A DNA stretch of 64,000 nucleotides from Acidobacteriota bacterium (GTDB taxonomy: Bacteria; Acidobacteriota; Terriglobia; Terriglobales; Acidobacteriaceae). The stretch spans positions 1-64,000 of the forward strand of contig JAJXZT010000011.1 in NCBI GenBank assembly GCA_021779935.1. Reading direction: 5' to 3'. Under the pieces are notes generated by a model. That model was given only the letters and a program-made list of their open reading frames with translations, was not told where the DNA came from and made no database searches. A program made the position numbers and the translations under genes. Every line of letters starts with the position of its first letter. Position 1 is the first letter of the stretch. This document shows, piece by piece, positions 1 through 64,000 of the stretch.

Positions 1-390
1 GCTCTGCTGTTCGTCGTGGGGACGACGCAACTGTGTGCGGCACAGTCTTCCGATCTGCGCGCGAGTAAGAGCACGACAATCACCGTGCGAGTTCTCGGAT
101 CGGTGGGGCTCAGCAGCGGAGCGGCGGTTCTTTCCGCAACGTTGCCGTCAGCCTCGAACCAGTCCCAGGCGGTGTACGTTCCGGCAAACGTCCGTTGGAA
201 CCTCGGCCGCAGGGACATCCAATCGTTCGAGGTAGTTCAATACGTTTCCGGCTCGAACGAATCTTCGCGACGCATCATCTCAACGGAACAGCGCAAGGGT
301 GACCAACAGACTTCAATGCACTCGCAGTTCACGGCTGCGGAATCCGGTCCACCCGCCGGACTTCTCAACGTTGAGGTTCGTCTCTACTAG
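1..390 (+). CDS. Secreted hypothetical protein, 5' end outside window
   Basis: The reading frame is open from the first base and ends with TAG at 388-390. An internal GTG at 16 exists, but the in-frame residues before it (ALLFVVG) continue a hydrophobic run that ends in an AAQS-like signal peptidase site, so the start almost certainly lies upstream of the window. The mature part (about 110 residues) is rich in Ser, Val and Thr, and its beta-strand-like alternation (TITVRVLGSVGL, and a terminal LLNVEVRLY) suggests a small exported beta-sandwich. I do not recognise the family. It converges with the ABC ATPase gene ending at 455. Confidence 0.5.
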   Translation, partial: ALLFVVGTTQLCAAQSSDLRASKSTTITVRVLGSVGLSSGAAVLSATLPSASNQSQAVYVPANVRWNLGRRDIQSFEVVQYVSGSNESSRRIISTEQRKGDQQTSMHSQFTAAESGPPAGLLNVEVRLY

Positions 391-454
391 ATCGAAGCGA
401 GTCACGCCACGTCTCCACGACGGTTCCTCATTCCTCACAAGCCCGTTTTGCGTG

Positions 455-1375
455 TCATCCCTGGTGGTTGAATTGTCCCGCAAGGTGGCGGCGCAGCACT
501 CCCAGTAGCGGATTCCCATCTGCATATGAAAATTGACGGGGTATTTCGTTCGTTAGAGTCCGCAGCGACGACTGCATTCCTTCTTCCCTGATGCGCGGAA
601 CCATCGACACCGCGCCGACCAGTTGTTTTGTGTACGAATGCCTCGGGCGCGCGAAGACTTCGCTGGTGACGCCATCTTCCACGACTTCTCCGTTGTGCAG
701 GATTGCGAGCCTGTCGCAGAGAGATGCAACCGACATCAGGTCGTGAGAAATGTAGAGAATGGCGATGCCGTGGTCTTCGTTCAACCTTCGGAAGAGGTTG
801 AGAATTTCCGATTGCGTGATCATGTCGAGCGAACTTGTTGGTTCATCGACGATCAGGAACGATGGGCGGTGAAGAATCGCCATCGCAATCAATACGCGCT
901 GCGCCTGGCCAACACTGATCTGCGACGAACGCCGGTGCAGAAACTCCGGATCGCTCGGCAGTGAGACGCTGCGCAATGCGGCCAGCACGCCGAATTCGCA
1001 TTCAAGTCCGCTGCCGACTCCGTGCGCGCGCCAGGCATCGCGCATTTGAGTGCCAATACTCAGGGCCGGATTCAGCGCGGACGACGGACTCTGCAGAACA
1101 AGACCGATCTCGCGGCCGCGCAAACTTCTCAGTTCCTTTTCGCGCAGTTCCAGCAGTTCCATCTCCTTGAAGCGCACGCTGCCGGTGGCCTTCCCCCGCT
1201 TGAGATTGAGCAGCCCGAGGATCGTCAATGCAAGCGTGCTCTTCCCTGAACCGCTCTGCCCGACAAGGCCCACAATCTCTCCTCGTTTGATATCGAGCCT
1301 GAATGAGCGCAGAACTTCGTGTCCCGGCCGGTACCACACGGACACGTTGATGGACAGTAATGGATTCGTCATCAC
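455..1375 (-). CDS. ABC transporter ATPase, Opp/Dpp family
   Basis: Cytoplasmic ATPase that would power the peptide- or nickel-type importer encoded just upstream. Visible motifs are Walker A GQSGSGKS (residues 39-46), Walker B FLIVDEP (about 173-179) and the H-loop SHDL. The C-terminal RPRHSYTKQLVGAV segment matches the HPYT-type tail of OppD/DppD proteins. The signature is ISVGQAQR, with Val where LSGGQxQR has Gly. The GTG at 1375 overlaps the TAG stop of the binding-protein gene; ATG at 1372 is the alternative start, and both imply translational coupling. At 306 residues it is normal for an OppD/OppF subunit. No second ATPase gene follows, so it either works as a homodimer or pairs with a subunit encoded elsewhere. 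Confidence 0.88.
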   Translation of the reverse strand: MMTNPLLSINVSVWYRPGHEVLRSFRLDIKRGEIVGLVGQSGSGKSTLALTILGLLNLKRGKATGSVRFKEMELLELREKELRSLRGREIGLVLQSPSSALNPALSIGTQMRDAWRAHGVGSGLECEFGVLAALRSVSLPSDPEFLHRRSSQISVGQAQRVLIAMAILHRPSFLIVDEPTSSLDMITQSEILNLFRRLNEDHGIAILYISHDLMSVASLCDRLAILHNGEVVEDGVTSEVFARPRHSYTKQLVGAVSMVPRIREEGMQSSLRTLTNEIPRQFSYADGNPLLGVLRRHLAGQFNHQG

Positions 1376-2991
1376 TACTTCCCCCGGGCATTCGAGCCCA
1401 GCCGCAAATACTCGATGTTCCAGAATGTTTCAGGCCTGAGTACCACTGGATGCGCGCCGATCACGGAAGGCGATATGGCCGACAGTGCATCGCGGTTCAC
1501 CAGGTAGATGAATGGCTCTTGTTGCACCACGATTTCCTGCACGCGGTCGAAATACTTTTTGCGTTGCGCGGGATTCGTCGATACCGACTGCGCTTTCATC
1601 AGCTTGTCGATCTCCGCTTCCCATGCGGTTTCTGGCGATTTCTCGCGCGGGTTCCACTGGTGGCTCTCGCCGGAACTGAGCCACATGTTCATCTGTTCGT
1701 TCGGATCGAGGCCGGCATTGATGTTTCCCAGCAGTGCAGCCTCGTAGTTGAATTTCTCGGTAATGCGCTCGATCAGCGAGGGGAAGTCGAGCGTGACGAC
1801 GTTGACCTTGATACCGATCTTCGAAAGATCCTGCTGAATCATCGTCGCCATGCGCTCGCGATACATGTTGCCCGCATTTGTAATGATGGAAAACTCCACT
1901 GGATTTCCACCCTCGTCGCGGAGCGTGCCGCCGTCAAGACGGAATCGATCCTGCTGCAGGAGTTTCATCGCGGCATTGACGTCATACTTTGCCGGCGGCA
2001 GATTGCGATTGAACCAGAACTTGTTCGCCGGAGAGATTGGGCCCACGGCAGGCTGCGCGTGAGAACCAAAAGCGACGCGCGCCAGATCCTGCTTGTTGAT
2101 GGCAAACGCAATTGCCCGGCGGAAATTGGTGGAACGGAACCATGCACGCTTGTAGGGCGGAATCGGCGCATTTGCAACCTGGTTGAACCACATCTGCTCC
2201 GAATCGAGTGACGGGCCCGCGTCGTGAACGCTCGCGGGGGCACTCTGTGCGATCTGGTCGTAATGCTCGGAGTCAAGCGAGTTGATCAAGTCGATTTCGC
2301 CGCGCAGGAAGCGCAAAGTTTCTATGTCGCGATTCGCTTGAATCTCCAACCGAATGCCATCGATGTACGGCAACTGTTTGCCGGCGCCGTCTCTCTTCCA
2401 ATAGTTTGGATTTCGCTTGAGATAGATGAACGAGCCTGGTTTGTAATCGGCAATGAAATACGGGCCGAGTGCCGCTTTCTCTTTCAGTGGCGATCGCGAC
2501 GAGACAATTGCGATTTGGTCGAAGATACGGTCGAAACCCGCGACCGGAGTGGAAGAAATAATTTTCACTTCGAGTGGCGACACTATCCTTGCCGTCAGTG
2601 TTCCGGCGCCAAAAATATCGGCGAATGGCGAATGTGTGTTCGGATCCATCATTCGCTTGATTGTCGCGGCGACGTCTTCCGCGTCGAAGCGGCTGCCGTC
2701 GGAGTAAAACACGCGATCGCGAAGTTTGAATGTGATGGTCCGGCCATCGCGGGACGTCTTCCACGAAGTCGCAAGTTCTGGTTCGAGCGCCTGCGTCTCG
2801 CGATTCACACACACGAGGCGGCCCGTGGTCAGGAATGAAATCGTGTCGGACGATTCATCGGTGACAAGCAGCGGGTCGAACGTTCTCGGGTCCGAGTGAA
2901 GATAGAAGCGCAGCTCGTTGCGAACCTGCGCCAGCAGGCCGAGGGGCAATAGCAACAAGCAGGCGAGAACAGCCAGTACAGTTCGTTTCAT
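1375..2991 (-). CDS. ABC transporter substrate-binding protein, family 5 (peptide type)
   Basis: Exported solute receptor of the importer, 538 residues, normal for SBP family 5. The ATG at 2991 forms a 4-base ATGA overlap with the stop of the upstream permease and is followed at once by a signal peptide (KRTVLAVLACLLLLPLGLLA), so the much longer open frame reaching 3543 is not the real start. Family signatures are the DPRTFDPLLVTDESS and LEPELATSWKTSRDGRTITFKL segments near the N-terminus and FRRAIAFAINKQDL in the middle. There is no lipobox Cys, so the protein would be periplasmic. Dipeptide, oligopeptide or nickel cannot be told apart by eye. It lies in the run permease-permease-SBP-ATPase. 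Confidence 0.9.
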   Translation of the reverse strand: MKRTVLAVLACLLLLPLGLLAQVRNELRFYLHSDPRTFDPLLVTDESSDTISFLTTGRLVCVNRETQALEPELATSWKTSRDGRTITFKLRDRVFYSDGSRFDAEDVAATIKRMMDPNTHSPFADIFGAGTLTARIVSPLEVKIISSTPVAGFDRIFDQIAIVSSRSPLKEKAALGPYFIADYKPGSFIYLKRNPNYWKRDGAGKQLPYIDGIRLEIQANRDIETLRFLRGEIDLINSLDSEHYDQIAQSAPASVHDAGPSLDSEQMWFNQVANAPIPPYKRAWFRSTNFRRAIAFAINKQDLARVAFGSHAQPAVGPISPANKFWFNRNLPPAKYDVNAAMKLLQQDRFRLDGGTLRDEGGNPVEFSIITNAGNMYRERMATMIQQDLSKIGIKVNVVTLDFPSLIERITEKFNYEAALLGNINAGLDPNEQMNMWLSSGESHQWNPREKSPETAWEAEIDKLMKAQSVSTNPAQRKKYFDRVQEIVVQQEPFIYLVNRDALSAISPSVIGAHPVVLRPETFWNIEYLRLGSNARGK

Positions 2992-3794
2992 GCGCTCACC
3001 TCGTCCGAAGAGATGATCAATTGGAAACTGATGACCACGAGTACCAGCAACACGAGCGAGACGAGTTTCCATGGAGCACTTGCAAAACCATGCATCGACT
3101 CCAGCTCGGTGAGCAGGCTTCCCCACGATGGCAGCGGCTCGGAGACGCCGAGACCGAGAATGCCGAGATTGGCTTCCGTCAGAATGAATACCGGGACCGA
3201 GATAAGGAACTGCGCCCCAAGCACCGGCTTCAAGTTCGGCAACAAATGAACAAAAAGCAGTCGCCAGCCGGGAGTTCCCGATGCGCGAGCGCGAAGAATG
3301 AACTCGGAATCCCGCAGCGAACTGACGCTGGCGCACACCACTCTTGCGGACGCAGCCCATCCCAGGCTGCCAAGCAGCGAGAACGTGACAATCACCGAGA
3401 GCAGCGGCGAGATGTTCAATGGCATCATTGCGCGCACGGCGATCAGCAGGAACAACCAGGGCATGCAGAGCACGAGTTCGACCGCTGCGGTGATGACGCG
3501 CTCCCAGGCTCCACCGAGATACCCTGCCATTCCACCGATGCACGCCGCAAAGATCACCGAGATGAATGCGGCGATCGGAGCAAGAGACAACGAAATGGCA
3601 GTCCCATAAACGAGGCGGGTAAATCGATCGCGACCGAGATCGTCAGTGCCAAGCCAATGCTGGTGCGAGGGTACAGCGTTCGGGATGTTGCGAAACTGCG
3701 TGGCGTAGCTTGTGCGCATCATCGCGACGGAGAGCACGGTAGCAAGCGCAATTCCAGTCAACGTCATCGCGGCGAATTTCTGCAGGGACGTCAT
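2988..3794 (-). CDS. ABC transporter permease, DppC/OppC type
   Basis: Inner-membrane permease subunit. The frame is open to 3950, but the N-terminal 52 residues there look like out-of-frame sequence; ATG at 3794 (MTSLQKFAAM) gives an ATGA overlap with the preceding permease and leads straight into a first membrane helix. That makes 268 residues, the DppC size. The HWLGTDDLGRDRFTRLVYG stretch is the hallmark GTDxxGRD motif of DppC/OppC, and the EAA-like loop appears as LRARASGTPGWRLLFVHLLP. About six membrane segments are visible. It is translationally coupled on both sides. Confidence 0.9.
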   Translation of the reverse strand: MTSLQKFAAMTLTGIALATVLSVAMMRTSYATQFRNIPNAVPSHQHWLGTDDLGRDRFTRLVYGTAISLSLAPIAAFISVIFAACIGGMAGYLGGAWERVITAAVELVLCMPWLFLLIAVRAMMPLNISPLLSVIVTFSLLGSLGWAASARVVCASVSSLRDSEFILRARASGTPGWRLLFVHLLPNLKPVLGAQFLISVPVFILTEANLGILGLGVSEPLPSWGSLLTELESMHGFASAPWKLVSLVLLVLVVISFQLIISSDEVSA

Positions 3795-4660
3795 GCGTGT
3801 TGCCCCCGCACGGCCTCGGCCGCAACGTCGCAGGCCGAATTCAGCGTGACGGTGATGATCGTGACCAGCACGGTCAGCGTGACAATCACCGGCAGGTCGC
3901 GTCCCAGCGCGGCTTGCCACGCCAGTTGACCAATTCCTGGGATGCCGCAAAGCGCCTCGACCGGGATATCCGCGCCGAGTGCGACGGCAACCGAAATTCC
4001 AATAATGGCCAGCAGCGGTTGCGCGGCCACGGGCAACACATGCATAAACAGGATGCGCAGTTCACCGGCTCCGCGTGCGCGTGCGGCCAGCACATGCGGC
4101 ATGTTGCCGGTGCGCGTAAGCACGCTGCGGACGTATGGAAAGAGGCGGGCGCTCACAATCGCCGCAATCGCAAGCAGTGGCGGCGCATCAGCGAAGACGC
4201 ACGCCAGCCCGATCACCGCGGCCGGCAGGGCAAGAAAGAGACTTGCTGCCGACATTGCAAACATATCCGCCGCGCGGCTGCGCAGAACCGCAACCGCCAT
4301 CGCCAGCGAAAACGCTATCAGCCACGCCAGCGCCAGTCCGCCTCCCGCGACTTGAATCGTTGCGGGAAGCCGTTCGGCGATGAGTTGCCGCACGCTGTGA
4401 TCGGAAACGAGAGATTTTCCAAAGTTCCCGTGCAGCGCGTTGCGCATGTATTGGCCGTAGAAAGCGACGATGTTCCGCGAGGATTGACGCTTGGCGCGGA
4501 GGGCTTCCACGGCCTGCGCGCTGAGCCGGCCGTCAAGCTGCTGCATGTCGACGTCGAAACCCGGCGCAACACGCACAAAGATAGCGCACAGAAATCCGCC
4601 CAGTATCACCGTCGCGGCGATCGTCAGCAATTGGCGGATGATAAGAGCCCTCATGTGCAT
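3791..4660 (-). CDS. ABC transporter permease, DppB/OppB type
   Basis: First permease of the importer, 289 residues. It has an N-terminal membrane helix (LLTIAATVILGGFLCAIFV), a periplasmic segment containing GQYMRNALHGNFGKSL (the YxxxLxGDLG-like motif of DppB), then five further helices. The EAA loop is RARGAGELRILFMHVLPV. It begins only 24 bases after the stop of the HD-GYP/GGDEF gene, so all five genes down to 455 probably form one transcript. A second Met (ATG 4654) is an alternative start. Confidence 0.88.
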   Translation of the reverse strand: MHMRALIIRQLLTIAATVILGGFLCAIFVRVAPGFDVDMQQLDGRLSAQAVEALRAKRQSSRNIVAFYGQYMRNALHGNFGKSLVSDHSVRQLIAERLPATIQVAGGGLALAWLIAFSLAMAVAVLRSRAADMFAMSAASLFLALPAAVIGLACVFADAPPLLAIAAIVSARLFPYVRSVLTRTGNMPHVLAARARGAGELRILFMHVLPVAAQPLLAIIGISVAVALGADIPVEALCGIPGIGQLAWQAALGRDLPVIVTLTVLVTIITVTLNSACDVAAEAVRGQHA

Positions 4661-4684
4661 CTTCTCCCGGTCTCAATTGCGGGA

Positions 4685-7099
4685 TTATTGGACGCGTCTT
4701 ACCGGGAACTCAATAAGCGCCGCTTTCTGGTCGGTGTGCCTCTGCTTCTGGAGATACATCTGGTGGTCGGCCGCCGCGAGCAGTTGCTCCGCGTCCGTGC
4801 CATGTTCCGGGTAGAGCGCCGATCCAACGCTGACCGAGAGCAGGCGTTCTCCGCAGATCCTGTAGCCGGCTTCTTCCCCAAGTTCGTTGATGCGGATCGC
4901 TTTTTGTTTCGCCGCGGCAAGGTCCAGGCCAGGGATGACCAGCACGAATTCATCTCCGCCCATGCGCGCCACGTAGTCGTACTCGCGGCATGAGTCCCTC
5001 AATTCCTGCGCGAATACCCGCAGAACCTTGTTGCCTTCAAGATGACCGAAGCGATCGTTGATTTGCTTGAAGCCGTCGAGGTCGCACACCATCACGGAAA
5101 GTCGCGTGGATTCACGCTTGCAACGGGAGAGCTCCTGGTCAAGATGCAGGAAGAGCGAGCGAGCGTTGGGCAATCCGGTCAGGTAATCGGTCGTCGCCGA
5201 ACTCTCCGCCTTCTGATAGCGCATGGCGTTATCGATGCAAAGTGCAACCTTGGAACTAATCGCAAGCAGTACGCGCAGATGGTCGCGCGTGAATGCGTCC
5301 TGCGCCGTGCGATAAACCGTAAGCACTCCAACGATTCCGGCGAGTCCGGCAAGCGGGACTGAAAGCGCCGACTTCATTTCCACTGTGTTGTGGACATTTG
5401 TCGCGTAGCTCCACTCGACCGCGGGGCTGCCGTTCAGAATTGGTTTGCCGTGGGCAGCAACCCAACCGGAGATGCCGCGACCAATCGGAATTTCAAGCGA
5501 CGACAGCAGCCGGAAGTTTTCTCCGCTGACGTGTTGCGGCTTCAGGATATTGTTCTCGCGGACGTATATGGCGATCGACTGGTAAGGGATCAACTTGGCG
5601 AGACGCAGCGAGAGCAGGGAAAGTGTCTCGTGGACGCTCAGCGAATTTCCAAGTTCGTGGCTCAGTTCGAACAATGTCTGAGCCTCCTGGCGCGCGGCCG
5701 CGATGGAGGATAGGAATCCGGTATCGGCGGACGATTCTTCTTCCGCGTCATAACCCGCGGCCGGAGCGGCTTTCACGTTGGGGGTGACAGTCGCTTTAAT
5801 GAGAGGATTGCTGCCGCCGGAATCCAGGTCGTTCTCCGCTGCGAACAGAAGCTCGCCGGAATGCTTCTTCAATGTTTCGATCACAAGCGGATCAAAGTGC
5901 GTGCCCGAACCTTCGCAGACATACTGGAATGCTTCGGCCATGGGAAGCGCGCGCCGGTATTGACGGTCCGAGGCAAGCGCATCGAGACAGTCCACCACGG
6001 CAAGGATACGCGCGCCGATTGGAATTTCTTCTCCGCTCAATCCATAGGGATATCCGGAGCCGTCCCATCTCTCGTGATGCGCCTCGACAATTGGCACAAC
6101 TGGATATGGAAAATTGACTCGCTTAAGAATCTCCGCTCCGACCAGCGGGTGGATCTTCATCTTGTCGAACTCTTCGGGAGTGAGCCGGCCCGGCTTGTTG
6201 ATGATGTGCTCGGGTACGGCCAGCTTTCCGATGTCGTGCAGCAATGCGGCGGCACGCAGGGCTTCGAGTTCTTCCGGCTTGATGGCCAGGTCTTTCGCGA
6301 GTTTCAGCGCATACTTCCGAACACGGTACAGATGGTCGTGGGTGGTGTGATCTTTCGCTTCAATTGCCAGTGCAAGAGCCTCGATGGTCCGCAGGTGGAG
6401 AGAGGCCATGTCTTCAACGTGCGTCTTCTCCGCTTCAAGGCGTTCAATGTACAACCGGTACGACCGGTAGATGAAATAACCGATCGGGAAGATCAGCAAC
6501 GTTTCCTGCCATCCCGCTGTACGGCTCACCACGCCGAAGAAACCCGCAATGGCTGCTCCAACCAGGTAGTGCGGAAACGACCAGAAGTAGCACTCCGACC
6601 AGATCTTGCGGACAGGTTTGTTTTCCGTAATGCCGATAATCATGGCGACTGGAACCGTATTCGTGACGTAGAAAACGATTCCAACTGCTACGAGCGCAAG
6701 AGGAATGGCGATGCCATGCGAGAAGGAAATCAGACGGTGATAGACCAGGTACGACACCGTAACCGAGCTGGCTATCATCGAAAAATTAAAAGTAGTCTGC
6801 GCGAGCGTGGGGCTTTTCTGCTTCCAGATACTCTGCACCGTCGCCGCAGAAAGCGCCATAATCAGCGTTTCCGGCAGACTCAACTGCACAATGCCTATGA
6901 GCAGGAAAAGAAAGTTCACAGACATCGTGCCTTCGATCCCGGGGAGCCTTACCTTCATCCCGGAACCTACGAGAGCGATGCCCAGGTACAGGACAAATCT
7001 TAGCCAGTCCTGGCAGCCGGGATACTGGGTCGCCACCAGGATGGACCACAATCCGGTAACCGCCATTGTCCCAATCAATATTTTTGCTCGGAGTGGCAT
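4685..7099 (-). CDS. Membrane HD-GYP/GAF/GGDEF signalling protein
   Basis: An 804-residue c-di-GMP metabolism protein. Residues 1-215 form six to seven membrane helices, a sensor-like region. Residues about 235-410 form an HD-GYP phosphodiesterase domain with the metal dyad HDIGK (288-292) and an intact GYP (349-351). About 475-625 is a GAF domain. About 635-795 is a diguanylate cyclase domain with intact GGDEF (714-718) and an RxxD inhibitory site (REYD, 705-708). Both catalytic motifs look complete, so the protein could make and degrade c-di-GMP, with the GAF or membrane part setting the balance. It sits 24 bases upstream of the Opp-like transporter genes on the same strand. Confidence 0.93.
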   Translation of the reverse strand: MPLRAKILIGTMAVTGLWSILVATQYPGCQDWLRFVLYLGIALVGSGMKVRLPGIEGTMSVNFLFLLIGIVQLSLPETLIMALSAATVQSIWKQKSPTLAQTTFNFSMIASSVTVSYLVYHRLISFSHGIAIPLALVAVGIVFYVTNTVPVAMIIGITENKPVRKIWSECYFWSFPHYLVGAAIAGFFGVVSRTAGWQETLLIFPIGYFIYRSYRLYIERLEAEKTHVEDMASLHLRTIEALALAIEAKDHTTHDHLYRVRKYALKLAKDLAIKPEELEALRAAALLHDIGKLAVPEHIINKPGRLTPEEFDKMKIHPLVGAEILKRVNFPYPVVPIVEAHHERWDGSGYPYGLSGEEIPIGARILAVVDCLDALASDRQYRRALPMAEAFQYVCEGSGTHFDPLVIETLKKHSGELLFAAENDLDSGGSNPLIKATVTPNVKAAPAAGYDAEEESSADTGFLSSIAAARQEAQTLFELSHELGNSLSVHETLSLLSLRLAKLIPYQSIAIYVRENNILKPQHVSGENFRLLSSLEIPIGRGISGWVAAHGKPILNGSPAVEWSYATNVHNTVEMKSALSVPLAGLAGIVGVLTVYRTAQDAFTRDHLRVLLAISSKVALCIDNAMRYQKAESSATTDYLTGLPNARSLFLHLDQELSRCKRESTRLSVMVCDLDGFKQINDRFGHLEGNKVLRVFAQELRDSCREYDYVARMGGDEFVLVIPGLDLAAAKQKAIRINELGEEAGYRICGERLLSVSVGSALYPEHGTDAEQLLAAADHQMYLQKQRHTDQKAALIEFPVRRVQ

Positions 7100-7136
7100 G
7101 CGCTGCGTCCTATTCCGTCAAGGCTCGTAAAATGCA

Positions 7137-7168
7137 GGAAACGGCGGCAGCAGTCTGTCACCGTTTCC
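7137..7168 (-). terminator. Inverted repeat downstream of the subtilase gene
   Basis: GGAAACGG (7137-7144) and CCGTTTCC (7161-7168) form a perfect 8-bp stem 13 bases after the subtilase stop. Read on the minus strand the stem is followed by TGCATTTTACG, a weak U-tract, so it is a plausible intrinsic terminator. Confidence 0.55.
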
Positions 7169-7180
7169 TATTCTCAACTG

Positions 7181-9043
7181 CTAGTTGTCCCAGGAATTTC
7201 CAGTCAGCCCCGTTCCCCAAAGGATGATGTCCACTGCATTCGGGTCGTAACTGGTTCCCCAGAGAATGATGGAATCTGAGCTGTCAACGGACGAGAGGCT
7301 CGTGCCCCAGAGAATAATGTCCGCGTCGGAGCTCACCGAATTGGTGCCCCATAGGATGATGTTGCTGCCATCTCCGGCGGAAGTATCCAGGACCTGATTG
7401 CCCCAGACCGAAGACGCCTGCAACGTTGTGGATGTTCCCCACAGGATAATGTCGCCGGTGGATGCTCCCGAAAGATCCAGCGAGACGGTTCCGGTCGTCG
7501 GATCCATGTTCGCGGTTGGCGAGAGGGCAACTCCGACTGGTTTGTCGGTGTCCTGCAACGCCGCAGCGATATCGAGATAACCGGCGCCCACGGTGAACAT
7601 GTCGTAATTAATGAGGTAGCTGGTGCCGCTGGCGTCGTATACCACGCTGGTTGGCGGGTACTGTTTCCATGCGGTCTTCATCAACCGAGCTTTCACCTGG
7701 TCAGGAGTGAGCGTCGGGTCCTGCTGCAGCAGCAGCGCAACCGTTCCGCTGACTACCGGAGTCGCCATGCTCGTGCCGCTCAGGATCATGTACGGCGCTG
7801 TTCCGGCGCACCAGGCTGGGTTCGCCTGGCACGGTGAATTGTCGGGAAATACCTCCTGTGCGGGGTATTCCTCGCTAAGCGTGCTCATCGGGGCATTGAG
7901 GGAGATAATGCGGTTCCCGGGAGCAACGATGTCTGGTTTCACGATGTGGTCGATCTGCGATGGCCCCTTCGAACTGTAACTGGTCATCACGTCATCGAGC
8001 ATCGAGGGCGTATTTTCCATGTTCGTTGCGCCAACGGTGATCACGTATGGATCGTTTCCGGGAGCCGTAACGGTTCCATAACCATTCGTTCCCGCTGCAC
8101 GTCCATAGTTCCCCGCAGCGACGACCACGGTAATTCCGGCCCGATAGGCAGCTTCCACTGCCTGGTCAAGCGGGTCGTCCTTGTAGCTTTCGTAGACTCC
8201 CCGGGCGACCGATAGATTCATGACGCGAATGTTGTACTTGTCCTTCAGCTCAATCGCGCGGTCAATGGCCGCTATCACAGAGCTGTCGGTGCCTCCTCCA
8301 TTCGCATCCAGTACGCGCAGATTGATGATGTTCGCCTTTGGCGCTATCCCCGCGAAGTTTCCTTCGAAACCACCTGCGGCGGAGGTCGCGCCATTGCCGG
8401 CGATAATGCCGGCGACGTGGGTTCCATGGCCGTACAGGTCAGTGCCGTTGCCGCCGTCGCTTGCGAAATTCTCGCTATAGACGACACGGCTCTGCCCGGT
8501 GGCCGGGTCTTGCAGGTCTGGGTGGTTGGCGACTCCGCTATCCAGCACGGCTATGCCGATGCCACTTCCGTCATATCCCGACTGCCATGCGACCGTTGCA
8601 CCCACAGCTTCGGCTGGAGTCACTTGATCCAGACTTGCTTGAATCGGCCGGTCCAGCGAAACGTACTTCACGTGCTTCTGTTTCGCCAGGCGTTCGGCTA
8701 CCCTGATCGGCACTTCCATCACGCGCTCCTGCACGCGACGGAAGTTCTTCTTCGTGCTTGCGCCGTTCGAGTTCGCAAACTGGTCGAACGCCGGTGTCGA
8801 GTTTTCCGAGAGCTGAACGATCACCCTGACTCTTGTATTGAGAGAACAGGCCCGCGAAAGCTGCCTGTGTTCCCGTTTGGACAGATCAGAAGTATCGTTT
8901 AGTTTGCTGCAGTCCACGTCCTTTGCAATCCTCGGGCGAGGCTTGCCGTATGCAACATTAGCGCTCATCAACAGAACGAGCAGCGATACGAACGCCCATC
9001 CCTTGGAAAGCCCCAGAAGTGGCCCTGACTTCTGCTTGCTCAT
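7181..9043 (-). CDS. Secreted S8 subtilisin-like protease with C-terminal WG-motif repeats
   Basis: Exported serine protease, 620 residues from ATG 9043. That start is preferred over the TTG/GTG-type extension to 9133 because a GGGGCAAGC purine-rich stretch precedes it and a signal sequence follows (AFVSLLVLLMSANVAYG). The triad is complete: Asp168 (AVLDSGV), His206 (GHGTHVAG), Ser425 (SGTSMATP), with oxyanion Asn312. An I9-like prodomain (VIVQLSE...) comes first. The last 100 residues carry six WG motifs, mostly IILWGT(S/N/G), about every 15 residues. The ATG overlaps the stop of a 124-codon upstream frame as ATGA. A predicted sigma-54 promoter with paired upstream sites lies at 9441-9565. 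Substrate and role of the repeats are unknown. Confidence 0.92.
   Translation of the reverse strand: MSKQKSGPLLGLSKGWAFVSLLVLLMSANVAYGKPRPRIAKDVDCSKLNDTSDLSKREHRQLSRACSLNTRVRVIVQLSENSTPAFDQFANSNGASTKKNFRRVQERVMEVPIRVAERLAKQKHVKYVSLDRPIQASLDQVTPAEAVGATVAWQSGYDGSGIGIAVLDSGVANHPDLQDPATGQSRVVYSENFASDGGNGTDLYGHGTHVAGIIAGNGATSAAGGFEGNFAGIAPKANIINLRVLDANGGGTDSSVIAAIDRAIELKDKYNIRVMNLSVARGVYESYKDDPLDQAVEAAYRAGITVVVAAGNYGRAAGTNGYGTVTAPGNDPYVITVGATNMENTPSMLDDVMTSYSSKGPSQIDHIVKPDIVAPGNRIISLNAPMSTLSEEYPAQEVFPDNSPCQANPAWCAGTAPYMILSGTSMATPVVSGTVALLLQQDPTLTPDQVKARLMKTAWKQYPPTSVVYDASGTSYLINYDMFTVGAGYLDIAAALQDTDKPVGVALSPTANMDPTTGTVSLDLSGASTGDIILWGTSTTLQASSVWGNQVLDTSAGDGSNIILWGTNSVSSDADIILWGTSLSSVDSSDSIILWGTSYDPNAVDIILWGTGLTGNSWDN
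7205..7450 (-). repeat. Six in-frame WG-motif repeats in the subtilase C-terminus
   Basis: On the minus strand, copies of a CCCCA-bearing unit encoding ILWGT(S/N/G), with one diverged SSVWGNQ copy, occur near 7211, 7254, 7300, 7344, 7392 and 7434. The spacing is about 43-46 bases, or 15 residues. The units are degenerate at the DNA level but conserve Trp-Gly, which suggests selection on the protein rather than recent slippage. Confidence 0.75.
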
Positions 9044-9414
9044 TGCTTGCCCCTTTCTTGGTGGCAGATCGGTCCCAACGAATGGACTAGTCCGAAACGG
9101 ACGGTTGACTGCGGTTGATGTTGTGACTTCCACTTCCCCAAAGTGCTGTGGCCTGCAATCCGGGCAACTGCTGATAATGGGAACTGGCGCCCCAGAGGGC
9201 CGTTGCCCTTAGCTGTTCCCATTCCGCATCGAATGTTCGTGGTTCCACAAACCCGGTGCGGCAGTTGGTCCCAATGGATCGCATACAGGACGGATGCGAT
9301 GTCCATCTTTGAAAACGTGACTGTCCCATTTGAAGCACCATCCTTTTTGGTAGTTGAATCTGTAGCCCGGTATTCCCCAAATGGCACTGGCTTCGGAGCT
9401 ACTGAAAACCCCAT
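9040..9414 (-). pseudogene. Leader ORF / probable decayed WG-repeat coding remnant upstream of the subtilase
   Basis: A 124-codon frame starts at ATG 9414, just behind GGAGG and about 15 bases after the predicted sigma-54 start site. Its TGA overlaps the subtilase ATG as ATGA, as in translational coupling. Its own protein is not convincing, but the other two frames contain WG-repeat fragments like those of the subtilase tail: ASAIWGIPGY near 9375, and ATALWGAS and ATALWGSGSH at about 9125-9215 before a stop at 9087. This frame itself also has HRVCGTTN. The simplest reading is a frameshifted remnant of a WG-repeat gene or tail, now serving as a long leader. A real small coupled protein remains possible. 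Confidence 0.35.
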
Positions 9415-9440
9415 CACCTCCGAACCTGAACAGTTAATAA

Positions 9441-9454
9441 GCACGACTCATGCC
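9441..9454 (-). promoter_or_regulatory. Predicted sigma-54 promoter for the subtilase transcript
   Basis: On the minus strand the sequence GTGGCATGAGTCGTGCTT has GG at 9453-9454 and GC at 9441-9442 with exactly 10 bases between, matching the -24/-12 rule (TGGCAC-N5-TTGC). The predicted start is near 9429. The GGCATG core is shared with the promoter at 11403-11416. Confidence 0.6.
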
Positions 9455-9518
9455 ACTATTGGTGTATCTGCAAGTTACTGATATTTATTGACATTCACTA
9501 CACTCCAGTAACCTTGTT

Positions 9519-9531
9519 GGACAGTTTGTCC
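9519..9531. promoter_or_regulatory. Palindromic site GGACA-GTT-TGTCC (proximal)
   Basis: Perfect 5-3-5 inverted repeat. Its centre (9525) is 71.5 bp upstream of the -24 GG of the minus-strand sigma-54 promoter and about 96 bp upstream of the predicted start. This is the usual zone for an enhancer-binding-protein site. The same spacing recurs at 11481-11493. Confidence 0.6.
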
Positions 9532-9552
9532 TGCACCTGCGTGCCCGCGTTG

Positions 9553-9565
9553 CGCCACTCTGTCC
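9553..9565. promoter_or_regulatory. Degenerate palindromic site (distal), partner of 9519-9531
   Basis: CGCCA-CTC-TGTCC matches 8 of the 10 defined positions of GGACA-N3-TGTCC. Its centre is 34 bp from the proximal site, the same distance as in the second pair at 11481/11515. It lies about 55 bp upstream of a possible sigma-70 promoter of the activator gene, so it could also allow autoregulation. Confidence 0.5.
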
Positions 9566-9620
9566 AATCGGTGTCGCACACATGGTTACGAACAGTTCTC
9601 CTCTGCCCCTTACAGTTCAT

Positions 9621-9648
9621 TTGTGGTGAATTGGAAACGTGATATAAG
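9621..9648 (+). promoter_or_regulatory. Possible sigma-70 promoter of the sigma-54 activator gene
   Basis: TTGTGG (9621-9626), 16 bases, then TATAAG (9643-9648), ahead of the activator start at 9676/9688. Found by eye; moderate match only. No GG-N10-GC sigma-54 element was seen in this direction. Confidence 0.4.
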
Positions 9649-9675
9649 CGTGTTCAACTGGTTTGGTGTCATGTT

Positions 9676-11064
9676 ATGGAGGCCACAATGGGCGTAGACC
9701 CATGTCTCGAGGAATTTGTCGGCTCAAATACTCGGCAGGGCCCAGACGATCCGCAAGTTGTGATCGCAAGTGATGGCATGCGCCGGTTAATGGCCCTGGT
9801 TGGACGCGTTGCTTCCCACAAAGCGGCCGTCCTCATCACTGGGGAGACCGGAAGCGGCAAGGAAGTCATTGCCAAGGCCATCCATCAGCGCTCCCTGCGC
9901 TGCAACAAACCGTGGGTCGATATCAATTGCGCCGCTTTCCCGGAAAATCTGATTGAAAGTGAACTCTTCGGGTACGACAAGGGCGCGTTCAGTGGCGCTG
10001 ACAGGGACAAGCCAGGTCTGTTTGAACTGGCCCACACCGGGACGCTCTTCCTCGACGAGGTAGGCGATCTCGAGCCGCGCGTACAGGTCAAACTACTGCG
10101 CGTGTTGGACGGCGCAACCTACTACCGCTTGGGCGGCAGTAAGAAGATTTCCACAGATGTCCGCGTGATCGCCGCAACCAATCGCCCCCTGGAAACGCTC
10201 ATTGAGACCGGGGGGTTCCGGCGCGACCTCTATCACCGCCTTGGGCAGTTCCAGTTGCGCGTGCCACCTCTGCGGGAGCGCCCCGAAGACATCGACGCCT
10301 TGGCGCGCTACTTCCTGGCCCAATTTGATCCGTCCAAGTCGCTTGCCTACGACGCCATCGCGCTGCTGCACGAGTATCCTTGGCCGGGCAACGTGCGTGA
10401 ATTGCAGAATGTCATAATCCAGGCCGCCGCATTCTGTACGAGCGATGTGATTCGTGCGGAAGAGATGGTCCGGTTTGTTCGAACAGGTGGCGACGACGCA
10501 AAAAGTCTGCCGGAAAGTTCGGCAGCACCCAGCTCAATCGCGGTGCCGGATCGCAATTTGACTACGATGGAAAAACAGGCAATCCTTGCGGCCCTGGCCA
10601 GGTCCGGCGGACACAAGGGTCAAACCGCGGAGCAACTGGGGATCTCGCGCAGAACCCTGACGCGGAAGCTGAAACAATATGAGATAGCGGATGGGCGCAA
10701 GGAACCCGCGCCCGTCATTGGCGCTCTCAGCCCGGAGCTGCAGTACACCTTCCGTTGCCCGCTTGAAGTGCCTATTCTGATCCGCAATTCTGATTCCGAC
10801 GAGTTTCGGGCGACGAGCCAGAATCTCAGTTCGGGAGGAATGGCAGTCAATGGCATCCCCGATCTGACGCACCTGCGCGGAATGCTGCAAATCGAATTCA
10901 CTCTTCCGGGAGGACGCGAGAAAATTCACGTGATCGGGCAGGTTGTCTGGGCAAATCCCTCGGGTACGGCTGGTTTACGCTTCACACATGCGCCCGAGTC
11001 CGCGCAATTCGAAATTGCCGGCTGGCTCAAGGCGAGACAACGCGAAGAAGGATGGGCTGTCTAG
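9676..11064 (+). CDS. Sigma-54 activator (AAA+) with Fis-type HTH and C-terminal PilZ domain
   Basis: Bacterial enhancer-binding protein of 462 residues that would remodel sigma-54 RNA polymerase. Walker A GETGSGKE is at 56-63, the sigma-54-contacting loop is GAFSGA (103-108; Ser for the usual Thr), Walker B is TLFLDEVGD (about 122-130), and WPGNVREL follows. A Fis-type helix-turn-helix (EQLGISRRTLTRKLKQY) sits at about 315-335. There is no receiver or PAS domain in front, only about 35 residues. The C-terminal 100 residues look like PilZ, with a NLSSGG motif after an upstream Arg (FRATSQNLSSGG), which fits RxxxR...(D/N)xSxxG loosely. ATG 9688 is the better start because GGAGG precedes it at proper spacing; the longer frame begins at 9676. 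Confidence 0.9.
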   Translation: MEATMGVDPCLEEFVGSNTRQGPDDPQVVIASDGMRRLMALVGRVASHKAAVLITGETGSGKEVIAKAIHQRSLRCNKPWVDINCAAFPENLIESELFGYDKGAFSGADRDKPGLFELAHTGTLFLDEVGDLEPRVQVKLLRVLDGATYYRLGGSKKISTDVRVIAATNRPLETLIETGGFRRDLYHRLGQFQLRVPPLRERPEDIDALARYFLAQFDPSKSLAYDAIALLHEYPWPGNVRELQNVIIQAAAFCTSDVIRAEEMVRFVRTGGDDAKSLPESSAAPSSIAVPDRNLTTMEKQAILAALARSGGHKGQTAEQLGISRRTLTRKLKQYEIADGRKEPAPVIGALSPELQYTFRCPLEVPILIRNSDSDEFRATSQNLSSGGMAVNGIPDLTHLRGMLQIEFTLPGGREKIHVIGQVVWANPSGTAGLRFTHAPESAQFEIAGWLKARQREEGWAV

Positions 11065-11096
11065 ACGGCAACTCTGGGCATGGCCAAGCGGCCCCA

Positions 11097-11351
11097 TCAG
11101 CAATTCCCCGCCTGCAGCCGTTGAATGTCCGCTTCCACTTGTGCCAGTGTGCGGCTCATCTCGGCCTTGATCCTCGCCGAGAAGGTGAAGCCAATCGTCT
11201 CCTGGATATGATCTCGCAGCGACTCCAGCTTGTGTAGCGTGTCGTGACTGCCAGCCAAGTCCCTTTGGTTCATGACGAGTTCCGTGTGGGGTCCAATTTC
11301 TGCCATCGGATTGAATGGGCCATCCCCAAAATTTACCGTTGCGGACATCAT
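11097..11351 (-). CDS. Small conserved-looking hypothetical protein, predicted sigma-54 target
   Basis: A soluble protein of 83-84 residues starting at ATG 11351 or 11348, behind AAGGGA; the frame extends to 11435 but only these Mets have a ribosome site. It has no signal peptide or membrane helix. The C-terminal half is helical and charged (ARIKAEMSRTLAQVEADIQRL), with a final Cys; the N-terminal part is MSATVNFGDGPFNPMAEIG. I do not recognise the family. It converges on the sigma-54 activator (32-base gap). A strong sigma-54 promoter lies about 52-65 bases upstream, with two perfect palindromic sites behind it, which is the main evidence that this is a real and regulated gene. Confidence 0.6.
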   Translation of the reverse strand: MMSATVNFGDGPFNPMAEIGPHTELVMNQRDLAGSHDTLHKLESLRDHIQETIGFTFSARIKAEMSRTLAQVEADIQRLQAGNC

Positions 11352-11402
11352 CCGTTCCCTTCGACGTACCAATACGTTGGCATAATGCGTACAGACATTA
11401 CT

Positions 11403-11416
11403 GCAATTGACATGCC
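11403..11416 (-). promoter_or_regulatory. Predicted sigma-54 promoter for the small gene at 11097-11351
   Basis: Minus-strand TTGGCATGTCAATTGCA (11418-11402) differs from the TTGGCACG-N4-TTGCA consensus at one defined position. GG is at 11415-11416 and GC at 11403-11404, ten bases apart. The predicted start near 11391 gives a leader of about 40 nt with AAGGGA before the ATG. Confidence 0.72.
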
Positions 11417-11480
11417 AAGGCGTATACGTCCGCAAGTATCGGATTCTTCATGCACAAGCCCTGATCCCCTTGAGCCACTC

Positions 11481-11493
11481 GGACAAGTTGTCC
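11481..11493. promoter_or_regulatory. Palindromic site GGACA-AGT-TGTCC (proximal)
   Basis: Perfect 5-3-5 palindrome, centre 71.5 bp upstream of the -24 GG at 11415-11416. This is the same distance as the site at 9519-9531 from its promoter. Confidence 0.65.
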
Positions 11494-11514
11494 CAGCCAT
11501 CGTCTTCTTTGGCT

Positions 11515-11527
11515 GGACAGATTGTCC
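11515..11527. promoter_or_regulatory. Palindromic site GGACA-GAT-TGTCC (distal)
   Basis: Perfect 5-3-5 palindrome, centred 34 bp (about three helical turns) beyond the proximal site and 105.5 bp from the -24 GG. It repeats the pair geometry seen at 9519/9553. Confidence 0.65.
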
Positions 11528-11639
11528 CTCCGGCGCCTAAAGCGCGCCGCAATCACAGTTTGTTACATTCACATTTGTAAAACCATCATTGCAAGACACG
11601 ATAGTGCTGGCCCAGCCGAACAAAGGTACACACCACTTC

Positions 11640-11661
11640 GTGCCATCTCAGCAGATGGCAC
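11640..11661. terminator. Perfect 9-bp hairpin between the sigma-54 sites and the GH28 stop
   Basis: GTGCCATCT (11640-11648), four-base loop, AGATGGCAC (11653-11661). It lies 12 bases past the GH28 stop on the minus strand. There is no U-tract on that side, so this is a hairpin of uncertain role that may mark the 3' end of the GH28 transcript. Confidence 0.35.
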
Positions 11662-11673
11662 AAAACACCCTGC

Positions 11674-13281
11674 TTACAGGACTTTCTTGACCACCGTGTC
11701 GAGTTTTGTATCGGCTACAGCATTACTCCGGGAAATATCGAAGTCCGTCACATTCTCCAGCACCATGACCGGCACACCCGGGACTCGCGGAGTCTTGATA
11801 TCGAAGAAGCTCGCCCCGTGAACATCATCCAAAACAAAGGCTGGGCGCGCATCTGCGCTCATCTCGCTGATCGAGATGTTGCTCATGTCAATGTCGTTCA
11901 CGTGGCGAATAAAGAAGCCGTTTGCCGGTGTATGGCCGAACCTCTTCGGCTCCGGATAGCCATTTTCATTCTCCGGCGGGACGAGCGCGGCATCTTCCTT
12001 GGTACCTCCGCCCACGTGTTGGATGAAGATGTTGCTTAACTTGAGTCCTTCGATGGGATGCCCCGGAATTCCCGTGATGATCGAGCAGATGGACGAGAGT
12101 GCGCCAGAGCAGGCCACGTTGCTGATAATGACCCGGCGGAGTGTGCCCACCGGAATGCCTGCCGGACCTCGCATGCGTGCACCGAGACGAATGAACATCG
12201 GGCCATCCACGGCGCCGCGCATCGTGATGTTCGTAATCGTCACGTCCTCCAGCAGTGCGCCGTCCACGCTTTCCAGGGCAAGTCCCCGGCACCCCTCGCA
12301 GATGCAGTTCGCAATCGTGATGTTCTTGAAGCCGCCATTCGACTCCGTGCCGCACTTGATTCGACCGTTGCGAGGAATGTGCTTCTCGTCGGGCGAAATC
12401 GGCTGGAACGTTCCATCCAGTAGGGTGCCTTCCTGGTAGCTGCCGCTCACCACGCAGTCGCTGATTGTGACCAGTTCCGTGGCCCGCGCGTAACCCAGCG
12501 CGTAGGAACTCTTCAGGCAGATTCCGTCGTCCCATGGAGAATTCACGCTGCACTGTGTGATGCGCACGTTGCGGCAGCAATCGATGTCCATGCCGTCACG
12601 GTTCGTGTCGATCTTCAGGTTGTCGATTGTGAAGTTGTCGACTCCCGTCGCAAGGATTCCGAAGTGGCCGCCGTGGCGGATCGAAAAATCGCGCAGCAGA
12701 ACATTGTGGCAATTCTTCAGCGCGATGGATTTGTTTCCGACTCCGGGTGATTCCGCCTTCGGCAAGCCTGTTCCACGGCTCAGGCCTCGTCCCCATATCA
12801 GTCCTGGACCGGTGATCGCAATGTTTTCCAATCCCACGCCCCAGATCAAGCTGTTGTGCCAGTGATTGTGGCCGTAATCCTGGTATGCCTCCCACGGTGC
12901 GTTGGACTCCGCCAGGTCGTACCCCGGACTCTTCCCGTCGGTAGGCGAGTCGGCGGCAATGATCGTGCTGCCGCGAGACAAATCGAGTGTCACATTGCTC
13001 TTCAGGTGAATCGAGAAGCAGAGATATGTACCTGCGGGAAAATGTACCGTGCCTCCGCCAGCCGTCGCCGCCGCCTCGATCGCTCGGTTGATCGCCGGTG
13101 TATCGAGCGCCTTGCCATCACCGCGTGCTCCAAATTCCGTGACGTCAAAAATTCTCTGCTTCACGCCTGCCGTAGCCGGTTCCGCCAGGCTGGACGTGGG
13201 CAACGCAAGCAAACCGCTACAGGCAAGCCCGACCCCAGCAGACTTTAAAAATGCACGACGGGCACTCTTCTCACTCGACAT
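11674..13281 (-). CDS. Glycoside hydrolase family 28 (polygalacturonase-like), Tat-exported
   Basis: Right-handed beta-helix enzyme that would cleave galacturonan (pectin) outside the cytoplasm, 535 residues. The N-terminus has a twin-arginine signal (SARRAFLKSAGVG), then the GH28/pectate-lyase-3 opening FDVTEFGARGDGKALDTPAI. The active-site coils contain NRDGMDIDCCRNVRI and SPWDDGICLKSS, which supply the conserved Asp residues; RHGGHFG precedes them. ATG 13281 is chosen because GGAG sits 5 bases ahead; a Met four codons earlier is possible. It stands alone, but a GH79 glycosidase and a UxaA-type uronate-pathway dehydratase occur 30 kb away. Confidence 0.9.
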   Translation of the reverse strand: MSSEKSARRAFLKSAGVGLACSGLLALPTSSLAEPATAGVKQRIFDVTEFGARGDGKALDTPAINRAIEAAATAGGGTVHFPAGTYLCFSIHLKSNVTLDLSRGSTIIAADSPTDGKSPGYDLAESNAPWEAYQDYGHNHWHNSLIWGVGLENIAITGPGLIWGRGLSRGTGLPKAESPGVGNKSIALKNCHNVLLRDFSIRHGGHFGILATGVDNFTIDNLKIDTNRDGMDIDCCRNVRITQCSVNSPWDDGICLKSSYALGYARATELVTISDCVVSGSYQEGTLLDGTFQPISPDEKHIPRNGRIKCGTESNGGFKNITIANCICEGCRGLALESVDGALLEDVTITNITMRGAVDGPMFIRLGARMRGPAGIPVGTLRRVIISNVACSGALSSICSIITGIPGHPIEGLKLSNIFIQHVGGGTKEDAALVPPENENGYPEPKRFGHTPANGFFIRHVNDIDMSNISISEMSADARPAFVLDDVHGASFFDIKTPRVPGVPVMVLENVTDFDISRSNAVADTKLDTVVKKVL

Positions 13282-13583
13282 GGTCCACTCCACTCTTTGA
13301 AACAGGATTCATCCCCGCGGGGAAGTGCGAGTCTACACCGCCACTGCAATCTTTCTTCGCAAAAAGGACTGTGATTTTATCCCCCACTTTTAGGCCGTCT
13401 CGCCATGCGATATTGTCTCTACTCTCCTCTCGTAGCACGGTTTCAGGCTGATTTAAGGCGCGGGATGATGAGTAGGAGGAGCAATTTCAGACGTGCGCTG
13501 GATGTCTTACGCAGAAAGCGTTCTGCCATAGCACTTGATCAATCAGGCCTCGACTTCCGCAACCTAAGTTTTTGAGGAGAACC

Positions 13584-14600
13584 ATGAAACAATTTTTCAA
13601 ATTTGCTCCACTGGCGATTCTTGCGCTGACGGGTGTACTTGTAGCGCAATCCACTGCTCCGCATTACAAACAGGTAAACAAGTTCACGCTCGGCGGCAAT
13701 GGCTTCTGGGACTACCTGAAGTTCGATCCCGCCGCGAATCGTATTTTCCTTGCGCATAACGACTCAATTCTCGTAGTGGACGCATCCACCGGGAAAAAGC
13801 TCGGAGAACTCCCCGCCAAGGGCTCGCACGGAATCGCCCTCGTGCAGTCATTGAACCGCGGTTTCAACACCAACGGCGCCGCCGGAACCGTAAGCGCCTT
13901 CGACTTGAAAACGCTGAAGGATATCGGCGAGATCAAGGTCGGCGAAAACCCCGACGCGATCATCTACGACCCCTATTCGAAACACGTCATCGTAATGAAT
14001 GGCCGCAGCCAGCAGGTGATGGCCATTGATCCGAAGACGTTGAAAGTCACCGCAACCGTTCTGCTCGACGGAAAGCTGGAATTTGCCGCGGCCGATCCCG
14101 GCCATCTCTATGTCAACGTCGAGAACCTCAGCAAACTCGCGGTCATCAACACTCATACATGGAAGACCGAACACGAATGGACGCTTGGTACTTGCGAAGA
14201 ACCTTCCGGACTCGCCATTGACCGGAAGCGTGCTCGCCTCTTCGCTGTCTGCGGGAACAAGGTGATGGTCATCGTCGACGCAAAGACTGGCAAGATCATC
14301 ACCACTCTGCCGACCGGCGCCGGCACTGACGCTGCGCGTTACGATGCCGGCCTGAACCTGGCGTTTGCCTCTAACGGTGGCGATGCCACATTAACGGTCG
14401 TTGGACAGGCAAAAGACGGGAAATATCAGGTCGAAGAGAATGTGCCGACGCAACGTGGAGCGCGCACAATGACTCTAGATCCCAAGACGCACAAGCTCTT
14501 CCTGGCCACTGCGGAGCTTGGCCCTCCAGCGCCCGGACAGCGGCGTCCAACAATTCAGCCCGGATCGTTCACCATGCTGGTCTACGCACCGGAGAAATAG
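13584..14600 (+). CDS. Exported YncE-like beta-propeller protein
   Basis: A 338-residue secreted protein with a clear signal peptide (FAPLAILALTGVLVAQS). Repeated blades have the pattern GNGFWDYLKFDPAANRIFLA and VGENPDAIIYDPYSKHVIVM, with about seven repeats of 40-45 residues, typical of YncE/YVTN/lactonase-like propellers. No catalytic residues can be assigned, so a binding role is as likely as an enzymatic one. GAGGAGA lies 5 bases ahead of ATG 13584, which is why the upstream in-frame Met at 13572 is not used. It diverges from the GH28 gene, with a 300-base region between them. Confidence 0.8.
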   Translation: MKQFFKFAPLAILALTGVLVAQSTAPHYKQVNKFTLGGNGFWDYLKFDPAANRIFLAHNDSILVVDASTGKKLGELPAKGSHGIALVQSLNRGFNTNGAAGTVSAFDLKTLKDIGEIKVGENPDAIIYDPYSKHVIVMNGRSQQVMAIDPKTLKVTATVLLDGKLEFAAADPGHLYVNVENLSKLAVINTHTWKTEHEWTLGTCEEPSGLAIDRKRARLFAVCGNKVMVIVDAKTGKIITTLPTGAGTDAARYDAGLNLAFASNGGDATLTVVGQAKDGKYQVEENVPTQRGARTMTLDPKTHKLFLATAELGPPAPGQRRPTIQPGSFTMLVYAPEK

Positions 14601-14726
14601 TCTCCACTACCGCCAGCCATAATCATGCTGGCAAACAATCGTGGCCGGAACTCGGCATCGTTCGGTGTAAGTACACTCCGTGCGATGCAAGCTCCGGCCA
14701 TAGTCTTTTCAAAGATGCGCCAGCGT

Positions 14727-15647
14727 CTACGTAGCGTCGTGCTTGGCGCCAGCCCTCTTGCGGGGCAGTCGAGTCCTCGACTGGATCAATTCAATGAACG
14801 CGGTCGCCGAGCGCGGCAGCGTCGTGTTGCGGCGATACGCAACTCCGAGTTCCCTCCATAGGTCAATGTCTTCCAGCGCGACCAGTTTCACGCGTCCGGC
14901 CTGCACTTCATCCTGCGCAAAGCTCGTACTGATGATCGACACTCCCAGCCCCGCGGCAACAAAGCTCTTGATCATGCCGACGCTCGGCAATTCCATGCGC
15001 ACCTGCAGGTGCAGCGCGTATGGCCGGAAGAGTTTATCGAGCACCTGCCGCATGAACCCGGTCTTGGGAAAGATCAGCGGCTGTTCCGCAGCCACGCTCA
15101 CGGGAACCGAGTCGAACTTTGCCAGCGGATTATTCGAGTCGACCATCAGCATGAGCCGGTCGCGAAAAATCGGGCGCACCGTAAGGTTCGTCGACTTCAC
15201 CGGCAGCGTCACCACCCCCACGTCGATGGAGCCGTCGTCAAGACGCTCCAGAATTTTGCGGCTGAAGTTCCGGTAGATGCTGATCTGCACTGCGGGATAA
15301 AGGCGCAGGTATTCGGCGAACACATCCGGCAACACGTAAAGGCACGTCGCCTCGTTGGCGCCAACCATCAGCACGCCGCGCGGATCGTTGCCATAATCGG
15401 CAACCGCCCGCAGAGACTCCTTGCGCAGGTTCAGCATTCGCTCGGCGTAGGCCAGGAACAACTGCCCCGCATCGGTAAGCCGTACGGACTTCGAGCTCCG
15501 GTCGAGAAGCTTCGAACCGTACTCGTTCTCCAGTTGGCGTATCTGCGCGCTCACCGCGGACTGCGAACGAAACACCTTCTGCCCGGCGCGTGAAAAACTT
15601 TGCAGTTTGGCGACTTCAACAAAAGTAATGAGCTGATCGAAGTCCAT
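14727..15647 (-). CDS. LysR-family transcriptional regulator
   Basis: A 306-residue LysR-type regulator, the normal size. The winged helix-turn-helix is at 1-60 (FVEVAKLQSFSRAGQKVFRSQ then SAVSAQIRQLENEYG), followed by a two-lobed effector-binding domain. The segment VGANEATCLYVLP and the AGLGVSIIS patch are typical of the fold. It is the last of three genes in the same direction after gltB and gltD, 103 bases behind gltD. In Bacillus the LysR protein GltC controls glutamate synthase, so control of gltBD is a reasonable inference, but the ligand is unknown. Confidence 0.88.
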   Translation of the reverse strand: MDFDQLITFVEVAKLQSFSRAGQKVFRSQSAVSAQIRQLENEYGSKLLDRSSKSVRLTDAGQLFLAYAERMLNLRKESLRAVADYGNDPRGVLMVGANEATCLYVLPDVFAEYLRLYPAVQISIYRNFSRKILERLDDGSIDVGVVTLPVKSTNLTVRPIFRDRLMLMVDSNNPLAKFDSVPVSVAAEQPLIFPKTGFMRQVLDKLFRPYALHLQVRMELPSVGMIKSFVAAGLGVSIISTSFAQDEVQAGRVKLVALEDIDLWRELGVAYRRNTTLPRSATAFIELIQSRTRLPRKRAGAKHDAT

Positions 15648-15750
15648 AGATATCTCGCAATGTATTCACAGAAACTGACCGCTGTACTGGAAAACTTGTC
15701 GCGCGCAACCGTGACACTTGCGGGAAAACGCTCTGGCTGACTGCTGGCGG

Positions 15751-17196
15751 TTAACTTGCTCGCTCGGCGGCGGCGGGTAACTCGACGTCAAGCATCTGCA
15801 AATATCGATCCATGCCAGCCGCCGCGTTCCTTCCCTCCGCAATGGCCCACACCACTAATGACTGCCCACGGCGCATGTCGCCCGCCGCGAACACTCCCTC
15901 AACCGAAGACATGCTTCGTTCGTCGGTGCGGACATTCCCGCGCTGATCGAGTGCGACACCCAGTTGCTCAATCATACCGCCGCGCACCGGACCGGCGAAG
16001 CCCATTGCGAGTAATACCAGGTCCGCGTCCATCGTGAACTCCGACCCCGTGACTGGCTCAAACGTGGGTGGAGGCCCCACACGCACGCCGTGCAGTCGCT
16101 TTACGTTGCCGTGTTCGTCGCCGCTGAACGCGACCGTCGAGACGCTCCACTCCCGCACGCCACCTTCTTCGTGCGAGCTCTCCGTGCGCAGTTGCATCGG
16201 CCACAGCGGCCATGGCGTCCGCGGAGACCGCTCCGTTGGCGGCATCGGCATAAGTTCGAATTGGTGAACCGAGAGCGCTTTCTGCCGCAAGCTCGTTCCC
16301 AGGCAGTCCGCTCCCGTGTCTCCTCCTCCTATGATGATGACGCGTTTGCCGGTCGCCAGGATCGCCGCGCGCTCGTCCACCGGCAAACCCATGCCGCGTC
16401 GATTCTGCTGCGGCAGAAATTCCATTGCAAAGTGAACTCCGCGCAACTCTCTCCCCGGAACTGACAAATCGCGCGGTTGCTCCGCGCCACCCGCAAGCAG
16501 CAGTGCATCGAAATTCCGCCGCAGGTCTTCAACGGAAACATTGACGCCCACGTGTGCGTTCGTTACAAACCGCACGCCCTCTGCCTCCAACTGTTCGATC
16601 CGGCGATCAAGCACATGCTTCTCGAGCTTGAAGTTCGGAATGCCGTAGCGCAGTAATCCGCCAACTTTATCAGCCTTCTCATACACCGTGACTGCATGAC
16701 CTGCGCGGCACAGTTGTTGCGCCGCAGCCAGTCCTGCCGGGCCCGATCCGACAATGGCAACGCTTCTGCCGCTGCGCTTTGCGGGCGGTTCTGGATGTAT
16801 CCAGCCTTCGGCGAATCCACGCTCAACGATGCTTTTTTCAATGTTTTTGATCGTGACCGGCGGTTGGTTGATCCCGAGAACACAAGCAGCTTCGCAAGGC
16901 GCCGGACAAATCCGTCCGGTGAATTCCGGAAAATTGTTCGTCGCGTGCAACCGTCGTACCGCCTCTTTCCAGTTGCCGCGATACACCAGGTCGTTCCAGT
17001 CGGGAATGATGTTGTTGACCGGACAACCGGTGTGGCAGAACGGCACTCCGCAATCCATGCAACGCGCGCCCTGCGCTTGCAGCTTCTCTTCGGGCAGATC
17101 GTAGTAGATCTCGAACCAGTCGTTGACACGCTGCGTCACGGGGCGACGCTGCGGCAGTTCCCGGGAAAACTCCATGAAGCCTGTGACCTTACCCAT
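15751..17196 (-). CDS. gltD: Glutamate synthase [NADPH] small subunit
   Basis: FAD/NAD(P)H-dependent beta subunit that passes electrons to GltB for conversion of glutamine plus 2-oxoglutarate to two glutamates. Its 481 residues match the family length. The N-terminal Fe-S cysteines are [14 protein letters not shown] and CPAPCEAAC. The FAD-binding Rossmann motif is [11 protein letters not shown] and the NADPH motif is GGGDTGADC. The C-terminal [19 protein letters not shown] is the second FAD signature. The start overlaps the gltB stop by 8 bases, implying coupled translation. Confidence 0.97.
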
Positions 17197-20100
17197 GCCG
17201 CACCTCGCCGCGCAGTTGCGCCGTGTACACGTGCTCTACCGGAGCCTTCGTTTTCTGGACGGATTCAACGCCAAGCACGCGCTTCAACTCATGCGGAAAT
17301 ACCTTGACGAATCTCGGCAACACCTCGGCCCAGTTGTCCAGAATCCACCGCGCCCTCGGACTGCCGGTTAACGTCAAGTGCCGCGACACCAGTTGGAAGA
17401 CGAGTGTGGAATCCTCCGGTTCAATCACCGGCTCCAGGTCCACCGAAGCCCGATTGCACCTCTCTGCCGCAAATTCCTCTTTCTCATCGAAGACGTAGGC
17501 GATTCCACCGCTCATTCCCGCGGCAAAATTTCGGCCGCATTGTCCCAGCACCACCACAACGCCGTTCGTCATGTACTCGCAACCGTGATCGCCGGCTCCT
17601 TCGACGACCGCCGTCGCTCCGGAATTTCGAACCGCGAAGCGTTCGCCCGCCACTCCGTTGAAGAACGCTTCTCCGCTGGTCGCCCCATAAAGCGCAACGT
17701 TGCCGAGGAGAATATTTTCCGCGGCGGCGAACCTTGCATTCTTCGGCGGAAAAATCGCGATTCGTCCTCCGGAAAGCCCTTTGCCGACGTAATCATTGGC
17801 TTCGCCTTCCAGCGTCAGCGTGATTCCCTTGGCCAGGAACGCGCCGAAACTTTGTCCGGCCGATCCTTCCAGTTGGACGCGAATCGTATCGTCCGGCAGC
17901 CCTTGCGAGCCGTATCGTCGCGCAACTTCCCCGCTCAGCATCGTTCCCACCGCACGATGAACGTTGCGAACCGGAAGGTGCGCTTCCACCGGATGCCGCG
18001 ACGCCAGCGCATCTGCGGCAAGCTCAATCAACTGGTGGTCCAGCGCCTGGTAAAGTCCGTGGTCTTGTTGTTGCGTGCACCGCCGGGAGACTCGCGCCGG
18101 AACCGGCGGCGCATAGAGAATCGCTGAGAGGTCCAGCCCGCTTGCTTTCCAGTGATCGTATGCCGCTTGCGCCTCCAGCATGTCGACCCGGCCAATCATC
18201 TCGTCCATCCGCCGGAATCCCATCCGCGCCATGTACTCGCGAACCTGTTCGGCGATGAAGAAGAAAAAGTTGATCACGTGTTCCGGTTGTCCCTGGAAGC
18301 GTTGCCGCAGGACGGGGTCCTGCGTCGCAATGCCGACCGCGCACGTGTTGAGATGACACTTGCGCATCATGATGCATCCCATCGTGATCAGCGGCGTGGT
18401 CGCAAAACCAAACTCCTCGGCTCCTAGCAGCGCCGCGATCGCCACATCGCGCCCCGTTTGTAATTTGCCGTCCGTCTGCACGCGGATCCTGCTGCGGAGA
18501 TCGTTGAGCAGTAGAACCTGTTGCGTCTCCGCCAGGCCAAGCTCCCATGGAATGCCCGCGTGCTTGATCGAACTCAGTGGTGATGCGCCTGTGCCACCGT
18601 TGTCTCCGCTGATCAGCACGGCATCCGCGTGTGCCTTGGCCACGCCCGCGGCAACGGTTCCCACGCCGACTTCGGCCACCAGCTTCACTGAAATTCGCGC
18701 CGCCGGATTGACGTTCTTCAAGTCAAAAATCAATTGCGCCAGGTCTTCAATCGAGTAGATGTCGTGGTGCGGCGGCGGAGAAATCAATCCAACGCCGGGC
18801 GTCGAGTGGCGCAGGCGAGCAATAGCTTCATCCACTTTGTGGCCGGGAAGTTGTCCGCCTTCGCCCGGCTTGGCTCCTTGCGCCATCTTGATTTGCAACT
18901 CATCCGCGTTGACCAGGTAGTTTGCCGTGACGCCAAACCGCGCCGAGGCAACCTGCTTGATCGCGCTGCGCCGAAGGTCGCCGTTTTCATCCCGCGCAAA
19001 ACGTGTTTCGTCCTCGCCACCTTCGCCGGTGTTCGACTTCCCTCCAATGCGGTTCATCGCAATGGCCAGCGTCTCGTGCGCTTCCTTGCTGATGGAACCG
19101 AACGACATAGCTCCGGTAGCGAATCGCTTCACGATGTCCTTCGCCGGTTCCACTTCTTCCAGCGGCACGGGTGCTGCGGCCTCGCGAATGCGCATCAGAC
19201 CTCGCAAGGTGCATAGCTCGCGATTCTGGTTGTCTACCAGGTCCGTGTATTCCTTGAAGGTCTTCGGGTCCGCCTGCCTTACCGCGTGTTGCAATTTACT
19301 GATGGTGAGCGGATTCAATAAGTGGTACTCGCCATCCGTTCGAAACTGATAACTTCCGCCTGCGACCAGGTCGGTCTCCGATTCCGTCATTGGACGGAAC
19401 GCATGCTCGTGCCTCATCTGCGCCTCGCGCGCGATCACCTCCAGCCCAACTCCTTCGATGCGCGAAGCCGTGCCGCAGAAATATTTGTTAATGACCTTCT
19501 TGTTCAACCCGATCGCTTCAAACACTTGCGCGCCTGTGTAGCTTTGCAGCGTCGAAATACCCATCTTCGAAATCGTCTTGAGCAGTCCCTTGTTGACGGC
19601 CTTGATGTAGTTCGCCACCGCCGCGGATGGACTGATGTTCTCCGCCAGATTTTTCCGTCGTGCCAGCTCCTCAATCGTTTCGATCGCGAGATACGGATTA
19701 ATCGCGCTCGCGCCATAGCCCATGAGAAGAGCAAAATGCATCACTTCGCGCGGTTCGCCCGACTCCACAATCAGCGCCACCTGCGTTCGCGTCTCTTCGC
19801 GAATCAACCGGTTGTGCACTGCGGCAAGCGCCAGCAGGCTTGGAACCGGCGCGTATTTCTGATCCACGCCACGGTCGGAAAGAATCAGCAGCGTATATCC
19901 GTGACGTACCGCAAGTGACGCGCGGCGGCAGAGTTCGTCCAGCGCGGTCTTCAATCCCGCCTCGCCCTCGCGAATGCGAAACAGCGCAGGCAGTGTCGTC
20001 GCCAGCAGGTCGCCACGCGACACCCGGCGCAGTTTTTCCAGGTCGCGCGTCGTCAGAATCGGATGTGCAAGTTTCAGCGTCTGGCAGTTCGATGGCGATT

Positions 20101-21778
20101 CGTCGAGGATGTTCCTCTCCGACCCGATGTAACTTGTCAGCGACATCACCATCTGTTCGCGGATCGGATCGATCGGCGGATTCGTCACCTGTGCGAACAG
20201 TTGCTTGAAGTAGCTGAACAGGAGTTGCGGCTTGTCCGAGAGGCACGCAAGCGGCGTGTCCGTCCCCATCGATCCGATGGGTTCCTCGCCTTTTACCGCC
20301 ATCGGATCAAGAATGATTCTAAGGTCTTCCTGCGTATACCCGAACGCGCGCTGGCGCCGCAGCATTGTGTCGTGATCCGTATGGAACTGCCGTGATGGTT
20401 CCGGCAGGTTCTCCATCGTGATCTGGTTGCTCTTGATCCATTCCGCGTATGGTTTTTTGCTCGCAAGCTGACGCTTGATTTCCTTGTCCGAAACGATTCG
20501 TCCCTGCACCGTGTCCACCAGGAACATCTTCCCCGGCTGCAGCCGCCCGCGCATCTTCACCTGCTCCGCCGGAATATCCAGCACGCCGGCTTCCGATGCC
20601 AGCACAACCAGTCCATCTTCCGTAACGATGTAGCGCCCCGGACGCAGCCCATTGCGATCAAGTGTCGCGCCGATCATTCGTCCATCCGTGAACGCGATCG
20701 CCGCCGGCCCGTCCCACGGCTCCATGATCGATGCGTGGTACTCGTAGAAAGCCTTCTTCTCCGCGTTCATCTGCGGATTGCCCGCCCACGCCTCTGGGAT
20801 CAGCATCGCCATGACGTGCGGCAATGATCTTCCCGACTGGAGAAGCAATTCCACCGCATTATCAAAGGCCGCCGAGTCGCTGCCGCCGGGCGCGATGACA
20901 GGAAACAGTTTCTTGATGTCGTCGCCGAAGAGTGGCGACTCCAGGATCGATTGCCGCGCGTGCATCCAGTTCACGTTGCCGCGCAGCGTGTTGATCTCTC
21001 CGTTGTGCGCAATGTATCGATAGGGATGCGCGAGCTGCCAGCTCGGAAACGTGTTGGTGGAAAACCGCTGGTGCACCAGGCACAGCGCGCTTGTCGCTTC
21101 CGGGTCCGCCAGTTCGCCGTAAAATTTTGCAATCTGCGGAGCGAGCAGCAACCCCTTGTAGATGATCGTCCGGCAGGAGAGCGATGGCATGTAGAACATG
21201 CCCTTCTCCTCGACTGCCGATGCGGCGATCTCTGACTCCGCGCGCTTCCGCACGACATATAACTTGCGCTCAAATGTGTCGGCGGTCATTCCCTCGGGAC
21301 GCGCTACGAAGATCTGCTGGATGTACGGTTGCGATGCCCGCGCCACGCGCCCAATCGCCGAGCCGTCCACTGGAGTGTCTCGCCAACCGAGCACTGACAG
21401 CCCTTCAGCGCGAGTGATGCGTTCCAGGATTCCTTCACACTGCAATCTCTGATGTTTCTCGACCGGCAGAAAAACCATTCCAACGCCGTATTCTTCCGGG
21501 CTCGGTAGGCTGAATCCCAAATGGGCGCATTCACGCGCAAAGAATGCATGTGGGATCTGTATCAGCACGCCGGCGCCATCGCCTGTCTCCGGGTCGCACC
21601 CGCACGCGCCGCGATGCGTCAGATTGATCAGTACCTGGATCCCCTTGCGAATGATGTCATGACTCTTTTCGCCCTTAATACTGGCGACAAACCCAATTCC
21701 GCACGCATCGTGCTCGTGGCGAGGATCGTACAATCCCTGGGCCCGGGGAAGCCCATGAAATGAATTGGATTCGGGCAT
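17189..21778 (-). CDS. gltB: Glutamate synthase large subunit
   Basis: Alpha subunit of bacterial glutamate synthase, 1529 residues from ATG 21778, which has AAGGAG ahead of it; the open frame to 21874 adds 32 unlikely residues. Cys26 (HDACGIGF) is the conserved class II amidotransferase nucleophile, so a 25-residue propeptide would be removed. The order is N-terminal glutaminase, central domain, FMN-binding synthase domain ([18 protein letters not shown]), and the 3Fe-4S loop [15 protein letters not shown]. It ends with the GXGXG beta-helix ([12 protein letters not shown]...). It is the first gene of gltB-gltD-lysR. Confidence 0.97.
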
Positions 21779-22071
21779 GGCAACTCCTTCTCTTCGAAAA
21801 ACTTTGACCTCCTGTACGCCGCTTCGTCGCTGGCAATGGACCGCAATACGTGGAGAGGAGGAAGACCCAGTCACACCTGCAGGATGGGCACTTGTTCACT
21901 TTTAGATAACTATGATTTGCGCGGAATGTACAATCGCGAATTCCGATTGAATGAATGCAAAATCCTGCCGCACGTCCCACGGGTGTGCGAACGCGACCAA
22001 TGATCGCTGGAGCCACCCTGCCACAGCAAGACACAATCGAAACGACAACGCTGAGAGGAAAAAGACTTAAG
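21779..22071. other. Intergenic region upstream of gltB
   Basis: About 290 bases between the gltB start and the terminator of the efflux operon. It holds the gltB ribosome site (AAGGAG) and presumably its promoter; I saw no convincing operator, riboswitch or ORF in it. Confidence 0.4.
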
Positions 22072-22106
22072 CGTGAACGAGCCGGGTAACTTTCCCGGCT
22101 CTCACG
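22072..22106 (-). terminator. Terminator of the metal efflux operon
   Basis: GAGCCGGG (22079-22086) pairs with CCCGGCTC (22094-22101) and is extended by CGTGA/TCACG. It lies directly after the RND gene stop; on the minus strand CTTAAGTCTTTTTCC follows. Confidence 0.7.
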
Positions 22107-22107
22107 T

Positions 22108-25100
22108 TTAGACGTTCAACACGTCGCCGTCGCGCGCAACCATTTCGTAGAGGACCGGGTTCACGAAGAACCCGAGTAACAGTCGCGAGATCAGTCCGGC
22201 AACGATGACGATGGCAAACGGCTTCTGTGTATCGGAACCGATCCCCGTGGAGAGCGCCGCCGGAAGTAATCCGAGGCACGCCACGAGTGCCGTCATCATG
22301 ATGGGCCGCAAGCGCAGCAGCGATGCCTCGCGCGTTGCCGTGCGAATATCCTTGCCCTCGATGCGCAGCTTGTTGATGTATGAGACGAGAATGACCGCGG
22401 TTTCCACCGACACGCCCATCAGCGCCAGCAATCCAGGCACCGAAGAGACACTAAACGGAGTGCCTGTCAGTTTCAATGCGAGCAAGGCTCCAACAGGTCC
22501 TGTCATCACCACGCCGATCGCAATGGTGACCGGAAACTTAAAGTTCCCATAGAGCGCGAACAGGATGAGGAAGATCAATAACACTGTCAGCGGGCCAATC
22601 ACGTAGAGCTGCTTTCTCGCAGCGACCAACTGGCTATACTCGCCGCCCCACGTCATCCAGTAGCCTGGCGGCAGTTTCACTACTTTGTTGACGGCGGCTT
22701 GTCCGTCCTTCACGGCGCCTTCAAGGTCGCGTCCTTCTATGCTGTACTGGATTCCGATATAACGCGAGTTGTTCTCGCGATAAATAAACGATGCGCCAGT
22801 TCCTTCTTTGATCTCCGCCAGTTGGCGCAGTGGGATCTGCTGGCCGTCCGGAGTCCCAACCAGGAGGTTGCCAATCTGTTGTGCGTCACTGCGGAACTGC
22901 GGTTGCATGCGCACGACCAGGTCAAACAGCTTTTCTCCCTGGATTACCTGTGTCGCCGCCTGTCCGCCCACCGCCGCCTGGATCACACCTTCGACGTCCG
23001 AAACGTTGATGCCATAGCGGGCTGCTTTGTCCCGATCGACGTTGATCAATAGACTTGGCTGGCCAAGTTCGCGCACCACCGTCAGGTCGGTGAAGCCGTG
23101 CACCTTTGCCAGCGTGCTCTTGATCTGCAGCGCCTTGTCCTGCAGGACGTTCAAGTCCGGCCCGTACACCTTGACGGCAAGCGCGCTCTTCAATCCCGTA
23201 AGCGCCTCGTCCACCGCGTCTTCCGCCGGTTGCGTGTAATTGAAAATCACGCCCGGATACGCCTTCAGCTTCTCTTGGATCGATGCAATCAACTGCTTCT
23301 TGTCGCGGATTCCATCCTTGCCGTCCCACGCAGGGTCGTCGTAGGGCTTCAGCCCGACGTAAAATTCGCAGTTAAAAAATCCCGTCGGGTCAGTGCCGTC
23401 ATCCGGACGCCCAAGCTCCGAGCCCACAACCGTGACTTGCGGATACGACATCAGAATGTCGCGCACTTGCGGAGCGAACTTGCTCGCTTCGTCGAACGAG
23501 ATGGTGTACGGCATTGTCGCGCGCACCCACAAAGCGCCTTCGTCGAGGTGCGGCATGAATTCGCCGCCGATGAACGGCACCAAAAGCAGAGACGCTCCAA
23601 AGACGATCGTCGCAAGCACCATGGTCGCCTTGGGGCGATCAAGGCACCAGTCCAGCGCAACCGCATACTTGCCCTTGATCCACTCGTACGGCTTGTTCAC
23701 CGTCTCCTTGACGTCGCCCTTGAACCAGTAAGAGGCGAGCACGGGAACCAGCGTTAACGTGAAGATCAGCGCGCCTACCAGCGCAAACGACATCGTGTCC
23801 GCCATCGGATGGAACAGCTTTCCGGATGGCCCGCTCAGCGCATAGATCGGGATGTACCCCGCGATGATCACCGCGACTGAATAGAAGATCGGACGGTCGA
23901 CGTCGTGTGCCGCCGCGAGAATGATCTCCTGGACGGAATAGTTTTTCCCCGAGCGCTCCACGAGTTCCCGGTAAATGTTCTCCATCATCACCACCGTGCC
24001 GTCGATGATGATGCCGAAATCAATAGCTCCTATGGAAAGCAGGTTCGCCGGAACGTCGCGCGCGTGCAGGAAGATAAACGAAAACATCAACGCCAGCGGA
24101 ATCGTCAACGCCACGATGATCGCCGCCCGGCCGCTCACGAGGAAGAAGATCAGCACGATCAGCACCAGGATCATGCCGCGAATCAGGTTCCCTTCCACCG
24201 TCGTCGTCGTCAGTTTCACCAGGTCGCTGCGGTCATAGAACGCGCGCACTTTTACATCCGGCGGCAGAATCGAACTGTTGAGCTTATTGGTCTCCTTCTC
24301 CACGCCCTTCAGCACGTTCTGCGCCTGCTCGCCGCGGCGCATCATGATGACGCCTTCCACTGCGTCGTTGTTCTTCTCGAACCCGAATTCGCCCAGGCGC
24401 GGCGCGTGGCCCATCGTCACCTGTCCGATGTCCTTGATGCGCACCGGGACGCCCTTGCTCGTCCCGACAATTACGTCGCCGATATCGGCCGTGTCGCGCA
24501 GCAATCCAATGCCGCGCACGTAATAGAACTGTCCTCCCTGCGAGTAGAATCCTCCACCCGTGTTGCCGTTGTTCGCCGACAACGCCTGGATTACCTGCGG
24601 CACCGTGAAGTGATACGAGTAGAGCCGTGCGGGATCCAGCAGCACCTGGTACTGCATCACCGTGCCGCCGAAACCGGAATCGTCCGCCACGCCCGGCACG
24701 GACTTGTACGCGCGCTCCACCACCCAGTCTTCAATCGTCTTCAGTTGCTGCGGAGTCCGGTCGCTGCTTTCCAGAACGTAGCGGTATACCAGTCCGCTCG
24801 GACTGGCCAGCGGTGCCAGTTGCGGCACAATTCCGTCCGGCAGCGTCGCATCTCCAAGTCTCTCGAATACGACTTGCCGCGCAAAATAGTCGTCGGTCGA
24901 TTCCTGGAAAGTCAACCGGATGTCGGAGAGCCCATAGAGCGAGATCGACCGCATCACTTCCATGTGCGGCACGCCGTTCATTTCCACTTCCAGTGGAAGT
25001 GTTACCAGTCGTTCCACCTCTTCGGCGGCGTGTCCCGGCCATTGCGTGATGATCTCAACCATTGGCGGCGAAAGATCTGGATACGCATCTACGGGCATGC

Positions 25101-25197
25101 GCTGGAAGGAAACGATGCCCGCGATCACGACGAAAGCCGTCAGCATCAGTACCAGAAATCTTTGGCGAAGCGCGAATTGGACGATTCTATGGATCAT
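22108..25197 (-). CDS. RND efflux pump, heavy-metal (CzcA/CusA) family
   Basis: Inner-membrane proton-driven pump of 1029 residues with the usual twelve-helix pattern and two large periplasmic loops. The fourth-helix motif AIDFGIIIDGTVVMMEN keeps both Asp and the Glu of the DFG-DG-EN signature of CzcA-type (divalent cation) pumps, unlike CusA, which lacks the first Asp. Zn, Co, Ni or Cd export is therefore more likely than Cu/Ag, but this is inference from the motif alone. The opening MIHRIVQFALRQRFLVLML and PGVADDSGFGGTVMQYQV fit the HME-RND family. It is the third gene of an OMF-MFP-RND operon. Confidence 0.93.
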   Translation of the reverse strand: MIHRIVQFALRQRFLVLMLTAFVVIAGIVSFQRMPVDAYPDLSPPMVEIITQWPGHAAEEVERLVTLPLEVEMNGVPHMEVMRSISLYGLSDIRLTFQESTDDYFARQVVFERLGDATLPDGIVPQLAPLASPSGLVYRYVLESSDRTPQQLKTIEDWVVERAYKSVPGVADDSGFGGTVMQYQVLLDPARLYSYHFTVPQVIQALSANNGNTGGGFYSQGGQFYYVRGIGLLRDTADIGDVIVGTSKGVPVRIKDIGQVTMGHAPRLGEFGFEKNNDAVEGVIMMRRGEQAQNVLKGVEKETNKLNSSILPPDVKVRAFYDRSDLVKLTTTTVEGNLIRGMILVLIVLIFFLVSGRAAIIVALTIPLALMFSFIFLHARDVPANLLSIGAIDFGIIIDGTVVMMENIYRELVERSGKNYSVQEIILAAAHDVDRPIFYSVAVIIAGYIPIYALSGPSGKLFHPMADTMSFALVGALIFTLTLVPVLASYWFKGDVKETVNKPYEWIKGKYAVALDWCLDRPKATMVLATIVFGASLLLVPFIGGEFMPHLDEGALWVRATMPYTISFDEASKFAPQVRDILMSYPQVTVVGSELGRPDDGTDPTGFFNCEFYVGLKPYDDPAWDGKDGIRDKKQLIASIQEKLKAYPGVIFNYTQPAEDAVDEALTGLKSALAVKVYGPDLNVLQDKALQIKSTLAKVHGFTDLTVVRELGQPSLLINVDRDKAARYGINVSDVEGVIQAAVGGQAATQVIQGEKLFDLVVRMQPQFRSDAQQIGNLLVGTPDGQQIPLRQLAEIKEGTGASFIYRENNSRYIGIQYSIEGRDLEGAVKDGQAAVNKVVKLPPGYWMTWGGEYSQLVAARKQLYVIGPLTVLLIFLILFALYGNFKFPVTIAIGVVMTGPVGALLALKLTGTPFSVSSVPGLLALMGVSVETAVILVSYINKLRIEGKDIRTATREASLLRLRPIMMTALVACLGLLPAALSTGIGSDTQKPFAIVIVAGLISRLLLGFFVNPVLYEMVARDGDVLNV

Positions 25198-25240
25198 TCG
25201 ACTGGCAATATGCGTGCGCCGAAGCGACTCGCTGGTTGAG

Positions 25241-26440
25241 CTACTGGTTTTGCTGCAATGAATTCTGGAATTGGAGGAACAGGCTGCCCTCCGCGGCTAC
25301 ACGATCGCCCGGCTTCAATCCGCCCAGGATCACCGTCTTTCCGTCCTGGGTCGCACCGATCGTCACCAACTGCTCTCCGAATTTTCCCGCGCCTTGTTCC
25401 AGGTACACGAAGGGCTGATTATCCGCGGTCCGCAGCACGGAACTGTCCGGCACCGCCAGCACGTTCGTCGCCTTGCCCGCGTGAATTTCCGCGGTGACAT
25501 ACATGTTGTTCTTCAGTTTCTCGCCGGGATTGTCCGTCACGATGCGTGCCTGCACCGTCCGCGTATCGGGATCGAGCGCGGCTCCGATATAAGAAATCTT
25601 CCCGTGAAATTTCGTCGGGTAGGCGTCCGTATCGATGATCACCGGATCGCCGACATGCACTTGGCCCAGGTCGTTCTGGAAAACGTTGGCCAGTACCCAC
25701 ACGCTGCTCAAGTCCGAGATCGTGAAACACTGCGTCCCGCCGCCCTGTAACAACTGGCCCGGAGCCACCAGTCGTTCCACTACCTCACCCGAGATCGGCG
25801 CCAGCACTGCAACTTCCGGGCTCGACGGCCCTTTCGCGAGCGTCTCGGGTTTCGGAATCCCCAGCACCTGCAGTGACTGTGCGGCGGCTTCCATGTCTGC
25901 GTTGGCCTGCACCTCCGCCGATTCCGCCGCTTGAAGGTCGCTTAGCGAAATTGCGTGATGCGCGTACAGATCCTTTGCCCGCTCGTACTGTGTCTTCGCC
26001 AGTGTGTGCGCGTCGTGCGCCTTCACATAGTTGGCACGCATCTGCGAAAAATCCGGGCTGCTGACATACAACATCGGTTGTCCGCGACGCACAAACTGTC
26101 CCGGCTCAACCATGATTTTCCCCACCGGTCCGCTGATCTGCGAGATCACGGGTGTCGTGCGGAAGCCGTTGTACGCCACCGAACCGGTCAACCGCAGCAC
26201 TCTCTCCACGGTTGTCGGCTCCACCGTAACCACGTGAACGTGCGCCATCTGGTCGGCGGGAACCGTGAACAACTGCGGCCTGTCCTGTGCCGTTAACCCC
26301 GATGAAAACGAGGTCATCGAGTTGCTTCCGCTGCTGCATCCCGCCGCGAATAAGCCTGGAAGCGCGGCCGCGATCAGCAGGAGTAACTTCGCTGTTCTCA
26401 CCTTCACGTGCTGGTTCCTTCCTGGAATTGTCGAAGTCAT
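25241..26440 (-). CDS. Periplasmic adaptor (membrane fusion) lipoprotein of the RND pump
   Basis: CzcB/CusB-like adaptor of 399 residues. The signal segment ends in LFAAGC, a lipobox variant, so it is probably lipid-anchored at Cys34. It has the split lipoyl/barrel-sandwich layout: ISQISGPVGKIMVEPGQFVR at the first half and EVAVLAPISGEVVERLVAPG at the second, with a helical hairpin between (YVKAHDAHTLAKTQYERAKD). The ATG at 26440 overlaps the stop of the outer-membrane factor gene as ATGA; a GTG at 26407 is a weaker alternative. Confidence 0.92.
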   Translation of the reverse strand: MTSTIPGRNQHVKVRTAKLLLLIAAALPGLFAAGCSSGSNSMTSFSSGLTAQDRPQLFTVPADQMAHVHVVTVEPTTVERVLRLTGSVAYNGFRTTPVISQISGPVGKIMVEPGQFVRRGQPMLYVSSPDFSQMRANYVKAHDAHTLAKTQYERAKDLYAHHAISLSDLQAAESAEVQANADMEAAAQSLQVLGIPKPETLAKGPSSPEVAVLAPISGEVVERLVAPGQLLQGGGTQCFTISDLSSVWVLANVFQNDLGQVHVGDPVIIDTDAYPTKFHGKISYIGAALDPDTRTVQARIVTDNPGEKLKNNMYVTAEIHAGKATNVLAVPDSSVLRTADNQPFVYLEQGAGKFGEQLVTIGATQDGKTVILGGLKPGDRVAAEGSLFLQFQNSLQQNQ

Positions 26441-27699
26441 GGCAGGCTCCTCGTGCCGACGGCTTCCTTCAATTGCTCCACCGCAATCATGTAACTCGCC
26501 AGCGCCTGCCGGTAGGCAAGCTCCGTCGACCGGTAGCTGCGCTCCGCGTCAAGCAGGTCAAGCAGACTCGCTGCTCCGCGCTTGAAGGCATATTCGCTGA
26601 TGTCGCGTGATTCCTTCGCCTGCTGCACATATCCCGACTCGTACAGCGAAACCACTTCGTCGTTGGATTGCACCGCGGCATACGCGCTTTCAACGTCCGT
26701 CAATACCGCATCCGAAGCCGCATCCGCCAGTTGATGTGCCTGGTCGATCCCGAATTTTGTCCGCGCAATTTCGCCCTGGTTGCGATCGAAGATCGGCATC
26801 TCCATGTTGAAAAAGAACGCGCCCGTGTTCACGCCGCTCACGTGCGAGTAGTTGAACGATGCGTTCAGATCGCGCTTTCCATCGGCTTTTGCCAGTGAAA
26901 ACTGGCTGTCGGCTCCCTGCACTCCCGCCGTCGCGGCGCGCAGATCGGGGCGGTCCTTCAATGCGGCCATCTTCAGGTCGTCGAGATTCACCTTCACTGG
27001 CTTGTATGCAAGATCGCCCACCACATCGAAGTGTTCCGGCAATGCGTCGTATCCCACCAATTGCCGCAGTTCGGACAGCGCCTGTACCTTCGCTAACTTG
27101 GCCGCGCTCACGTCCGACTGGAACTGTAGCATCTGCAGCTTCACCTTCAGCAGGTCGCCCTCGCTCAACCCGCCGGCCTTGTAGCGGTCCTCGCTTATCT
27201 CCACCGTCTTCTGATAGCTTGCCAGGTCGTTCTCTGCAAGACGCAGTGTCGACTCCGCCAGCAACACGTTGACGAACTGCTGCGCAACGTTGAACGTCAG
27301 TTGCCGCTCCGCGTCTGCAACCTGCCACTTTGTAATCGCAGTCTGGTCGCGTGCCGCCTGCAGGCGGTGCTGCCGTTTTTTCCCGCGCTCGATCAGGTAC
27401 CCGACGCCAAGGTCGAATTGTGCCGTGTTATTGAAATAGTCCGAGCTGAATTGGCTTGGCTGGAAGAGCGGAACGAATTGCGAGTCCCACGAGAGAACTG
27501 GATTAGGCCGCAGGTTTGCGGTGATTTCCTGCGCCTGGCTTTGTTGTATCTGCGAGCGGGCAGCCAAAAGTGCGTGATTATGAGAGATGGCAAGATGGAT
27601 CGCCTGGTCCAATGACACAGTCGTCGGTGTCTGAGCCTCGGCTACGCCAATAGTTGCCAGCAGAAGTATGAGGCAACAACTCAACTTTCGTGAATTCAT
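26437..27699 (-). CDS. TolC-family outer membrane factor of the RND pump
   Basis: CzcC/CusC-like outer-membrane channel, 420 residues. It has an N-terminal signal peptide (LILLLATIGVAEAQ) and two repeated coiled-coil halves. Each half carries the family pattern: SLDQAIHLAISHNHALLAARS and VKVNLDDLKMAALKDRPDLR open the two domains. It is the first gene of the efflux operon and is coupled to the adaptor gene by a 4-base overlap. A perfect 8-bp inverted repeat 113 bases upstream is a candidate operator. Confidence 0.92.
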   Translation of the reverse strand: MNSRKLSCCLILLLATIGVAEAQTPTTVSLDQAIHLAISHNHALLAARSQIQQSQAQEITANLRPNPVLSWDSQFVPLFQPSQFSSDYFNNTAQFDLGVGYLIERGKKRQHRLQAARDQTAITKWQVADAERQLTFNVAQQFVNVLLAESTLRLAENDLASYQKTVEISEDRYKAGGLSEGDLLKVKLQMLQFQSDVSAAKLAKVQALSELRQLVGYDALPEHFDVVGDLAYKPVKVNLDDLKMAALKDRPDLRAATAGVQGADSQFSLAKADGKRDLNASFNYSHVSGVNTGAFFFNMEMPIFDRNQGEIARTKFGIDQAHQLADAASDAVLTDVESAYAAVQSNDEVVSLYESGYVQQAKESRDISEYAFKRGAASLLDLLDAERSYRSTELAYRQALASYMIAVEQLKEAVGTRSLP

Positions 27700-27811
27700 C
27701 GTCTCAGCATCGAACCAGAGAAAGAGTATCGTCCGAACGGCAGGCCTCAGCGGTGTTTAACCCCAACGCTCAATTCTGCAAATCGCCACGAACGTGCCAC
27801 AACCGCGACAT

Positions 27812-27833
27812 GCATAAATCCGTCTATTTATGC
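27812..27833. promoter_or_regulatory. Perfect inverted repeat upstream of the efflux operon
   Basis: GCATAAAT-CCGTCT-ATTTATGC, 8-bp arms with a 6-base spacer, 113 bases before the first gene of the metal efflux operon. Its symmetry and AT-rich arms suit a dimeric repressor or activator site. The rest of 27700-28002 shows no gene, and no regulator gene is adjacent. Confidence 0.45.
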
Positions 27834-28002
27834 TTTCGTACTAAACCCCAACTGTTATGAAGAAGTTTCTGAAATCTCAACAACTTCCGTGCACTGTTGT
27901 GCCATACAGATGCTCTACACATCGCGTCACCCATCGCGATGAGCCGAGTCGCTACTTTCGCACGCAGCAGGAAACCAGCGCAATGCAATTCCCTTGTGTC
28001 AG

Positions 28003-29652
28003 CTAGTCGCTCTTCCTGTACTTGCGGTAGCGCCTGATGAGCGCGTTGGTGGACGAATCGTGCTGTAACTCAGCGCTGGACTGCTCCAGTTCCGGAACGA
28101 TTCGCTTCGCCAGCACCTTGCCCAGTTCCACTCCCCACTGGTCAAACGAATCGATACTCCAGATGGCTCCCTGCGTGAACACGCTGTGCTCGTAGAGCGT
28201 GACAAGTTTGCCCAGCACTTCGGGCGTCAATCGCTCCGCCAGAATCGTGTTCGATGGACGGTTGCCTTCGAATACCCGGTGCGGCGCCAGCCACTCCGGC
28301 GTTCCCTCGGCTCTCACTTCCTCCACCGTCTTTCCAAATGCCAGCGCCTCGGATTGCGCAAAAACGTTCGCCATCAGAAGGTCGTGATGGTTCCCCAGCG
28401 GATTCAGTGTCTGGTAGAACCCGATGAAGTCGCACGGAATCAATTTCGTTCCCTGGTGAATAAGTTGATAGAACGAGTGCTGCCCGTTCGTGCCCGGCTC
28501 TCCCCAGAAAATCGGCCCGGTCTGGTAGTCGACCTTCGCGCCTGCCAGGTTGACGTGCTTGCCGTTACTCTCCATCGTCAACTGCTGCAAATACGCAGGG
28601 AATCGCTTCAAATACTGTTCGTACGGCAATACGGCGATGGTCTCCGCGCCAAAGAAATCGTTGTACCAGATCGCCAGCAATCCCATCAGCACTGGCAGGT
28701 TTTTGTCGAAAGGCGCGGTCCGGAAATGTTCATCCATGGCACGCGACCCAGCCAGCATTGCCCGGAAATTTTCCGGCCCAATCGCGATCATCGTCGACAA
28801 TCCAATCGCCGACTCCATCGAGTAGCGTCCGCCGACCCAGTCCCAAAACTCGAACATGTTCGCCGTATCGATCCCGAACTTCTCCACTTCCTCGGCGTTT
28901 GTCGACACAGCCACAAAATGCTTCGCCACTGCCGCGTGCTGGCCCAATTTGCCGACAATCCACGAGCGCGCCGTATGTGCGTTCGTCATCGTCTCCAGCG
29001 TCGTAAAAGTTTTCGACGAAACGATGAACAGCGTCTCTTCCGGATTCAAATCGCGTGTCGCTTCTTCGAAGTCCGTGCCATCCACGTTCGACACGAAGCG
29101 GAACGTCATATCGCGACGGCTGTAATGCCGCAGCGCTTCATACGCCATGACCGGTCCCAGGTCTGACCCGCCAATCCCAATGTTCACCACGTTGCGAATC
29201 GGCTTGCCCGTGTATCCCAGCCACTCGCCTTCGCGGACCGCATCCGCAAAGCGCGTCATCTTGCCCAGGACCGCGTGAACTTCCGGCACAACGTTTTTGC
29301 CGTCCACCAGGATCGTGTCGCCCATCGGCGCACGCAGCGCCACGTGCAGCACCGCGCGGTTTTCCGTGACGTTGATCTTGTCTCCGCGGAACATCGCATC
29401 AATCCGCTCGCGCAACCCGCTCTCATCGGCCAGTTGCAGCAACAAACGCATCGTCTCGTCCGTTGCGCGGTTCTTCGAGTAATCCAGGTAGAGCCCCGCG
29501 GCTTCCACCGCCATCCGCTCGCCCCGGCGCGGGTCATCGCGAAACAGCGCTCTCATATGCGCTCCACTGATTGCCGGAAAGTGCGCCTGCAACGCCTTCC
29601 ACGCCGTGCGTTCCGTGAGTGGTTGCGATGGTCCCTTCGTCTCTGTAGTCAC
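28003..29652 (-). CDS. pgi: Glucose-6-phosphate isomerase
   Basis: Glycolytic enzyme interconverting glucose-6-P and fructose-6-P, 549 residues from GTG 29652. The open frame reaches an ATG at 29724 that would overlap the upstream gene; GGGAGGG placed before the GTG decides the start. Signatures are [45 protein letters not shown], and the second PGI motif near the C-terminus ([20 protein letters not shown]). The catalytic Glu/His region is [10 protein letters not shown]. It is a normal-length class I (proteobacteria-like) PGI. Confidence 0.97.
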
Positions 29653-29707
29653 GATTCCCTCCCTTGCCGATGACTCTGGCCCTGCTGTCTTGGATGCTGC
29701 TCCACGG

Positions 29708-30109
29708 CTATTCGCTGACTTCAACTTCTCCGTGGTCCCGCCAGATCGCTATGGCTGCGCCACCCGCGCACACCAGCATGAACACCTTCAGCACTTGCGC
29801 CGGTCGCAGTGTGGACTCACCCATCAGCGTCCTCACAATGCTCAGCATGGCGCTCGACGTACAGAATCCAAAATACAGTCTCTCCCGGATGCAGCGCGAG
29901 CGATGAAACAAGTAAAGCAGCACGCTCGAAACAACCGCATACACCGCCAGCATCACGAAGCCGCTGGTTCGCGTCGAGCGTTCCATCGTAAATAGCGCCC
30001 GCTGCGCCGGTCCCACCAGGCCGCGTCCCGCCACTGACAGAAAAACAACTGCGTGGATCAGTGCAATGATTGCTCGCTTGCGGCTGTTCAAGAGAAAGTA
30101 TTCGTCCAT
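29708..30109 (-). CDS. Small integral membrane protein, unknown function
   Basis: 133 residues from ATG 30109 (GGAAGA ahead; an in-frame alternative lies 5 codons upstream). Three to four membrane helices are visible: [51 protein letters not shown] with its flanks, and [18 protein letters not shown]. The tail is acidic (DHGEVEVSE). I do not recognise a named family. It ends 55 bases before the pgi start on the same strand, so the two may be cotranscribed. Confidence 0.7.
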
Positions 30110-30175
30110 GTTTTCTTCCAGCACTACCGGAAACCCTCTATTTTAGCGCGGACGCGCGCGTGGCACACCAAAGCG

Positions 30176-30340
30176 CTACTTCGCTTTCGGTTGCCCCTGC
30201 ACCGTTTCCAGCGTTGCCAGTTCCGGGACGATAATGTTAAAACCAATAGAGAGGATGCGCATGAAATTCACTCCGGGGACATCGTATTGCTCCACACCGC
30301 ACATCGTCGCGGTCCCGGATAATTGCGCGCCTAATTGCAT
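30176..30340 (-). CDS. Possible 54-residue small protein
   Basis: An open frame from ATG 30340 to TAG 30176. The product contains CGVEQYDVPGVNFMRILSIG followed by FNIIVPELATLETVQGQPKAK, a composition that looks protein-like (mixed hydrophobic core, charged end). No signal peptide is present and the ribosome site is weak. It could be a real small gene or the tail of a decayed one. It precedes the small membrane gene on the same strand. Confidence 0.3.
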   Translation of the reverse strand: MQLGAQLSGTATMCGVEQYDVPGVNFMRILSIGFNIIVPELATLETVQGQPKAK

Positions 30341-30392
30341 TCGGCCCGATTTTCCGCTGAATCGACTCTCAAGCGATCGGCTGCCGGATACC

Positions 30393-30456
30393 TAAGACGA
30401 AATAAATATCAAAAGTCTTAAGCCACCTTCCGACAGCCCGGTTGGTGGCTTTTCGT
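30393..30456 (+). promoter_or_regulatory. Two hairpins ahead of aspS (leader or terminator)
   Basis: TAAGAC (30393-30398) pairs with GTCTTA (30415-30420), and AAGCCACC (30420-30427) pairs with GGTGGCTT (30444-30451), followed by TTCG and then an A/T-rich run. The second hairpin ends 39 bases before the aspS start. It could be an attenuator in the aspS leader or an intrinsic terminator; which one cannot be told from sequence. Confidence 0.4.
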
Positions 30457-30490
30457 TTATCGCAATTTTTCAGTGCACAGGAGAGCAGAC

Positions 30491-31804
30491 ATGCAGCGGC
30501 TTCCCATAGCAACAGCCAAGCGATCCGTTGGCGACACGGTTCGCATCTGCGGTTTCATCGAAACTGTCCGCAAACATAAGCGGATGGAATTCCTTGTCGT
30601 CGCTGACCGCAGCGGCCGCATTCAGGTCGCTCGCGAGATTCCCGCTGAAGAGGCCGCAGGAGAAGTCCACGCTCGGGCCTTCGCTCCCGGTGACGCCGTC
30701 GATATCACTGGACGAGTCATCGCAAATTTCACCGTCGCGCTCGACGGCCTCGAACTCGTCCCCGACTCCATCGCCGTCGCCGGTCCCGCGCAGCACGGCC
30801 TCCCCATCAACGAAATGTCTGGCCGCGAGGCGCTTCTCGACTGGCGCTATCTTGCCCTTCGCGAGCCCCGTAACCGGCTCGTCTTCGAGGTCGCCACCGC
30901 TGTCGAGCACGCAATGCGGCTGCACTGGCATGAGCAGGACTTTCTCGAACTCCACTCTCCCAAGCTCATGCACAGCGCCAGCGAATCCGGCGCCGAGACT
31001 TTTTCGCTCGAATACTTTCATCTCGGGCACGCCTATCTCGCGCAGTCGCCGCAGTTCTATAAGCAGATGGCGATTGCCGCCGGCTTCGAGCGTGTCTTCG
31101 AGATTGGCCCCGTGTTTCGTGCCGAAGCCTCATTCACCTCGCGTCATGCCACTGAATTTACAAGTGTCGATGTTGAACTGGCATGGATCGAGTCGCACGA
31201 GGACGTAATGGCCTGGGAGGAGCGCTGGATTGCGTTCGTTCTGCAACAGTTGCACTCCCGATACTCCGAAGCCGTGCAGCGGGAATTCAACACTGCTATC
31301 CGCGTCCCCAGCCTTCCCTTTCCCCGGCTCACCATGGAAGAGGCGCACCAGGTTCTCTCCCTCCGCAAGTACGCCATGGCAGCCAACACCCGGCGCGGCG
31401 ATATCGACCCCGGCGGTCTGCATGAACTCGCGCAATACGTCGAAGAAACCTTCGGCTCGGAATTCTATTTCCTCACCGATTATCCCAGCTCGCTGCGCCC
31501 CTTCTACCACATGCGCTACACCGAGGCGCCGCACCTTACCAGGAGTTTCGACCTCATGTGGAAGGGGATTGAAATCACCACTGGAGCGCAGCGCGAGCAC
31601 CGCTACGCCGTTTTGCAGGAGCAGGCGCAGAAGGCCGGCCTTTCGCACTCCGTCCAGTACTATCTCGACTTCTTCAAATACGGGTGTCCGCCGCACGGAG
31701 GTTTCGGCCTCGGACTCGCCCGCTTTGTCATGTGTTTGTTGCAGTTAGAGAACATCCGTGACGCAACGTTTCTCTTCCGCGGGCCCCGGCGGCTTACGCC
31801 ATAG
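30491..31804 (+). CDS. aspS: Archaeal-type aspartyl-tRNA synthetase (probable aspartate--tRNA(Asp/Asn) ligase)
   Basis: Class II synthetase of 437 residues from ATG 30491, with AGGAG ahead; a GTG six codons earlier is not needed. The N-terminal OB-fold anticodon-binding domain (VRICGFIETVRKHKRMEFLV) is followed by the class II core with motif 2 (FEIGPVFRAEASFTSRHATE) and EFTSVDVELAW. Motif 3 is GLGLARFVMCLLQ, and the ending is the archaeal/AsnRS-like RGPRRLTP. Bacterial AspRS is about 580 residues with an insertion absent here. Such compact enzymes in bacteria are usually non-discriminating, charging tRNA-Asn with Asp for GatCAB. By my hand alignment the Trp of discriminating archaeal enzymes is Glu here. 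Confidence 0.88.
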   Translation: MQRLPIATAKRSVGDTVRICGFIETVRKHKRMEFLVVADRSGRIQVAREIPAEEAAGEVHARAFAPGDAVDITGRVIANFTVALDGLELVPDSIAVAGPAQHGLPINEMSGREALLDWRYLALREPRNRLVFEVATAVEHAMRLHWHEQDFLELHSPKLMHSASESGAETFSLEYFHLGHAYLAQSPQFYKQMAIAAGFERVFEIGPVFRAEASFTSRHATEFTSVDVELAWIESHEDVMAWEERWIAFVLQQLHSRYSEAVQREFNTAIRVPSLPFPRLTMEEAHQVLSLRKYAMAANTRRGDIDPGGLHELAQYVEETFGSEFYFLTDYPSSLRPFYHMRYTEAPHLTRSFDLMWKGIEITTGAQREHRYAVLQEQAQKAGLSHSVQYYLDFFKYGCPPHGGFGLGLARFVMCLLQLENIRDATFLFRGPRRLTP

Positions 31805-31982
31805 TCACCGCCCCCGCCCTGCCGTCCAACTTTGGACTCTTTCCCGGCGTCGTGCAGAAGAAAAAACTAACGCTTGGCGCCCAAGTGGTAGTAAATATGA
31901 TGCGTACATAGACGATTACGGATTTATCTGTGGGAGACACTGGGCCTGACTCGGACGCCAAACGGAATAGGGAGGCTGCGTT

Positions 31983-32129
31983 ATGTTCGAAAGCTTGGAC
32001 CAGCAGATTGAAGAGGCTGAGGGAACTCCTCCAACCATCACCCAACGGATACTGCGCTATGCCGGGGTCTTCGCCGTTACGGTGGTTGTCCTAGGCGCCC
32101 TTTACATGGGAATCCGCTTGATGGGCTAA
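31983..32129 (+). CDS. 48-residue single-span membrane protein
   Basis: ATG 31983 follows AGGGAGG at good spacing and TAA ends at 32129. The N-terminal half is polar and acidic (MFESLDQQIEEAEGTPP). The C-terminal half is one membrane helix (YAGVFAVTVVVLGALYMGIR). The architecture is that of the many tiny inner-membrane proteins found in this phylum; no function can be assigned. It lies alone, 180 bases after aspS, and converges with the metallophosphoesterase gene. Confidence 0.65.
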   Translation: MFESLDQQIEEAEGTPPTITQRILRYAGVFAVTVVVLGALYMGIRLMG

Positions 32130-32191
32130 CGGCCTTTCCGGTTCGCCCGCAGGCAGGCAGCAGCAGGCAGTGTGCCTGCAACGGGATTTCC

Positions 32192-33340
32192 TTACCGTTC
32201 CTTACTCACGGGAACGGAAGTGGTTTTTGTGTGTTCTGCACTTCGCATCGTAATCTTCACAATCTCTCCTGGTGACCATAGCCTCATCCGTGGTCCCCAC
32301 GTGCCCGTCCCGCGACACACAATCAGCGGCATTCCATCCACAACATAATGGCCGCCCAGGAACGGCGTCACCAGTCGCACCACGTAATTGAACGGCCAGA
32401 TTTGTCCGTTGTGCGTATGGCCGGAGATCATCAGTGACGCCCCGTCGCGCGCCGCCCTCTCCGGCAGCACCGGTGTATGCGAAACAAAGATCACGGCCGA
32501 ACCTGCGGGATGCCCCGCCAGCGCATGATCGACAAATTCTTCGCCATTGCCCGACTGACGGCGTCGCGTGCCCAGGTCGTCCACGCCCGCCATCACCAGC
32601 CCCGGTTCCACTTCCACCCACTGATCGCGCAGCACGTGGATGCCCGCGTCTTCCAGCAGGTGCCCTGTATTGATTACCCTGCCATAACTTTCGTGATTTC
32701 CATTCACCGCCCACACGCCCAGCGGTGCCGAGAGCGTTCGCATGATCGGCAGCAGTTTCTGTCCACCTTCGCCATATCCTTCAACAATGTCTCCGGCAAG
32801 CACGACAATGTCCGGATGCAGCGCATTGATTTGCGCGATACGGGCCGCCAGCCATTTCCCTCCGATTTGCGAACCCAGGTGCATGTCGCTGGCCACCACC
32901 AGCACCATGCCATCGCGCGCCGCAGGAAGGCCGGCTACCGAGATCTCGTAGTTCTCCACCGTTGGCGGGCGCGTTCCCTGGACAAACGCAAGGATCGAAA
33001 GCACTCCGGCGGCAACCACGGCCCACCCGCGCAGCGCCGGAACAACTGGCCGCAGGCAGAATCCGAAGCAGGTTACGGTATCAATCGCAAGTTCGCAGAC
33101 GAAGAGCAGGAACAGAACGCCAACCCAGTCCGTGCCGATGATCTCTAGCGCCTGGCTCAGCCATCGCAGACCCGGGCGATCGATGATGCGTGAGACGATG
33201 AAACTCGCCCACAACAATCCACCCACGCTGAACAGGAGTTTGCGCGAGATGTGTGCCGCCACCACCGGAATCGTGGCGATGCGCCAGAAGACGTAAACGT
33301 GCAGCACCGTCCAGATTGCGAGCACCACAAGGATGAACAT
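32192..33340 (-). CDS. Membrane-anchored calcineurin-like metallophosphoesterase
   Basis: 382 residues: four N-terminal membrane helices (about 1-130) and a soluble metallophosphoesterase domain carrying every metal-ligand motif: SDMHLG, GDIVEG, GNHE, SHTP and GHTHNGQ. The arrangement matches YaeI/YkuE-type phosphoesterases, some of which cleave lipid head groups (UDP-diacylglucosamine in LpxG-type enzymes). The substrate is not evident. It is transcribed divergently from the S53 protease across 364 bases. Confidence 0.87.
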   Translation of the reverse strand: MFILVVLAIWTVLHVYVFWRIATIPVVAAHISRKLLFSVGGLLWASFIVSRIIDRPGLRWLSQALEIIGTDWVGVLFLLFVCELAIDTVTCFGFCLRPVVPALRGWAVVAAGVLSILAFVQGTRPPTVENYEISVAGLPAARDGMVLVVASDMHLGSQIGGKWLAARIAQINALHPDIVVLAGDIVEGYGEGGQKLLPIMRTLSAPLGVWAVNGNHESYGRVINTGHLLEDAGIHVLRDQWVEVEPGLVMAGVDDLGTRRRQSGNGEEFVDHALAGHPAGSAVIFVSHTPVLPERAARDGASLMISGHTHNGQIWPFNYVVRLVTPFLGGHYVVDGMPLIVCRGTGTWGPRMRLWSPGEIVKITMRSAEHTKTTSVPVSKER

Positions 33341-33704
33341 ATCGATATCTCAATCCATCGCACGCGCGAGGGCTCATCGTTACCGTTATCCACTCTAAAC
33401 ATGCAGTCTTTGGCCGTCTGTGCGCAACGTCACTCTGGATTCCGAGCACAGTTCACCTTGTCCTGCGGTGCGATGTTCATGGTGCTTTCCGCCACTCGCA
33501 TGCATCGAATGGTTCATGGTTACCACCCTGGACGTTCGGATCAAAACTTGTTCCGGCCCGGCGTGTTAGCTCCATGCAGGACCCCATTTTTGTGCGCTCG
33601 TCGTCTTATGTGCGCCCCTCCGTGCCGGTGGCTGGTTGCCCATCTCGCGGAACCCGCTGTGACTTGCCATGCGCAAGAACTATGACTTATGAGGTTTGAT
33701 CTAT
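33341..33704. other. Divergent intergenic region
   Basis: 364 bases between the metallophosphoesterase and S53 protease starts. I see GAGG ahead of ATG 33705 and no gene, strong repeat or clear promoter; short open frames here have no ribosome site. Confidence 0.35.
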
Positions 33705-36167
33705 ATGCGGCCCACGTCTGCCGTGCTCTCTAGAACTGCTCTATTTCCGTTGCTGGTCGCCCTGTTGTGCGTTGCCTCGTTTGGCCAGGTTGCCCCCATG
33801 AATCGCCTTTCGCAAGCCATCGACGGCACGAACGTGACTCAACTGCGCGGAAATGTCAGTCCGCTCGCCAAGCCGGCCTTCGATCGCGGTGCCGTGGCTC
33901 CCTCCTTCATGTTGGATCGCGTTACGCTCGTCTTCCAGTCAACGCAGACCCAGCAGGCGAGCCTCAATACGCTTCTTCAGGAGCAGCAGGATCCTTCTTC
34001 ACCCAACTATCACAAGTGGATCACGCCCGAGCAATACGCCGATCAGTTCGGCCTCTCCGTCAGCGACTTCAAGAAGGTCGAAGACTGGTTGCAATCGCAG
34101 GGTTTCACCATCGATGAAGCCGCGCGCAGCCGCACCTTCATTGCTTTTGATGGCACCGCCGGGCAGATCGCCTCGGCCTTCCACACGCAGATTCATCAAT
34201 ACATGGTCGGCGGCAAGCTCCACTATGCCAACGCCACCAATCCATCCGTTCCTGCCGCGCTTGCCGGTATCGTGCAGGGTTTCCGTTCGCTCAACAACTT
34301 CCTCCCCAAGCCGCGCAACATCGTCGTTCGCAAAGTAAATCCCAATTTCACCTCCAATGTCAGCGGCAGTCACTTCCTCGTCCCAGGCGATGTTGCCACC
34401 ATCTACAACATCACTGGTCTCTACAATTCCGGCATCGATGGCACCGGTCAGAAGATTGCCGTCGTCGGACAGACCGACATCAACATGACCGACATCGAGA
34501 CCTTCCGCAGTGTCTCCGGTCTTCCGGTCAACGATCCCACGGTCAAACTCATCACGACAAAGGATCCCGGAATTGTCACTGGCGACATCGACGAAGCCAA
34601 TCTTGATCTCGAATGGTCGGGTGCCGTGGCGCCGAAGGCGCAAATCATCTACATCAATTCCGCCAATGGCGCCTTCGACTCCATGCAATATGCCATCGAC
34701 AACAACGTCGCTCCCGTCATCAGCGTCAGCTATGGCGATTGCGAAGCCAATTTCGCCGCATTGGACATCTCGAACCTGACCACTCTATTCAATCTGGCTC
34801 AGGCGCAGGGACAGACGGTTGTCGCCGCCGCCGGTGACAGTGGTGCCGCCGATTGCGACTACAGCACCAGTGCCAGTAAGCAGGTCACCACCGCCACGCA
34901 CGGTTACGCCGTCGATATTCCGCCCGCCTTCCCCAACGTCACAGGGATTGGCGGTACGGAATTCAACGAAGGCTCTGGCACCTACTGGAATCCGACTCCT
35001 GCGAACAACGAGAATGGTCCCACGGCGATCTCCTACATCCCGGAGATGGTTTGGAATGACACCACCTACGAGATCGCCAATGGCGGCTCTCTCTCTGCCG
35101 GTGGCGGCGGCAAGAGCACACTCTTCACCAAGCCCACATGGCAGACCGGCACGGGTGTTCCCGCTGACGGCCAGCGCGACGTGCCTGACATTTCCTTTGC
35201 CGCCTCTGCCGATCACGACGGCTACCTTATTTGCTCGCAGGGAAGCTGCGTCGTTGGCTATCGAGCCTCCGCAGGTGGGAATCTGGATGTTGCCGGTGGA
35301 ACCTCCGCAGGTGCACCGGTCTTTGCCGGCATCGTCGCCTTGATCAATCAGAAAATTGGTTCCGCGCAGGGTTTCATCAACCCGACGCTCTACACGCTCG
35401 CGGCTTCCAATCCCGCTGCATTCCACGACGTCACCACCGGCAACAACAATGTTCCGTGTACCGCTGGCACCACTGATTGTCCCAGCGGCGGCTCCGGCAC
35501 CATCGGCTACAACGCAACTGTCGGCTACGATCTCGCCAGCGGTCTCGGCTCCATCGATGCAACCGCGCTCGCTACTGCCTGGCCCACCTCGTCAACGCCG
35601 CCGCCCCCCGCCGATTTCACTCTCTCGTCCAGCGCCAATAGCCTGACGATGACGCGCGGCTCGTCTTCTGTTTCCTCCACGGCCACCATCACCGTCACCG
35701 GCCAGAACGGTTTCACCGGCAACGTTGCTCTCACTTGTTCCGTTTCGTCCGGACTCACCGGCGTTACATGCAGTTTTGATAAGACCAGTGTCGCCGCTGG
35801 CGGTACCGCCACGCTCACTGTCACCGCCCCGGCAGTCAGTTCCACGCAGGCAGCGCCTGCCGTTACATCACAACTGTCGTTGGGACTGCAAAGTATCTTC
35901 GCGCTCTCACTGGGAGCGTTCTTCACCTTCAGGAAGCGCGCACCCGGTTCGCGTGGATTCCTCGGTCGCGTTCCGCGCGGAGTTCTGTTCGTGCTGATGG
36001 TTGCTTGCCTGCTTGCGGGAATGATCGCCTGCGGAGGTGGAGGCGGCAGCACCAGCAGCACACCAACGCCACCTCCAACGCCGACTCCGCTGACTGGCAC
36101 CGTTACTGTTACCGGCACCAGCGGAACTCTCACTCACTCTGTTTCCGTCTCGGTGACGGCAAACTAA
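33705..36167 (+). CDS. Kumamolisin-like S53 (sedolisin) serine-carboxyl peptidase with Ig-like tail
   Basis: Exported acid protease of 820 residues. It has a signal peptide (FPLLVALLCVASFGQ), an activation prodomain (about 40-190) and a sedolisin catalytic domain. The domain has Glu297 and Asp301 (DEANLDLEW), oxyanion Asp378 (AAGDSGAADCD) and Ser534 (GGTSAGAP). The calcium-site region is NATVGYDLASGLGSID. An Ig-like domain follows (about 610-710), then a hydrophobic stretch and Arg/Lys (LSLGAFFTFRKR). Next come a second hydrophobic stretch ending MIACGGGGGS, a Pro/Thr linker and a short beta repeat (TVTVTGTSGTLTHSVSV). Such tails are frequent in acidobacterial secreted proteins. It is followed by a TonB receptor. 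Confidence 0.93.
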   Translation: MRPTSAVLSRTALFPLLVALLCVASFGQVAPMNRLSQAIDGTNVTQLRGNVSPLAKPAFDRGAVAPSFMLDRVTLVFQSTQTQQASLNTLLQEQQDPSSPNYHKWITPEQYADQFGLSVSDFKKVEDWLQSQGFTIDEAARSRTFIAFDGTAGQIASAFHTQIHQYMVGGKLHYANATNPSVPAALAGIVQGFRSLNNFLPKPRNIVVRKVNPNFTSNVSGSHFLVPGDVATIYNITGLYNSGIDGTGQKIAVVGQTDINMTDIETFRSVSGLPVNDPTVKLITTKDPGIVTGDIDEANLDLEWSGAVAPKAQIIYINSANGAFDSMQYAIDNNVAPVISVSYGDCEANFAALDISNLTTLFNLAQAQGQTVVAAAGDSGAADCDYSTSASKQVTTATHGYAVDIPPAFPNVTGIGGTEFNEGSGTYWNPTPANNENGPTAISYIPEMVWNDTTYEIANGGSLSAGGGGKSTLFTKPTWQTGTGVPADGQRDVPDISFAASADHDGYLICSQGSCVVGYRASAGGNLDVAGGTSAGAPVFAGIVALINQKIGSAQGFINPTLYTLAASNPAAFHDVTTGNNNVPCTAGTTDCPSGGSGTIGYNATVGYDLASGLGSIDATALATAWPTSSTPPPPADFTLSSSANSLTMTRGSSSVSSTATITVTGQNGFTGNVALTCSVSSGLTGVTCSFDKTSVAAGGTATLTVTAPAVSSTQAAPAVTSQLSLGLQSIFALSLGAFFTFRKRAPGSRGFLGRVPRGVLFVLMVACLLAGMIACGGGGGSTSSTPTPPPTPTPLTGTVTVTGTSGTLTHSVSVSVTAN

Positions 36168-36178
36168 ACGTCTGATCG

Positions 36179-36213
36179 CGCGGTTTCCTGTCATGCGGGA
36201 AGCCGCGTTTGTT
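36179..36213 (+). terminator. Intrinsic terminator after the S53 gene
   Basis: CGCGGTTTCC (36179-36188) pairs with GGAAGCCGCG (36198-36207) through one G-T wobble, followed by TTTGTT. It starts 12 bases past the stop codon. Confidence 0.65.
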
Positions 36214-36487
36214 CTCCCTGCAAGCGCTTCAATGACGCTTGCCGATTGCGATGCGCGTCACTTTTGTGACAGTTGATGAGGTGGCACCGCATGACTAATT
36301 TGTCATCTTCACGAAAGACATTTGTTACCTCGCAAGCGCACAATGAGGCATATCGAAAAATAGACGGAGCCTGTGCTCTTCGACGCTCCCAACTTTCATC
36401 GTTGTCTCATACTTGCCATGTATCCGTTCGCGCCGATCGATTTCTTCGCGACGCGCGCTCAACAGTTCTCTTGCTTGGAGCCTTGTA

Positions 36488-39025
36488 ATGACCCTCTCTC
36501 GGGTTCGATCTGCAATCTTTGCTCGTGCAGATCTCCGACTCGTCACGCGTTGTTTGGCGGCAGTGTTGTTGTATTGCGGACTCGCTTCGGCTTCCACTCC
36601 TGGTGGCCGCACCATACATTTCTCCGTCACCGATGATGCTTCGCAGCCTGTCCCGGAAGCCATCGTGGAAGTGAGCCTTGGCGCCCGGGTCATCCAGACG
36701 CTCGCCACCGACGCACAGGGTAAGGCATCCGTCTACATCCCCAGCCCTGGTCAGTACTCGCTCAAGGTCCACAAGATCGGTTACATCGATACGCAAACTG
36801 CGTTGCAGGTCGTCGCCGACACATCACCCGAGGAAGTTGACGTCGTCCTTCATGCCGCCGCGCTCAGCAAGCAGAACGTCGAAGTGCAGGCCGAAGCGCC
36901 CAATCCCGTTACGCGCCAGTCCAGCAGCCAGAGCAAGCTCTCGCCCGTGCAGGCAAAGATCGTTCCCGGAAAACCCGCCACGCTTACCGACACGTTGCCT
37001 TTAATCCCCGGCATCGTTCGCGCCAAGGATGGCAGCGTGCAGATCGCCGGTTATGGTGAGGATCACAGCGCGCTTCTCATCAACTCTGTCGATGTCACCG
37101 ACCCTGCCACTGGTGCGTTCGGTCTCACCGTTCCCATCGACAGTGTCCAGACCATCTCCGTCTCTGAGATGCCCTACCTCGCGCAGTACGGACGCTTCAC
37201 CGCCGGCGTCGTCACCGCCGAAACTCGCCGCGGCGGAGACAAATGGCACGCCGATCTCAACGACCCGCTGCCCGAGTTCCGCATTCGCAGCGGACATCTT
37301 GAAGGTCTCCGCGACGCCACGCCTCGCTTCAATCTCAGCGGTCCGCTCATCAAGGATCATCTCTATTTCCTCGAAGGCGCCGAGTATTCCATCGACAAGC
37401 GCGAAGTCTACACGCTGCCCTATCCGCTGAATCAGACCATCTCCGAGTCGATCAACTCGTTCAGCCAGGTTGACGCGATTCTTTCGCCCACGCAGACGCT
37501 CACCGCATCGTTCCATTGGGCGCCTCACACCTTGCAATACGCCGGTCTCGACTACTTCAACCCCCGTTCTGTAACGCCCAATGCCGGCTTCCATGAATCC
37601 ACCGCCGCACTGATTCACCGCTGGGGCATCGGCGACGGGTTGCTCCAGAGCACTTTCGCCGTCACTCGCGTCAGCAGCGGAATCTACGCCCAGGGCAACG
37701 GCGACATGGTGCTCACTCCCACCGCCAACAGTGGCAACTATTTCAGCCAGGAAGCGCGCCGCGCTATTCGTTATGAATGGATTGAAAAGTGGTCTCCGCG
37801 CACATTCCATTTCGCCGGCGCGCATGCCTTCCAGTTCGGCTCTACTTTTGCACACAGCGAAAATGACGGACGCTTCAATGCCCGCCCCGTTCTGATTGAA
37901 GACGCTGCCGGTCATCTCGTGCGTCGCATCGATTTCACTGGCGGCGGCGCTTTCGATCTCAGTGACTTCGAACCCGCCGTTTATGCGCAGGATCACTGGT
38001 CCATGGGTTCCCGTTTCGCGCTCGATCTCGGTGCGCGCTTCGAGGCCCAGACCATCACGCACACCACGCGCACTGCGCCGCGCGCCGGTTTTGTCTGGAC
38101 GCCCATGGCTGATCAGAAGCTCGTCGTCCGCGGCGGAATCGGTGTCTTCTACGATGCGGTGCCACTCGACGTCTACGCCTTCAGCAGCTATCCGCAGCAG
38201 ACCGTGACCACTTACGACGGTCTTGGCAACATCATTGGCAGCCCGCTCACCTACTTCAACATCACCAGCCAGACCGCCAATCAGCACTTCCCCTTCATCC
38301 ATCGTAAGTTGACTAGCGGCAACTTCGCTCCCTACAGCGTCGCCTGGAACGTCGAAATGGAGCGGCCTCTTGGCAAGCTCCTCCTCGTCCGCCTGCGGTA
38401 TTTGCAGAGCCACGCCTACGACATGCTCACCATTCAGCCGCAGGTCATCAACAATCAGAATGCGCTCGTGCTCGGATCGTCCGGCGCTGCCCGCACGCGC
38501 CAGTTTGAATTCACCGCGCGTATCGGTTCAGATCCTGCCCGGCAGTTCTTCTTCTCTTACGTCCGGCAACATGCCCGTGGCGATATCAACGACGCCAGCA
38601 CCTACCTCGGAGATTTCCCGTTCCCCGTCGTCCGCAACGACATCATTGCAAGCCTTCCCAGTGAGATCCCGAATCGTTTTCTGCTCTGGGGCATTTACAA
38701 ACTTCCTCACAAAATCCGCCTGATCCCGCACATCGAACTGCGGGACGGTTTCCCCTATCAGCCCTCCAATGTCTTCCAGCAATTGCTCACCCCGGCCCTC
38801 GGTCCGCAGTATCGCTTCCCGCGCTACTTCTCGTTCGATCTGCGCACTTCCAAGGATTTCCAGATTACGAAGAAGCACGCCATCCGCCTCTCCGTCACGG
38901 TGCTCAATCTCACCAACCACTTCAACGCCCTTGAGGTTCACTCCAACATCGCCGATCCGCAGTACGGCACGTTCTTCGGCAACTATCACCGCCACGTGCT
39001 CTTCGATTTCGACTACCTCTTCTAG
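36488..39025 (+). CDS. TonB-dependent receptor with N-terminal carboxypeptidase-regulatory-like domain
   Basis: Outer-membrane barrel of 845 residues from ATG 36488 (GGAG ahead; the open frame back to 36413 lacks a signal sequence until this point). Signal peptide at 1-40, then a carboxypeptidase regulatory-like domain of about 80 residues (HFSVTDDASQPVPEAIVEVS; YSLKVHKIGYID). A plug domain follows (TLTDTLPLIPGIVRAKDGSV; GYGEDHSALLINSVDVTD), then a beta-barrel ending in aromatic FDFDYLF, as expected for BAM-inserted barrels. No TonB box is obvious. It is an Oar/SusC-like member; the substrate is unknown, but proximity to a secreted protease makes peptides plausible. The 320 bases ahead hold the S53 terminator and no other gene. 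Confidence 0.85.
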   Translation: MTLSRVRSAIFARADLRLVTRCLAAVLLYCGLASASTPGGRTIHFSVTDDASQPVPEAIVEVSLGARVIQTLATDAQGKASVYIPSPGQYSLKVHKIGYIDTQTALQVVADTSPEEVDVVLHAAALSKQNVEVQAEAPNPVTRQSSSQSKLSPVQAKIVPGKPATLTDTLPLIPGIVRAKDGSVQIAGYGEDHSALLINSVDVTDPATGAFGLTVPIDSVQTISVSEMPYLAQYGRFTAGVVTAETRRGGDKWHADLNDPLPEFRIRSGHLEGLRDATPRFNLSGPLIKDHLYFLEGAEYSIDKREVYTLPYPLNQTISESINSFSQVDAILSPTQTLTASFHWAPHTLQYAGLDYFNPRSVTPNAGFHESTAALIHRWGIGDGLLQSTFAVTRVSSGIYAQGNGDMVLTPTANSGNYFSQEARRAIRYEWIEKWSPRTFHFAGAHAFQFGSTFAHSENDGRFNARPVLIEDAAGHLVRRIDFTGGGAFDLSDFEPAVYAQDHWSMGSRFALDLGARFEAQTITHTTRTAPRAGFVWTPMADQKLVVRGGIGVFYDAVPLDVYAFSSYPQQTVTTYDGLGNIIGSPLTYFNITSQTANQHFPFIHRKLTSGNFAPYSVAWNVEMERPLGKLLLVRLRYLQSHAYDMLTIQPQVINNQNALVLGSSGAARTRQFEFTARIGSDPARQFFFSYVRQHARGDINDASTYLGDFPFPVVRNDIIASLPSEIPNRFLLWGIYKLPHKIRLIPHIELRDGFPYQPSNVFQQLLTPALGPQYRFPRYFSFDLRTSKDFQITKKHAIRLSVTVLNLTNHFNALEVHSNIADPQYGTFFGNYHRHVLFDFDYLF

Positions 39026-39052
39026 AACGATAGCAATGCCGCCGTTTTGAAA

Positions 39053-40036
39053 CTAATGTAGAGGAGCCGTCATCTTCTGTAGACGTCCCTTGGACAGCCG
39101 TAAGAACGTGAATCCATCTTTCGAAGAGAAGTTCACCATTCCCCTCCCAAGTTCAGGATCGGCTTCATAGAGCCTGAACGTTTCTCCCGTCGCAAGATTT
39201 ATAACGAGGAGAAGGATTCTCGAGAGTTCACTGGGATTACTAACGATGTGCAATTCAACCACGGCGAGATTGCCCGAGACGACAATGTGAGACGCAATGG
39301 CGTCGCGAACCGTCTTGTGATATTGAATCGTTCGAACGATTTCCCCGGACTCGCTCATCACGACGATCTCCTCGTTAGGCTGGAGGATGTAAAGTAAACC
39401 GTCGGAGCCGAAGGCCGCATACCCTTCGTAGAACTTTGGCTTAGCGGACTTGTCGATGCCAGCCAAGCCATCCAGTCGCCTGAGTAGCTTTCCAGACGGT
39501 GAGAAAACGCCGAACAAGCTCGTTCCCAAAAGTGGCTTTGGCGCTGTTCGGTTAAAAGAGCCACCCACGATCGCGACGCCGGAGTCGAACACGGCGAACA
39601 CCCTGCTCGGATCAAATCCCTTCGCAATGTCGAGCACGGTTCGGCTTGAAACTGATCCGTCTGATAGAAAGTGGACGATCATTGTGCCTTCCTTGCAATC
39701 CGCAATCATCGCCACGGAACCAGCGCGGGTGACGGAGAAGGCCCGATATTCGCAAGAATCGTCCCCCTTATCTGGAACCTTATAAACCACAGCATCGTCG
39801 TCCGTTCCGGCGGGCAGCTTTAGGATGACTGGAGAACTGAACTCCGGCGGATCGGGATGGAAGTACAAGTTACCCGCATCGTCGCCTTTTGGAAAGTCAT
39901 ACCACCCGAATGCGGGAACCGACTTGATCTCCGATGGGGCACTGCCATGAAGTAATGTGACAGGAATGGTTGTGGCCGTCTGCCCGGCCAAAGAAAAAGA
40001 AACAGAGCACATCAACAGAAACGCAAAAAGTTTCAC
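39053..40036 (-). CDS. Secreted hypothetical protein, propeller-like
   Basis: 327 residues from GTG 40036, which has GGAGG five bases ahead; the longer frame uses a TTG overlapping that ribosome site. The signal peptide is VKLFAFLLMCSVSFSLAGQ. The body has repeats of strand-loop-strand type ending in Asp-rich turns (SDGSVSSRTV, SDGLLYILQPNEEIVVMSES), which suggests a six- or seven-bladed propeller. I find no catalytic motif and do not recognise a family. It converges with the TonB receptor gene (27 bases apart). Confidence 0.7.
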   Translation of the reverse strand: MKLFAFLLMCSVSFSLAGQTATTIPVTLLHGSAPSEIKSVPAFGWYDFPKGDDAGNLYFHPDPPEFSSPVILKLPAGTDDDAVVYKVPDKGDDSCEYRAFSVTRAGSVAMIADCKEGTMIVHFLSDGSVSSRTVLDIAKGFDPSRVFAVFDSGVAIVGGSFNRTAPKPLLGTSLFGVFSPSGKLLRRLDGLAGIDKSAKPKFYEGYAAFGSDGLLYILQPNEEIVVMSESGEIVRTIQYHKTVRDAIASHIVVSGNLAVVELHIVSNPSELSRILLLVINLATGETFRLYEADPELGRGMVNFSSKDGFTFLRLSKGRLQKMTAPLH

Positions 40037-40232
40037 CGAGGCCTCCAAGGAGCAGCGACGATGCCGCTGCCTCGTTTGTCACAGTTTCTCTTCTACAGGC
40101 GAATTCGAGTATTGGGGGATGAACTCGGTGTTCTGTTCTGAAGGTTGGTTCACTTTGGGACATGCACAATTAAGATAGGAGCCAGGATGTGCTCCAGGCA
40201 ATTCGTTCCGGCCGCCCATCAGTTATCGTCGC

Positions 40233-40268
40233 CAAAATAAAACGCCGCATGCACATGGCACGCGGCGT
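40233..40268 (-). terminator. Terminator of dsbD
   Basis: ACGCCGC (40242-40248) and GCGGCGT (40262-40268) form a 7-bp stem; on the minus strand it is followed by TTTATTTT (40241-40234). It lies 22 bases beyond the dsbD stop. Confidence 0.75.
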
Positions 40269-40290
40269 CCCGATCAGGGGTGAACTGGTT

Positions 40291-42327
40291 TTATCTTGCG
40301 ACGTCCTGCGCGGATGTCAGGAACGACAGGAACTGTTCTGGCTTGCGGGTCAATCCCGGAAAGCTGCCGAGCTCTTTTCCGTCCGGCGTCAGGATCGCGT
40401 AATACGGCAGAGCCACCGTTCCGAAACGGTCTTTCTCCATCTTCTGCTGCTGCTCATATACCGGACCTTGTCCGTCCGTGTAGAGCCTTACGCGCACGAA
40501 CTTCTGTAGTTCATTCCTCACGTCGGCGCGCGGAAACATGTTCGCTTCCATCCACCGGCAGTTCGTGCATGTGTATCCCGTAAAGTCCACGAACACCAGC
40601 TTGTTCTGCTGTTTCGCCTGGGCCAGCGCCGCGTCGTAGTTGTTCAGCACCCACGACATCTCTGCCGGATTGCTCTTGCCGCTTTGCGGCCCCGCGCCAC
40701 CGTTGCCTGAGTCGATGTCAGACGGTGGAGGCAGGAACGATTCCATCGTCCCCAGCGGACGTCCGAATAATCCGGTCGAGAGCCACACCGTCAGCGACAG
40801 GAAGATGATTGCCACCACCACGCGCATTGCCGTCACCGACTCAAGCGGCGCGTCGTGCGACATCGTGAATTTTCCAAGCAGGTACAGCACCGTCAGGATT
40901 CCAATTGCTACCCAGATTGCCAGCACCATTTCGCGCGTAAAGATTCCCCAGTGCCAGATCAGGTCGGCGTTCGACAGGAACTTCATCGCTGCCGCAATTT
41001 CCAGGAATCCCATCACTACCTTCACCGAGTTCATCCAGCCGCCCGACTTCGGCAACTGCGCCATCAACTGCGGCGCCAGCGCCAGGATGAAGAACGGCAG
41101 CGCGAACACCGTCGAGAACGACAGCATCCCGACGATCGGCCACTTCCAGCTTCCTTGTGACGCCATTACCAGCAGCGTGCCCACGAACGGGGCGGTGCAG
41201 GTGAACGAGGTGAGCGTGAACGTCAGGCCCATTACTAACGTCCCGATCACCTCGCTCGTACCCTGCCGCCGCGTGATCCCATCAAGCTTGTTGACGAGAC
41301 CTGGCGGAACTTGAATGAAATATGCGCCAAACAGACTCAGCGCAAATCCAACAAAAATTGCCGTGATAAGTAAATTGACCCACGGGCTCGCAGCCAGTTG
41401 GTTCACTCCGGCCGCGCCAAACACCGCCGCCAGCGCCAATCCCAGCGCCGTAAACGTCAATATGATGCCGAGTCCGTAGATCAGCGCATTGCGGATCGCC
41501 GACGCGCGGCTGTGCGATGCGTGTTTCGTAAAGTACGACACCGTGATCGGAATCATCGGAAACACGCACGGCGTCAGTAGTGACAGTGCGCCCATTCCCA
41601 TCGCCAGCCAGATAAAGGACAACAGCGACCGGCTCTCCAGTGCCGCTTCAGAGGAAGTGTTCGCCGCAGGCGTTGACTGCCCCGTGCTCCCGGCAACTGC
41701 GCCAGCCGGAGTACCACTCAGGGAGCTTCCATTAGCCTCCGGCTGATTAGGGTTTCCCGCGCTCGTTCCGCTCGCCGGCGGAACGGCCTCGGCCGTTGTT
41801 CCCGCCGCCGCTCCAGCAGCCTTTCCCGGAGCAATCTTCACTGTCGTTGTAACGTGCGTCGTCGTCGGAGGCAGGCATGTCGTGTCATTGCAGGTCTGGA
41901 ACAGTACGTCGATATCCAGCTTCTGCGCACCCACCGGGGCATTCGCCTCCACCACTATCGGCACCTTGAGACTCACCGAGCCGTCGTACGTCTCGGTTTC
42001 CATCTCGAAATTCGGATCGTAGGACTTGTGCGGCGTCGTCCCTGTAATCACGCCCGCCTGCTTGAACGCTTGCTTCGCGGGAACCGTAACTACCGTTGTC
42101 GTCGGACCGCCAGGAGCTTGCGTAATCGAGTAAACGTGCCAGCCGTCTTCGATCGTTGCAGAGAGGTCCACCGTAAACTTTTCGCCCGCCTTTACAGGCT
42201 GTGCGCTCGCCGGCTTCGCGGTCCACTTCACCACATCTTCCGGGGACTGCGCCGCGCAAGCCGCAACTAACAGGCTCGTGGCAGTGATGGTTAAAAGTAT
42301 GCGACGTATATTCATAACTGTTTGCAT
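40291..42327 (-). CDS. dsbD: Thiol:disulfide interchange protein DsbD
   Basis: Membrane reductase that moves electrons from cytoplasmic thioredoxin to periplasmic proteins, 678 residues. The N-terminal periplasmic alpha domain has the redox pair in FQTCNDTTCLPP. A Pro/Ala/Ser/Thr-rich linker of about 60 residues follows. The transmembrane beta domain has about eight helices with the two conserved Cys (LLTPCVFPMIP and TSFTCTAPFVG). The C-terminal thioredoxin-like gamma domain has CTNC (GYTCTNCRWME). All six functional cysteines are present. Two starts (ATG 42327 or 42312) are possible; neither has a strong ribosome site. Likely partners are cytochrome c maturation or DsbC-type proteins encoded elsewhere. 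Confidence 0.94.
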   Translation of the reverse strand: MQTVMNIRRILLTITATSLLVAACAAQSPEDVVKWTAKPASAQPVKAGEKFTVDLSATIEDGWHVYSITQAPGGPTTTVVTVPAKQAFKQAGVITGTTPHKSYDPNFEMETETYDGSVSLKVPIVVEANAPVGAQKLDIDVLFQTCNDTTCLPPTTTHVTTTVKIAPGKAAGAAAGTTAEAVPPASGTSAGNPNQPEANGSSLSGTPAGAVAGSTGQSTPAANTSSEAALESRSLLSFIWLAMGMGALSLLTPCVFPMIPITVSYFTKHASHSRASAIRNALIYGLGIILTFTALGLALAAVFGAAGVNQLAASPWVNLLITAIFVGFALSLFGAYFIQVPPGLVNKLDGITRRQGTSEVIGTLVMGLTFTLTSFTCTAPFVGTLLVMASQGSWKWPIVGMLSFSTVFALPFFILALAPQLMAQLPKSGGWMNSVKVVMGFLEIAAAMKFLSNADLIWHWGIFTREMVLAIWVAIGILTVLYLLGKFTMSHDAPLESVTAMRVVVAIIFLSLTVWLSTGLFGRPLGTMESFLPPPSDIDSGNGGAGPQSGKSNPAEMSWVLNNYDAALAQAKQQNKLVFVDFTGYTCTNCRWMEANMFPRADVRNELQKFVRVRLYTDGQGPVYEQQQKMEKDRFGTVALPYYAILTPDGKELGSFPGLTRKPEQFLSFLTSAQDVAR

Positions 42328-42679
42328 CCAACGAGAATTTTTTCGATACCGCTAGAACTCATGCCTTCACTCCGACATCATTCCCCAAATCCTCGAGGTT
42401 GCGAATACCGGGTGACCGCTGTGGAACGACGATTCTTTCCGTCGCTTTCGATTCTCACACCCTAGTGTTGGAATCTTAGGGTCACAAGAGCAAACGGTAA
42501 ATACACGTTTCTCTTTTTTCGTCCCTGTGAGCCGAAACTGCTTAGGCTGGATATCGCTTCCACTTAATGTCGTAAACACCGTTTTGGCGCTTCCATCTCG
42601 CCAACCCACGGCTGGTGCGCATTTTTCGCGCATCCCCATATATAAGGATAACAACCTCGCCACCGATTACCATCACCCT
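42328..42679. other. Intergenic region with one inverted repeat
   Basis: 352 bases between dsbD and the GH79 gene, same strand. ACCCTA (42459-42464) and TAGGGT (42477-42482) form a short inverted repeat. No gene is convincing: a minus-strand open frame here lacks a ribosome site and has an improbable composition. Confidence 0.3.
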
Positions 42680-44104
42680 TCAGTGTCCACCCAGCCTGAC
42701 GATCAAGACCGACCCCGCCGGCACTTTCACTTGCACGTTCTTCCTCGCGCTTGCATGCCATGATGTCCACGCGCCGCTCCAATTGCCGGCTTCACTAATC
42801 TCGGCTCCGCCCAGGGTAATTCCCGATGTCGCAGTAATGTCGTCCTTCGGCGCCGTCAGCGCCATCGTCGCCACATCCGAGTATTGCCGCCCGGCATCCA
42901 GCGTCACGGCCACTTCGCTCGCCGTCGTGCCGTGTTCTTTATTAATGAGCGTGACGTATACTCGCCCGTCATTTCCCTTCACCGCATACGCTGTCATGTT
43001 GGGCCCCGTGCCCTCGGCCGAAATCACCGCCGGTAGTATCGCGCCGTGGCTTGCCACGTCGAACGCCTTCATCGCATATCCCAGTGGATGCACCGCGTAC
43101 CCGTCCGGTGTCGTCCAGAACACCGCGTACCAGCAGGTCCGTTGCTGTTCGCCCGCCGCCACGTTATCGCCCGTATGGAAGTTCACTCCCAGCGCTCCCT
43201 GCTCCGCCCACCAGAACAGGTAATCCAATCCCCATAGCGCCGAGGCAAACGTATTGCTCGCCCCTTCCGCGCCGCCGTTGTAGAAGTTGTTCGTCTCTTC
43301 GATCCGGTATTGCAGTCCCTCCGCGCGAACCGCCGGAACGAACGTCTCATACATCTTTTCGTACGACGCCACCAGTCCAGGCGAAAGCATCTTGTCCCGC
43401 GCCACCTCTGCTTCCGCGAGCTTGCCGTTTCCTCCCGGATACGAATGCTGCGTGATATATCGCAAGCGTCCCGTGCCTGCAAAGTCCCGTGCAAAGTCGC
43501 TCGCCCATCCTGCTTTGTTCGGCGTCGTGCTCGGCCCGCAGAATTTCATCTTCGGCGCGGCTCCCGCAGCCGTAATCGCCGTCTCGAACTTCTTCCATTC
43601 GTCGCGATACGCCGGGTATTCCTTCTCATACACGTTCGGCTCGTTCCCAATCGCCAGGCAATCGATGTCCTTCGCGTAGTGTTTTGCCAGGTACCAGGCA
43701 ATCGGCACCGCATCGTCCGGTTTGGATTCCCGCATCCGCAGCGTATAGATCACCTTCGCGCCGGATGCATTTGCGAATGTAAATAAATCGTCGATATCCG
43801 CGTCGCCCGGAATCTTCACCGATGGCCGGTCCGCCGTGTTTCCGCCGATCCTCAAGTTTCGAATCCCCAGCGTACGGAAGAGGTGAATCAGCGGCCGGTT
43901 CGTCGCGCGGAACATGTGCTGCCCGTCGCTGTTGGGAAGAATCGCCGCCGTTTCGAAACTCAGCCCGGCGAAATCGTTCGGGATCTTCGCCCCCGCTTGC
44001 GTTGCATGAATCGTAACCGTCACGCGCGTCTGCGCCATCGCCATCGAACCAAGCGCAACGATCATCGCCGCCAGCGTCGACACAATCTTCACTCTTGAAC
44101 TCAT
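42680..44104 (-). CDS. Glycoside hydrolase, GH79-like (beta-glucuronidase/heparanase clan)
   Basis: Secreted (signal peptide STLAAMIVALGSMAMAQ) clan-A-type glycosidase of 474 residues from ATG 44104, behind AAGGAG. The segment DFAGLSFETAAI and the acid/base Glu in CLAIGNEPNVYE match GH79; the nucleophile is probably the first Glu of RIEETNNFYNGG. A C-terminal beta domain (VYVTLINKEHGTTASEVAV) fits the GH79 C-terminal domain. Release of glucuronic or 4-O-methylglucuronic acid is the expected activity, inferred from the family. Its start lies inside the terminal codons of the UxaA gene (39-base separation between stop and start, same strand), so the two are likely co-transcribed, UxaA first. 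Confidence 0.8.
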   Translation of the reverse strand: MSSRVKIVSTLAAMIVALGSMAMAQTRVTVTIHATQAGAKIPNDFAGLSFETAAILPNSDGQHMFRATNRPLIHLFRTLGIRNLRIGGNTADRPSVKIPGDADIDDLFTFANASGAKVIYTLRMRESKPDDAVPIAWYLAKHYAKDIDCLAIGNEPNVYEKEYPAYRDEWKKFETAITAAGAAPKMKFCGPSTTPNKAGWASDFARDFAGTGRLRYITQHSYPGGNGKLAEAEVARDKMLSPGLVASYEKMYETFVPAVRAEGLQYRIEETNNFYNGGAEGASNTFASALWGLDYLFWWAEQGALGVNFHTGDNVAAGEQQRTCWYAVFWTTPDGYAVHPLGYAMKAFDVASHGAILPAVISAEGTGPNMTAYAVKGNDGRVYVTLINKEHGTTASEVAVTLDAGRQYSDVATMALTAPKDDITATSGITLGGAEISEAGNWSGAWTSWHASARKNVQVKVPAGSVLIVRLGGH

Positions 44105-44142
44105 CCGCTTTTTTCTCCTTGATGTCGACGCCTCTTCTCGCG

Positions 44143-45714
44143 TCAAAGCGAGATCGCCCTCTCTGCCCACACTTGGAATTCGCGATGCTTATGCACTTCG
44201 GCCTTGGCGCGAACTTCTCCGCTCGCCACCGCCCGCACGTAATCGAACACCTGTTTCCCTGCACTCTGTATAGACGCGGTTCCGTCAAGCACGTCACCCG
44301 CCGAGAGATCGATATCGCCCGACATGCGCCGGAAAATATCGTTGTTCGACGCCAGTTTGATCACCGGCGCGATCGCGTTTCCGATCGTCGTGCCGCGCCC
44401 CGTCGTAAACACCACCACCGTTGCGCCCGCCGCCACCAGTCCCGGTGTCGACTCCTGGTCGTACCCCGGCCCCTGCATCAGGTACAACCCCTTGCCCGCC
44501 GCTGGAGTTCCGTAATCCGTCACGCCTTCCACGCGCGTTGTTCCTGCCTTCGCAATCGCACCCAGCGACTTGATCGTGATGTTCAGCAGCCCGCCCTTGA
44601 TATTTCCCGGGCTTGGATTTTCCCCCAGTGCCGCGCCCTGCCGCCCAGCGTATTCCTTGTACCAGTCCACCATTCCGTAGACTGCCCGCGCCGTCGCCGC
44701 GTCTTTCGCTCTCATCGCCAGGATGTGTTCTGCTCCGCAGAACTCCGGCACCTCCGTGATCAGCACCGTACCGCCCGAGCGCACCAGCAGATCCGCCGCA
44801 TAACCAAGGCTCGGATTTGCCGAGATCCCCGAAAACGCATCCGACCCGCCGCACTTCACTCCCAGCACCAGCTCGCTCAGCGGAACCTCTTCCCTTTTCG
44901 CGCGGTTCACTTCCGGCAGCATTTGCTGCACCGCGTCGAGTCCGGCTTTGATCGCGGCTTCCGTGCCTCCCGCCTGCTGCACTCCCACTCGCGCCATCGG
45001 CTTGTTCAGCTTCCGCCCCAGCCGGTGCAGATAATCCTCAACCACGGAGAGGTTCGTCTTTTCGCACCCCAGCTCCATCAACACCACTCCACCCACGTTC
45101 GGATGATCGGCGTAGTTCGAGAGCACGCGCAGCAACACCTCCAGGTTCGATCCGTCCTGGCATCCGCATCCCTTGTTGTGTGGAATCGCTGAAACTCCAT
45201 CGACGTTAGGAAATTTCTCCCGGCTATAGAGCGTGTATTCCGCCAGGAACGACACCTGCGTCGTCTCGTGACTTGCGCACATGCTCGTCGGGATAATCAA
45301 TACGAAGTTGCGCGTTCCCACCCTTCCGTCCGCACGACGGAATCCCATGAATGTGCCGCGCTCTGTCCCGGGAAAATATTCCGGCGCCTCCGTATGCAGT
45401 CCCTCCGGCACGTCGCGCACGATCGGCACCTCGTCGCTCATGTTCGCGTGCGTCACCGCCTCGCCCGCCTTGATCCCCAGCGACGTTCCTATCGGCTGCC
45501 GGTATTGCCGCACAAACTCCCCGCGCGGAATATCGCGCAGCGCAAAGCGGTTCCCCGCTGAAATCTCTGCCGTCACCGTGACCTCGTTGCCATCCGCGAG
45601 TTGCACGCGCAACCCGGCCGTTGTCGGCTTCTTCACCACCGCCACGTTGTCCGCTTCGTCCACCACAATTGCGTATTCGCTGATTCGCGCCACTGGCTCT
45701 TCTACTGATTGCAT
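44143..45714 (-). CDS. uxaA: UxaA/GarD-family hydro-lyase (altronate or galactarate dehydratase)
   Basis: Fe-dependent sugar-acid dehydratase of 523 residues from ATG 45714, with GGAGAGGG ahead. The N-terminal SAF domain (EYAIVVDEADNVAVVKKP to about 100) is joined to the C-terminal catalytic domain with GRVGTRNFVLIIPTSMCAS, HNKGCGCQ, LGCEKTN and GVKCGGSDAFSGISANP. These supply the conserved Cys residues. In hexuronate catabolism UxaA turns D-altronate into 2-keto-3-deoxygluconate; galactarate dehydratase is the close alternative. It lies just ahead of the secreted GH79 enzyme, which fits use of uronic acids from plant material. Confidence 0.85.
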   Translation of the reverse strand: MQSVEEPVARISEYAIVVDEADNVAVVKKPTTAGLRVQLADGNEVTVTAEISAGNRFALRDIPRGEFVRQYRQPIGTSLGIKAGEAVTHANMSDEVPIVRDVPEGLHTEAPEYFPGTERGTFMGFRRADGRVGTRNFVLIIPTSMCASHETTQVSFLAEYTLYSREKFPNVDGVSAIPHNKGCGCQDGSNLEVLLRVLSNYADHPNVGGVVLMELGCEKTNLSVVEDYLHRLGRKLNKPMARVGVQQAGGTEAAIKAGLDAVQQMLPEVNRAKREEVPLSELVLGVKCGGSDAFSGISANPSLGYAADLLVRSGGTVLITEVPEFCGAEHILAMRAKDAATARAVYGMVDWYKEYAGRQGAALGENPSPGNIKGGLLNITIKSLGAIAKAGTTRVEGVTDYGTPAAGKGLYLMQGPGYDQESTPGLVAAGATVVVFTTGRGTTIGNAIAPVIKLASNNDIFRRMSGDIDLSAGDVLDGTASIQSAGKQVFDYVRAVASGEVRAKAEVHKHREFQVWAERAISL

Positions 45715-46045
45715 CTTCGCCCTCTCCACTTGGTCACACGATACTCTCACCCACCGTGCTCTCGAGGCTTGTCACTTGATTGGATGACCGTGCCCTTGCT
45801 CCCGCTTCCAATGCTTGTTCCGTGCCTGTGTCCGGCCGGCTGCTGTCCCGCGCAGCAAGACGCTCCTGCGACGATGTTCGCGGATACCCCCTTGACCCAC
45901 CACCTTGGCGCCAACACGAAGCCAGTCATCCTTGGTCCTGGACGTCGGAAACGAGAAGTGCTCTGCAACACGACACTGGGGGGAATTGACACAATCTAGC
46001 GCGACGCCAGAGGGGGCGGCGTCGCGGACGCTTCTCGCAATTAGG
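45715..46045. other. Intergenic region with a GC-rich hairpin
   Basis: 331 bases. GCGACGCC (46001-46008) pairs with GGCGTCGC (46018-46025) 20 bases after the DUF2461 stop; no U-tract follows on the minus strand, so terminator function is uncertain. Open frames on both strands here overlap each other and have no ribosome sites. Confidence 0.35.
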
Positions 46046-46717
46046 TTAGTACTTCAACCCCAGTGCCTTCGTCGTGAATTCGGTTAGCGGATTCATCGAC
46101 CGGCACGCGGCGGCAAACTCGCGCATGAACTTCGCCCCGCATATCTGCTCGTCGCTGAACGCCACGCTCGCCACAAAATCCTTGCGCTTCAGGTCGTCGA
46201 TGAAGCGGTGCTTTGGGTCATAGCCCTTGGGTGGCCGCGTCAGGCTGTCGCCCTCAAGCTCCAGTTTCCGGCAAACCTTTCCCCACTTCTCCGGTTCGCG
46301 CACAATCGCCGCCCTTATCTTGTTCAGCGCAACGTTGTCCGGATGCCACACTCCCGCCGCCGCGAAGCAATTGCCGGGCTCAAGATGCAGATAGAACAGC
46401 GGCGCGTGAACGTCCTTGCCCTCTTCATGGAAGAAACGAATTCCAACGTGCGTTTTGAACGGACGTTTGTCTGATGCAAACCGCGTATCGCGATAGATGC
46501 GAAACAGCGAACCTCGCGACGGCCGCGGGTCTGCGACAAAGTGACCGCTGAGTTTCTCCAGGTGCGGAGCAAAGCTGGCGATAAACGCCAATGCCGGATC
46601 GCGCAACACCTGCTCATATCGCGTTTTGTTTTTCGCAAACCATTCGCGATTGTTGTGCCGTTTCAGTTGCCTCAAAAACTCCAATGCTTCGGGATTGAAG
46701 AATTTCGTGTCTGCCAT
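46046..46717 (-). CDS. DUF2461 (TIGR02453) family protein
   Basis: 223 residues from ATG 46717, behind AAGGA; the open frame upstream is rejected because the family begins with the FFNPEALEFLRQLKRHNNRE-type motif. Conserved family segments are NREWFAKNKTRYE, SLFRIYRDTRFASDKRPFKT and PLFYLHLEPGNCFAAAGVWH. The biochemical function is unknown; fungal and bacterial members are uncharacterised. It stands alone. Confidence 0.88.
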   Translation of the reverse strand: MADTKFFNPEALEFLRQLKRHNNREWFAKNKTRYEQVLRDPALAFIASFAPHLEKLSGHFVADPRPSRGSLFRIYRDTRFASDKRPFKTHVGIRFFHEEGKDVHAPLFYLHLEPGNCFAAAGVWHPDNVALNKIRAAIVREPEKWGKVCRKLELEGDSLTRPPKGYDPKHRFIDDLKRKDFVASVAFSDEQICGAKFMREFAAACRSMNPLTEFTTKALGLKY

Positions 46718-47277
46718 AAGCCGTCCTTGTTCTGAATATCCCATCCCCACCCCAACTCGGCAACCCCTTCTATTCACCCCTTTCATCATTGCGCCGTCCC
46801 TTCGTACTACTCCTCCTGCTTTTGAAACCTCTGAAACATCCGCAACTTCCGAAACAGTCTTCATCACACGTCAAGAGGATCTTGGTCACACTTTTCCCCC
46901 AGCTATCTGATTCGTAAGCAAATAGAGTTTCAAAATCGATGTCACCTTTTCCCCCTCCCATGTGTCACACTAGATGTAGAGAGAAGAATCAGCAGAGCCC
47001 GCCGCGCGCGGGCTTTTGATTTTGATTTCGCTGTTGTCTAGCTTGCAGCTTGTCGCCTGTAGCTGAATCTCGAATGGCTGAATGCGTTTGCTTCTCGAAA
47101 CTTGCGTCTCGTGACTTACTGGCTCGGCAACCGTAAGCCTTTTATTAACTAATATTTGAGAAGTTTCCCCTTTATTTTCAAATATTTGCAAAGGAATGCC
47201 TGCAAATACTTGGAAACAGGATATTTAAAAATAGGGGGTGGGGGTGCCAATCACGGGCAATCCCCCGCCTATCCTCT
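46718..47277. other. 560-base intergenic region with repeats, a palindromic box and a terminator
   Basis: It holds TCACACTTTTCCCCC (46886-46900) repeated as TCACCTTTTCCCCC (46942-46955), and ACACTAGATGTAGAGA (46967-46982), which fits the core of an NrdR box (CWANATNTWG). A plus-strand terminator follows at 46996-47018. The stretch 47130-47240 is notably AT-rich. No protein gene is supported. A GC-rich pairing region at 47233-47275 with a T-run on the minus strand may end the SGNH transcript. Confidence 0.4.
46996..47018 (+). terminator. Plus-strand intrinsic terminator with no upstream plus-strand gene
   Basis: AGCCCGC (46996-47002), loop CGCGC, GCGGGCT (47008-47014), then TTTGATTTTG. Only the plus orientation has the T-tract. 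The nearest genes on both sides are on the minus strand, so it may end a small RNA. Confidence 0.55.
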
Positions 47278-48120
47278 CTACTTGGTCTTCTTCTTCGAGC
47301 CGGCGTTCTTTGCATGCCACGTGTGCGGATTCGCGTGGATGTTAGGTCTCGCCTCGGACAGCGTCGCCTTAATGGCCTTCTCCGCCAGCGGCCCCATCAC
47401 ATCGAAACCGGCGGCGTTCGGATGCAGGCAATCGTACGTCAGGTCCTGTTTGAACAATCCGTGGTCGTCCGCCAGCGCGGAGTAGTAGTCGAGATAGACG
47501 ATGCTGTTCTTTGTTGCGTAGTCCTTGATCATCCCATTGAGCTCGACGATTTTTTCTGGCGGACGTCGCACGCTCTGCACTTTGATCGAGTCGCAGTCCG
47601 GAGTCACCGACGCCAGTACGACGCGAATACCGTTGGCTTTGGCCAACTGCGCCATTGATTCGAGATTGCCCATGATTTCGTCGAGCGTCGCTGGCCCCGT
47701 GTTGCCGGCAATGTCGTTCGTCCCCGCCAGTATCACGACGGCCTTGGGATGCAGGTTGATCACGTCGGGACGGAAGCGCAGCAGCATCTGTGCCGTTGTC
47801 TGCCCGCTGATGCCGCGATTGATATAAGGCTTGCCGGGGAAGAATGTGCCGCGCCTCCGGCCCCAGATGTCGGTGATCGAGTCGCCCATGAAGACGACGC
47901 GCTGCTCACCTGGGGTGAGTGGTTCCACCTGGCTATTCGCCTCGCGATAACGATTGAGGTTCGGCCAGTCCTCGAGCCTCTTTTGGTCCCGCTTGAGCTC
48001 GGTTTGCAGTTTTTCGATCTCGGTGGAATCGTTCGTCGGCGCAGGCGTTGTCTCCTGTGCAAAGGCCACTGACCATGAGGCCAGCAACAGAATGGAGAAC
48101 AGCAGTGTGAACTTTTTCAT
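47278..48120 (-). CDS. Secreted SGNH/GDSL-family hydrolase
   Basis: 280 residues from ATG 48120, followed directly by a signal peptide (KKFTLLFSILLLASWSVAFA). The SGNH blocks are present: block I VVFMGDSITDIW (Ser nucleophile), block II Gly (NRGISGQTT), block III VILAGTNDIAGN, and block V DCLHPNAAG with the Asp/His pair. Homologues include rhamnogalacturonan/xylan acetylesterases and lipases; carbohydrate esterase activity would fit the plant-polymer theme but is inferred. It diverges from the FAH-family gene. Confidence 0.88.
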   Translation of the reverse strand: MKKFTLLFSILLLASWSVAFAQETTPAPTNDSTEIEKLQTELKRDQKRLEDWPNLNRYREANSQVEPLTPGEQRVVFMGDSITDIWGRRRGTFFPGKPYINRGISGQTTAQMLLRFRPDVINLHPKAVVILAGTNDIAGNTGPATLDEIMGNLESMAQLAKANGIRVVLASVTPDCDSIKVQSVRRPPEKIVELNGMIKDYATKNSIVYLDYYSALADDHGLFKQDLTYDCLHPNAAGFDVMGPLAEKAIKATLSEARPNIHANPHTWHAKNAGSKKKTK

Positions 48121-48341
48121 GGTGTTTTCCCGTGACTCAGGCTCGCGGCAAGTCTGTCCATTCTTTGCCCACGATGATGGAAAGAAAAGAGGCGCAAACG
48201 TGTTACTGTCGCTCTCCGCTAATCTCCGCCGTTCGCCGTGAAGCGGCATGTTACTGCATCTGCTCGCACAAATTTGCGCTGGTTGACTGCACTCGTCAAG
48301 TGCCGTTAGAGTGGCCGTACTGGTCTTGGAGAGAACAATCC

Positions 48342-49193
48342 ATGCGCGTCGTAACTTTTTCAAAAGATAAAACAATCGATGCCGGAATTCTTCGCGGCGA
48401 CGGTGTGCTTCCGTTGAGGCCGCTCGGATATGCGGACACGATTTCGTTCATTGCCGCGGGACGCGCTGCGCTGGATACGGCAAGAACCAAATTGGATACG
48501 AGTGACGCAAGTATCATTCCACTTACTTCCGTGCAACTGCTGGCGCCGGTTCCGAAGCCGGGCAAGATCCTTTGTGTCGGGCTCAACTATCGTGATCACG
48601 CCATCGAATCGAAGATGGAGCTTCCCAAGGTGCCGACGATCTTTGTCAAATTTTCATCAGCGGTGATCGGACCGGACGCCCCAATTGTGCTACCGAAGGC
48701 CTCGACGCAACCGGACTACGAGGCCGAGTTCGCCTTCGTCATCGGAAAGCACGCAAAGAACGTACATCGTGATGAATGGCGCGATTACGTCTTCGGATAC
48801 ACGATCGTCAACGACGTCAGCGCGCGCGACGTACAACTGGCGACTACGCAATGGAACCTCGGCAAGAGCTTCGACACGTTTGCGCCAATCGGGCCGTACA
48901 TCGTCACGGCAGACGAAATCTCCGACCCTCATGCGCTCGATATCAAACTGAGCATCGGGGGCGAAACGTTGCAGCACTCGAACACGCGTCACCTGATTTT
49001 TGGAGTGGGCGATCTCGTGGAGCACATTTCGCGCATCATTCCGCTGGAGCCAGGCGACATCATCAGCACGGGAACACCAGCGGGCGTGGGCCTGGGACGC
49101 AACCCCAAACGCTGGCTGAAACCAGGCGAAGAAATCGCCATCGAGATTGAAAAGATCGGAACGCTGCACAATCCCGTAATCGCCGAAGCATGA
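48342..49193 (+). CDS. Fumarylacetoacetate hydrolase family protein
   Basis: 283 residues from ATG 48342 (GGAGAG ahead). The FAH fold signature includes KILCVGLNYRDHAIE, the metal ligands in YEAEFAFVIGK and GYTIVNDVSARD, and GDIISTGTPAGVG. The family covers acylpyruvases, 5-oxopent-3-ene-1,2,5-tricarboxylate decarboxylases, oxaloacetate tautomerases and 2,4-didehydro-3-deoxy-rhamnonate hydrolases. The activity here cannot be fixed. It stands upstream of the DJ-1-like gene, 145 bases apart, same direction. Confidence 0.9.
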   Translation: MRVVTFSKDKTIDAGILRGDGVLPLRPLGYADTISFIAAGRAALDTARTKLDTSDASIIPLTSVQLLAPVPKPGKILCVGLNYRDHAIESKMELPKVPTIFVKFSSAVIGPDAPIVLPKASTQPDYEAEFAFVIGKHAKNVHRDEWRDYVFGYTIVNDVSARDVQLATTQWNLGKSFDTFAPIGPYIVTADEISDPHALDIKLSIGGETLQHSNTRHLIFGVGDLVEHISRIIPLEPGDIISTGTPAGVGLGRNPKRWLKPGEEIAIEIEKIGTLHNPVIAEA

Positions 49194-49338
49194 CGGGACA
49201 TGCGTGCAACGTCAGCGGACGAAACGGCAATGGTCACCTGCTGGTGTGATGTATGAGGCTGCGCGGAGAGCGCGCGCGTACTACGTTGTTTTCAGAACCG
49301 GGCCGATGCTTTCGACGGTAACCCGTAGGAGGGCCATC

Positions 49339-49914
49339 ATGGAAACCGGAACTTCCGCAGTTCTTATTCTCATCGACAATGATTTCGACGACATGGAACT
49401 GATGTATCCGCGGCTTCGTTTGCAGGAGGCCGGCTACCAGGTGATTGTCTCCGGTCTGAAGGCGAACGAACTTTACCATGGAAGACATGGGTACCCTTGC
49501 CGGAGTGACCAGTGGATCTTCGACGTGCACGAGCCGTACTTCAGGGGAGTCATTTGTCCAGGCGGAATGGCGGCAGCGAGTCTGCGTCGCGAAGAAAAAA
49601 TCAAAGGCCTGTTGGCGCAATTCCACCACTCCGGAAAACTAATTGCTTCGATTTGCACGGGGGGCTGGATACCGATCTCGGCGGGTGTATATCGCGGTGT
49701 TCATGCGACGGGAAGTCTGGAGATAAAGGACGATCTTATCAACGCAGGTGTAATCTTCAAGGACGCTCCCGTGGTGATCGATCGACACTTCGTGAGTAGT
49801 CGTAAGGCTGAAGACCTGCCGGCATTCATGAAAGCAGTGCTGGAAGTGCTGGCCATTCAGCCTGTGGCGAGCCAGGCGACTCACGACAAGGAAGCCACGC
49901 TGGCCGCAAAATAG
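49339..49914 (+). CDS. DJ-1/PfpI family protein (class I amidotransferase-like)
   Basis: 191 residues from ATG 49339, with AGGAGG five bases ahead; the open frame upstream of this point has no initiation signals. The nucleophile elbow Cys is in ASICTGGW, the partnering Glu in DFDDMELMYPR, and FRGVICPGG and DRHFVSSRKAEDLPAF are family landmarks. PfpI/YhbO/Hsp31 members act as proteases, deglycases or glyoxalases, an area still debated; the role is probably protein or metabolite repair. It precedes ppk1 by 128 bases. Confidence 0.87.
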   Translation: METGTSAVLILIDNDFDDMELMYPRLRLQEAGYQVIVSGLKANELYHGRHGYPCRSDQWIFDVHEPYFRGVICPGGMAAASLRREEKIKGLLAQFHHSGKLIASICTGGWIPISAGVYRGVHATGSLEIKDDLINAGVIFKDAPVVIDRHFVSSRKAEDLPAFMKAVLEVLAIQPVASQATHDKEATLAAK

Positions 49915-50042
49915 GTATCGATTTCCGGACCGGCGGGCCGAACTGATCGTGAAAGAACACTTACGCGAGGGGGCGTCGCTGTGCGAACGGTGGATGTCTG
50001 TGTTATTTTCATGAAAACGTAACATTGCTTCCGTAGTCTTTT

Positions 50043-52175
50043 ATGGTGGTGCGACGCCTCGACAAGCCCGAGTATTTCCTCAACCGCAGTATTTCCTGGC
50101 TGCAGTTCAATCGGCGTGTGCTTGAAGAGGCACAGGACGAATCGAACCCGCTGCTGGAACGGGTAAAGTTCCTCGCCATCACCGCCAGCAATCTCGACGA
50201 ATTTTTTGAAATACGCATAGCTAGCCTCCTGCAACGCATTGAAGACGGTCATCTGGAAGCTGGACCGGATGGGATGACCGCGCTGGAAGAACAGGACGCG
50301 GTAAGCGATTACGTCCACAAGTTGGTGGAAGATCAATACGCATGCTGGCATCAGCTATTGCGACCGCAACTGGCGGAGGCCGGCATCTTTGTGCTGCCTC
50401 CTTCGAAACTCGACGATGAAGATGAAGCATTCGTGAGGGAGTACAACGAGCGTGAACTTGATCCCCTCCTGACGCCAGTCACGGTTGATCCTGCGCATCC
50501 GTTTCCGCGGGTGATCAATAAGGCGCTGTGCCTGGCGCTGCTGTTGCGACGTAAGCGGCGCGCGGCGTCCAATTACTTTGGCGTTGTAACAGTTCCCCGC
50601 GCACTGCCGAGATTGATTGAGTTGCCAAGCGGCAAGGAATCGTATCGCTGCATCGCACTGGCGGATCTGGTTGGTCTCCATTGCGCGAAAATGTACCGCG
50701 GCTACGACATCGTCTCCCAGGGAGCATTCCGCATTACACGCAACAGCAACCTGTATTTGCAGGAAGAAGAATCGCGCAGCGTGCTGGAATCGGTACGTAC
50801 CGAATTGCACAATCGGCGCAAGGGCGATGCCGTTCGACTCGAGATTGAGGAGGACGCAAGTTCGGAGATCGTCGAGCGCCTGCAATCGGTCTTTGAACTC
50901 AAAGACTGGCAGGTATTCCGTACTCCAGGAATGGTGAATCTTTCGCGGCTTATTCATCTTCATAGCAGCGTCGATCGCCCAGATCTGAAGTTCAAGTCAT
51001 TCGTGCCAAGAGAAATGACGTTGCCGAAGGGAACACACGACGTCTTTGCTGCGCTGCGGCAGCACGACGTGCTGCTCCATCATCCGTTCGACTCGTATGA
51101 CAGCGTGGTGTCGTTCATTGAGGACGCCGCCGCCGATCCAGACGTTTTGTCTATCAAGCAAACGCTCTACCGGACAAGCGCGGAATCACCAATCATTGAT
51201 GCGCTGGTGGAAGCGGCGCAGTCAAAGGAAGTGACCGTGGTCGTGGAAGTGAAGGCCCGCTTCGATGAAGCTTCGAACATCCGCTGGGCACGCCAACTGG
51301 AAGATGCCGGCGTGCAGGTCTTCCACGGATTGGTGGGATTGAAAACGCATTGCAAACTGACTTTGGTGGCGCGCAAAGAGATCGATCGGATAAGACAGTA
51401 TGCGCATCTTGGCACGGGGAATTACAACCCGATCACTGCCGCACTTTACACCGATCTGAGTCTGCTGACAGCTGACGCGCAGGTGACTTCGGCAGTTCAC
51501 AACGTATTCAATTTTTTGACTGCGTATTCCGAGCAGAAAGATTACGCCCCGCTCATGGTTGCGCCGTTGCACCTGGCGGAAGATACGGTAAACCTCATTA
51601 ATCGCGAAGCGGAACATGCGCGGGCGCATCGTCCGGCACGCATCATCGCGAAGGTCAATTCCCTGCTCGACAAGACAATCGTGCAGGAACTCTACAAGGC
51701 GTCGCAAGCGGGAGTGCAGATCGAGTTGTTTGTGCGCGGCATCTGCTCACTGCGGCCGGGGGTACGTGGCGTCAGCGACCGCATCCGGGTGCGCAGCATC
51801 GTGGGTCGTTATCTCGAACACAGCCGCATCCTGTACTTCGAAAACGGCGGCGACCCGGAAGTCTACCTGGGAAGCGCGGATTGGATGCCGCGTAATCTCT
51901 ACGAACGCGTTGAGGTCGTCTTTCCCATCCGTGATCACATCCTGAAGGCGCGCATCGAGCAGGAAATTCTGGGAGCGTACCTTGCGGATAATGTAAAAGC
52001 TCGCGAACTACAACGAGACGGCACATACGAGCGGATACTCCGACGCGGGAAGAATACTCCGCCATTCAACGCGCAAGAGTTCCTCATTGAAGTGGCCGAG
52101 GGCCGTTCAAACCCGAGTGTGCTTCCACAGGCTCCCTCGCGACGACGGCGAGCCGTTCGTCAGAGCGTACGGTGA
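50043..52175 (+). CDS. ppk1: Polyphosphate kinase 1
   Basis: Reversible synthesis of polyphosphate from ATP, 710 residues, normal for PPK1. The N-terminal domain opens with PEYFLNRSISWLQFNRRVL. The catalytic phospholipase-D-like domains contain the two His regions, FHGLVGLKTHCKLTLVAR and YAHLGTGNYNPITAALYTD; the latter pattern carries the autophosphorylated His in characterised enzymes. SADWMPRNLYERVEVVFPI closes the C2 domain. sixA follows after 3 bases, so the two form an operon facing ppx. Confidence 0.96.
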   Translation: MVVRRLDKPEYFLNRSISWLQFNRRVLEEAQDESNPLLERVKFLAITASNLDEFFEIRIASLLQRIEDGHLEAGPDGMTALEEQDAVSDYVHKLVEDQYACWHQLLRPQLAEAGIFVLPPSKLDDEDEAFVREYNERELDPLLTPVTVDPAHPFPRVINKALCLALLLRRKRRAASNYFGVVTVPRALPRLIELPSGKESYRCIALADLVGLHCAKMYRGYDIVSQGAFRITRNSNLYLQEEESRSVLESVRTELHNRRKGDAVRLEIEEDASSEIVERLQSVFELKDWQVFRTPGMVNLSRLIHLHSSVDRPDLKFKSFVPREMTLPKGTHDVFAALRQHDVLLHHPFDSYDSVVSFIEDAAADPDVLSIKQTLYRTSAESPIIDALVEAAQSKEVTVVVEVKARFDEASNIRWARQLEDAGVQVFHGLVGLKTHCKLTLVARKEIDRIRQYAHLGTGNYNPITAALYTDLSLLTADAQVTSAVHNVFNFLTAYSEQKDYAPLMVAPLHLAEDTVNLINREAEHARAHRPARIIAKVNSLLDKTIVQELYKASQAGVQIELFVRGICSLRPGVRGVSDRIRVRSIVGRYLEHSRILYFENGGDPEVYLGSADWMPRNLYERVEVVFPIRDHILKARIEQEILGAYLADNVKARELQRDGTYERILRRGKNTPPFNAQEFLIEVAEGRSNPSVLPQAPSRRRRAVRQSVR

Positions 52176-52178
52176 TAA

Positions 52179-52709
52179 ATGCTGATTTATTTTTTACGTC
52201 ACGCAAACGCGGGGCAACGGCGCAAGAACCTTACGCAGGATGAAAAGCGACCGTTGGATAACGAAGGCATTGAGCAATGTCGATATATTGGACGCCTGCT
52301 GGCCGCACTTGACGTGCACCCGGACCTGATTATCTCCAGCCCGCTGAAGCGTGCGACACAAACGGCATCGCTTGTGGGAAATGAATTAGGGTACGAGCAG
52401 AAAATTCAAGTAGAGCCAGTGCTGCGCCCGGGAGCATCCTTCGAGGCGTTTCGCGACTTGCTTCGACACTGTGAATCACTCGATAGCATTATCGTCGTTG
52501 GACACAACCCGGCAATGAGCCGTTTCCTTTCCCTGCTAGTCACGGGAGGGGCAGTGGATCGGTCCATTGAGATGAAAAAGGGCAGCGTGGCGCGCGTGGA
52601 ATACAACTCGAAGCGCAGTGTGCTGAACTGGCTGATCACTCCTAAGATCGTGAAGGCCGGCTACGCGATCACGGAAACAAGCTCTCGACCGAAGAGTTCC
52701 CGAAAGTAG
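52179..52709 (+). CDS. sixA: SixA-type phosphohistidine phosphatase (histidine phosphatase superfamily)
   Basis: 176 residues with the LIYFLRHANAG active-site RH motif (His8 nucleophile) and the second His in VVGHNPAMSRF. Short SixA proteins dephosphorylate phosphohistidine on HPt domains or NPr; PPK1 itself forms a phosphohistidine, so the pairing is suggestive but unproven. It starts 3 bases after ppk1, and its last 49 bases overlap the 3' end of the convergent ppx gene. Confidence 0.9.
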   Translation: MLIYFLRHANAGQRRKNLTQDEKRPLDNEGIEQCRYIGRLLAALDVHPDLIISSPLKRATQTASLVGNELGYEQKIQVEPVLRPGASFEAFRDLLRHCESLDSIIVVGHNPAMSRFLSLLVTGGAVDRSIEMKKGSVARVEYNSKRSVLNWLITPKIVKAGYAITETSSRPKSSRK

Positions 52710-54181
52710 CCCTTCTCGTTTTCCAAAGCCCACAATTCGAGTTCAGCGCCGCCGGGTTTTGCCTTGAGTGTCAGACGAACACGTCCAGCGCGCGTGGACA
52801 CATGCAAGCCGGAAACCGCTCCACGGCGTCCTTGTTCAAGGGCACGCGCCAAACGCAGCAACAGGGACGCCGGAGGAATAGCAAGCCGGTCCCCCGGAGC
52901 AAGTGTACGCATCGCTGGAGACTCCGGCGAGGGACGCGACTTTCCGACGAAGCGCACGATGGCCGCAATGATCCGGCGCTCGCGCAACGTAAAACCAAGC
53001 AGGTCGGAATGCGCGACGATGTAATAGGCGTGGCGCCGCCTTCCCGCGCGACTAATGAACGAACCAACTTCCTGCACCATGGCGGCGGCTTGTAACAGCT
53101 CTTCGCACTCAGAGGGCAGGCGATGGAGTGCGGCCAGGCTGTGGAAGAGTTGCGTAACGTGGTCGCGCACCCGCTGAGCATGACGGAGGTCCACCTGGTA
53201 GTGACCAGCCATGGCAAAGATTGACCGCTCGCGTTCCGAGGCGAGCCGCTTGCGAACGCCACCCGCCTGTTCTCCGTAGTCGGCGACCATCTGCTCAAGC
53301 AATCCGTCACGGAGTCCATAAGGCACGTAACGGAAGCTGGAAAGGTTCAGCCGGGTCAGGAGTTCGGAAAATACCCATGCGCCGGGAATGATGATCTCGG
53401 CTCTTCGCGGGCCGATCCCTTTCACCAAACGCCGGGCATTCACATCAAACTTCGACAACTCCCGGGTGAGTTGAAGCAAACCTTCCACGGGCACGGTCGC
53501 GGATGTGGTTCCGACGCGTGCCGCCCACATTGCCGAGAGTGCAGCGGGGGTTCCCGAAGTGGCGACGACGGCATTGACGCGAAGCTTGCGGAGCCGATGA
53601 TCGATTCTTCCGATTTCCTCTGCGATGAATGAACGCAATCGCTCAATCTCGTTCTTCTTTGGCGGATCGTGCGCTAGAAAATCGCGCGTAAGACGTACTG
53701 CGCCAAGCGGAAGACTGAACATCTCCTCAATTTCACCGCGGTGAGAGCTGGTCAGTTCACAACTTCCTCCGCCAAGGTCGATGAGCAATAGCCGTCCGGC
53801 GCGGATGCGAGTGTTGGCCAGCACGCCGAGATGAATAAGCCGTCCCTCTTCGAGGCCGGAGATGATCTCCACACGCCACCCGGTGGCGGAATAAACCCAT
53901 TGAGTGAAAGCACCGGAATTATTGGCATCGCGGATGGCACTGGTGGCGACAGCGCGGACACGGTCAGCCCCAAAAGTACGTGCGGCACGGTGAAAGCGCC
54001 GCAAGACCTTGATGGTGCGTTCCATCGCCGCGGGATCAAGGAGCCCCGACTGGAAGACCGCCTCACCGAGGCGCGTGACTTCTCGGTCTTCATGCAAAAC
54101 CTTGAGCCGCCTGCGCACAAGTTCCGCGATCTTCAGGCGAACAGAGTTCGAACCGATATCGATGGCAGCGAAAACCGGCAC
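52661..54181 (-). CDS. ppx: Ppx/GppA family phosphatase (exopolyphosphatase)
   Basis: 506 residues. The ASKHA actin-like domains show the phosphate-1 motif FAAIDIGSNSVRLKIAEL and the phosphate-2 motif LLLIDLGGGSCEL, with the Glu-containing EEGRLIHLG segment between them. A C-terminal HD-like domain begins near residue 310 (FAMAGHYQVDLRHAQRVRDH). It removes terminal phosphates from polyphosphate or hydrolyses pppGpp. Transcribed together with the CHAD gene (3-base gap) against ppk1-sixA, with a 49-base antisense overlap with sixA. Confidence 0.93.
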   Translation of the reverse strand: MPVFAAIDIGSNSVRLKIAELVRRRLKVLHEDREVTRLGEAVFQSGLLDPAAMERTIKVLRRFHRAARTFGADRVRAVATSAIRDANNSGAFTQWVYSATGWRVEIISGLEEGRLIHLGVLANTRIRAGRLLLIDLGGGSCELTSSHRGEIEEMFSLPLGAVRLTRDFLAHDPPKKNEIERLRSFIAEEIGRIDHRLRKLRVNAVVATSGTPAALSAMWAARVGTTSATVPVEGLLQLTRELSKFDVNARRLVKGIGPRRAEIIIPGAWVFSELLTRLNLSSFRYVPYGLRDGLLEQMVADYGEQAGGVRKRLASERERSIFAMAGHYQVDLRHAQRVRDHVTQLFHSLAALHRLPSECEELLQAAAMVQEVGSFISRAGRRRHAYYIVAHSDLLGFTLRERRIIAAIVRFVGKSRPSPESPAMRTLAPGDRLAIPPASLLLRLARALEQGRRGAVSGLHVSTRAGRVRLTLKAKPGGAELELWALENEKGYFRELFGRELVSVIA

Positions 54182-54184
54182 GCG

Positions 54185-55024
54185 TTACCTCACGGCCCGG
54201 CGCGCAATCGGCCGCGACGCACGGGTAGGTGGTTTGCGAACCTCCCGGGGAAATGCCAGTTCGTCGCGCAGTGCAGCGGCGGCATGGCGAGCTTCGTTGC
54301 GCCGGGCGACGACACGCGAGCGCAAAAATGCAACGACCGGCAGCCTGTCCGATCGCAGCTTCGCTTCGGCGAGTTCCGCGAGAGAAACCCAGTCATGCCA
54401 GACGCCAAGCGCGTCCTGCACCGCTTTTAGCCTCTTCGCCAATGCGGCAGTGTCCGCACCCTGCACCGCTTCCAGCTTGTATCGCATGGTCTTCACTGAC
54501 TTGCGAAAGTCGTGAAGCGCGTCTCCATCTTCCGGTATGGACTGTGCAAGCACGGCATACTCCGACTGCACTTGTGCAAGCGAACTCTGCGTCTGTGTAT
54601 TCGCATTCGACCCTTGCGGAATGACGCGCACTAATCGCTTTCCGAGTCCGGACTCAAGCACGGTTTCCAGGACGTGCTCCAACTTCGAAGCACGCTTGTC
54701 GCGGCGTCTCCGCAAAACCGAAGCGACTTGATCTCGCGCGTGGAGGACCTCGGTCTGCTGAATACTCGCCAGTAATCCTAATTGGATGTCGATGTCGCGA
54801 ACCTTGCCGCCGAGTTTACGAATACGCGTAAGCTGTTTTGCCAGCCTTCGCGCTCCGCTCATCTGGCTGTCTTTGGGGATGTAAAGTTCCAGCCGACGGA
54901 TCGTGGTTCGGAGCTTGTGCACATCTTCGGACTGGGCATTCAACGCAACGGCAGAACACAAGCGAAGCAATTGACTTCTCAATTGCACTGGCCGGGATTC
55001 CGTGGAGACCGCTCGGTTGCCCAT
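54185..55024 (-). CDS. CHAD-domain protein
   Basis: 279 residues made of two four-helix CHAD halves rich in Arg, Lys and His (VHKLRTTIRRLELYIPK; ALHDFRKSVKTMRYKLEAV). CHAD domains bind polyphosphate through the conserved HxxRxxxRR-type residues, which are visible here. No CYTH/ygiF domain is fused. It immediately precedes ppx and lies opposite ppk1, so a role in placing or guarding polyphosphate is a strong inference. Confidence 0.9.
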   Translation of the reverse strand: MGNRAVSTESRPVQLRSQLLRLCSAVALNAQSEDVHKLRTTIRRLELYIPKDSQMSGARRLAKQLTRIRKLGGKVRDIDIQLGLLASIQQTEVLHARDQVASVLRRRRDKRASKLEHVLETVLESGLGKRLVRVIPQGSNANTQTQSSLAQVQSEYAVLAQSIPEDGDALHDFRKSVKTMRYKLEAVQGADTAALAKRLKAVQDALGVWHDWVSLAELAEAKLRSDRLPVVAFLRSRVVARRNEARHAAAALRDELAFPREVRKPPTRASRPIARRAVR

Positions 55025-55211
55025 GGGCTCTTAAGGTATCAGTCAGGCGACCGGACTGCCAAGAGGCCCGTGGCATCTTGGGGCCAAATCCGGCGAACCC
55101 GAGGACATTGAGAAAATAACGAACTTCGCTCGTGGCAAAGCACAATTCGAGCTATTATCTCTGGACTGAGGATTGGTCAAAATTTTCCGTTTCGTTGTCT
55201 GGAGGAGCCCG

Positions 55212-58200
55212 TTGAAACATTGCTGCCGAGTTCTGGCGGCTTTTGCCGCCATCGTCTTTATTTTGGGTGAATTGACTCCCGCCGCAGCTGCGCAACAGTT
55301 AAAGCTCAACCCTGCGCAGTCAATGCGTTGGCGGTTGATTGGACCTTTCCGAGCGGGGCGCTCACTGACTGCCGTTGGCGTCCCCGGCCATCCGTCGCTC
55401 TTCTATTTTGGAGCGGTTGGCGGCGGCGTCTGGAAGAGTACGGACTCAGGCACGAGCTGGCATTCGATTTTTGATCATGAGCCGATTGCCTCCATCGGCG
55501 CGATGGCCGTGGCGCCCTCCGATCCGAACGTCATCTACGTCGGAAGCGGCGAAGCCGACATGCGCTCCGATATCTCGTATGGCGATGGAATGTACAAATC
55601 GACGGATGGCGGTAAGACGTGGTCGCACATAGGCCTTACCGACACTCAGCAGATCGGACGCGTTCTGGTTGATCCGCATGATCCAAATACGGTATTCGTT
55701 GCGGCGCTGGGTCATGCCTACGCGGCCAATTCCGAGCGCGGCGTTTTCCGCACAACGGACGGTGGCAAGACTTGGTCGCGAGTGCTCTACAAGAACGACG
55801 ACACCGGAGCTATCGATCTCGCATACGACCCGCAGGACAGCCATATTATCTATGCCGCGCTGTGGCAGACGCGCCGGACTCCATGGAACGTCTATCCTCC
55901 TTCGAACGGCCCGGGCAGCGGGCTTTACAAGTCCGTGGATGGCGGGACGACGTGGACACCCATCGAGAGCGGGCTTCCGAAAGAGGGATTGGGGAGGATC
56001 GGAATAGCCGTCGCACCCACAGACCGCAATCGTCTGTACTCGATTGTGGATGCAAAGCAAGGCGGCCTCTATCGCTCGGACGATGCGGGTAAAACCTGGA
56101 AGCTCATGGACAACGAGCGCCGTATCTGGGGACGAGGCTGGTATTTCGGAATCGTAACGGTTGATCCGAAGAACGAAAACGTCCTCTACGTGGCGAACAC
56201 GTCGGTCTATAAGTCCGTGGACGGCGGTAAAAGTTTCACGGCATTCAAGGGCGCGCCTGGCGGCGACGACTACCACAGCATCTGGATATCTCCCGACAAC
56301 CCGAACTGCATCATCGTCTCCAGCGATCAGGGCACTGTTATCACGGAGAACGACGGAAAGACGTGGAGCTCGTGGTACAACCAGCCGACAGGCCAGTTCT
56401 ACCATGTGGTCACCGATAACCGCTTTCCCTACTGGGTATATGGCGCGCAGCAGGATAGCGGCGCAATGGCCGTGCCAAGCCGTAGCAATTACGCTGGCAT
56501 CTCCGAGCGCGACTGGCGGCCGATCTCCGTCGGCGGCGAAAGCGGCAGTCTGGCTCCAGACCCGCTGCATCCGAACATCGTATTCGGCGGTACGGTTTCG
56601 CGGTACGACTGGAAGACGATGCAAAGCCAGAACATCTCACCCACAATCGGCATGAAGGAAAACTTCCGCCAGACGTGGACGCTGCCACTGGCCTTCTCAA
56701 TGGCGGACAAGCACAAGCTCTACTTCAGCTACCAGATGCTCTTCCGTACGGAGAATGGCGGGCAGAGCTGGCAACAGATCAGTCCCGACCTGACACGAGA
56801 GAATCCCGGAGTACCGCCGAACCTCGACCCGATCACCGCGAAGATGGGGCTGGAGAGTCCGCGCAAGGGCGTGATCTATGCAATCGCTCCGTCTCCCCTC
56901 GACCCGAACCTGGTGTGGGTGGGCACGGATGACGGGTTGATCCATGTAACGCACGACGATGGACAACACTGGCAGAACGTGACTCCGCCGCAACTGACCG
57001 CGTGGAGCAAGGTTGGCATTATCGAAGCCTCGCACTTCGACAAGAACACGGCATACGCGGCGATCGATCGCCACCGACTCAACGATTACAAGGCATACAT
57101 CTATCGCACCCACGACGGCGGAAAGACCTGGCAGATGGTCTCCAAGGGAATCCCCGATGGTGCGTATGTCAATGTGGTTCGCGAAGATCCTGTGCGACGT
57201 GGACTGCTTTTTGCCGGAACGGAGCTTGGCGTGTACGTCAGCTTCAACAACGGTGACGATTGGCAACCACTACAGATGAATCTGCCGGTGTCGAGCGTGC
57301 GCGACATCGCGATCCACGACAACGATCTCGTCATCGCCACACACGGCCGTGCGTTCTGGATTCTCGACGACATCACGGCGCTGCGCCAACTGGACACTGA
57401 GACTGAGTCAGAAGAGGCGCATCTCTTCAAGCCGGAAACAGCATTGCGCATTCGTCCCGGCTCCGACCAGGGCACGCCCTTCCCGCCGGAGATTCCACAG
57501 GGAGAGAATCCGCCCAACGGCGCGATCATCGACTACTGGTTGAAGACCACGACGTCCACACCTGTGGTGCTGGAGATCGTGGACGGCAAGGGCAACGTCG
57601 TACGCCGCTATTCGAGCAGCGACAAGCCTCCGGTAGTGAACGAGAAGTCGCTCGTCATCCCGATGTACTGGATCAAACCATCGCCAGTACTCTCCAACCG
57701 TGCAGGGATAAATCGCTGGGTGTGGGACTTGCACTACGCCGCACCGGAGGGTGCCGAACCGTCGCGCCGTTTTGGCAGCGGAGGACCGTGGGTTGTACCG
57801 GGTGAGTACACGGTAAAACTGATTGTTGACGGGAGGACATACTCACAGCCACTGGCGGTAAAGATGGATCCGCGCGTAAAAACACCGGAAGGCGATCTAC
57901 AGGCACAACTGGACGCCGCGCTCCGAGCCAGTCACGCACTCGCTGAAGCTGGCGCTGCATCGTCCAAGGCGATGGCGATCGGCAAGCAGTTACAGGAATT
58001 GCAAGTGAAGGCGAAGGACAACACTGAAGCCAGCGCTGCGCTCAAGACCTTCGAGAATAGCTTCACGAAGATCGCTGGGCCCGCGCCCGGTGGCTATGGA
58101 GAACCGTCATTTCCCCCTAATACCGACTTCAGCAGCCTGCAGTACTTGCAGAACACGCTCGGGACGGTCTTTTATGCGGTGGAAAGCGCGGATGCCGCTC

Positions 58201-58361
58201 CCACGACGGAGCAACTGACGGCACTCTCGGAAGCTGGCAGGACGTTGACGGAGACTCTTTCGAGCTTTCACCAGATGCTCGCGCAGGATCTGCCTCGACT
58301 GAATGCGCAATTGAAAAAAGCCTCGCTGCCGGAAATCAATGTGACCAGCAAGAAGCAATAG
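55212..58361 (+). CDS. Large secreted VPS10/BNR-repeat propeller protein
   Basis: 1049 residues from TTG 55212, with GGAGGAG ahead; the open frame back to 55173 would place that ribosome site inside the gene. Signal peptide VLAAFAAIVFILGELTPAAA. At least ten Asp-box/BNR motifs (for example KSTDGGKTWSHIG, RTTDGGKTWSRV, RTHDGGKTWQMV) spread over residues 40-740 imply one or two beta-propellers of the sortilin VPS10/sialidase-like kind. The C-terminal 280 residues hold a beta domain (WVVPGEYTVKLIVDGRTYSQ) and then helices with PGGYGEPSFPPN. Function unknown; catalytic sialidase residues are not evident. Confidence 0.83.
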   Translation: MKHCCRVLAAFAAIVFILGELTPAAAAQQLKLNPAQSMRWRLIGPFRAGRSLTAVGVPGHPSLFYFGAVGGGVWKSTDSGTSWHSIFDHEPIASIGAMAVAPSDPNVIYVGSGEADMRSDISYGDGMYKSTDGGKTWSHIGLTDTQQIGRVLVDPHDPNTVFVAALGHAYAANSERGVFRTTDGGKTWSRVLYKNDDTGAIDLAYDPQDSHIIYAALWQTRRTPWNVYPPSNGPGSGLYKSVDGGTTWTPIESGLPKEGLGRIGIAVAPTDRNRLYSIVDAKQGGLYRSDDAGKTWKLMDNERRIWGRGWYFGIVTVDPKNENVLYVANTSVYKSVDGGKSFTAFKGAPGGDDYHSIWISPDNPNCIIVSSDQGTVITENDGKTWSSWYNQPTGQFYHVVTDNRFPYWVYGAQQDSGAMAVPSRSNYAGISERDWRPISVGGESGSLAPDPLHPNIVFGGTVSRYDWKTMQSQNISPTIGMKENFRQTWTLPLAFSMADKHKLYFSYQMLFRTENGGQSWQQISPDLTRENPGVPPNLDPITAKMGLESPRKGVIYAIAPSPLDPNLVWVGTDDGLIHVTHDDGQHWQNVTPPQLTAWSKVGIIEASHFDKNTAYAAIDRHRLNDYKAYIYRTHDGGKTWQMVSKGIPDGAYVNVVREDPVRRGLLFAGTELGVYVSFNNGDDWQPLQMNLPVSSVRDIAIHDNDLVIATHGRAFWILDDITALRQLDTETESEEAHLFKPETALRIRPGSDQGTPFPPEIPQGENPPNGAIIDYWLKTTTSTPVVLEIVDGKGNVVRRYSSSDKPPVVNEKSLVIPMYWIKPSPVLSNRAGINRWVWDLHYAAPEGAEPSRRFGSGGPWVVPGEYTVKLIVDGRTYSQPLAVKMDPRVKTPEGDLQAQLDAALRASHALAEAGAASSKAMAIGKQLQELQVKAKDNTEASAALKTFENSFTKIAGPAPGGYGEPSFPPNTDFSSLQYLQNTLGTVFYAVESADAAPTTEQLTALSEAGRTLTETLSSFHQMLAQDLPRLNAQLKKASLPEINVTSKKQ

Positions 58362-58395
58362 CGGTCACCACCAGGCAGCGTGCAGACGCTCACTC

Positions 58396-58424
58396 AAGCC
58401 CGCAGAAATGCGGGCTTCTTTTTG
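58396..58424 (+). terminator. Intrinsic terminator between the BNR gene and treS
   Basis: AAGCCCGCA (58396-58404), four-base loop, TGCGGGCTT (58409-58417), then CTTTTTG. A strong plus-strand terminator directly before the stop of the convergent treS gene. Confidence 0.85.
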
Positions 58425-61400
58425 TTAATGTTCATCGCTTCGCAACATATCGAGAAAGCCGTGGATGGGGATACGCGCCCATTCCGGACGATTGTCGATT
58501 TCGTACTCAATCTCCTGCGCGGCCCTCTCCAACAGGTAAGCCTGCACCAGATCGCGCAGATCCTCCGTCGATTGGGGAAGGAAGTCGCCAGTGCGGGCCG
58601 TCTCCCAGTATGAGTTCAGGAACATAGCACTGACCCAGCTATGCCAGATACAGGCCCAACGCTCGAGTTCTGCAATCGACGCCTGAGTTGGAGTGATGCC
58701 CGGCACCTGCCCAAACAAAACAGCGTGCGATACATAATCGAACGAGCGGATCATGCTCGCAACGTCCCGCAACGGTGAACGCTTGATGCGACGTTCGCTG
58801 AGTGGACGTGACGTGTCGCCCTCAAAGTCCAGCACGTAGAAATCGTTGCCCGTGTACAACAACTGCCCGAGGTGATAATCGCCGTGATGCCGGATGCGCC
58901 AAGCCGCTATGCGGCGGTCGCGAAGCGGAAGCAGGATTCGATACGCCTCCTGCTCGCAGGAAAGGAGTTGGCGGGCCCTGTCCTGAGTCTCAGGTTGCAG
59001 CCGTAGCAACCGCAATCGTATCGACTCCATGGCGCGCGTCACTTCCCCGAGCATTCTGTGGTACACGCCCTGGCGGTAGAAATCCGTGAACGGTTCCGGG
59101 GCGAAGGCCGGAATGTCCGGACGGCTAGCTAGCGCAAGATGCATTTCCGCCGTTCGCTTGCCGAGCGTGCGTACCGCCCCAAGATAATCGGACAGGAGTT
59201 CAGGCAGAACCTGCGGCACCGGTTCGTTCATCAGTAACACCGGATTTGCACACCTGATCTGTTGCACACGTGAATCGTCAGCGCGCAATGAGAGTGCACG
59301 CTCAAAGAACAGTCCCAGTTGATCGCGAGTATACGTCCAGCCGTCCACACCACCGCGCACGTACTCATTGAGAATGGCGACGGTCATAGGCTCGCGTTCC
59401 CCGCGGCGATACTCAAGCGAACCAAGGTTGCGCGGAGCATTGCGGAATGACGTTTTGTCCGTGAGAAACTCTCCAAGTTCGCGATCCGGCTGTATCCCCG
59501 GTTCCAGTTTACGGAAAAGCTTGAGGAGGAAACGGTCGCCAAATGTGATCAGTGAGTTGCTCTGATCCACGTGGCGCAAAGATGGCTCAAGACTGGTGCG
59601 TTCGGCGCTCCATGCCTTGCGGAAGGCACGCGTGTGCGCTCCAACTATTTCACCTTCCTCAGTCCGGAAACGGCGTCGGCGAACAATCGCGCTCAGTATG
59701 GCATCGCTGAATTTGCGGTCGGTAATTCCCGCATAAAGCACGCCTCGCTCTTCGTCCATGGCTTCAAGGTGCGCAACTACCGAGTCAATGTGGTCACGCA
59801 GAATGAGCTCGGCCGCCTCTCCCCGCGCCACCGAAAGCGTCAACAGGTACATGTCTGGATCGCCATCGCTGTAGTAAACCTGCATAAAGATGATGTAGGC
59901 CGATGTGCCTTGCAGGGGAACAATCTCGGCAATCTCAGTGTGCCGAATCGTCCGGTTCTTGCCTAGAAACCAGCGGCGTCCCGGGAGTGCGCCCGGAAGC
60001 CTCCGCATCAATTGCGAGCGCAGCCCCTTGGAAAATACATCGGACCACGATTCAATTGGCCAGACGGGCAGGGATTCGACCGTGTTGTGCTCGGCCAGCG
60101 TTTCCTGGCTCGCAATAGGCGGCTCCAGGTGGAACCAATAGAACGCATGCGGCCCAAGCGAGAGAAAGTAGGGATGATCGGTTATGGGCGGAAACTTGGC
60201 TCGGCCGAAGACCTCGACCGGCACGGCCCCTTGCGCGTTCGAGAGATCGAGCTCCACGCATTGCGTGAAGCGCGAAAGATTGGCAACTACCAGTAATCGC
60301 TCTCCGTCATACTCACGTAAAAACGCCAGCACCCGCCGGTTAGCGGGATGAAGAAATTCCATACTGCCGCGTCCAAAAGCGCGAAATCGTTTACGCTGCG
60401 CGATCAGCCGCTTCATCCACCAGAGCAGGGAGTGCGGATTGTTGCTCTGCGTCTCAACGTTTACAGCCTCGTAGTGATACTCGGGATCGATGTTCACCGG
60501 CAGGTAGAGGCGCTGCGGGTTGGCTCGCGAAAAGCCCGCATTGCGATCAGGACTCCACTGCATGGGAGTGCGGACGCCATTGCGGTCGCCAAGGAAGACG
60601 TTATCACCCATGCCAATTTCATCGCCGTAATACAGGACTGGTGTGCCGGGCAGCGAGAACAACAGCGCATTCATCAGCTCAATCTTGCGTCGATCATTTT
60701 CGAGCAACGGCGCCAAACGACGACGGATGCCCAGATTGATCCGCATCTGGCTGTCCTGCGCATAACTGCGATACATGTAGTCGCGCTCTTCGTCGGTCAC
60801 CATCTCCAACGTCAATTCGTCATGGTTACGCAGGAAAAGCGCCCACTGCGTCGACTCCGGGATAGGAGGCGTCAGCTTGAGGATATCCATGATTGGATAC
60901 CGGTCTTCCATTCGCAGCGACATAAAGAGGCGCGGCATTACGGGAAAGTGGAAGGCCATGTGACACTCATCGCCCGCGCCGAAATAGGCAGCCGCATCCT
61001 CCGGCCACTGGTTGGCCTCAGCCAGCAACATGCGGTCGTGAAATTTGGCGTCTACATGCGCGCGCAGCTCGCGAAGCGCCGAATGTGTCTCGGGAAGATT
61101 CTCGCAAGTAGTGCCGTCACTTTCGAAGAGATACGGCACAGCATCAAGTCGAAGTCCGTCAACACCCATTTCGAACCAGAAGTCTACTGCGCTGAACATT
61201 TCCTGCCGAACTTCGGGGTTGTCCCAGTTGAGATCCGGTTGGTGAGAATAAAACCTGTGCCAGTAGTAGGCCTTCGCGACTGGATCCCACGTCCAGTTTG
61301 AGGATTCGAAATCCTTGAAGATAATCCGCGCTTCGCTATACCGGTCGGGAGTATCGCTCCAGACGTAGAAGTTGCGCCAGCGGCTGCCGGGAGCAGCACG

Positions 61401-61775
61401 GCGCGAACGCTGGAACCATGCATGCTGATCGGATGTGTGATTGAGGACGAGTTCAGTAATTACACGGATTCCGCGATTGTGCGCCTCGCGAAGGAATCTC
61501 TGGAAGTCGCGCAGGGTACCGTAAGCAGGATGGACGTTTGTATAGTCGGAGATATCGTAGCCGTCGTCACGCATTGGCGATGGACAGAATGGCAACATCC
61601 AGATGGCCGTAACGCCAAGGTCCTGCAAGTATTCCAGTTTCTGCGATAAACCTTCGAAGTCGCCGATGCCGTCCGTAACACTGTCATAGAAAGCGCGGAC
61701 ATGCACTTCGTAGATAATCGCGTCCTTGTACCACGTGGGATTAACCGGAAGGCTTTCCTTGTCATTTTTTGTCAT
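58425..61775 (-). CDS. treS: Trehalose synthase fused to maltokinase
   Basis: 1116 residues. The N-terminal GH13 domain (1-550) is a maltose alpha-D-glucosyltransferase that interconverts maltose and trehalose: Asp211 (GLRLDAVPY), Glu253 (LLAEANQWPED) and Asp319 (FLRNHDELTLE) form the catalytic set. TWYKDAIIYEVHVRAFYDS is a TreS landmark. The C-terminal part (about 640-1116) is a Pep2-type maltokinase with HHGDYHLGQLLYTGNDFYVL and the DFEGD catalytic/metal site. Such fusions feed maltose-1-phosphate to GlgE for alpha-glucan synthesis; glgE is not in this window. Confidence 0.95.
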   Translation of the reverse strand: MTKNDKESLPVNPTWYKDAIIYEVHVRAFYDSVTDGIGDFEGLSQKLEYLQDLGVTAIWMLPFCPSPMRDDGYDISDYTNVHPAYGTLRDFQRFLREAHNRGIRVITELVLNHTSDQHAWFQRSRRAAPGSRWRNFYVWSDTPDRYSEARIIFKDFESSNWTWDPVAKAYYWHRFYSHQPDLNWDNPEVRQEMFSAVDFWFEMGVDGLRLDAVPYLFESDGTTCENLPETHSALRELRAHVDAKFHDRMLLAEANQWPEDAAAYFGAGDECHMAFHFPVMPRLFMSLRMEDRYPIMDILKLTPPIPESTQWALFLRNHDELTLEMVTDEERDYMYRSYAQDSQMRINLGIRRRLAPLLENDRRKIELMNALLFSLPGTPVLYYGDEIGMGDNVFLGDRNGVRTPMQWSPDRNAGFSRANPQRLYLPVNIDPEYHYEAVNVETQSNNPHSLLWWMKRLIAQRKRFRAFGRGSMEFLHPANRRVLAFLREYDGERLLVVANLSRFTQCVELDLSNAQGAVPVEVFGRAKFPPITDHPYFLSLGPHAFYWFHLEPPIASQETLAEHNTVESLPVWPIESWSDVFSKGLRSQLMRRLPGALPGRRWFLGKNRTIRHTEIAEIVPLQGTSAYIIFMQVYYSDGDPDMYLLTLSVARGEAAELILRDHIDSVVAHLEAMDEERGVLYAGITDRKFSDAILSAIVRRRRFRTEEGEIVGAHTRAFRKAWSAERTSLEPSLRHVDQSNSLITFGDRFLLKLFRKLEPGIQPDRELGEFLTDKTSFRNAPRNLGSLEYRRGEREPMTVAILNEYVRGGVDGWTYTRDQLGLFFERALSLRADDSRVQQIRCANPVLLMNEPVPQVLPELLSDYLGAVRTLGKRTAEMHLALASRPDIPAFAPEPFTDFYRQGVYHRMLGEVTRAMESIRLRLLRLQPETQDRARQLLSCEQEAYRILLPLRDRRIAAWRIRHHGDYHLGQLLYTGNDFYVLDFEGDTSRPLSERRIKRSPLRDVASMIRSFDYVSHAVLFGQVPGITPTQASIAELERWACIWHSWVSAMFLNSYWETARTGDFLPQSTEDLRDLVQAYLLERAAQEIEYEIDNRPEWARIPIHGFLDMLRSDEH

Positions 61776-61897
61776 TGCCGTCCCCGGGCCATCAAATTAC
61801 ACGCATCGCCCCTCTGACAGCCGAACGATGACTCCACCTTGATGAAATACTACACACTGTTGGAAGGCATGGGAGCCTCTAATGATGCCCACGGAAA

Positions 61898-61924
61898 TAC
61901 AAAGGGCCGCGCGGGGCGGCCCTT
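61898..61924 (-). terminator. Terminator of the Spy/CpxP-like gene
   Basis: AAGGGCCGC (61902-61910) and GCGGCCCTT (61916-61924) form a perfect 9-bp stem with a 5-base loop; on the minus strand TTTGTATTT follows. It lies 27 bases after the stop. Confidence 0.8.
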
Positions 61925-61950
61925 GTCTGAATTCCCTCTCGCTCGTTTAG

Positions 61951-62355
61951 TTAGCCCTGGGGAGGCGGATTGCCATCGCGATCTTGGCGACGTTCACGCC
62001 TCATCTGCTGCATCTGTTTCCGCTGCTCCGGAGTGAGGATGGAGTGCATCCGCTTCATGTTGTTCCGCCGAATCTCCCGGATCTTCGCCGCGCTCTGTTC
62101 TGGCGTCAGGGATGAATCATTGCGGACGGCCTGTACCTGTTGCTGGGTTTGCTGGCGGAGATCTTTCATTTTCGCTTTCTGATCGTCCGTCAGGTTTAGC
62201 TTCTGCCACATCGAGTTTGGTCCGCGTTGATGCCGAACCACCGGCGCCTGCTGGTCCGGTGTTCCATTGTCCTGTGTTTGTGCGTATGCCAACAGCGACG
62301 TCATCCCGAAGATAAAAACTACAATCAGCAGACAACGCATTGCAGAGCGTTTCAT
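61951..62355 (-). CDS. Periplasmic Spy/CpxP-like LTxxQ protein
   Basis: 134 residues from ATG 62355 (GGAGG ahead). Signal peptide (CLLIVVFIFGMTSLLAYAQ), then a helical, highly charged body with three LTxxQ motifs (LTDDQ, LTPEQ, LTPEQ), as in Spy and CpxP chaperones or the metal-binding ZraP/CnrX group. Its Met- and Gln-rich character could allow metal or envelope-stress roles. It diverges from the FecR/DUF6600-like gene. Confidence 0.8.
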   Translation of the reverse strand: MKRSAMRCLLIVVFIFGMTSLLAYAQTQDNGTPDQQAPVVRHQRGPNSMWQKLNLTDDQKAKMKDLRQQTQQQVQAVRNDSSLTPEQSAAKIREIRRNNMKRMHSILTPEQRKQMQQMRRERRQDRDGNPPPQG

Positions 62356-62655
62356 GTCTCGTTTCCTCCAAGGTTTGTACCGTTGCAGTGAAATGAACAC
62401 AAACCGCCTGTAGGAGTTGTAATCAATGAGGGCATTCCAGGCGTCTGAATCCAGCTCTTGGTGTGTTGTTTCCTTAGAGGCGCCTTAAATCTAGAGCCCT
62501 CAGTGCCGGTTAGGACTTCGTCGATAAACCTGAAACGCATTTAAGGTTAATTTTGAGAGAGATTATCGCGAAAGTGGGGTTTACACGGGCAGATGTCGCG
62601 GTGGGTCTGGTGCCAGGGACTTCGCGACGAATAGGGCTTAATGGAGGTCCCAACC

Positions 62656-64000
62656 ATGAAAACAATGAGCCGGTTTCCCGCATTACTTGCTGGACTGGTT
62701 CTGCTGCTGCTCTCGTCTACCGCCTTTGCGGGCGACCCTCCAGACAGGGTCATGCGCCTTGATTACATCAATGGGCAGGTCTCCATGCAACCCGGAGGCG
62801 TAAACGATTGGGCCGCCGCAACCATTAATCGTCCGTTCACCACCGCTGATCGCGTGTGGACGGACAAGGATTCGCGCGCTGAATTGACCACGGCAAATGC
62901 AGCGGTCCGCATGGACAGCGAGACGAGTCTCACGCTGACAAACGTCACGAACAACACCATCCAATTGGAACTCGATCAGGGAACGCTCAACGTCAGCGTC
63001 CGCGAAATGTTTCCGGGAGAAATCTACGAGGTCGACACACCCAACGTAGCCTTCACGCTGATGAAGCCCGGCCAGTATCGATTTGAAGTCGACCCGAACA
63101 ACGACCAGACGACGGTGATTGTCCGCCACGGCGAGGGTGTAGGCAACGGCAATGGCCGCGGCGTCACCGTGCATTCCAACGAGCAGGCGCACTTCCTCCA
63201 CGGCGACACGTTGATGCACGACATTGAGCGCGCGCCAGGACTCGACGGCTTTGACGACTGGTGCCGCGTTCGCGATAAGCGTCTCGATAATTCCGATTCG
63301 TTGCAATACGTTTCCGCCGGGATGATCGGCTACCAGGACCTCGATACGTACGGCTACTGGAGAGTCATTCCCGGATATGGTCCCGTCTGGATGCCGCGTG
63401 ATGTAGATGCAGGCTGGGCTCCTTATCGCTTCGGACACTGGGTCTGGATCAGCCCATGGGGCTGGACTTGGGTCGACAATGAACCCTGGGGATTCGCCCC
63501 CTTCCACTACGGACGCTGGATATACACCGGAGGCTACTGGGGTTGGTGCCCAGGACCGAGATACATGCGCCCGATTTATGCCCCGGCACTCGTTGGCTGG
63601 GTCGGTGGACGTCACTGGGGTGTGGGCGTATCGATCGGCGGCGGAGTGGGGTGGTTTCCGCTCGGCTACGGTGAACCTTACTATCCGTGGTACCGCACAA
63701 GTCGCAGATATATGCGCAATGTAAACATCACGAACACGCGCATCACCAACATCAACTACATCAACAACTACCATAACTACCATAATGGCAGTTTCACCGC
63801 GCCCACCAATTTGCGGTATGCGAACCAGCGCGTTCCCGGTGGTGTCACGGTGGTTCCACGCCGGTCGTTTGTTGAGGCAAGAAACGTGAACCGGAACATG
63901 CTTCGGATCTCCACACGTGAGGCGGTGACAGCCCCGGTCATGCGAGGCGCCGACATTCGTCCAGGACGGACAAGCGTGCTTGGTGCGGGTGCACACCGCG
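62656..64000 (+). CDS. FecR-like / DUF6600 secreted protein, 3' end outside window
   Basis: Open from ATG 62656 (GGAGG ahead) to the window end, 448 codons. Signal peptide (LLAGLVLLLLSSTAFAG). An N-terminal FecR-like beta-sandwich domain (MRLDYINGQVSMQPGG through VDTPNVAFTLMKPGQYRFEV) is followed by a Trp/Tyr/Gly-rich DUF6600-like region with repeats such as GHWVWISPWGWTWVD, FHYGRWIYTGGYWGWCPGP. An Asn-rich stretch (NITNTRITNINYINNYHNYH) comes next. Probably envelope-associated; function unknown. A 437-codon open frame on the opposite strand is its shadow. Confidence 0.8.
   Translation, partial: MKTMSRFPALLAGLVLLLLSSTAFAGDPPDRVMRLDYINGQVSMQPGGVNDWAAATINRPFTTADRVWTDKDSRAELTTANAAVRMDSETSLTLTNVTNNTIQLELDQGTLNVSVREMFPGEIYEVDTPNVAFTLMKPGQYRFEVDPNNDQTTVIVRHGEGVGNGNGRGVTVHSNEQAHFLHGDTLMHDIERAPGLDGFDDWCRVRDKRLDNSDSLQYVSAGMIGYQDLDTYGYWRVIPGYGPVWMPRDVDAGWAPYRFGHWVWISPWGWTWVDNEPWGFAPFHYGRWIYTGGYWGWCPGPRYMRPIYAPALVGWVGGRHWGVGVSIGGGVGWFPLGYGEPYYPWYRTSRRYMRNVNITNTRITNINYINNYHNYHNGSFTAPTNLRYANQRVPGGVTVVPRRSFVEARNVNRNMLRISTREAVTAPVMRGADIRPGRTSVLGAGAHR

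Follow-up and report, generated by a model that had tools for sequence, protein, structure and literature searches.

Introduction

The protease encoded at the locus analyzed here is an S8 subtilase (PF00082), with solved relatives such as Tk-SP (3afg) and the subtilisins. It differs from these known enzymes by WG repeats in a C-terminal tail and by a WG tag that lies upstream or at the N-terminus. Such WG-tail proteases are typical of Acidobacteriota. Other well-described elements share some properties of the tag. YSIRK-G/S is a motif of the signal-peptide n-region, and the fused form of the WG tag (..RHSAAWGKR-hydrophobic) similarly lies directly before the hydrophobic core. The WG tag is, however, a different motif; among the 29 rows of one search it preceded a hydrophobic segment in these proteases only, and it can also be a separate gene. 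SecM, TnaC, and trpL are bacterial leader peptides, and the separate form of the tag is like them in being a short, co-oriented open reading frame (ORF) directly upstream of the gene that it possibly serves. Unlike them, it alternates with a form fused in cis, it can lie downstream, and its hydrophobic type appears to be constrained as a protein. Finally, sigma-54 enhancer-binding proteins that carry a PilZ domain are represented at this locus by an activator of the same domain make-up, with no receiver domain among its Pfam matches.

In the titles and opening parts of abstracts of the literature matches listed, there is no mention of such a WG tag, nor of a linkage between enhancer-binding PilZ proteins and WG-tail subtilases. 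At this locus, the tag, which has no name in Pfam or NCBIfam, most likely belongs to a small partner gene of a secreted protease. Here, we describe the locus within the window (the whole 64,000-nucleotide stretch of DNA that was analyzed), and the evidence for this proposal from related loci.

Organization of the locus

The features of the locus are listed in Table 1. The protease combines a Peptidase_S8 domain with C-terminal WG repeats, which makes it a WG-tail S8 subtilase; its tail contains six WG by count. An AlphaFold model built with 48 sequences has a mean pLDDT of 75.8 and a good catalytic part, and its top matches in Foldseek are subtilisin-type proteases. Residues 527-620 mostly fall below a pLDDT of 50, so that the model gives no structure for the WG tail. 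Searches of the tail with Pfam and NCBIfam profiles gave nothing above cut-off, and a scan of named genomes with the protease found two distant relatives only, at 28% and 27% identity. Across the tails of the family loci, successive WG are spaced by 6 residues in 272 pairs and by 12 in 128, a hexapeptide-type period that suggests a repeated structure.

Table 1. Features in and around the protease leader, by position in the window.
Feature	Position	Strand	Remarks
HD-GYP/GGDEF-type gene	4685-7099	minus	type read by eye from the sequence; third member of the duplicated block
WG-tail S8 subtilase	7181-9043	minus	ATG at 9043; Pfam PF00082, E=7.4e-54
124-codon frame	9040-9414	minus	ATG at 9414; 134 aa from GTG 9444; TGA at 9042-9040 overlaps the protease ATG as ATGA
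WG-tag small ORF	9087-9380	minus	97 codons from TTG 9380; intact, stop-free frame
Second ATALWG tag	9135-9152	minus	inside the small ORF, 54 nt from the first tag
First ATALWG tag	9189-9206	minus	inside the small ORF
ASAIWG motif	9374-9391	minus	out of frame with both ATALWG tags
Sigma-54 (-24/-12) promoter-like site, TGGCATGAGTCGTGCT	9440-9455	minus	score 13.5 of 15.5; consensus only
Divergent sigma-54 enhancer-binding protein, C-terminal PilZ	9676-11064	plus	Pfam: Sigma54_activat, HTH_8, PilZ

A sigma-54-like site lies ahead of the leader, as an earlier note on this DNA had predicted, and the position of this -24/-12 sequence upstream of the leader ORF marks a candidate sigma-54 operon, by consensus only. 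Sites of this type scoring at least 12.5 of 15.5 occur in 46 of 115 family leaders on the forward strand and in 9 of 115 on the reverse strand. In all eight loci that have both such a site and a separate tag ORF, the site lies outside the outermost tag. Its median position is -334 at these eight loci and -101.5 at the 38 others (p=1.4e-4, with kinship ignored). In the paralogous leader described below (L002), no site scoring 12.5 or more was found within 520 nt; one that scores 13.5 lies farther up, and one that scores 12 lies nearer. Of 122 loci, 15 have a homologue of the activator next to the protease; they represent 14 distinct places, among them the window and its paralogue, and the count is limited by the short flanks that were fetched. 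The match extends into the PilZ part in 8 of the 15 and ends earlier in the others, several times at the end of the flank. The divergent protein is a likely regulator of the protease operon. The usual c-di-GMP site of PilZ domains combines the motifs RxxxR and NxSxxG; the PilZ domain of the activator (10700-11061 in the window), read by eye, seems to be without the first and keeps the second.

A small open reading frame in the protease leader

The leader contains the three WG-like motifs that the earlier note had pointed out, one ASAIWG and two ATALWG. They had been placed, as pieces, in three different frames, but both ATALWG motifs share one intact frame and only ASAIWG lies elsewhere; a further supposed piece, HRVCGTTN, contains no WG, and nothing was found in its support. 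ATG codons are present within the small ORF at 9341, 9329, and 9284, and ATG 9329, chosen by eye, is the likely start, giving a protein of 80 aa. The ORF ends 43 nt before the ATG of the protease. With its two TALWG sequences in a separate ORF adjoining the protease, the window carries the [ST]-A-[AVL]-W-G tag of a proposed family of WG-tag microproteins.

The ASAIWG motif lies 185 nt from the first ATALWG (185 mod 3 = 2), and its frame has no ATG, GTG, or TTG between the motif and the preceding stop. It is either a fossil of a third tag or a chance occurrence; dinucleotide shuffles lead to an expectation of ∼0.01 core motifs per leader. The 124-codon frame that overlaps the protease start is present as had been reported. 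WG is absent from its translation, and Pfam gave nothing for it at E<=5; it finds no independent support and is probably incidental.

Codon usage is uninformative here. The codon score of the tag ORF is -0.12 bits/codon, between that of genes (0.249 +/- 0.143) and that of wrong frames (-0.299 +/- 0.136), and the ATGA frame scores -0.09. None of the leader frames tested has gene-like codon usage, which therefore does not mark any of them as coding. No strong Shine-Dalgarno sequence was seen by eye at any start. Pfam and NCBIfam profiles gave no match above cut-off to the small ORFs tested; the few weak matches (E 0.07-0.15, for the tail and ORFs searched) are far below the curated cut-offs. The pattern GCNNTNTGGGG has 5 matches in the window where 2.06 are expected, and 6 of 100 shuffles reach 5, which is weak evidence on its own. 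Across the window's own genome, a related pattern has 54 matches compared with 31 for a backwards control. Among these 54, the only pairs closer than 1 kb are those in two protease leaders, and both pairs are spaced by 54 nt.

An intact paralogue in the same genome

The second of these leaders belongs to a duplicated block. Three genes (the HD-GYP/GGDEF-type gene, the WG-tail protease, and the divergent activator with PilZ) occur twice in the genome in the same arrangement, the second copy being L069 (G000:C37:160000-179000), and each copy has a leader ORF with WG tags. The two copies are 69% identical in the HD-GYP/GGDEF-type gene, 58 or 62% in the protease by two comparisons, and 57% in the activator. 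The paralogous leader (L002) holds an intact ORF of 75 aa, MNKEKK...YEWRASALWG...DASALWG...SGSLQV, with two SALWG tags. The tags have the same spacing of 18 residues (54 nt) as in the window, both ORFs continue for a tail of 15 residues, and the gap to the protease ATG is 44 nt.

Compared between the two leaders over 42 ungapped codons, the tag frame has a BLOSUM62 score of 73, against -32 +/- 13.1 for shuffles. The five other frames score 12 or less; four of them exceed their own shuffles (p <0.02), as would be expected of frames that overlap the tag frame. One is the ATGA frame, which scores -1 (p 0.0125) and overlaps the tag frame. In the paralogue, the ATGA frame is not clearly conserved. 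The tag frame is the only one strongly conserved in this one pair of paralogues, which argues that the tag ORF is conserved as a protein. A conserved programmed frameshift joining the small ORF to the protease was also considered and is disfavoured, since gaps of 43 and 44 nt place the two in different relative frames.

A third ORF with two tags was found at L009, with a sigma-54-like site in front of it. Outside the tags, the three soluble ORFs (window, L002, and L009) align poorly. Relatives of the window type in which two tags are fused to the protease occur at L005 and L041.

The WG tag across the protease family

The survey drew on 120 protease loci, which are the better-scoring hits of two overlapping searches (150 and 398 family genomes) and not a random sample; L008/L010 and L047/L119 are near-identical. 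Five loci without a clear signal peptide were dropped, leaving 115, all with sufficient DNA upstream. The core pattern [STVA][AGS][AVLIMTF]WG, sought within 420 nt upstream of the hydrophobic core of the signal peptide, is present in 52 of the 115 leaders, or in 51 once L035 is set aside, its match being part of the tail of a tandem protease that lies upstream. The same pattern was found in 2 of 115 leaders on the reverse strand and in none of 113 at 480-900 nt upstream. In a smaller set of 88 leaders, from which 22 loci lacking the GHGT[HF]V motif were left out, 44 carry the tag, and dinucleotide shuffles of all 88 together yield 0.9 core motifs. The core pattern is absent from 63 of the 115 loci, some of which show near-misses such as HGAAWGGG and RHTAWGRR.

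Tagged loci take one of two forms. In 33 of 115 the tag and the protease share a frame, and an ATG precedes the tag in 32 of these. Relative to the hydrophobic core, this fused tag is placed at -18 or -21 nt at 23 of the 33 loci (for example, ..RHSAAWGKRLS..). In 18 of 115 the tag is in a separate ORF that starts with ATG. Not one of the 51 tagged loci has the tag both in cis and in trans.

An unbiased count of xxxWG within 240 nt at 90 loci gave 92 on the forward strand and 25 on the reverse; SAAWG (25) and SAVWG (15) are the most frequent. At the middle position, A occurs in 52 of these 92, whereas in the tail repeats V occurs in 359 and A in 82 of 569. As leader and tail differ in this residue, the tag is more likely a distinct motif than a displaced repeat of the tail, and the reading of the leader motifs as remnants of the subtilase's own repeats, put forward in the earlier note, is not supported as the main one.

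A search of 10 genomes with the SAAWG pattern gave 81 hits compared with 26 for the control; 30 of the 81 were turned into loci, of which 29 yielded a row. In 7 of the 29 rows the tag is followed by a strongly hydrophobic segment, and all seven are proteases. Two other genes (L199 and L220) have SAAWG immediately behind a hydrophobic segment, the layout of an ordinary signal-peptidase site, so this layout by itself lacks specificity. Of 25 loci from a phylum-level search, four had no readable protease and four belong to the same family, leaving 17 others. The core tag was found in one of the four same-family loci (L224) and in none of the 17. Within this phylum-level set, L247, a relative with a protease of another family, has 16 WG in its tail and a look-alike, FTWGR, just before the signal peptide; this is a possible tag outside the family.

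Two types of separate tag ORFs

Classed by eye, the 18 separate ORFs comprise 15 of a hydrophobic type, an example of which is MSKSSKTVAIVLSLTLAIVAGFNLSSPQVKHALSAVASAVWGS, and the three soluble ORFs with two tags. The ORFs of the window and L002 are hydrophilic by eye and run 15 residues past the last WG, and so are not of the hydrophobic type, which ends as in ..ASAVWGS*. The two types share only the tag, and common descent is not evident from their sequences. Intact WG ORFs, which the earlier note had suggested looking for at related loci, are thus found at L002, at L009, and, as hydrophobic-type ORFs, in other genera. The earlier note had named two observations that would speak against its reading; an absence of WG coding at related loci is contradicted by these ORFs, and codon statistics that are not gene-like do apply to the frames tested.

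For 12 ORFs, all of the hydrophobic type, dN/dS could be estimated in the 43 of 66 pairs that were unsaturated (pS <0.70). The median is 0.35 and the maximum 0.83, with values <0.5 in 35 of the 43 pairs; the same alignments read in shifted frames have medians of 0.87 and 1.60. These values point to protein-level constraint on the hydrophobic-type peptides. The Ser, Ala, and Gly codons of the tags occur in many synonymous forms, and a role of the tag as a DNA or RNA element is disfavoured by this variation.

A pattern for the microprotein end, GCNGTNTGGGGNWSNTRA, gave 45 matches in 150 genomes compared with 12 for the control. Loci were made for 30 of the 45. In five of these (L134, L135, L145, L146, and L147) the match lies in a hydrophobic-type peptide, each time with a protease next to it; the remainder look like chance matches. 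WG ORFs of the hydrophobic type were also seen between tandem proteases or, in pairs, between protease and activator (L012, L013, L052, L134, and L135).

Competing interpretations of the leader

The main rival to a partner protein is a regulatory leader peptide, in which translation of the small ORF, and not its product, would control the protease by coupling or by stalling at the Trp-Gly codons. The ORF does sit in the protease leader, with a gap of only 43-44 nt in the two paralogues; at L009 the counterpart ORF shares the sequence TAATG with a possible start of the protease. Among the 18 separate ORFs, 14, all of the hydrophobic type, have the tag within two residues of the end. At the 33 fused loci, however, the same tag is read in frame with the protease, ahead of its signal peptide. 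In two genomes (G117 and G067) the stretch that follows the protease, up to the activator, contains two hydrophobic-type ORFs, which could not attenuate protease expression from this downstream position. The protein-level constraint on the hydrophobic-type peptides also argues against this role, which we regard as rather improbable.

We likewise consider a pseudogene in the leader unlikely; in that case one or more indels would have disrupted a longer WG ORF and detached ASAIWG, its first part. ASAIWG is out of frame and without an ordinary start, and codon scores are poor in all frames tested. Against such decay, the two ATALWG tags lie in an intact frame that matches an intact paralogue in spacing, tail, and gap, and the 18 separate ORFs contain one or two in-frame tags, never three. 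The earlier proposal of a frameshifted gene, or one split by sequencing error, is not supported for the two ATALWG motifs, given their intact ORF and its intact paralogue, and may hold for ASAIWG only.

It is very unlikely that the tag peptides are processed and exported as pheromone-like signals, perhaps cut by the protease, with the tail repeats as further copies. The hydrophobic-type ORFs do resemble a signal sequence with a short ASAVWGS end behind it, and the regular 6- and 12-residue spacing of the tail WG would fit such copies. The ORFs of the window, L002, and L009, however, have no hydrophobic export signal, and a fused tag, standing ahead of the signal peptide, would not be carried out by it. 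That the motifs arose by chance in non-coding DNA is scarcely credible in view of the family-wide enrichment over both controls (51 of 115 leaders) and the conserved ORF of the paralogue, although the codon statistics and the mild enrichment within the window alone could be cited for it.

A proposed role before export

The explanation that we prefer, with a probability of roughly 0.6, is that the leader encodes a real WG-tag microprotein of ∼80 aa, the trans form of a tag that is elsewhere present in cis, which would act on the protease before or during its export. Sequence comparison favours this proposal in several ways, through the ORF itself and where it lies, the intact copy in the paralogue, the occurrence of the tag throughout the family, and the alternation between cis and trans forms. 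The codon usage of the window ORF, the lack of a strong Shine-Dalgarno sequence, and the 63 untagged loci count against it.

In such a system, the divergent activator would switch the operon on, and the sigma-54 transcript would carry the small ORF (9087-9329, minus strand) ahead of the WG-tail subtilase. Translation of this ORF would yield the protein with its two A-T-A-L-W-G tags. By the usual logic, a part that some genomes fuse to its neighbor and others keep apart works together with that neighbor. The fused tag stands ahead of the signal peptide, a position that points to action either before export or in its course, and the tag may therefore act on the newly made protease at that stage. 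It would most likely engage the WG tail or the membrane-proximal segment of the protease, and this engagement would hold, target, or tether the enzyme until it is secreted. The resemblance between tag and tail suggests the tail as the site engaged. By the usual positive-inside rule, a fused tag would face the cytoplasm and that of the hydrophobic type the outside, and a single role must explain both.

A more specific possibility, which we hold only tentatively and with the odds against it, is that the SA[AVL]WG tag and the S[VI][VI]WG repeats of the tail form one recognition system, in which a tag supplied in cis or in trans would read the tail ahead of export. If true, bacterial subtilases would possess an undescribed tag for export, tethering, or restraint, controlled by sigma-54 and PilZ. 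The occurrence of the tag at the N-terminus of some proteases and as a stand-alone neighboring gene in others hints strongly at a functional partnership. If the tag does work in trans, it would make the handling of a secreted protease ahead of export accessible to study in a tractable case, and would illustrate a class of small genes that readily escape notice.
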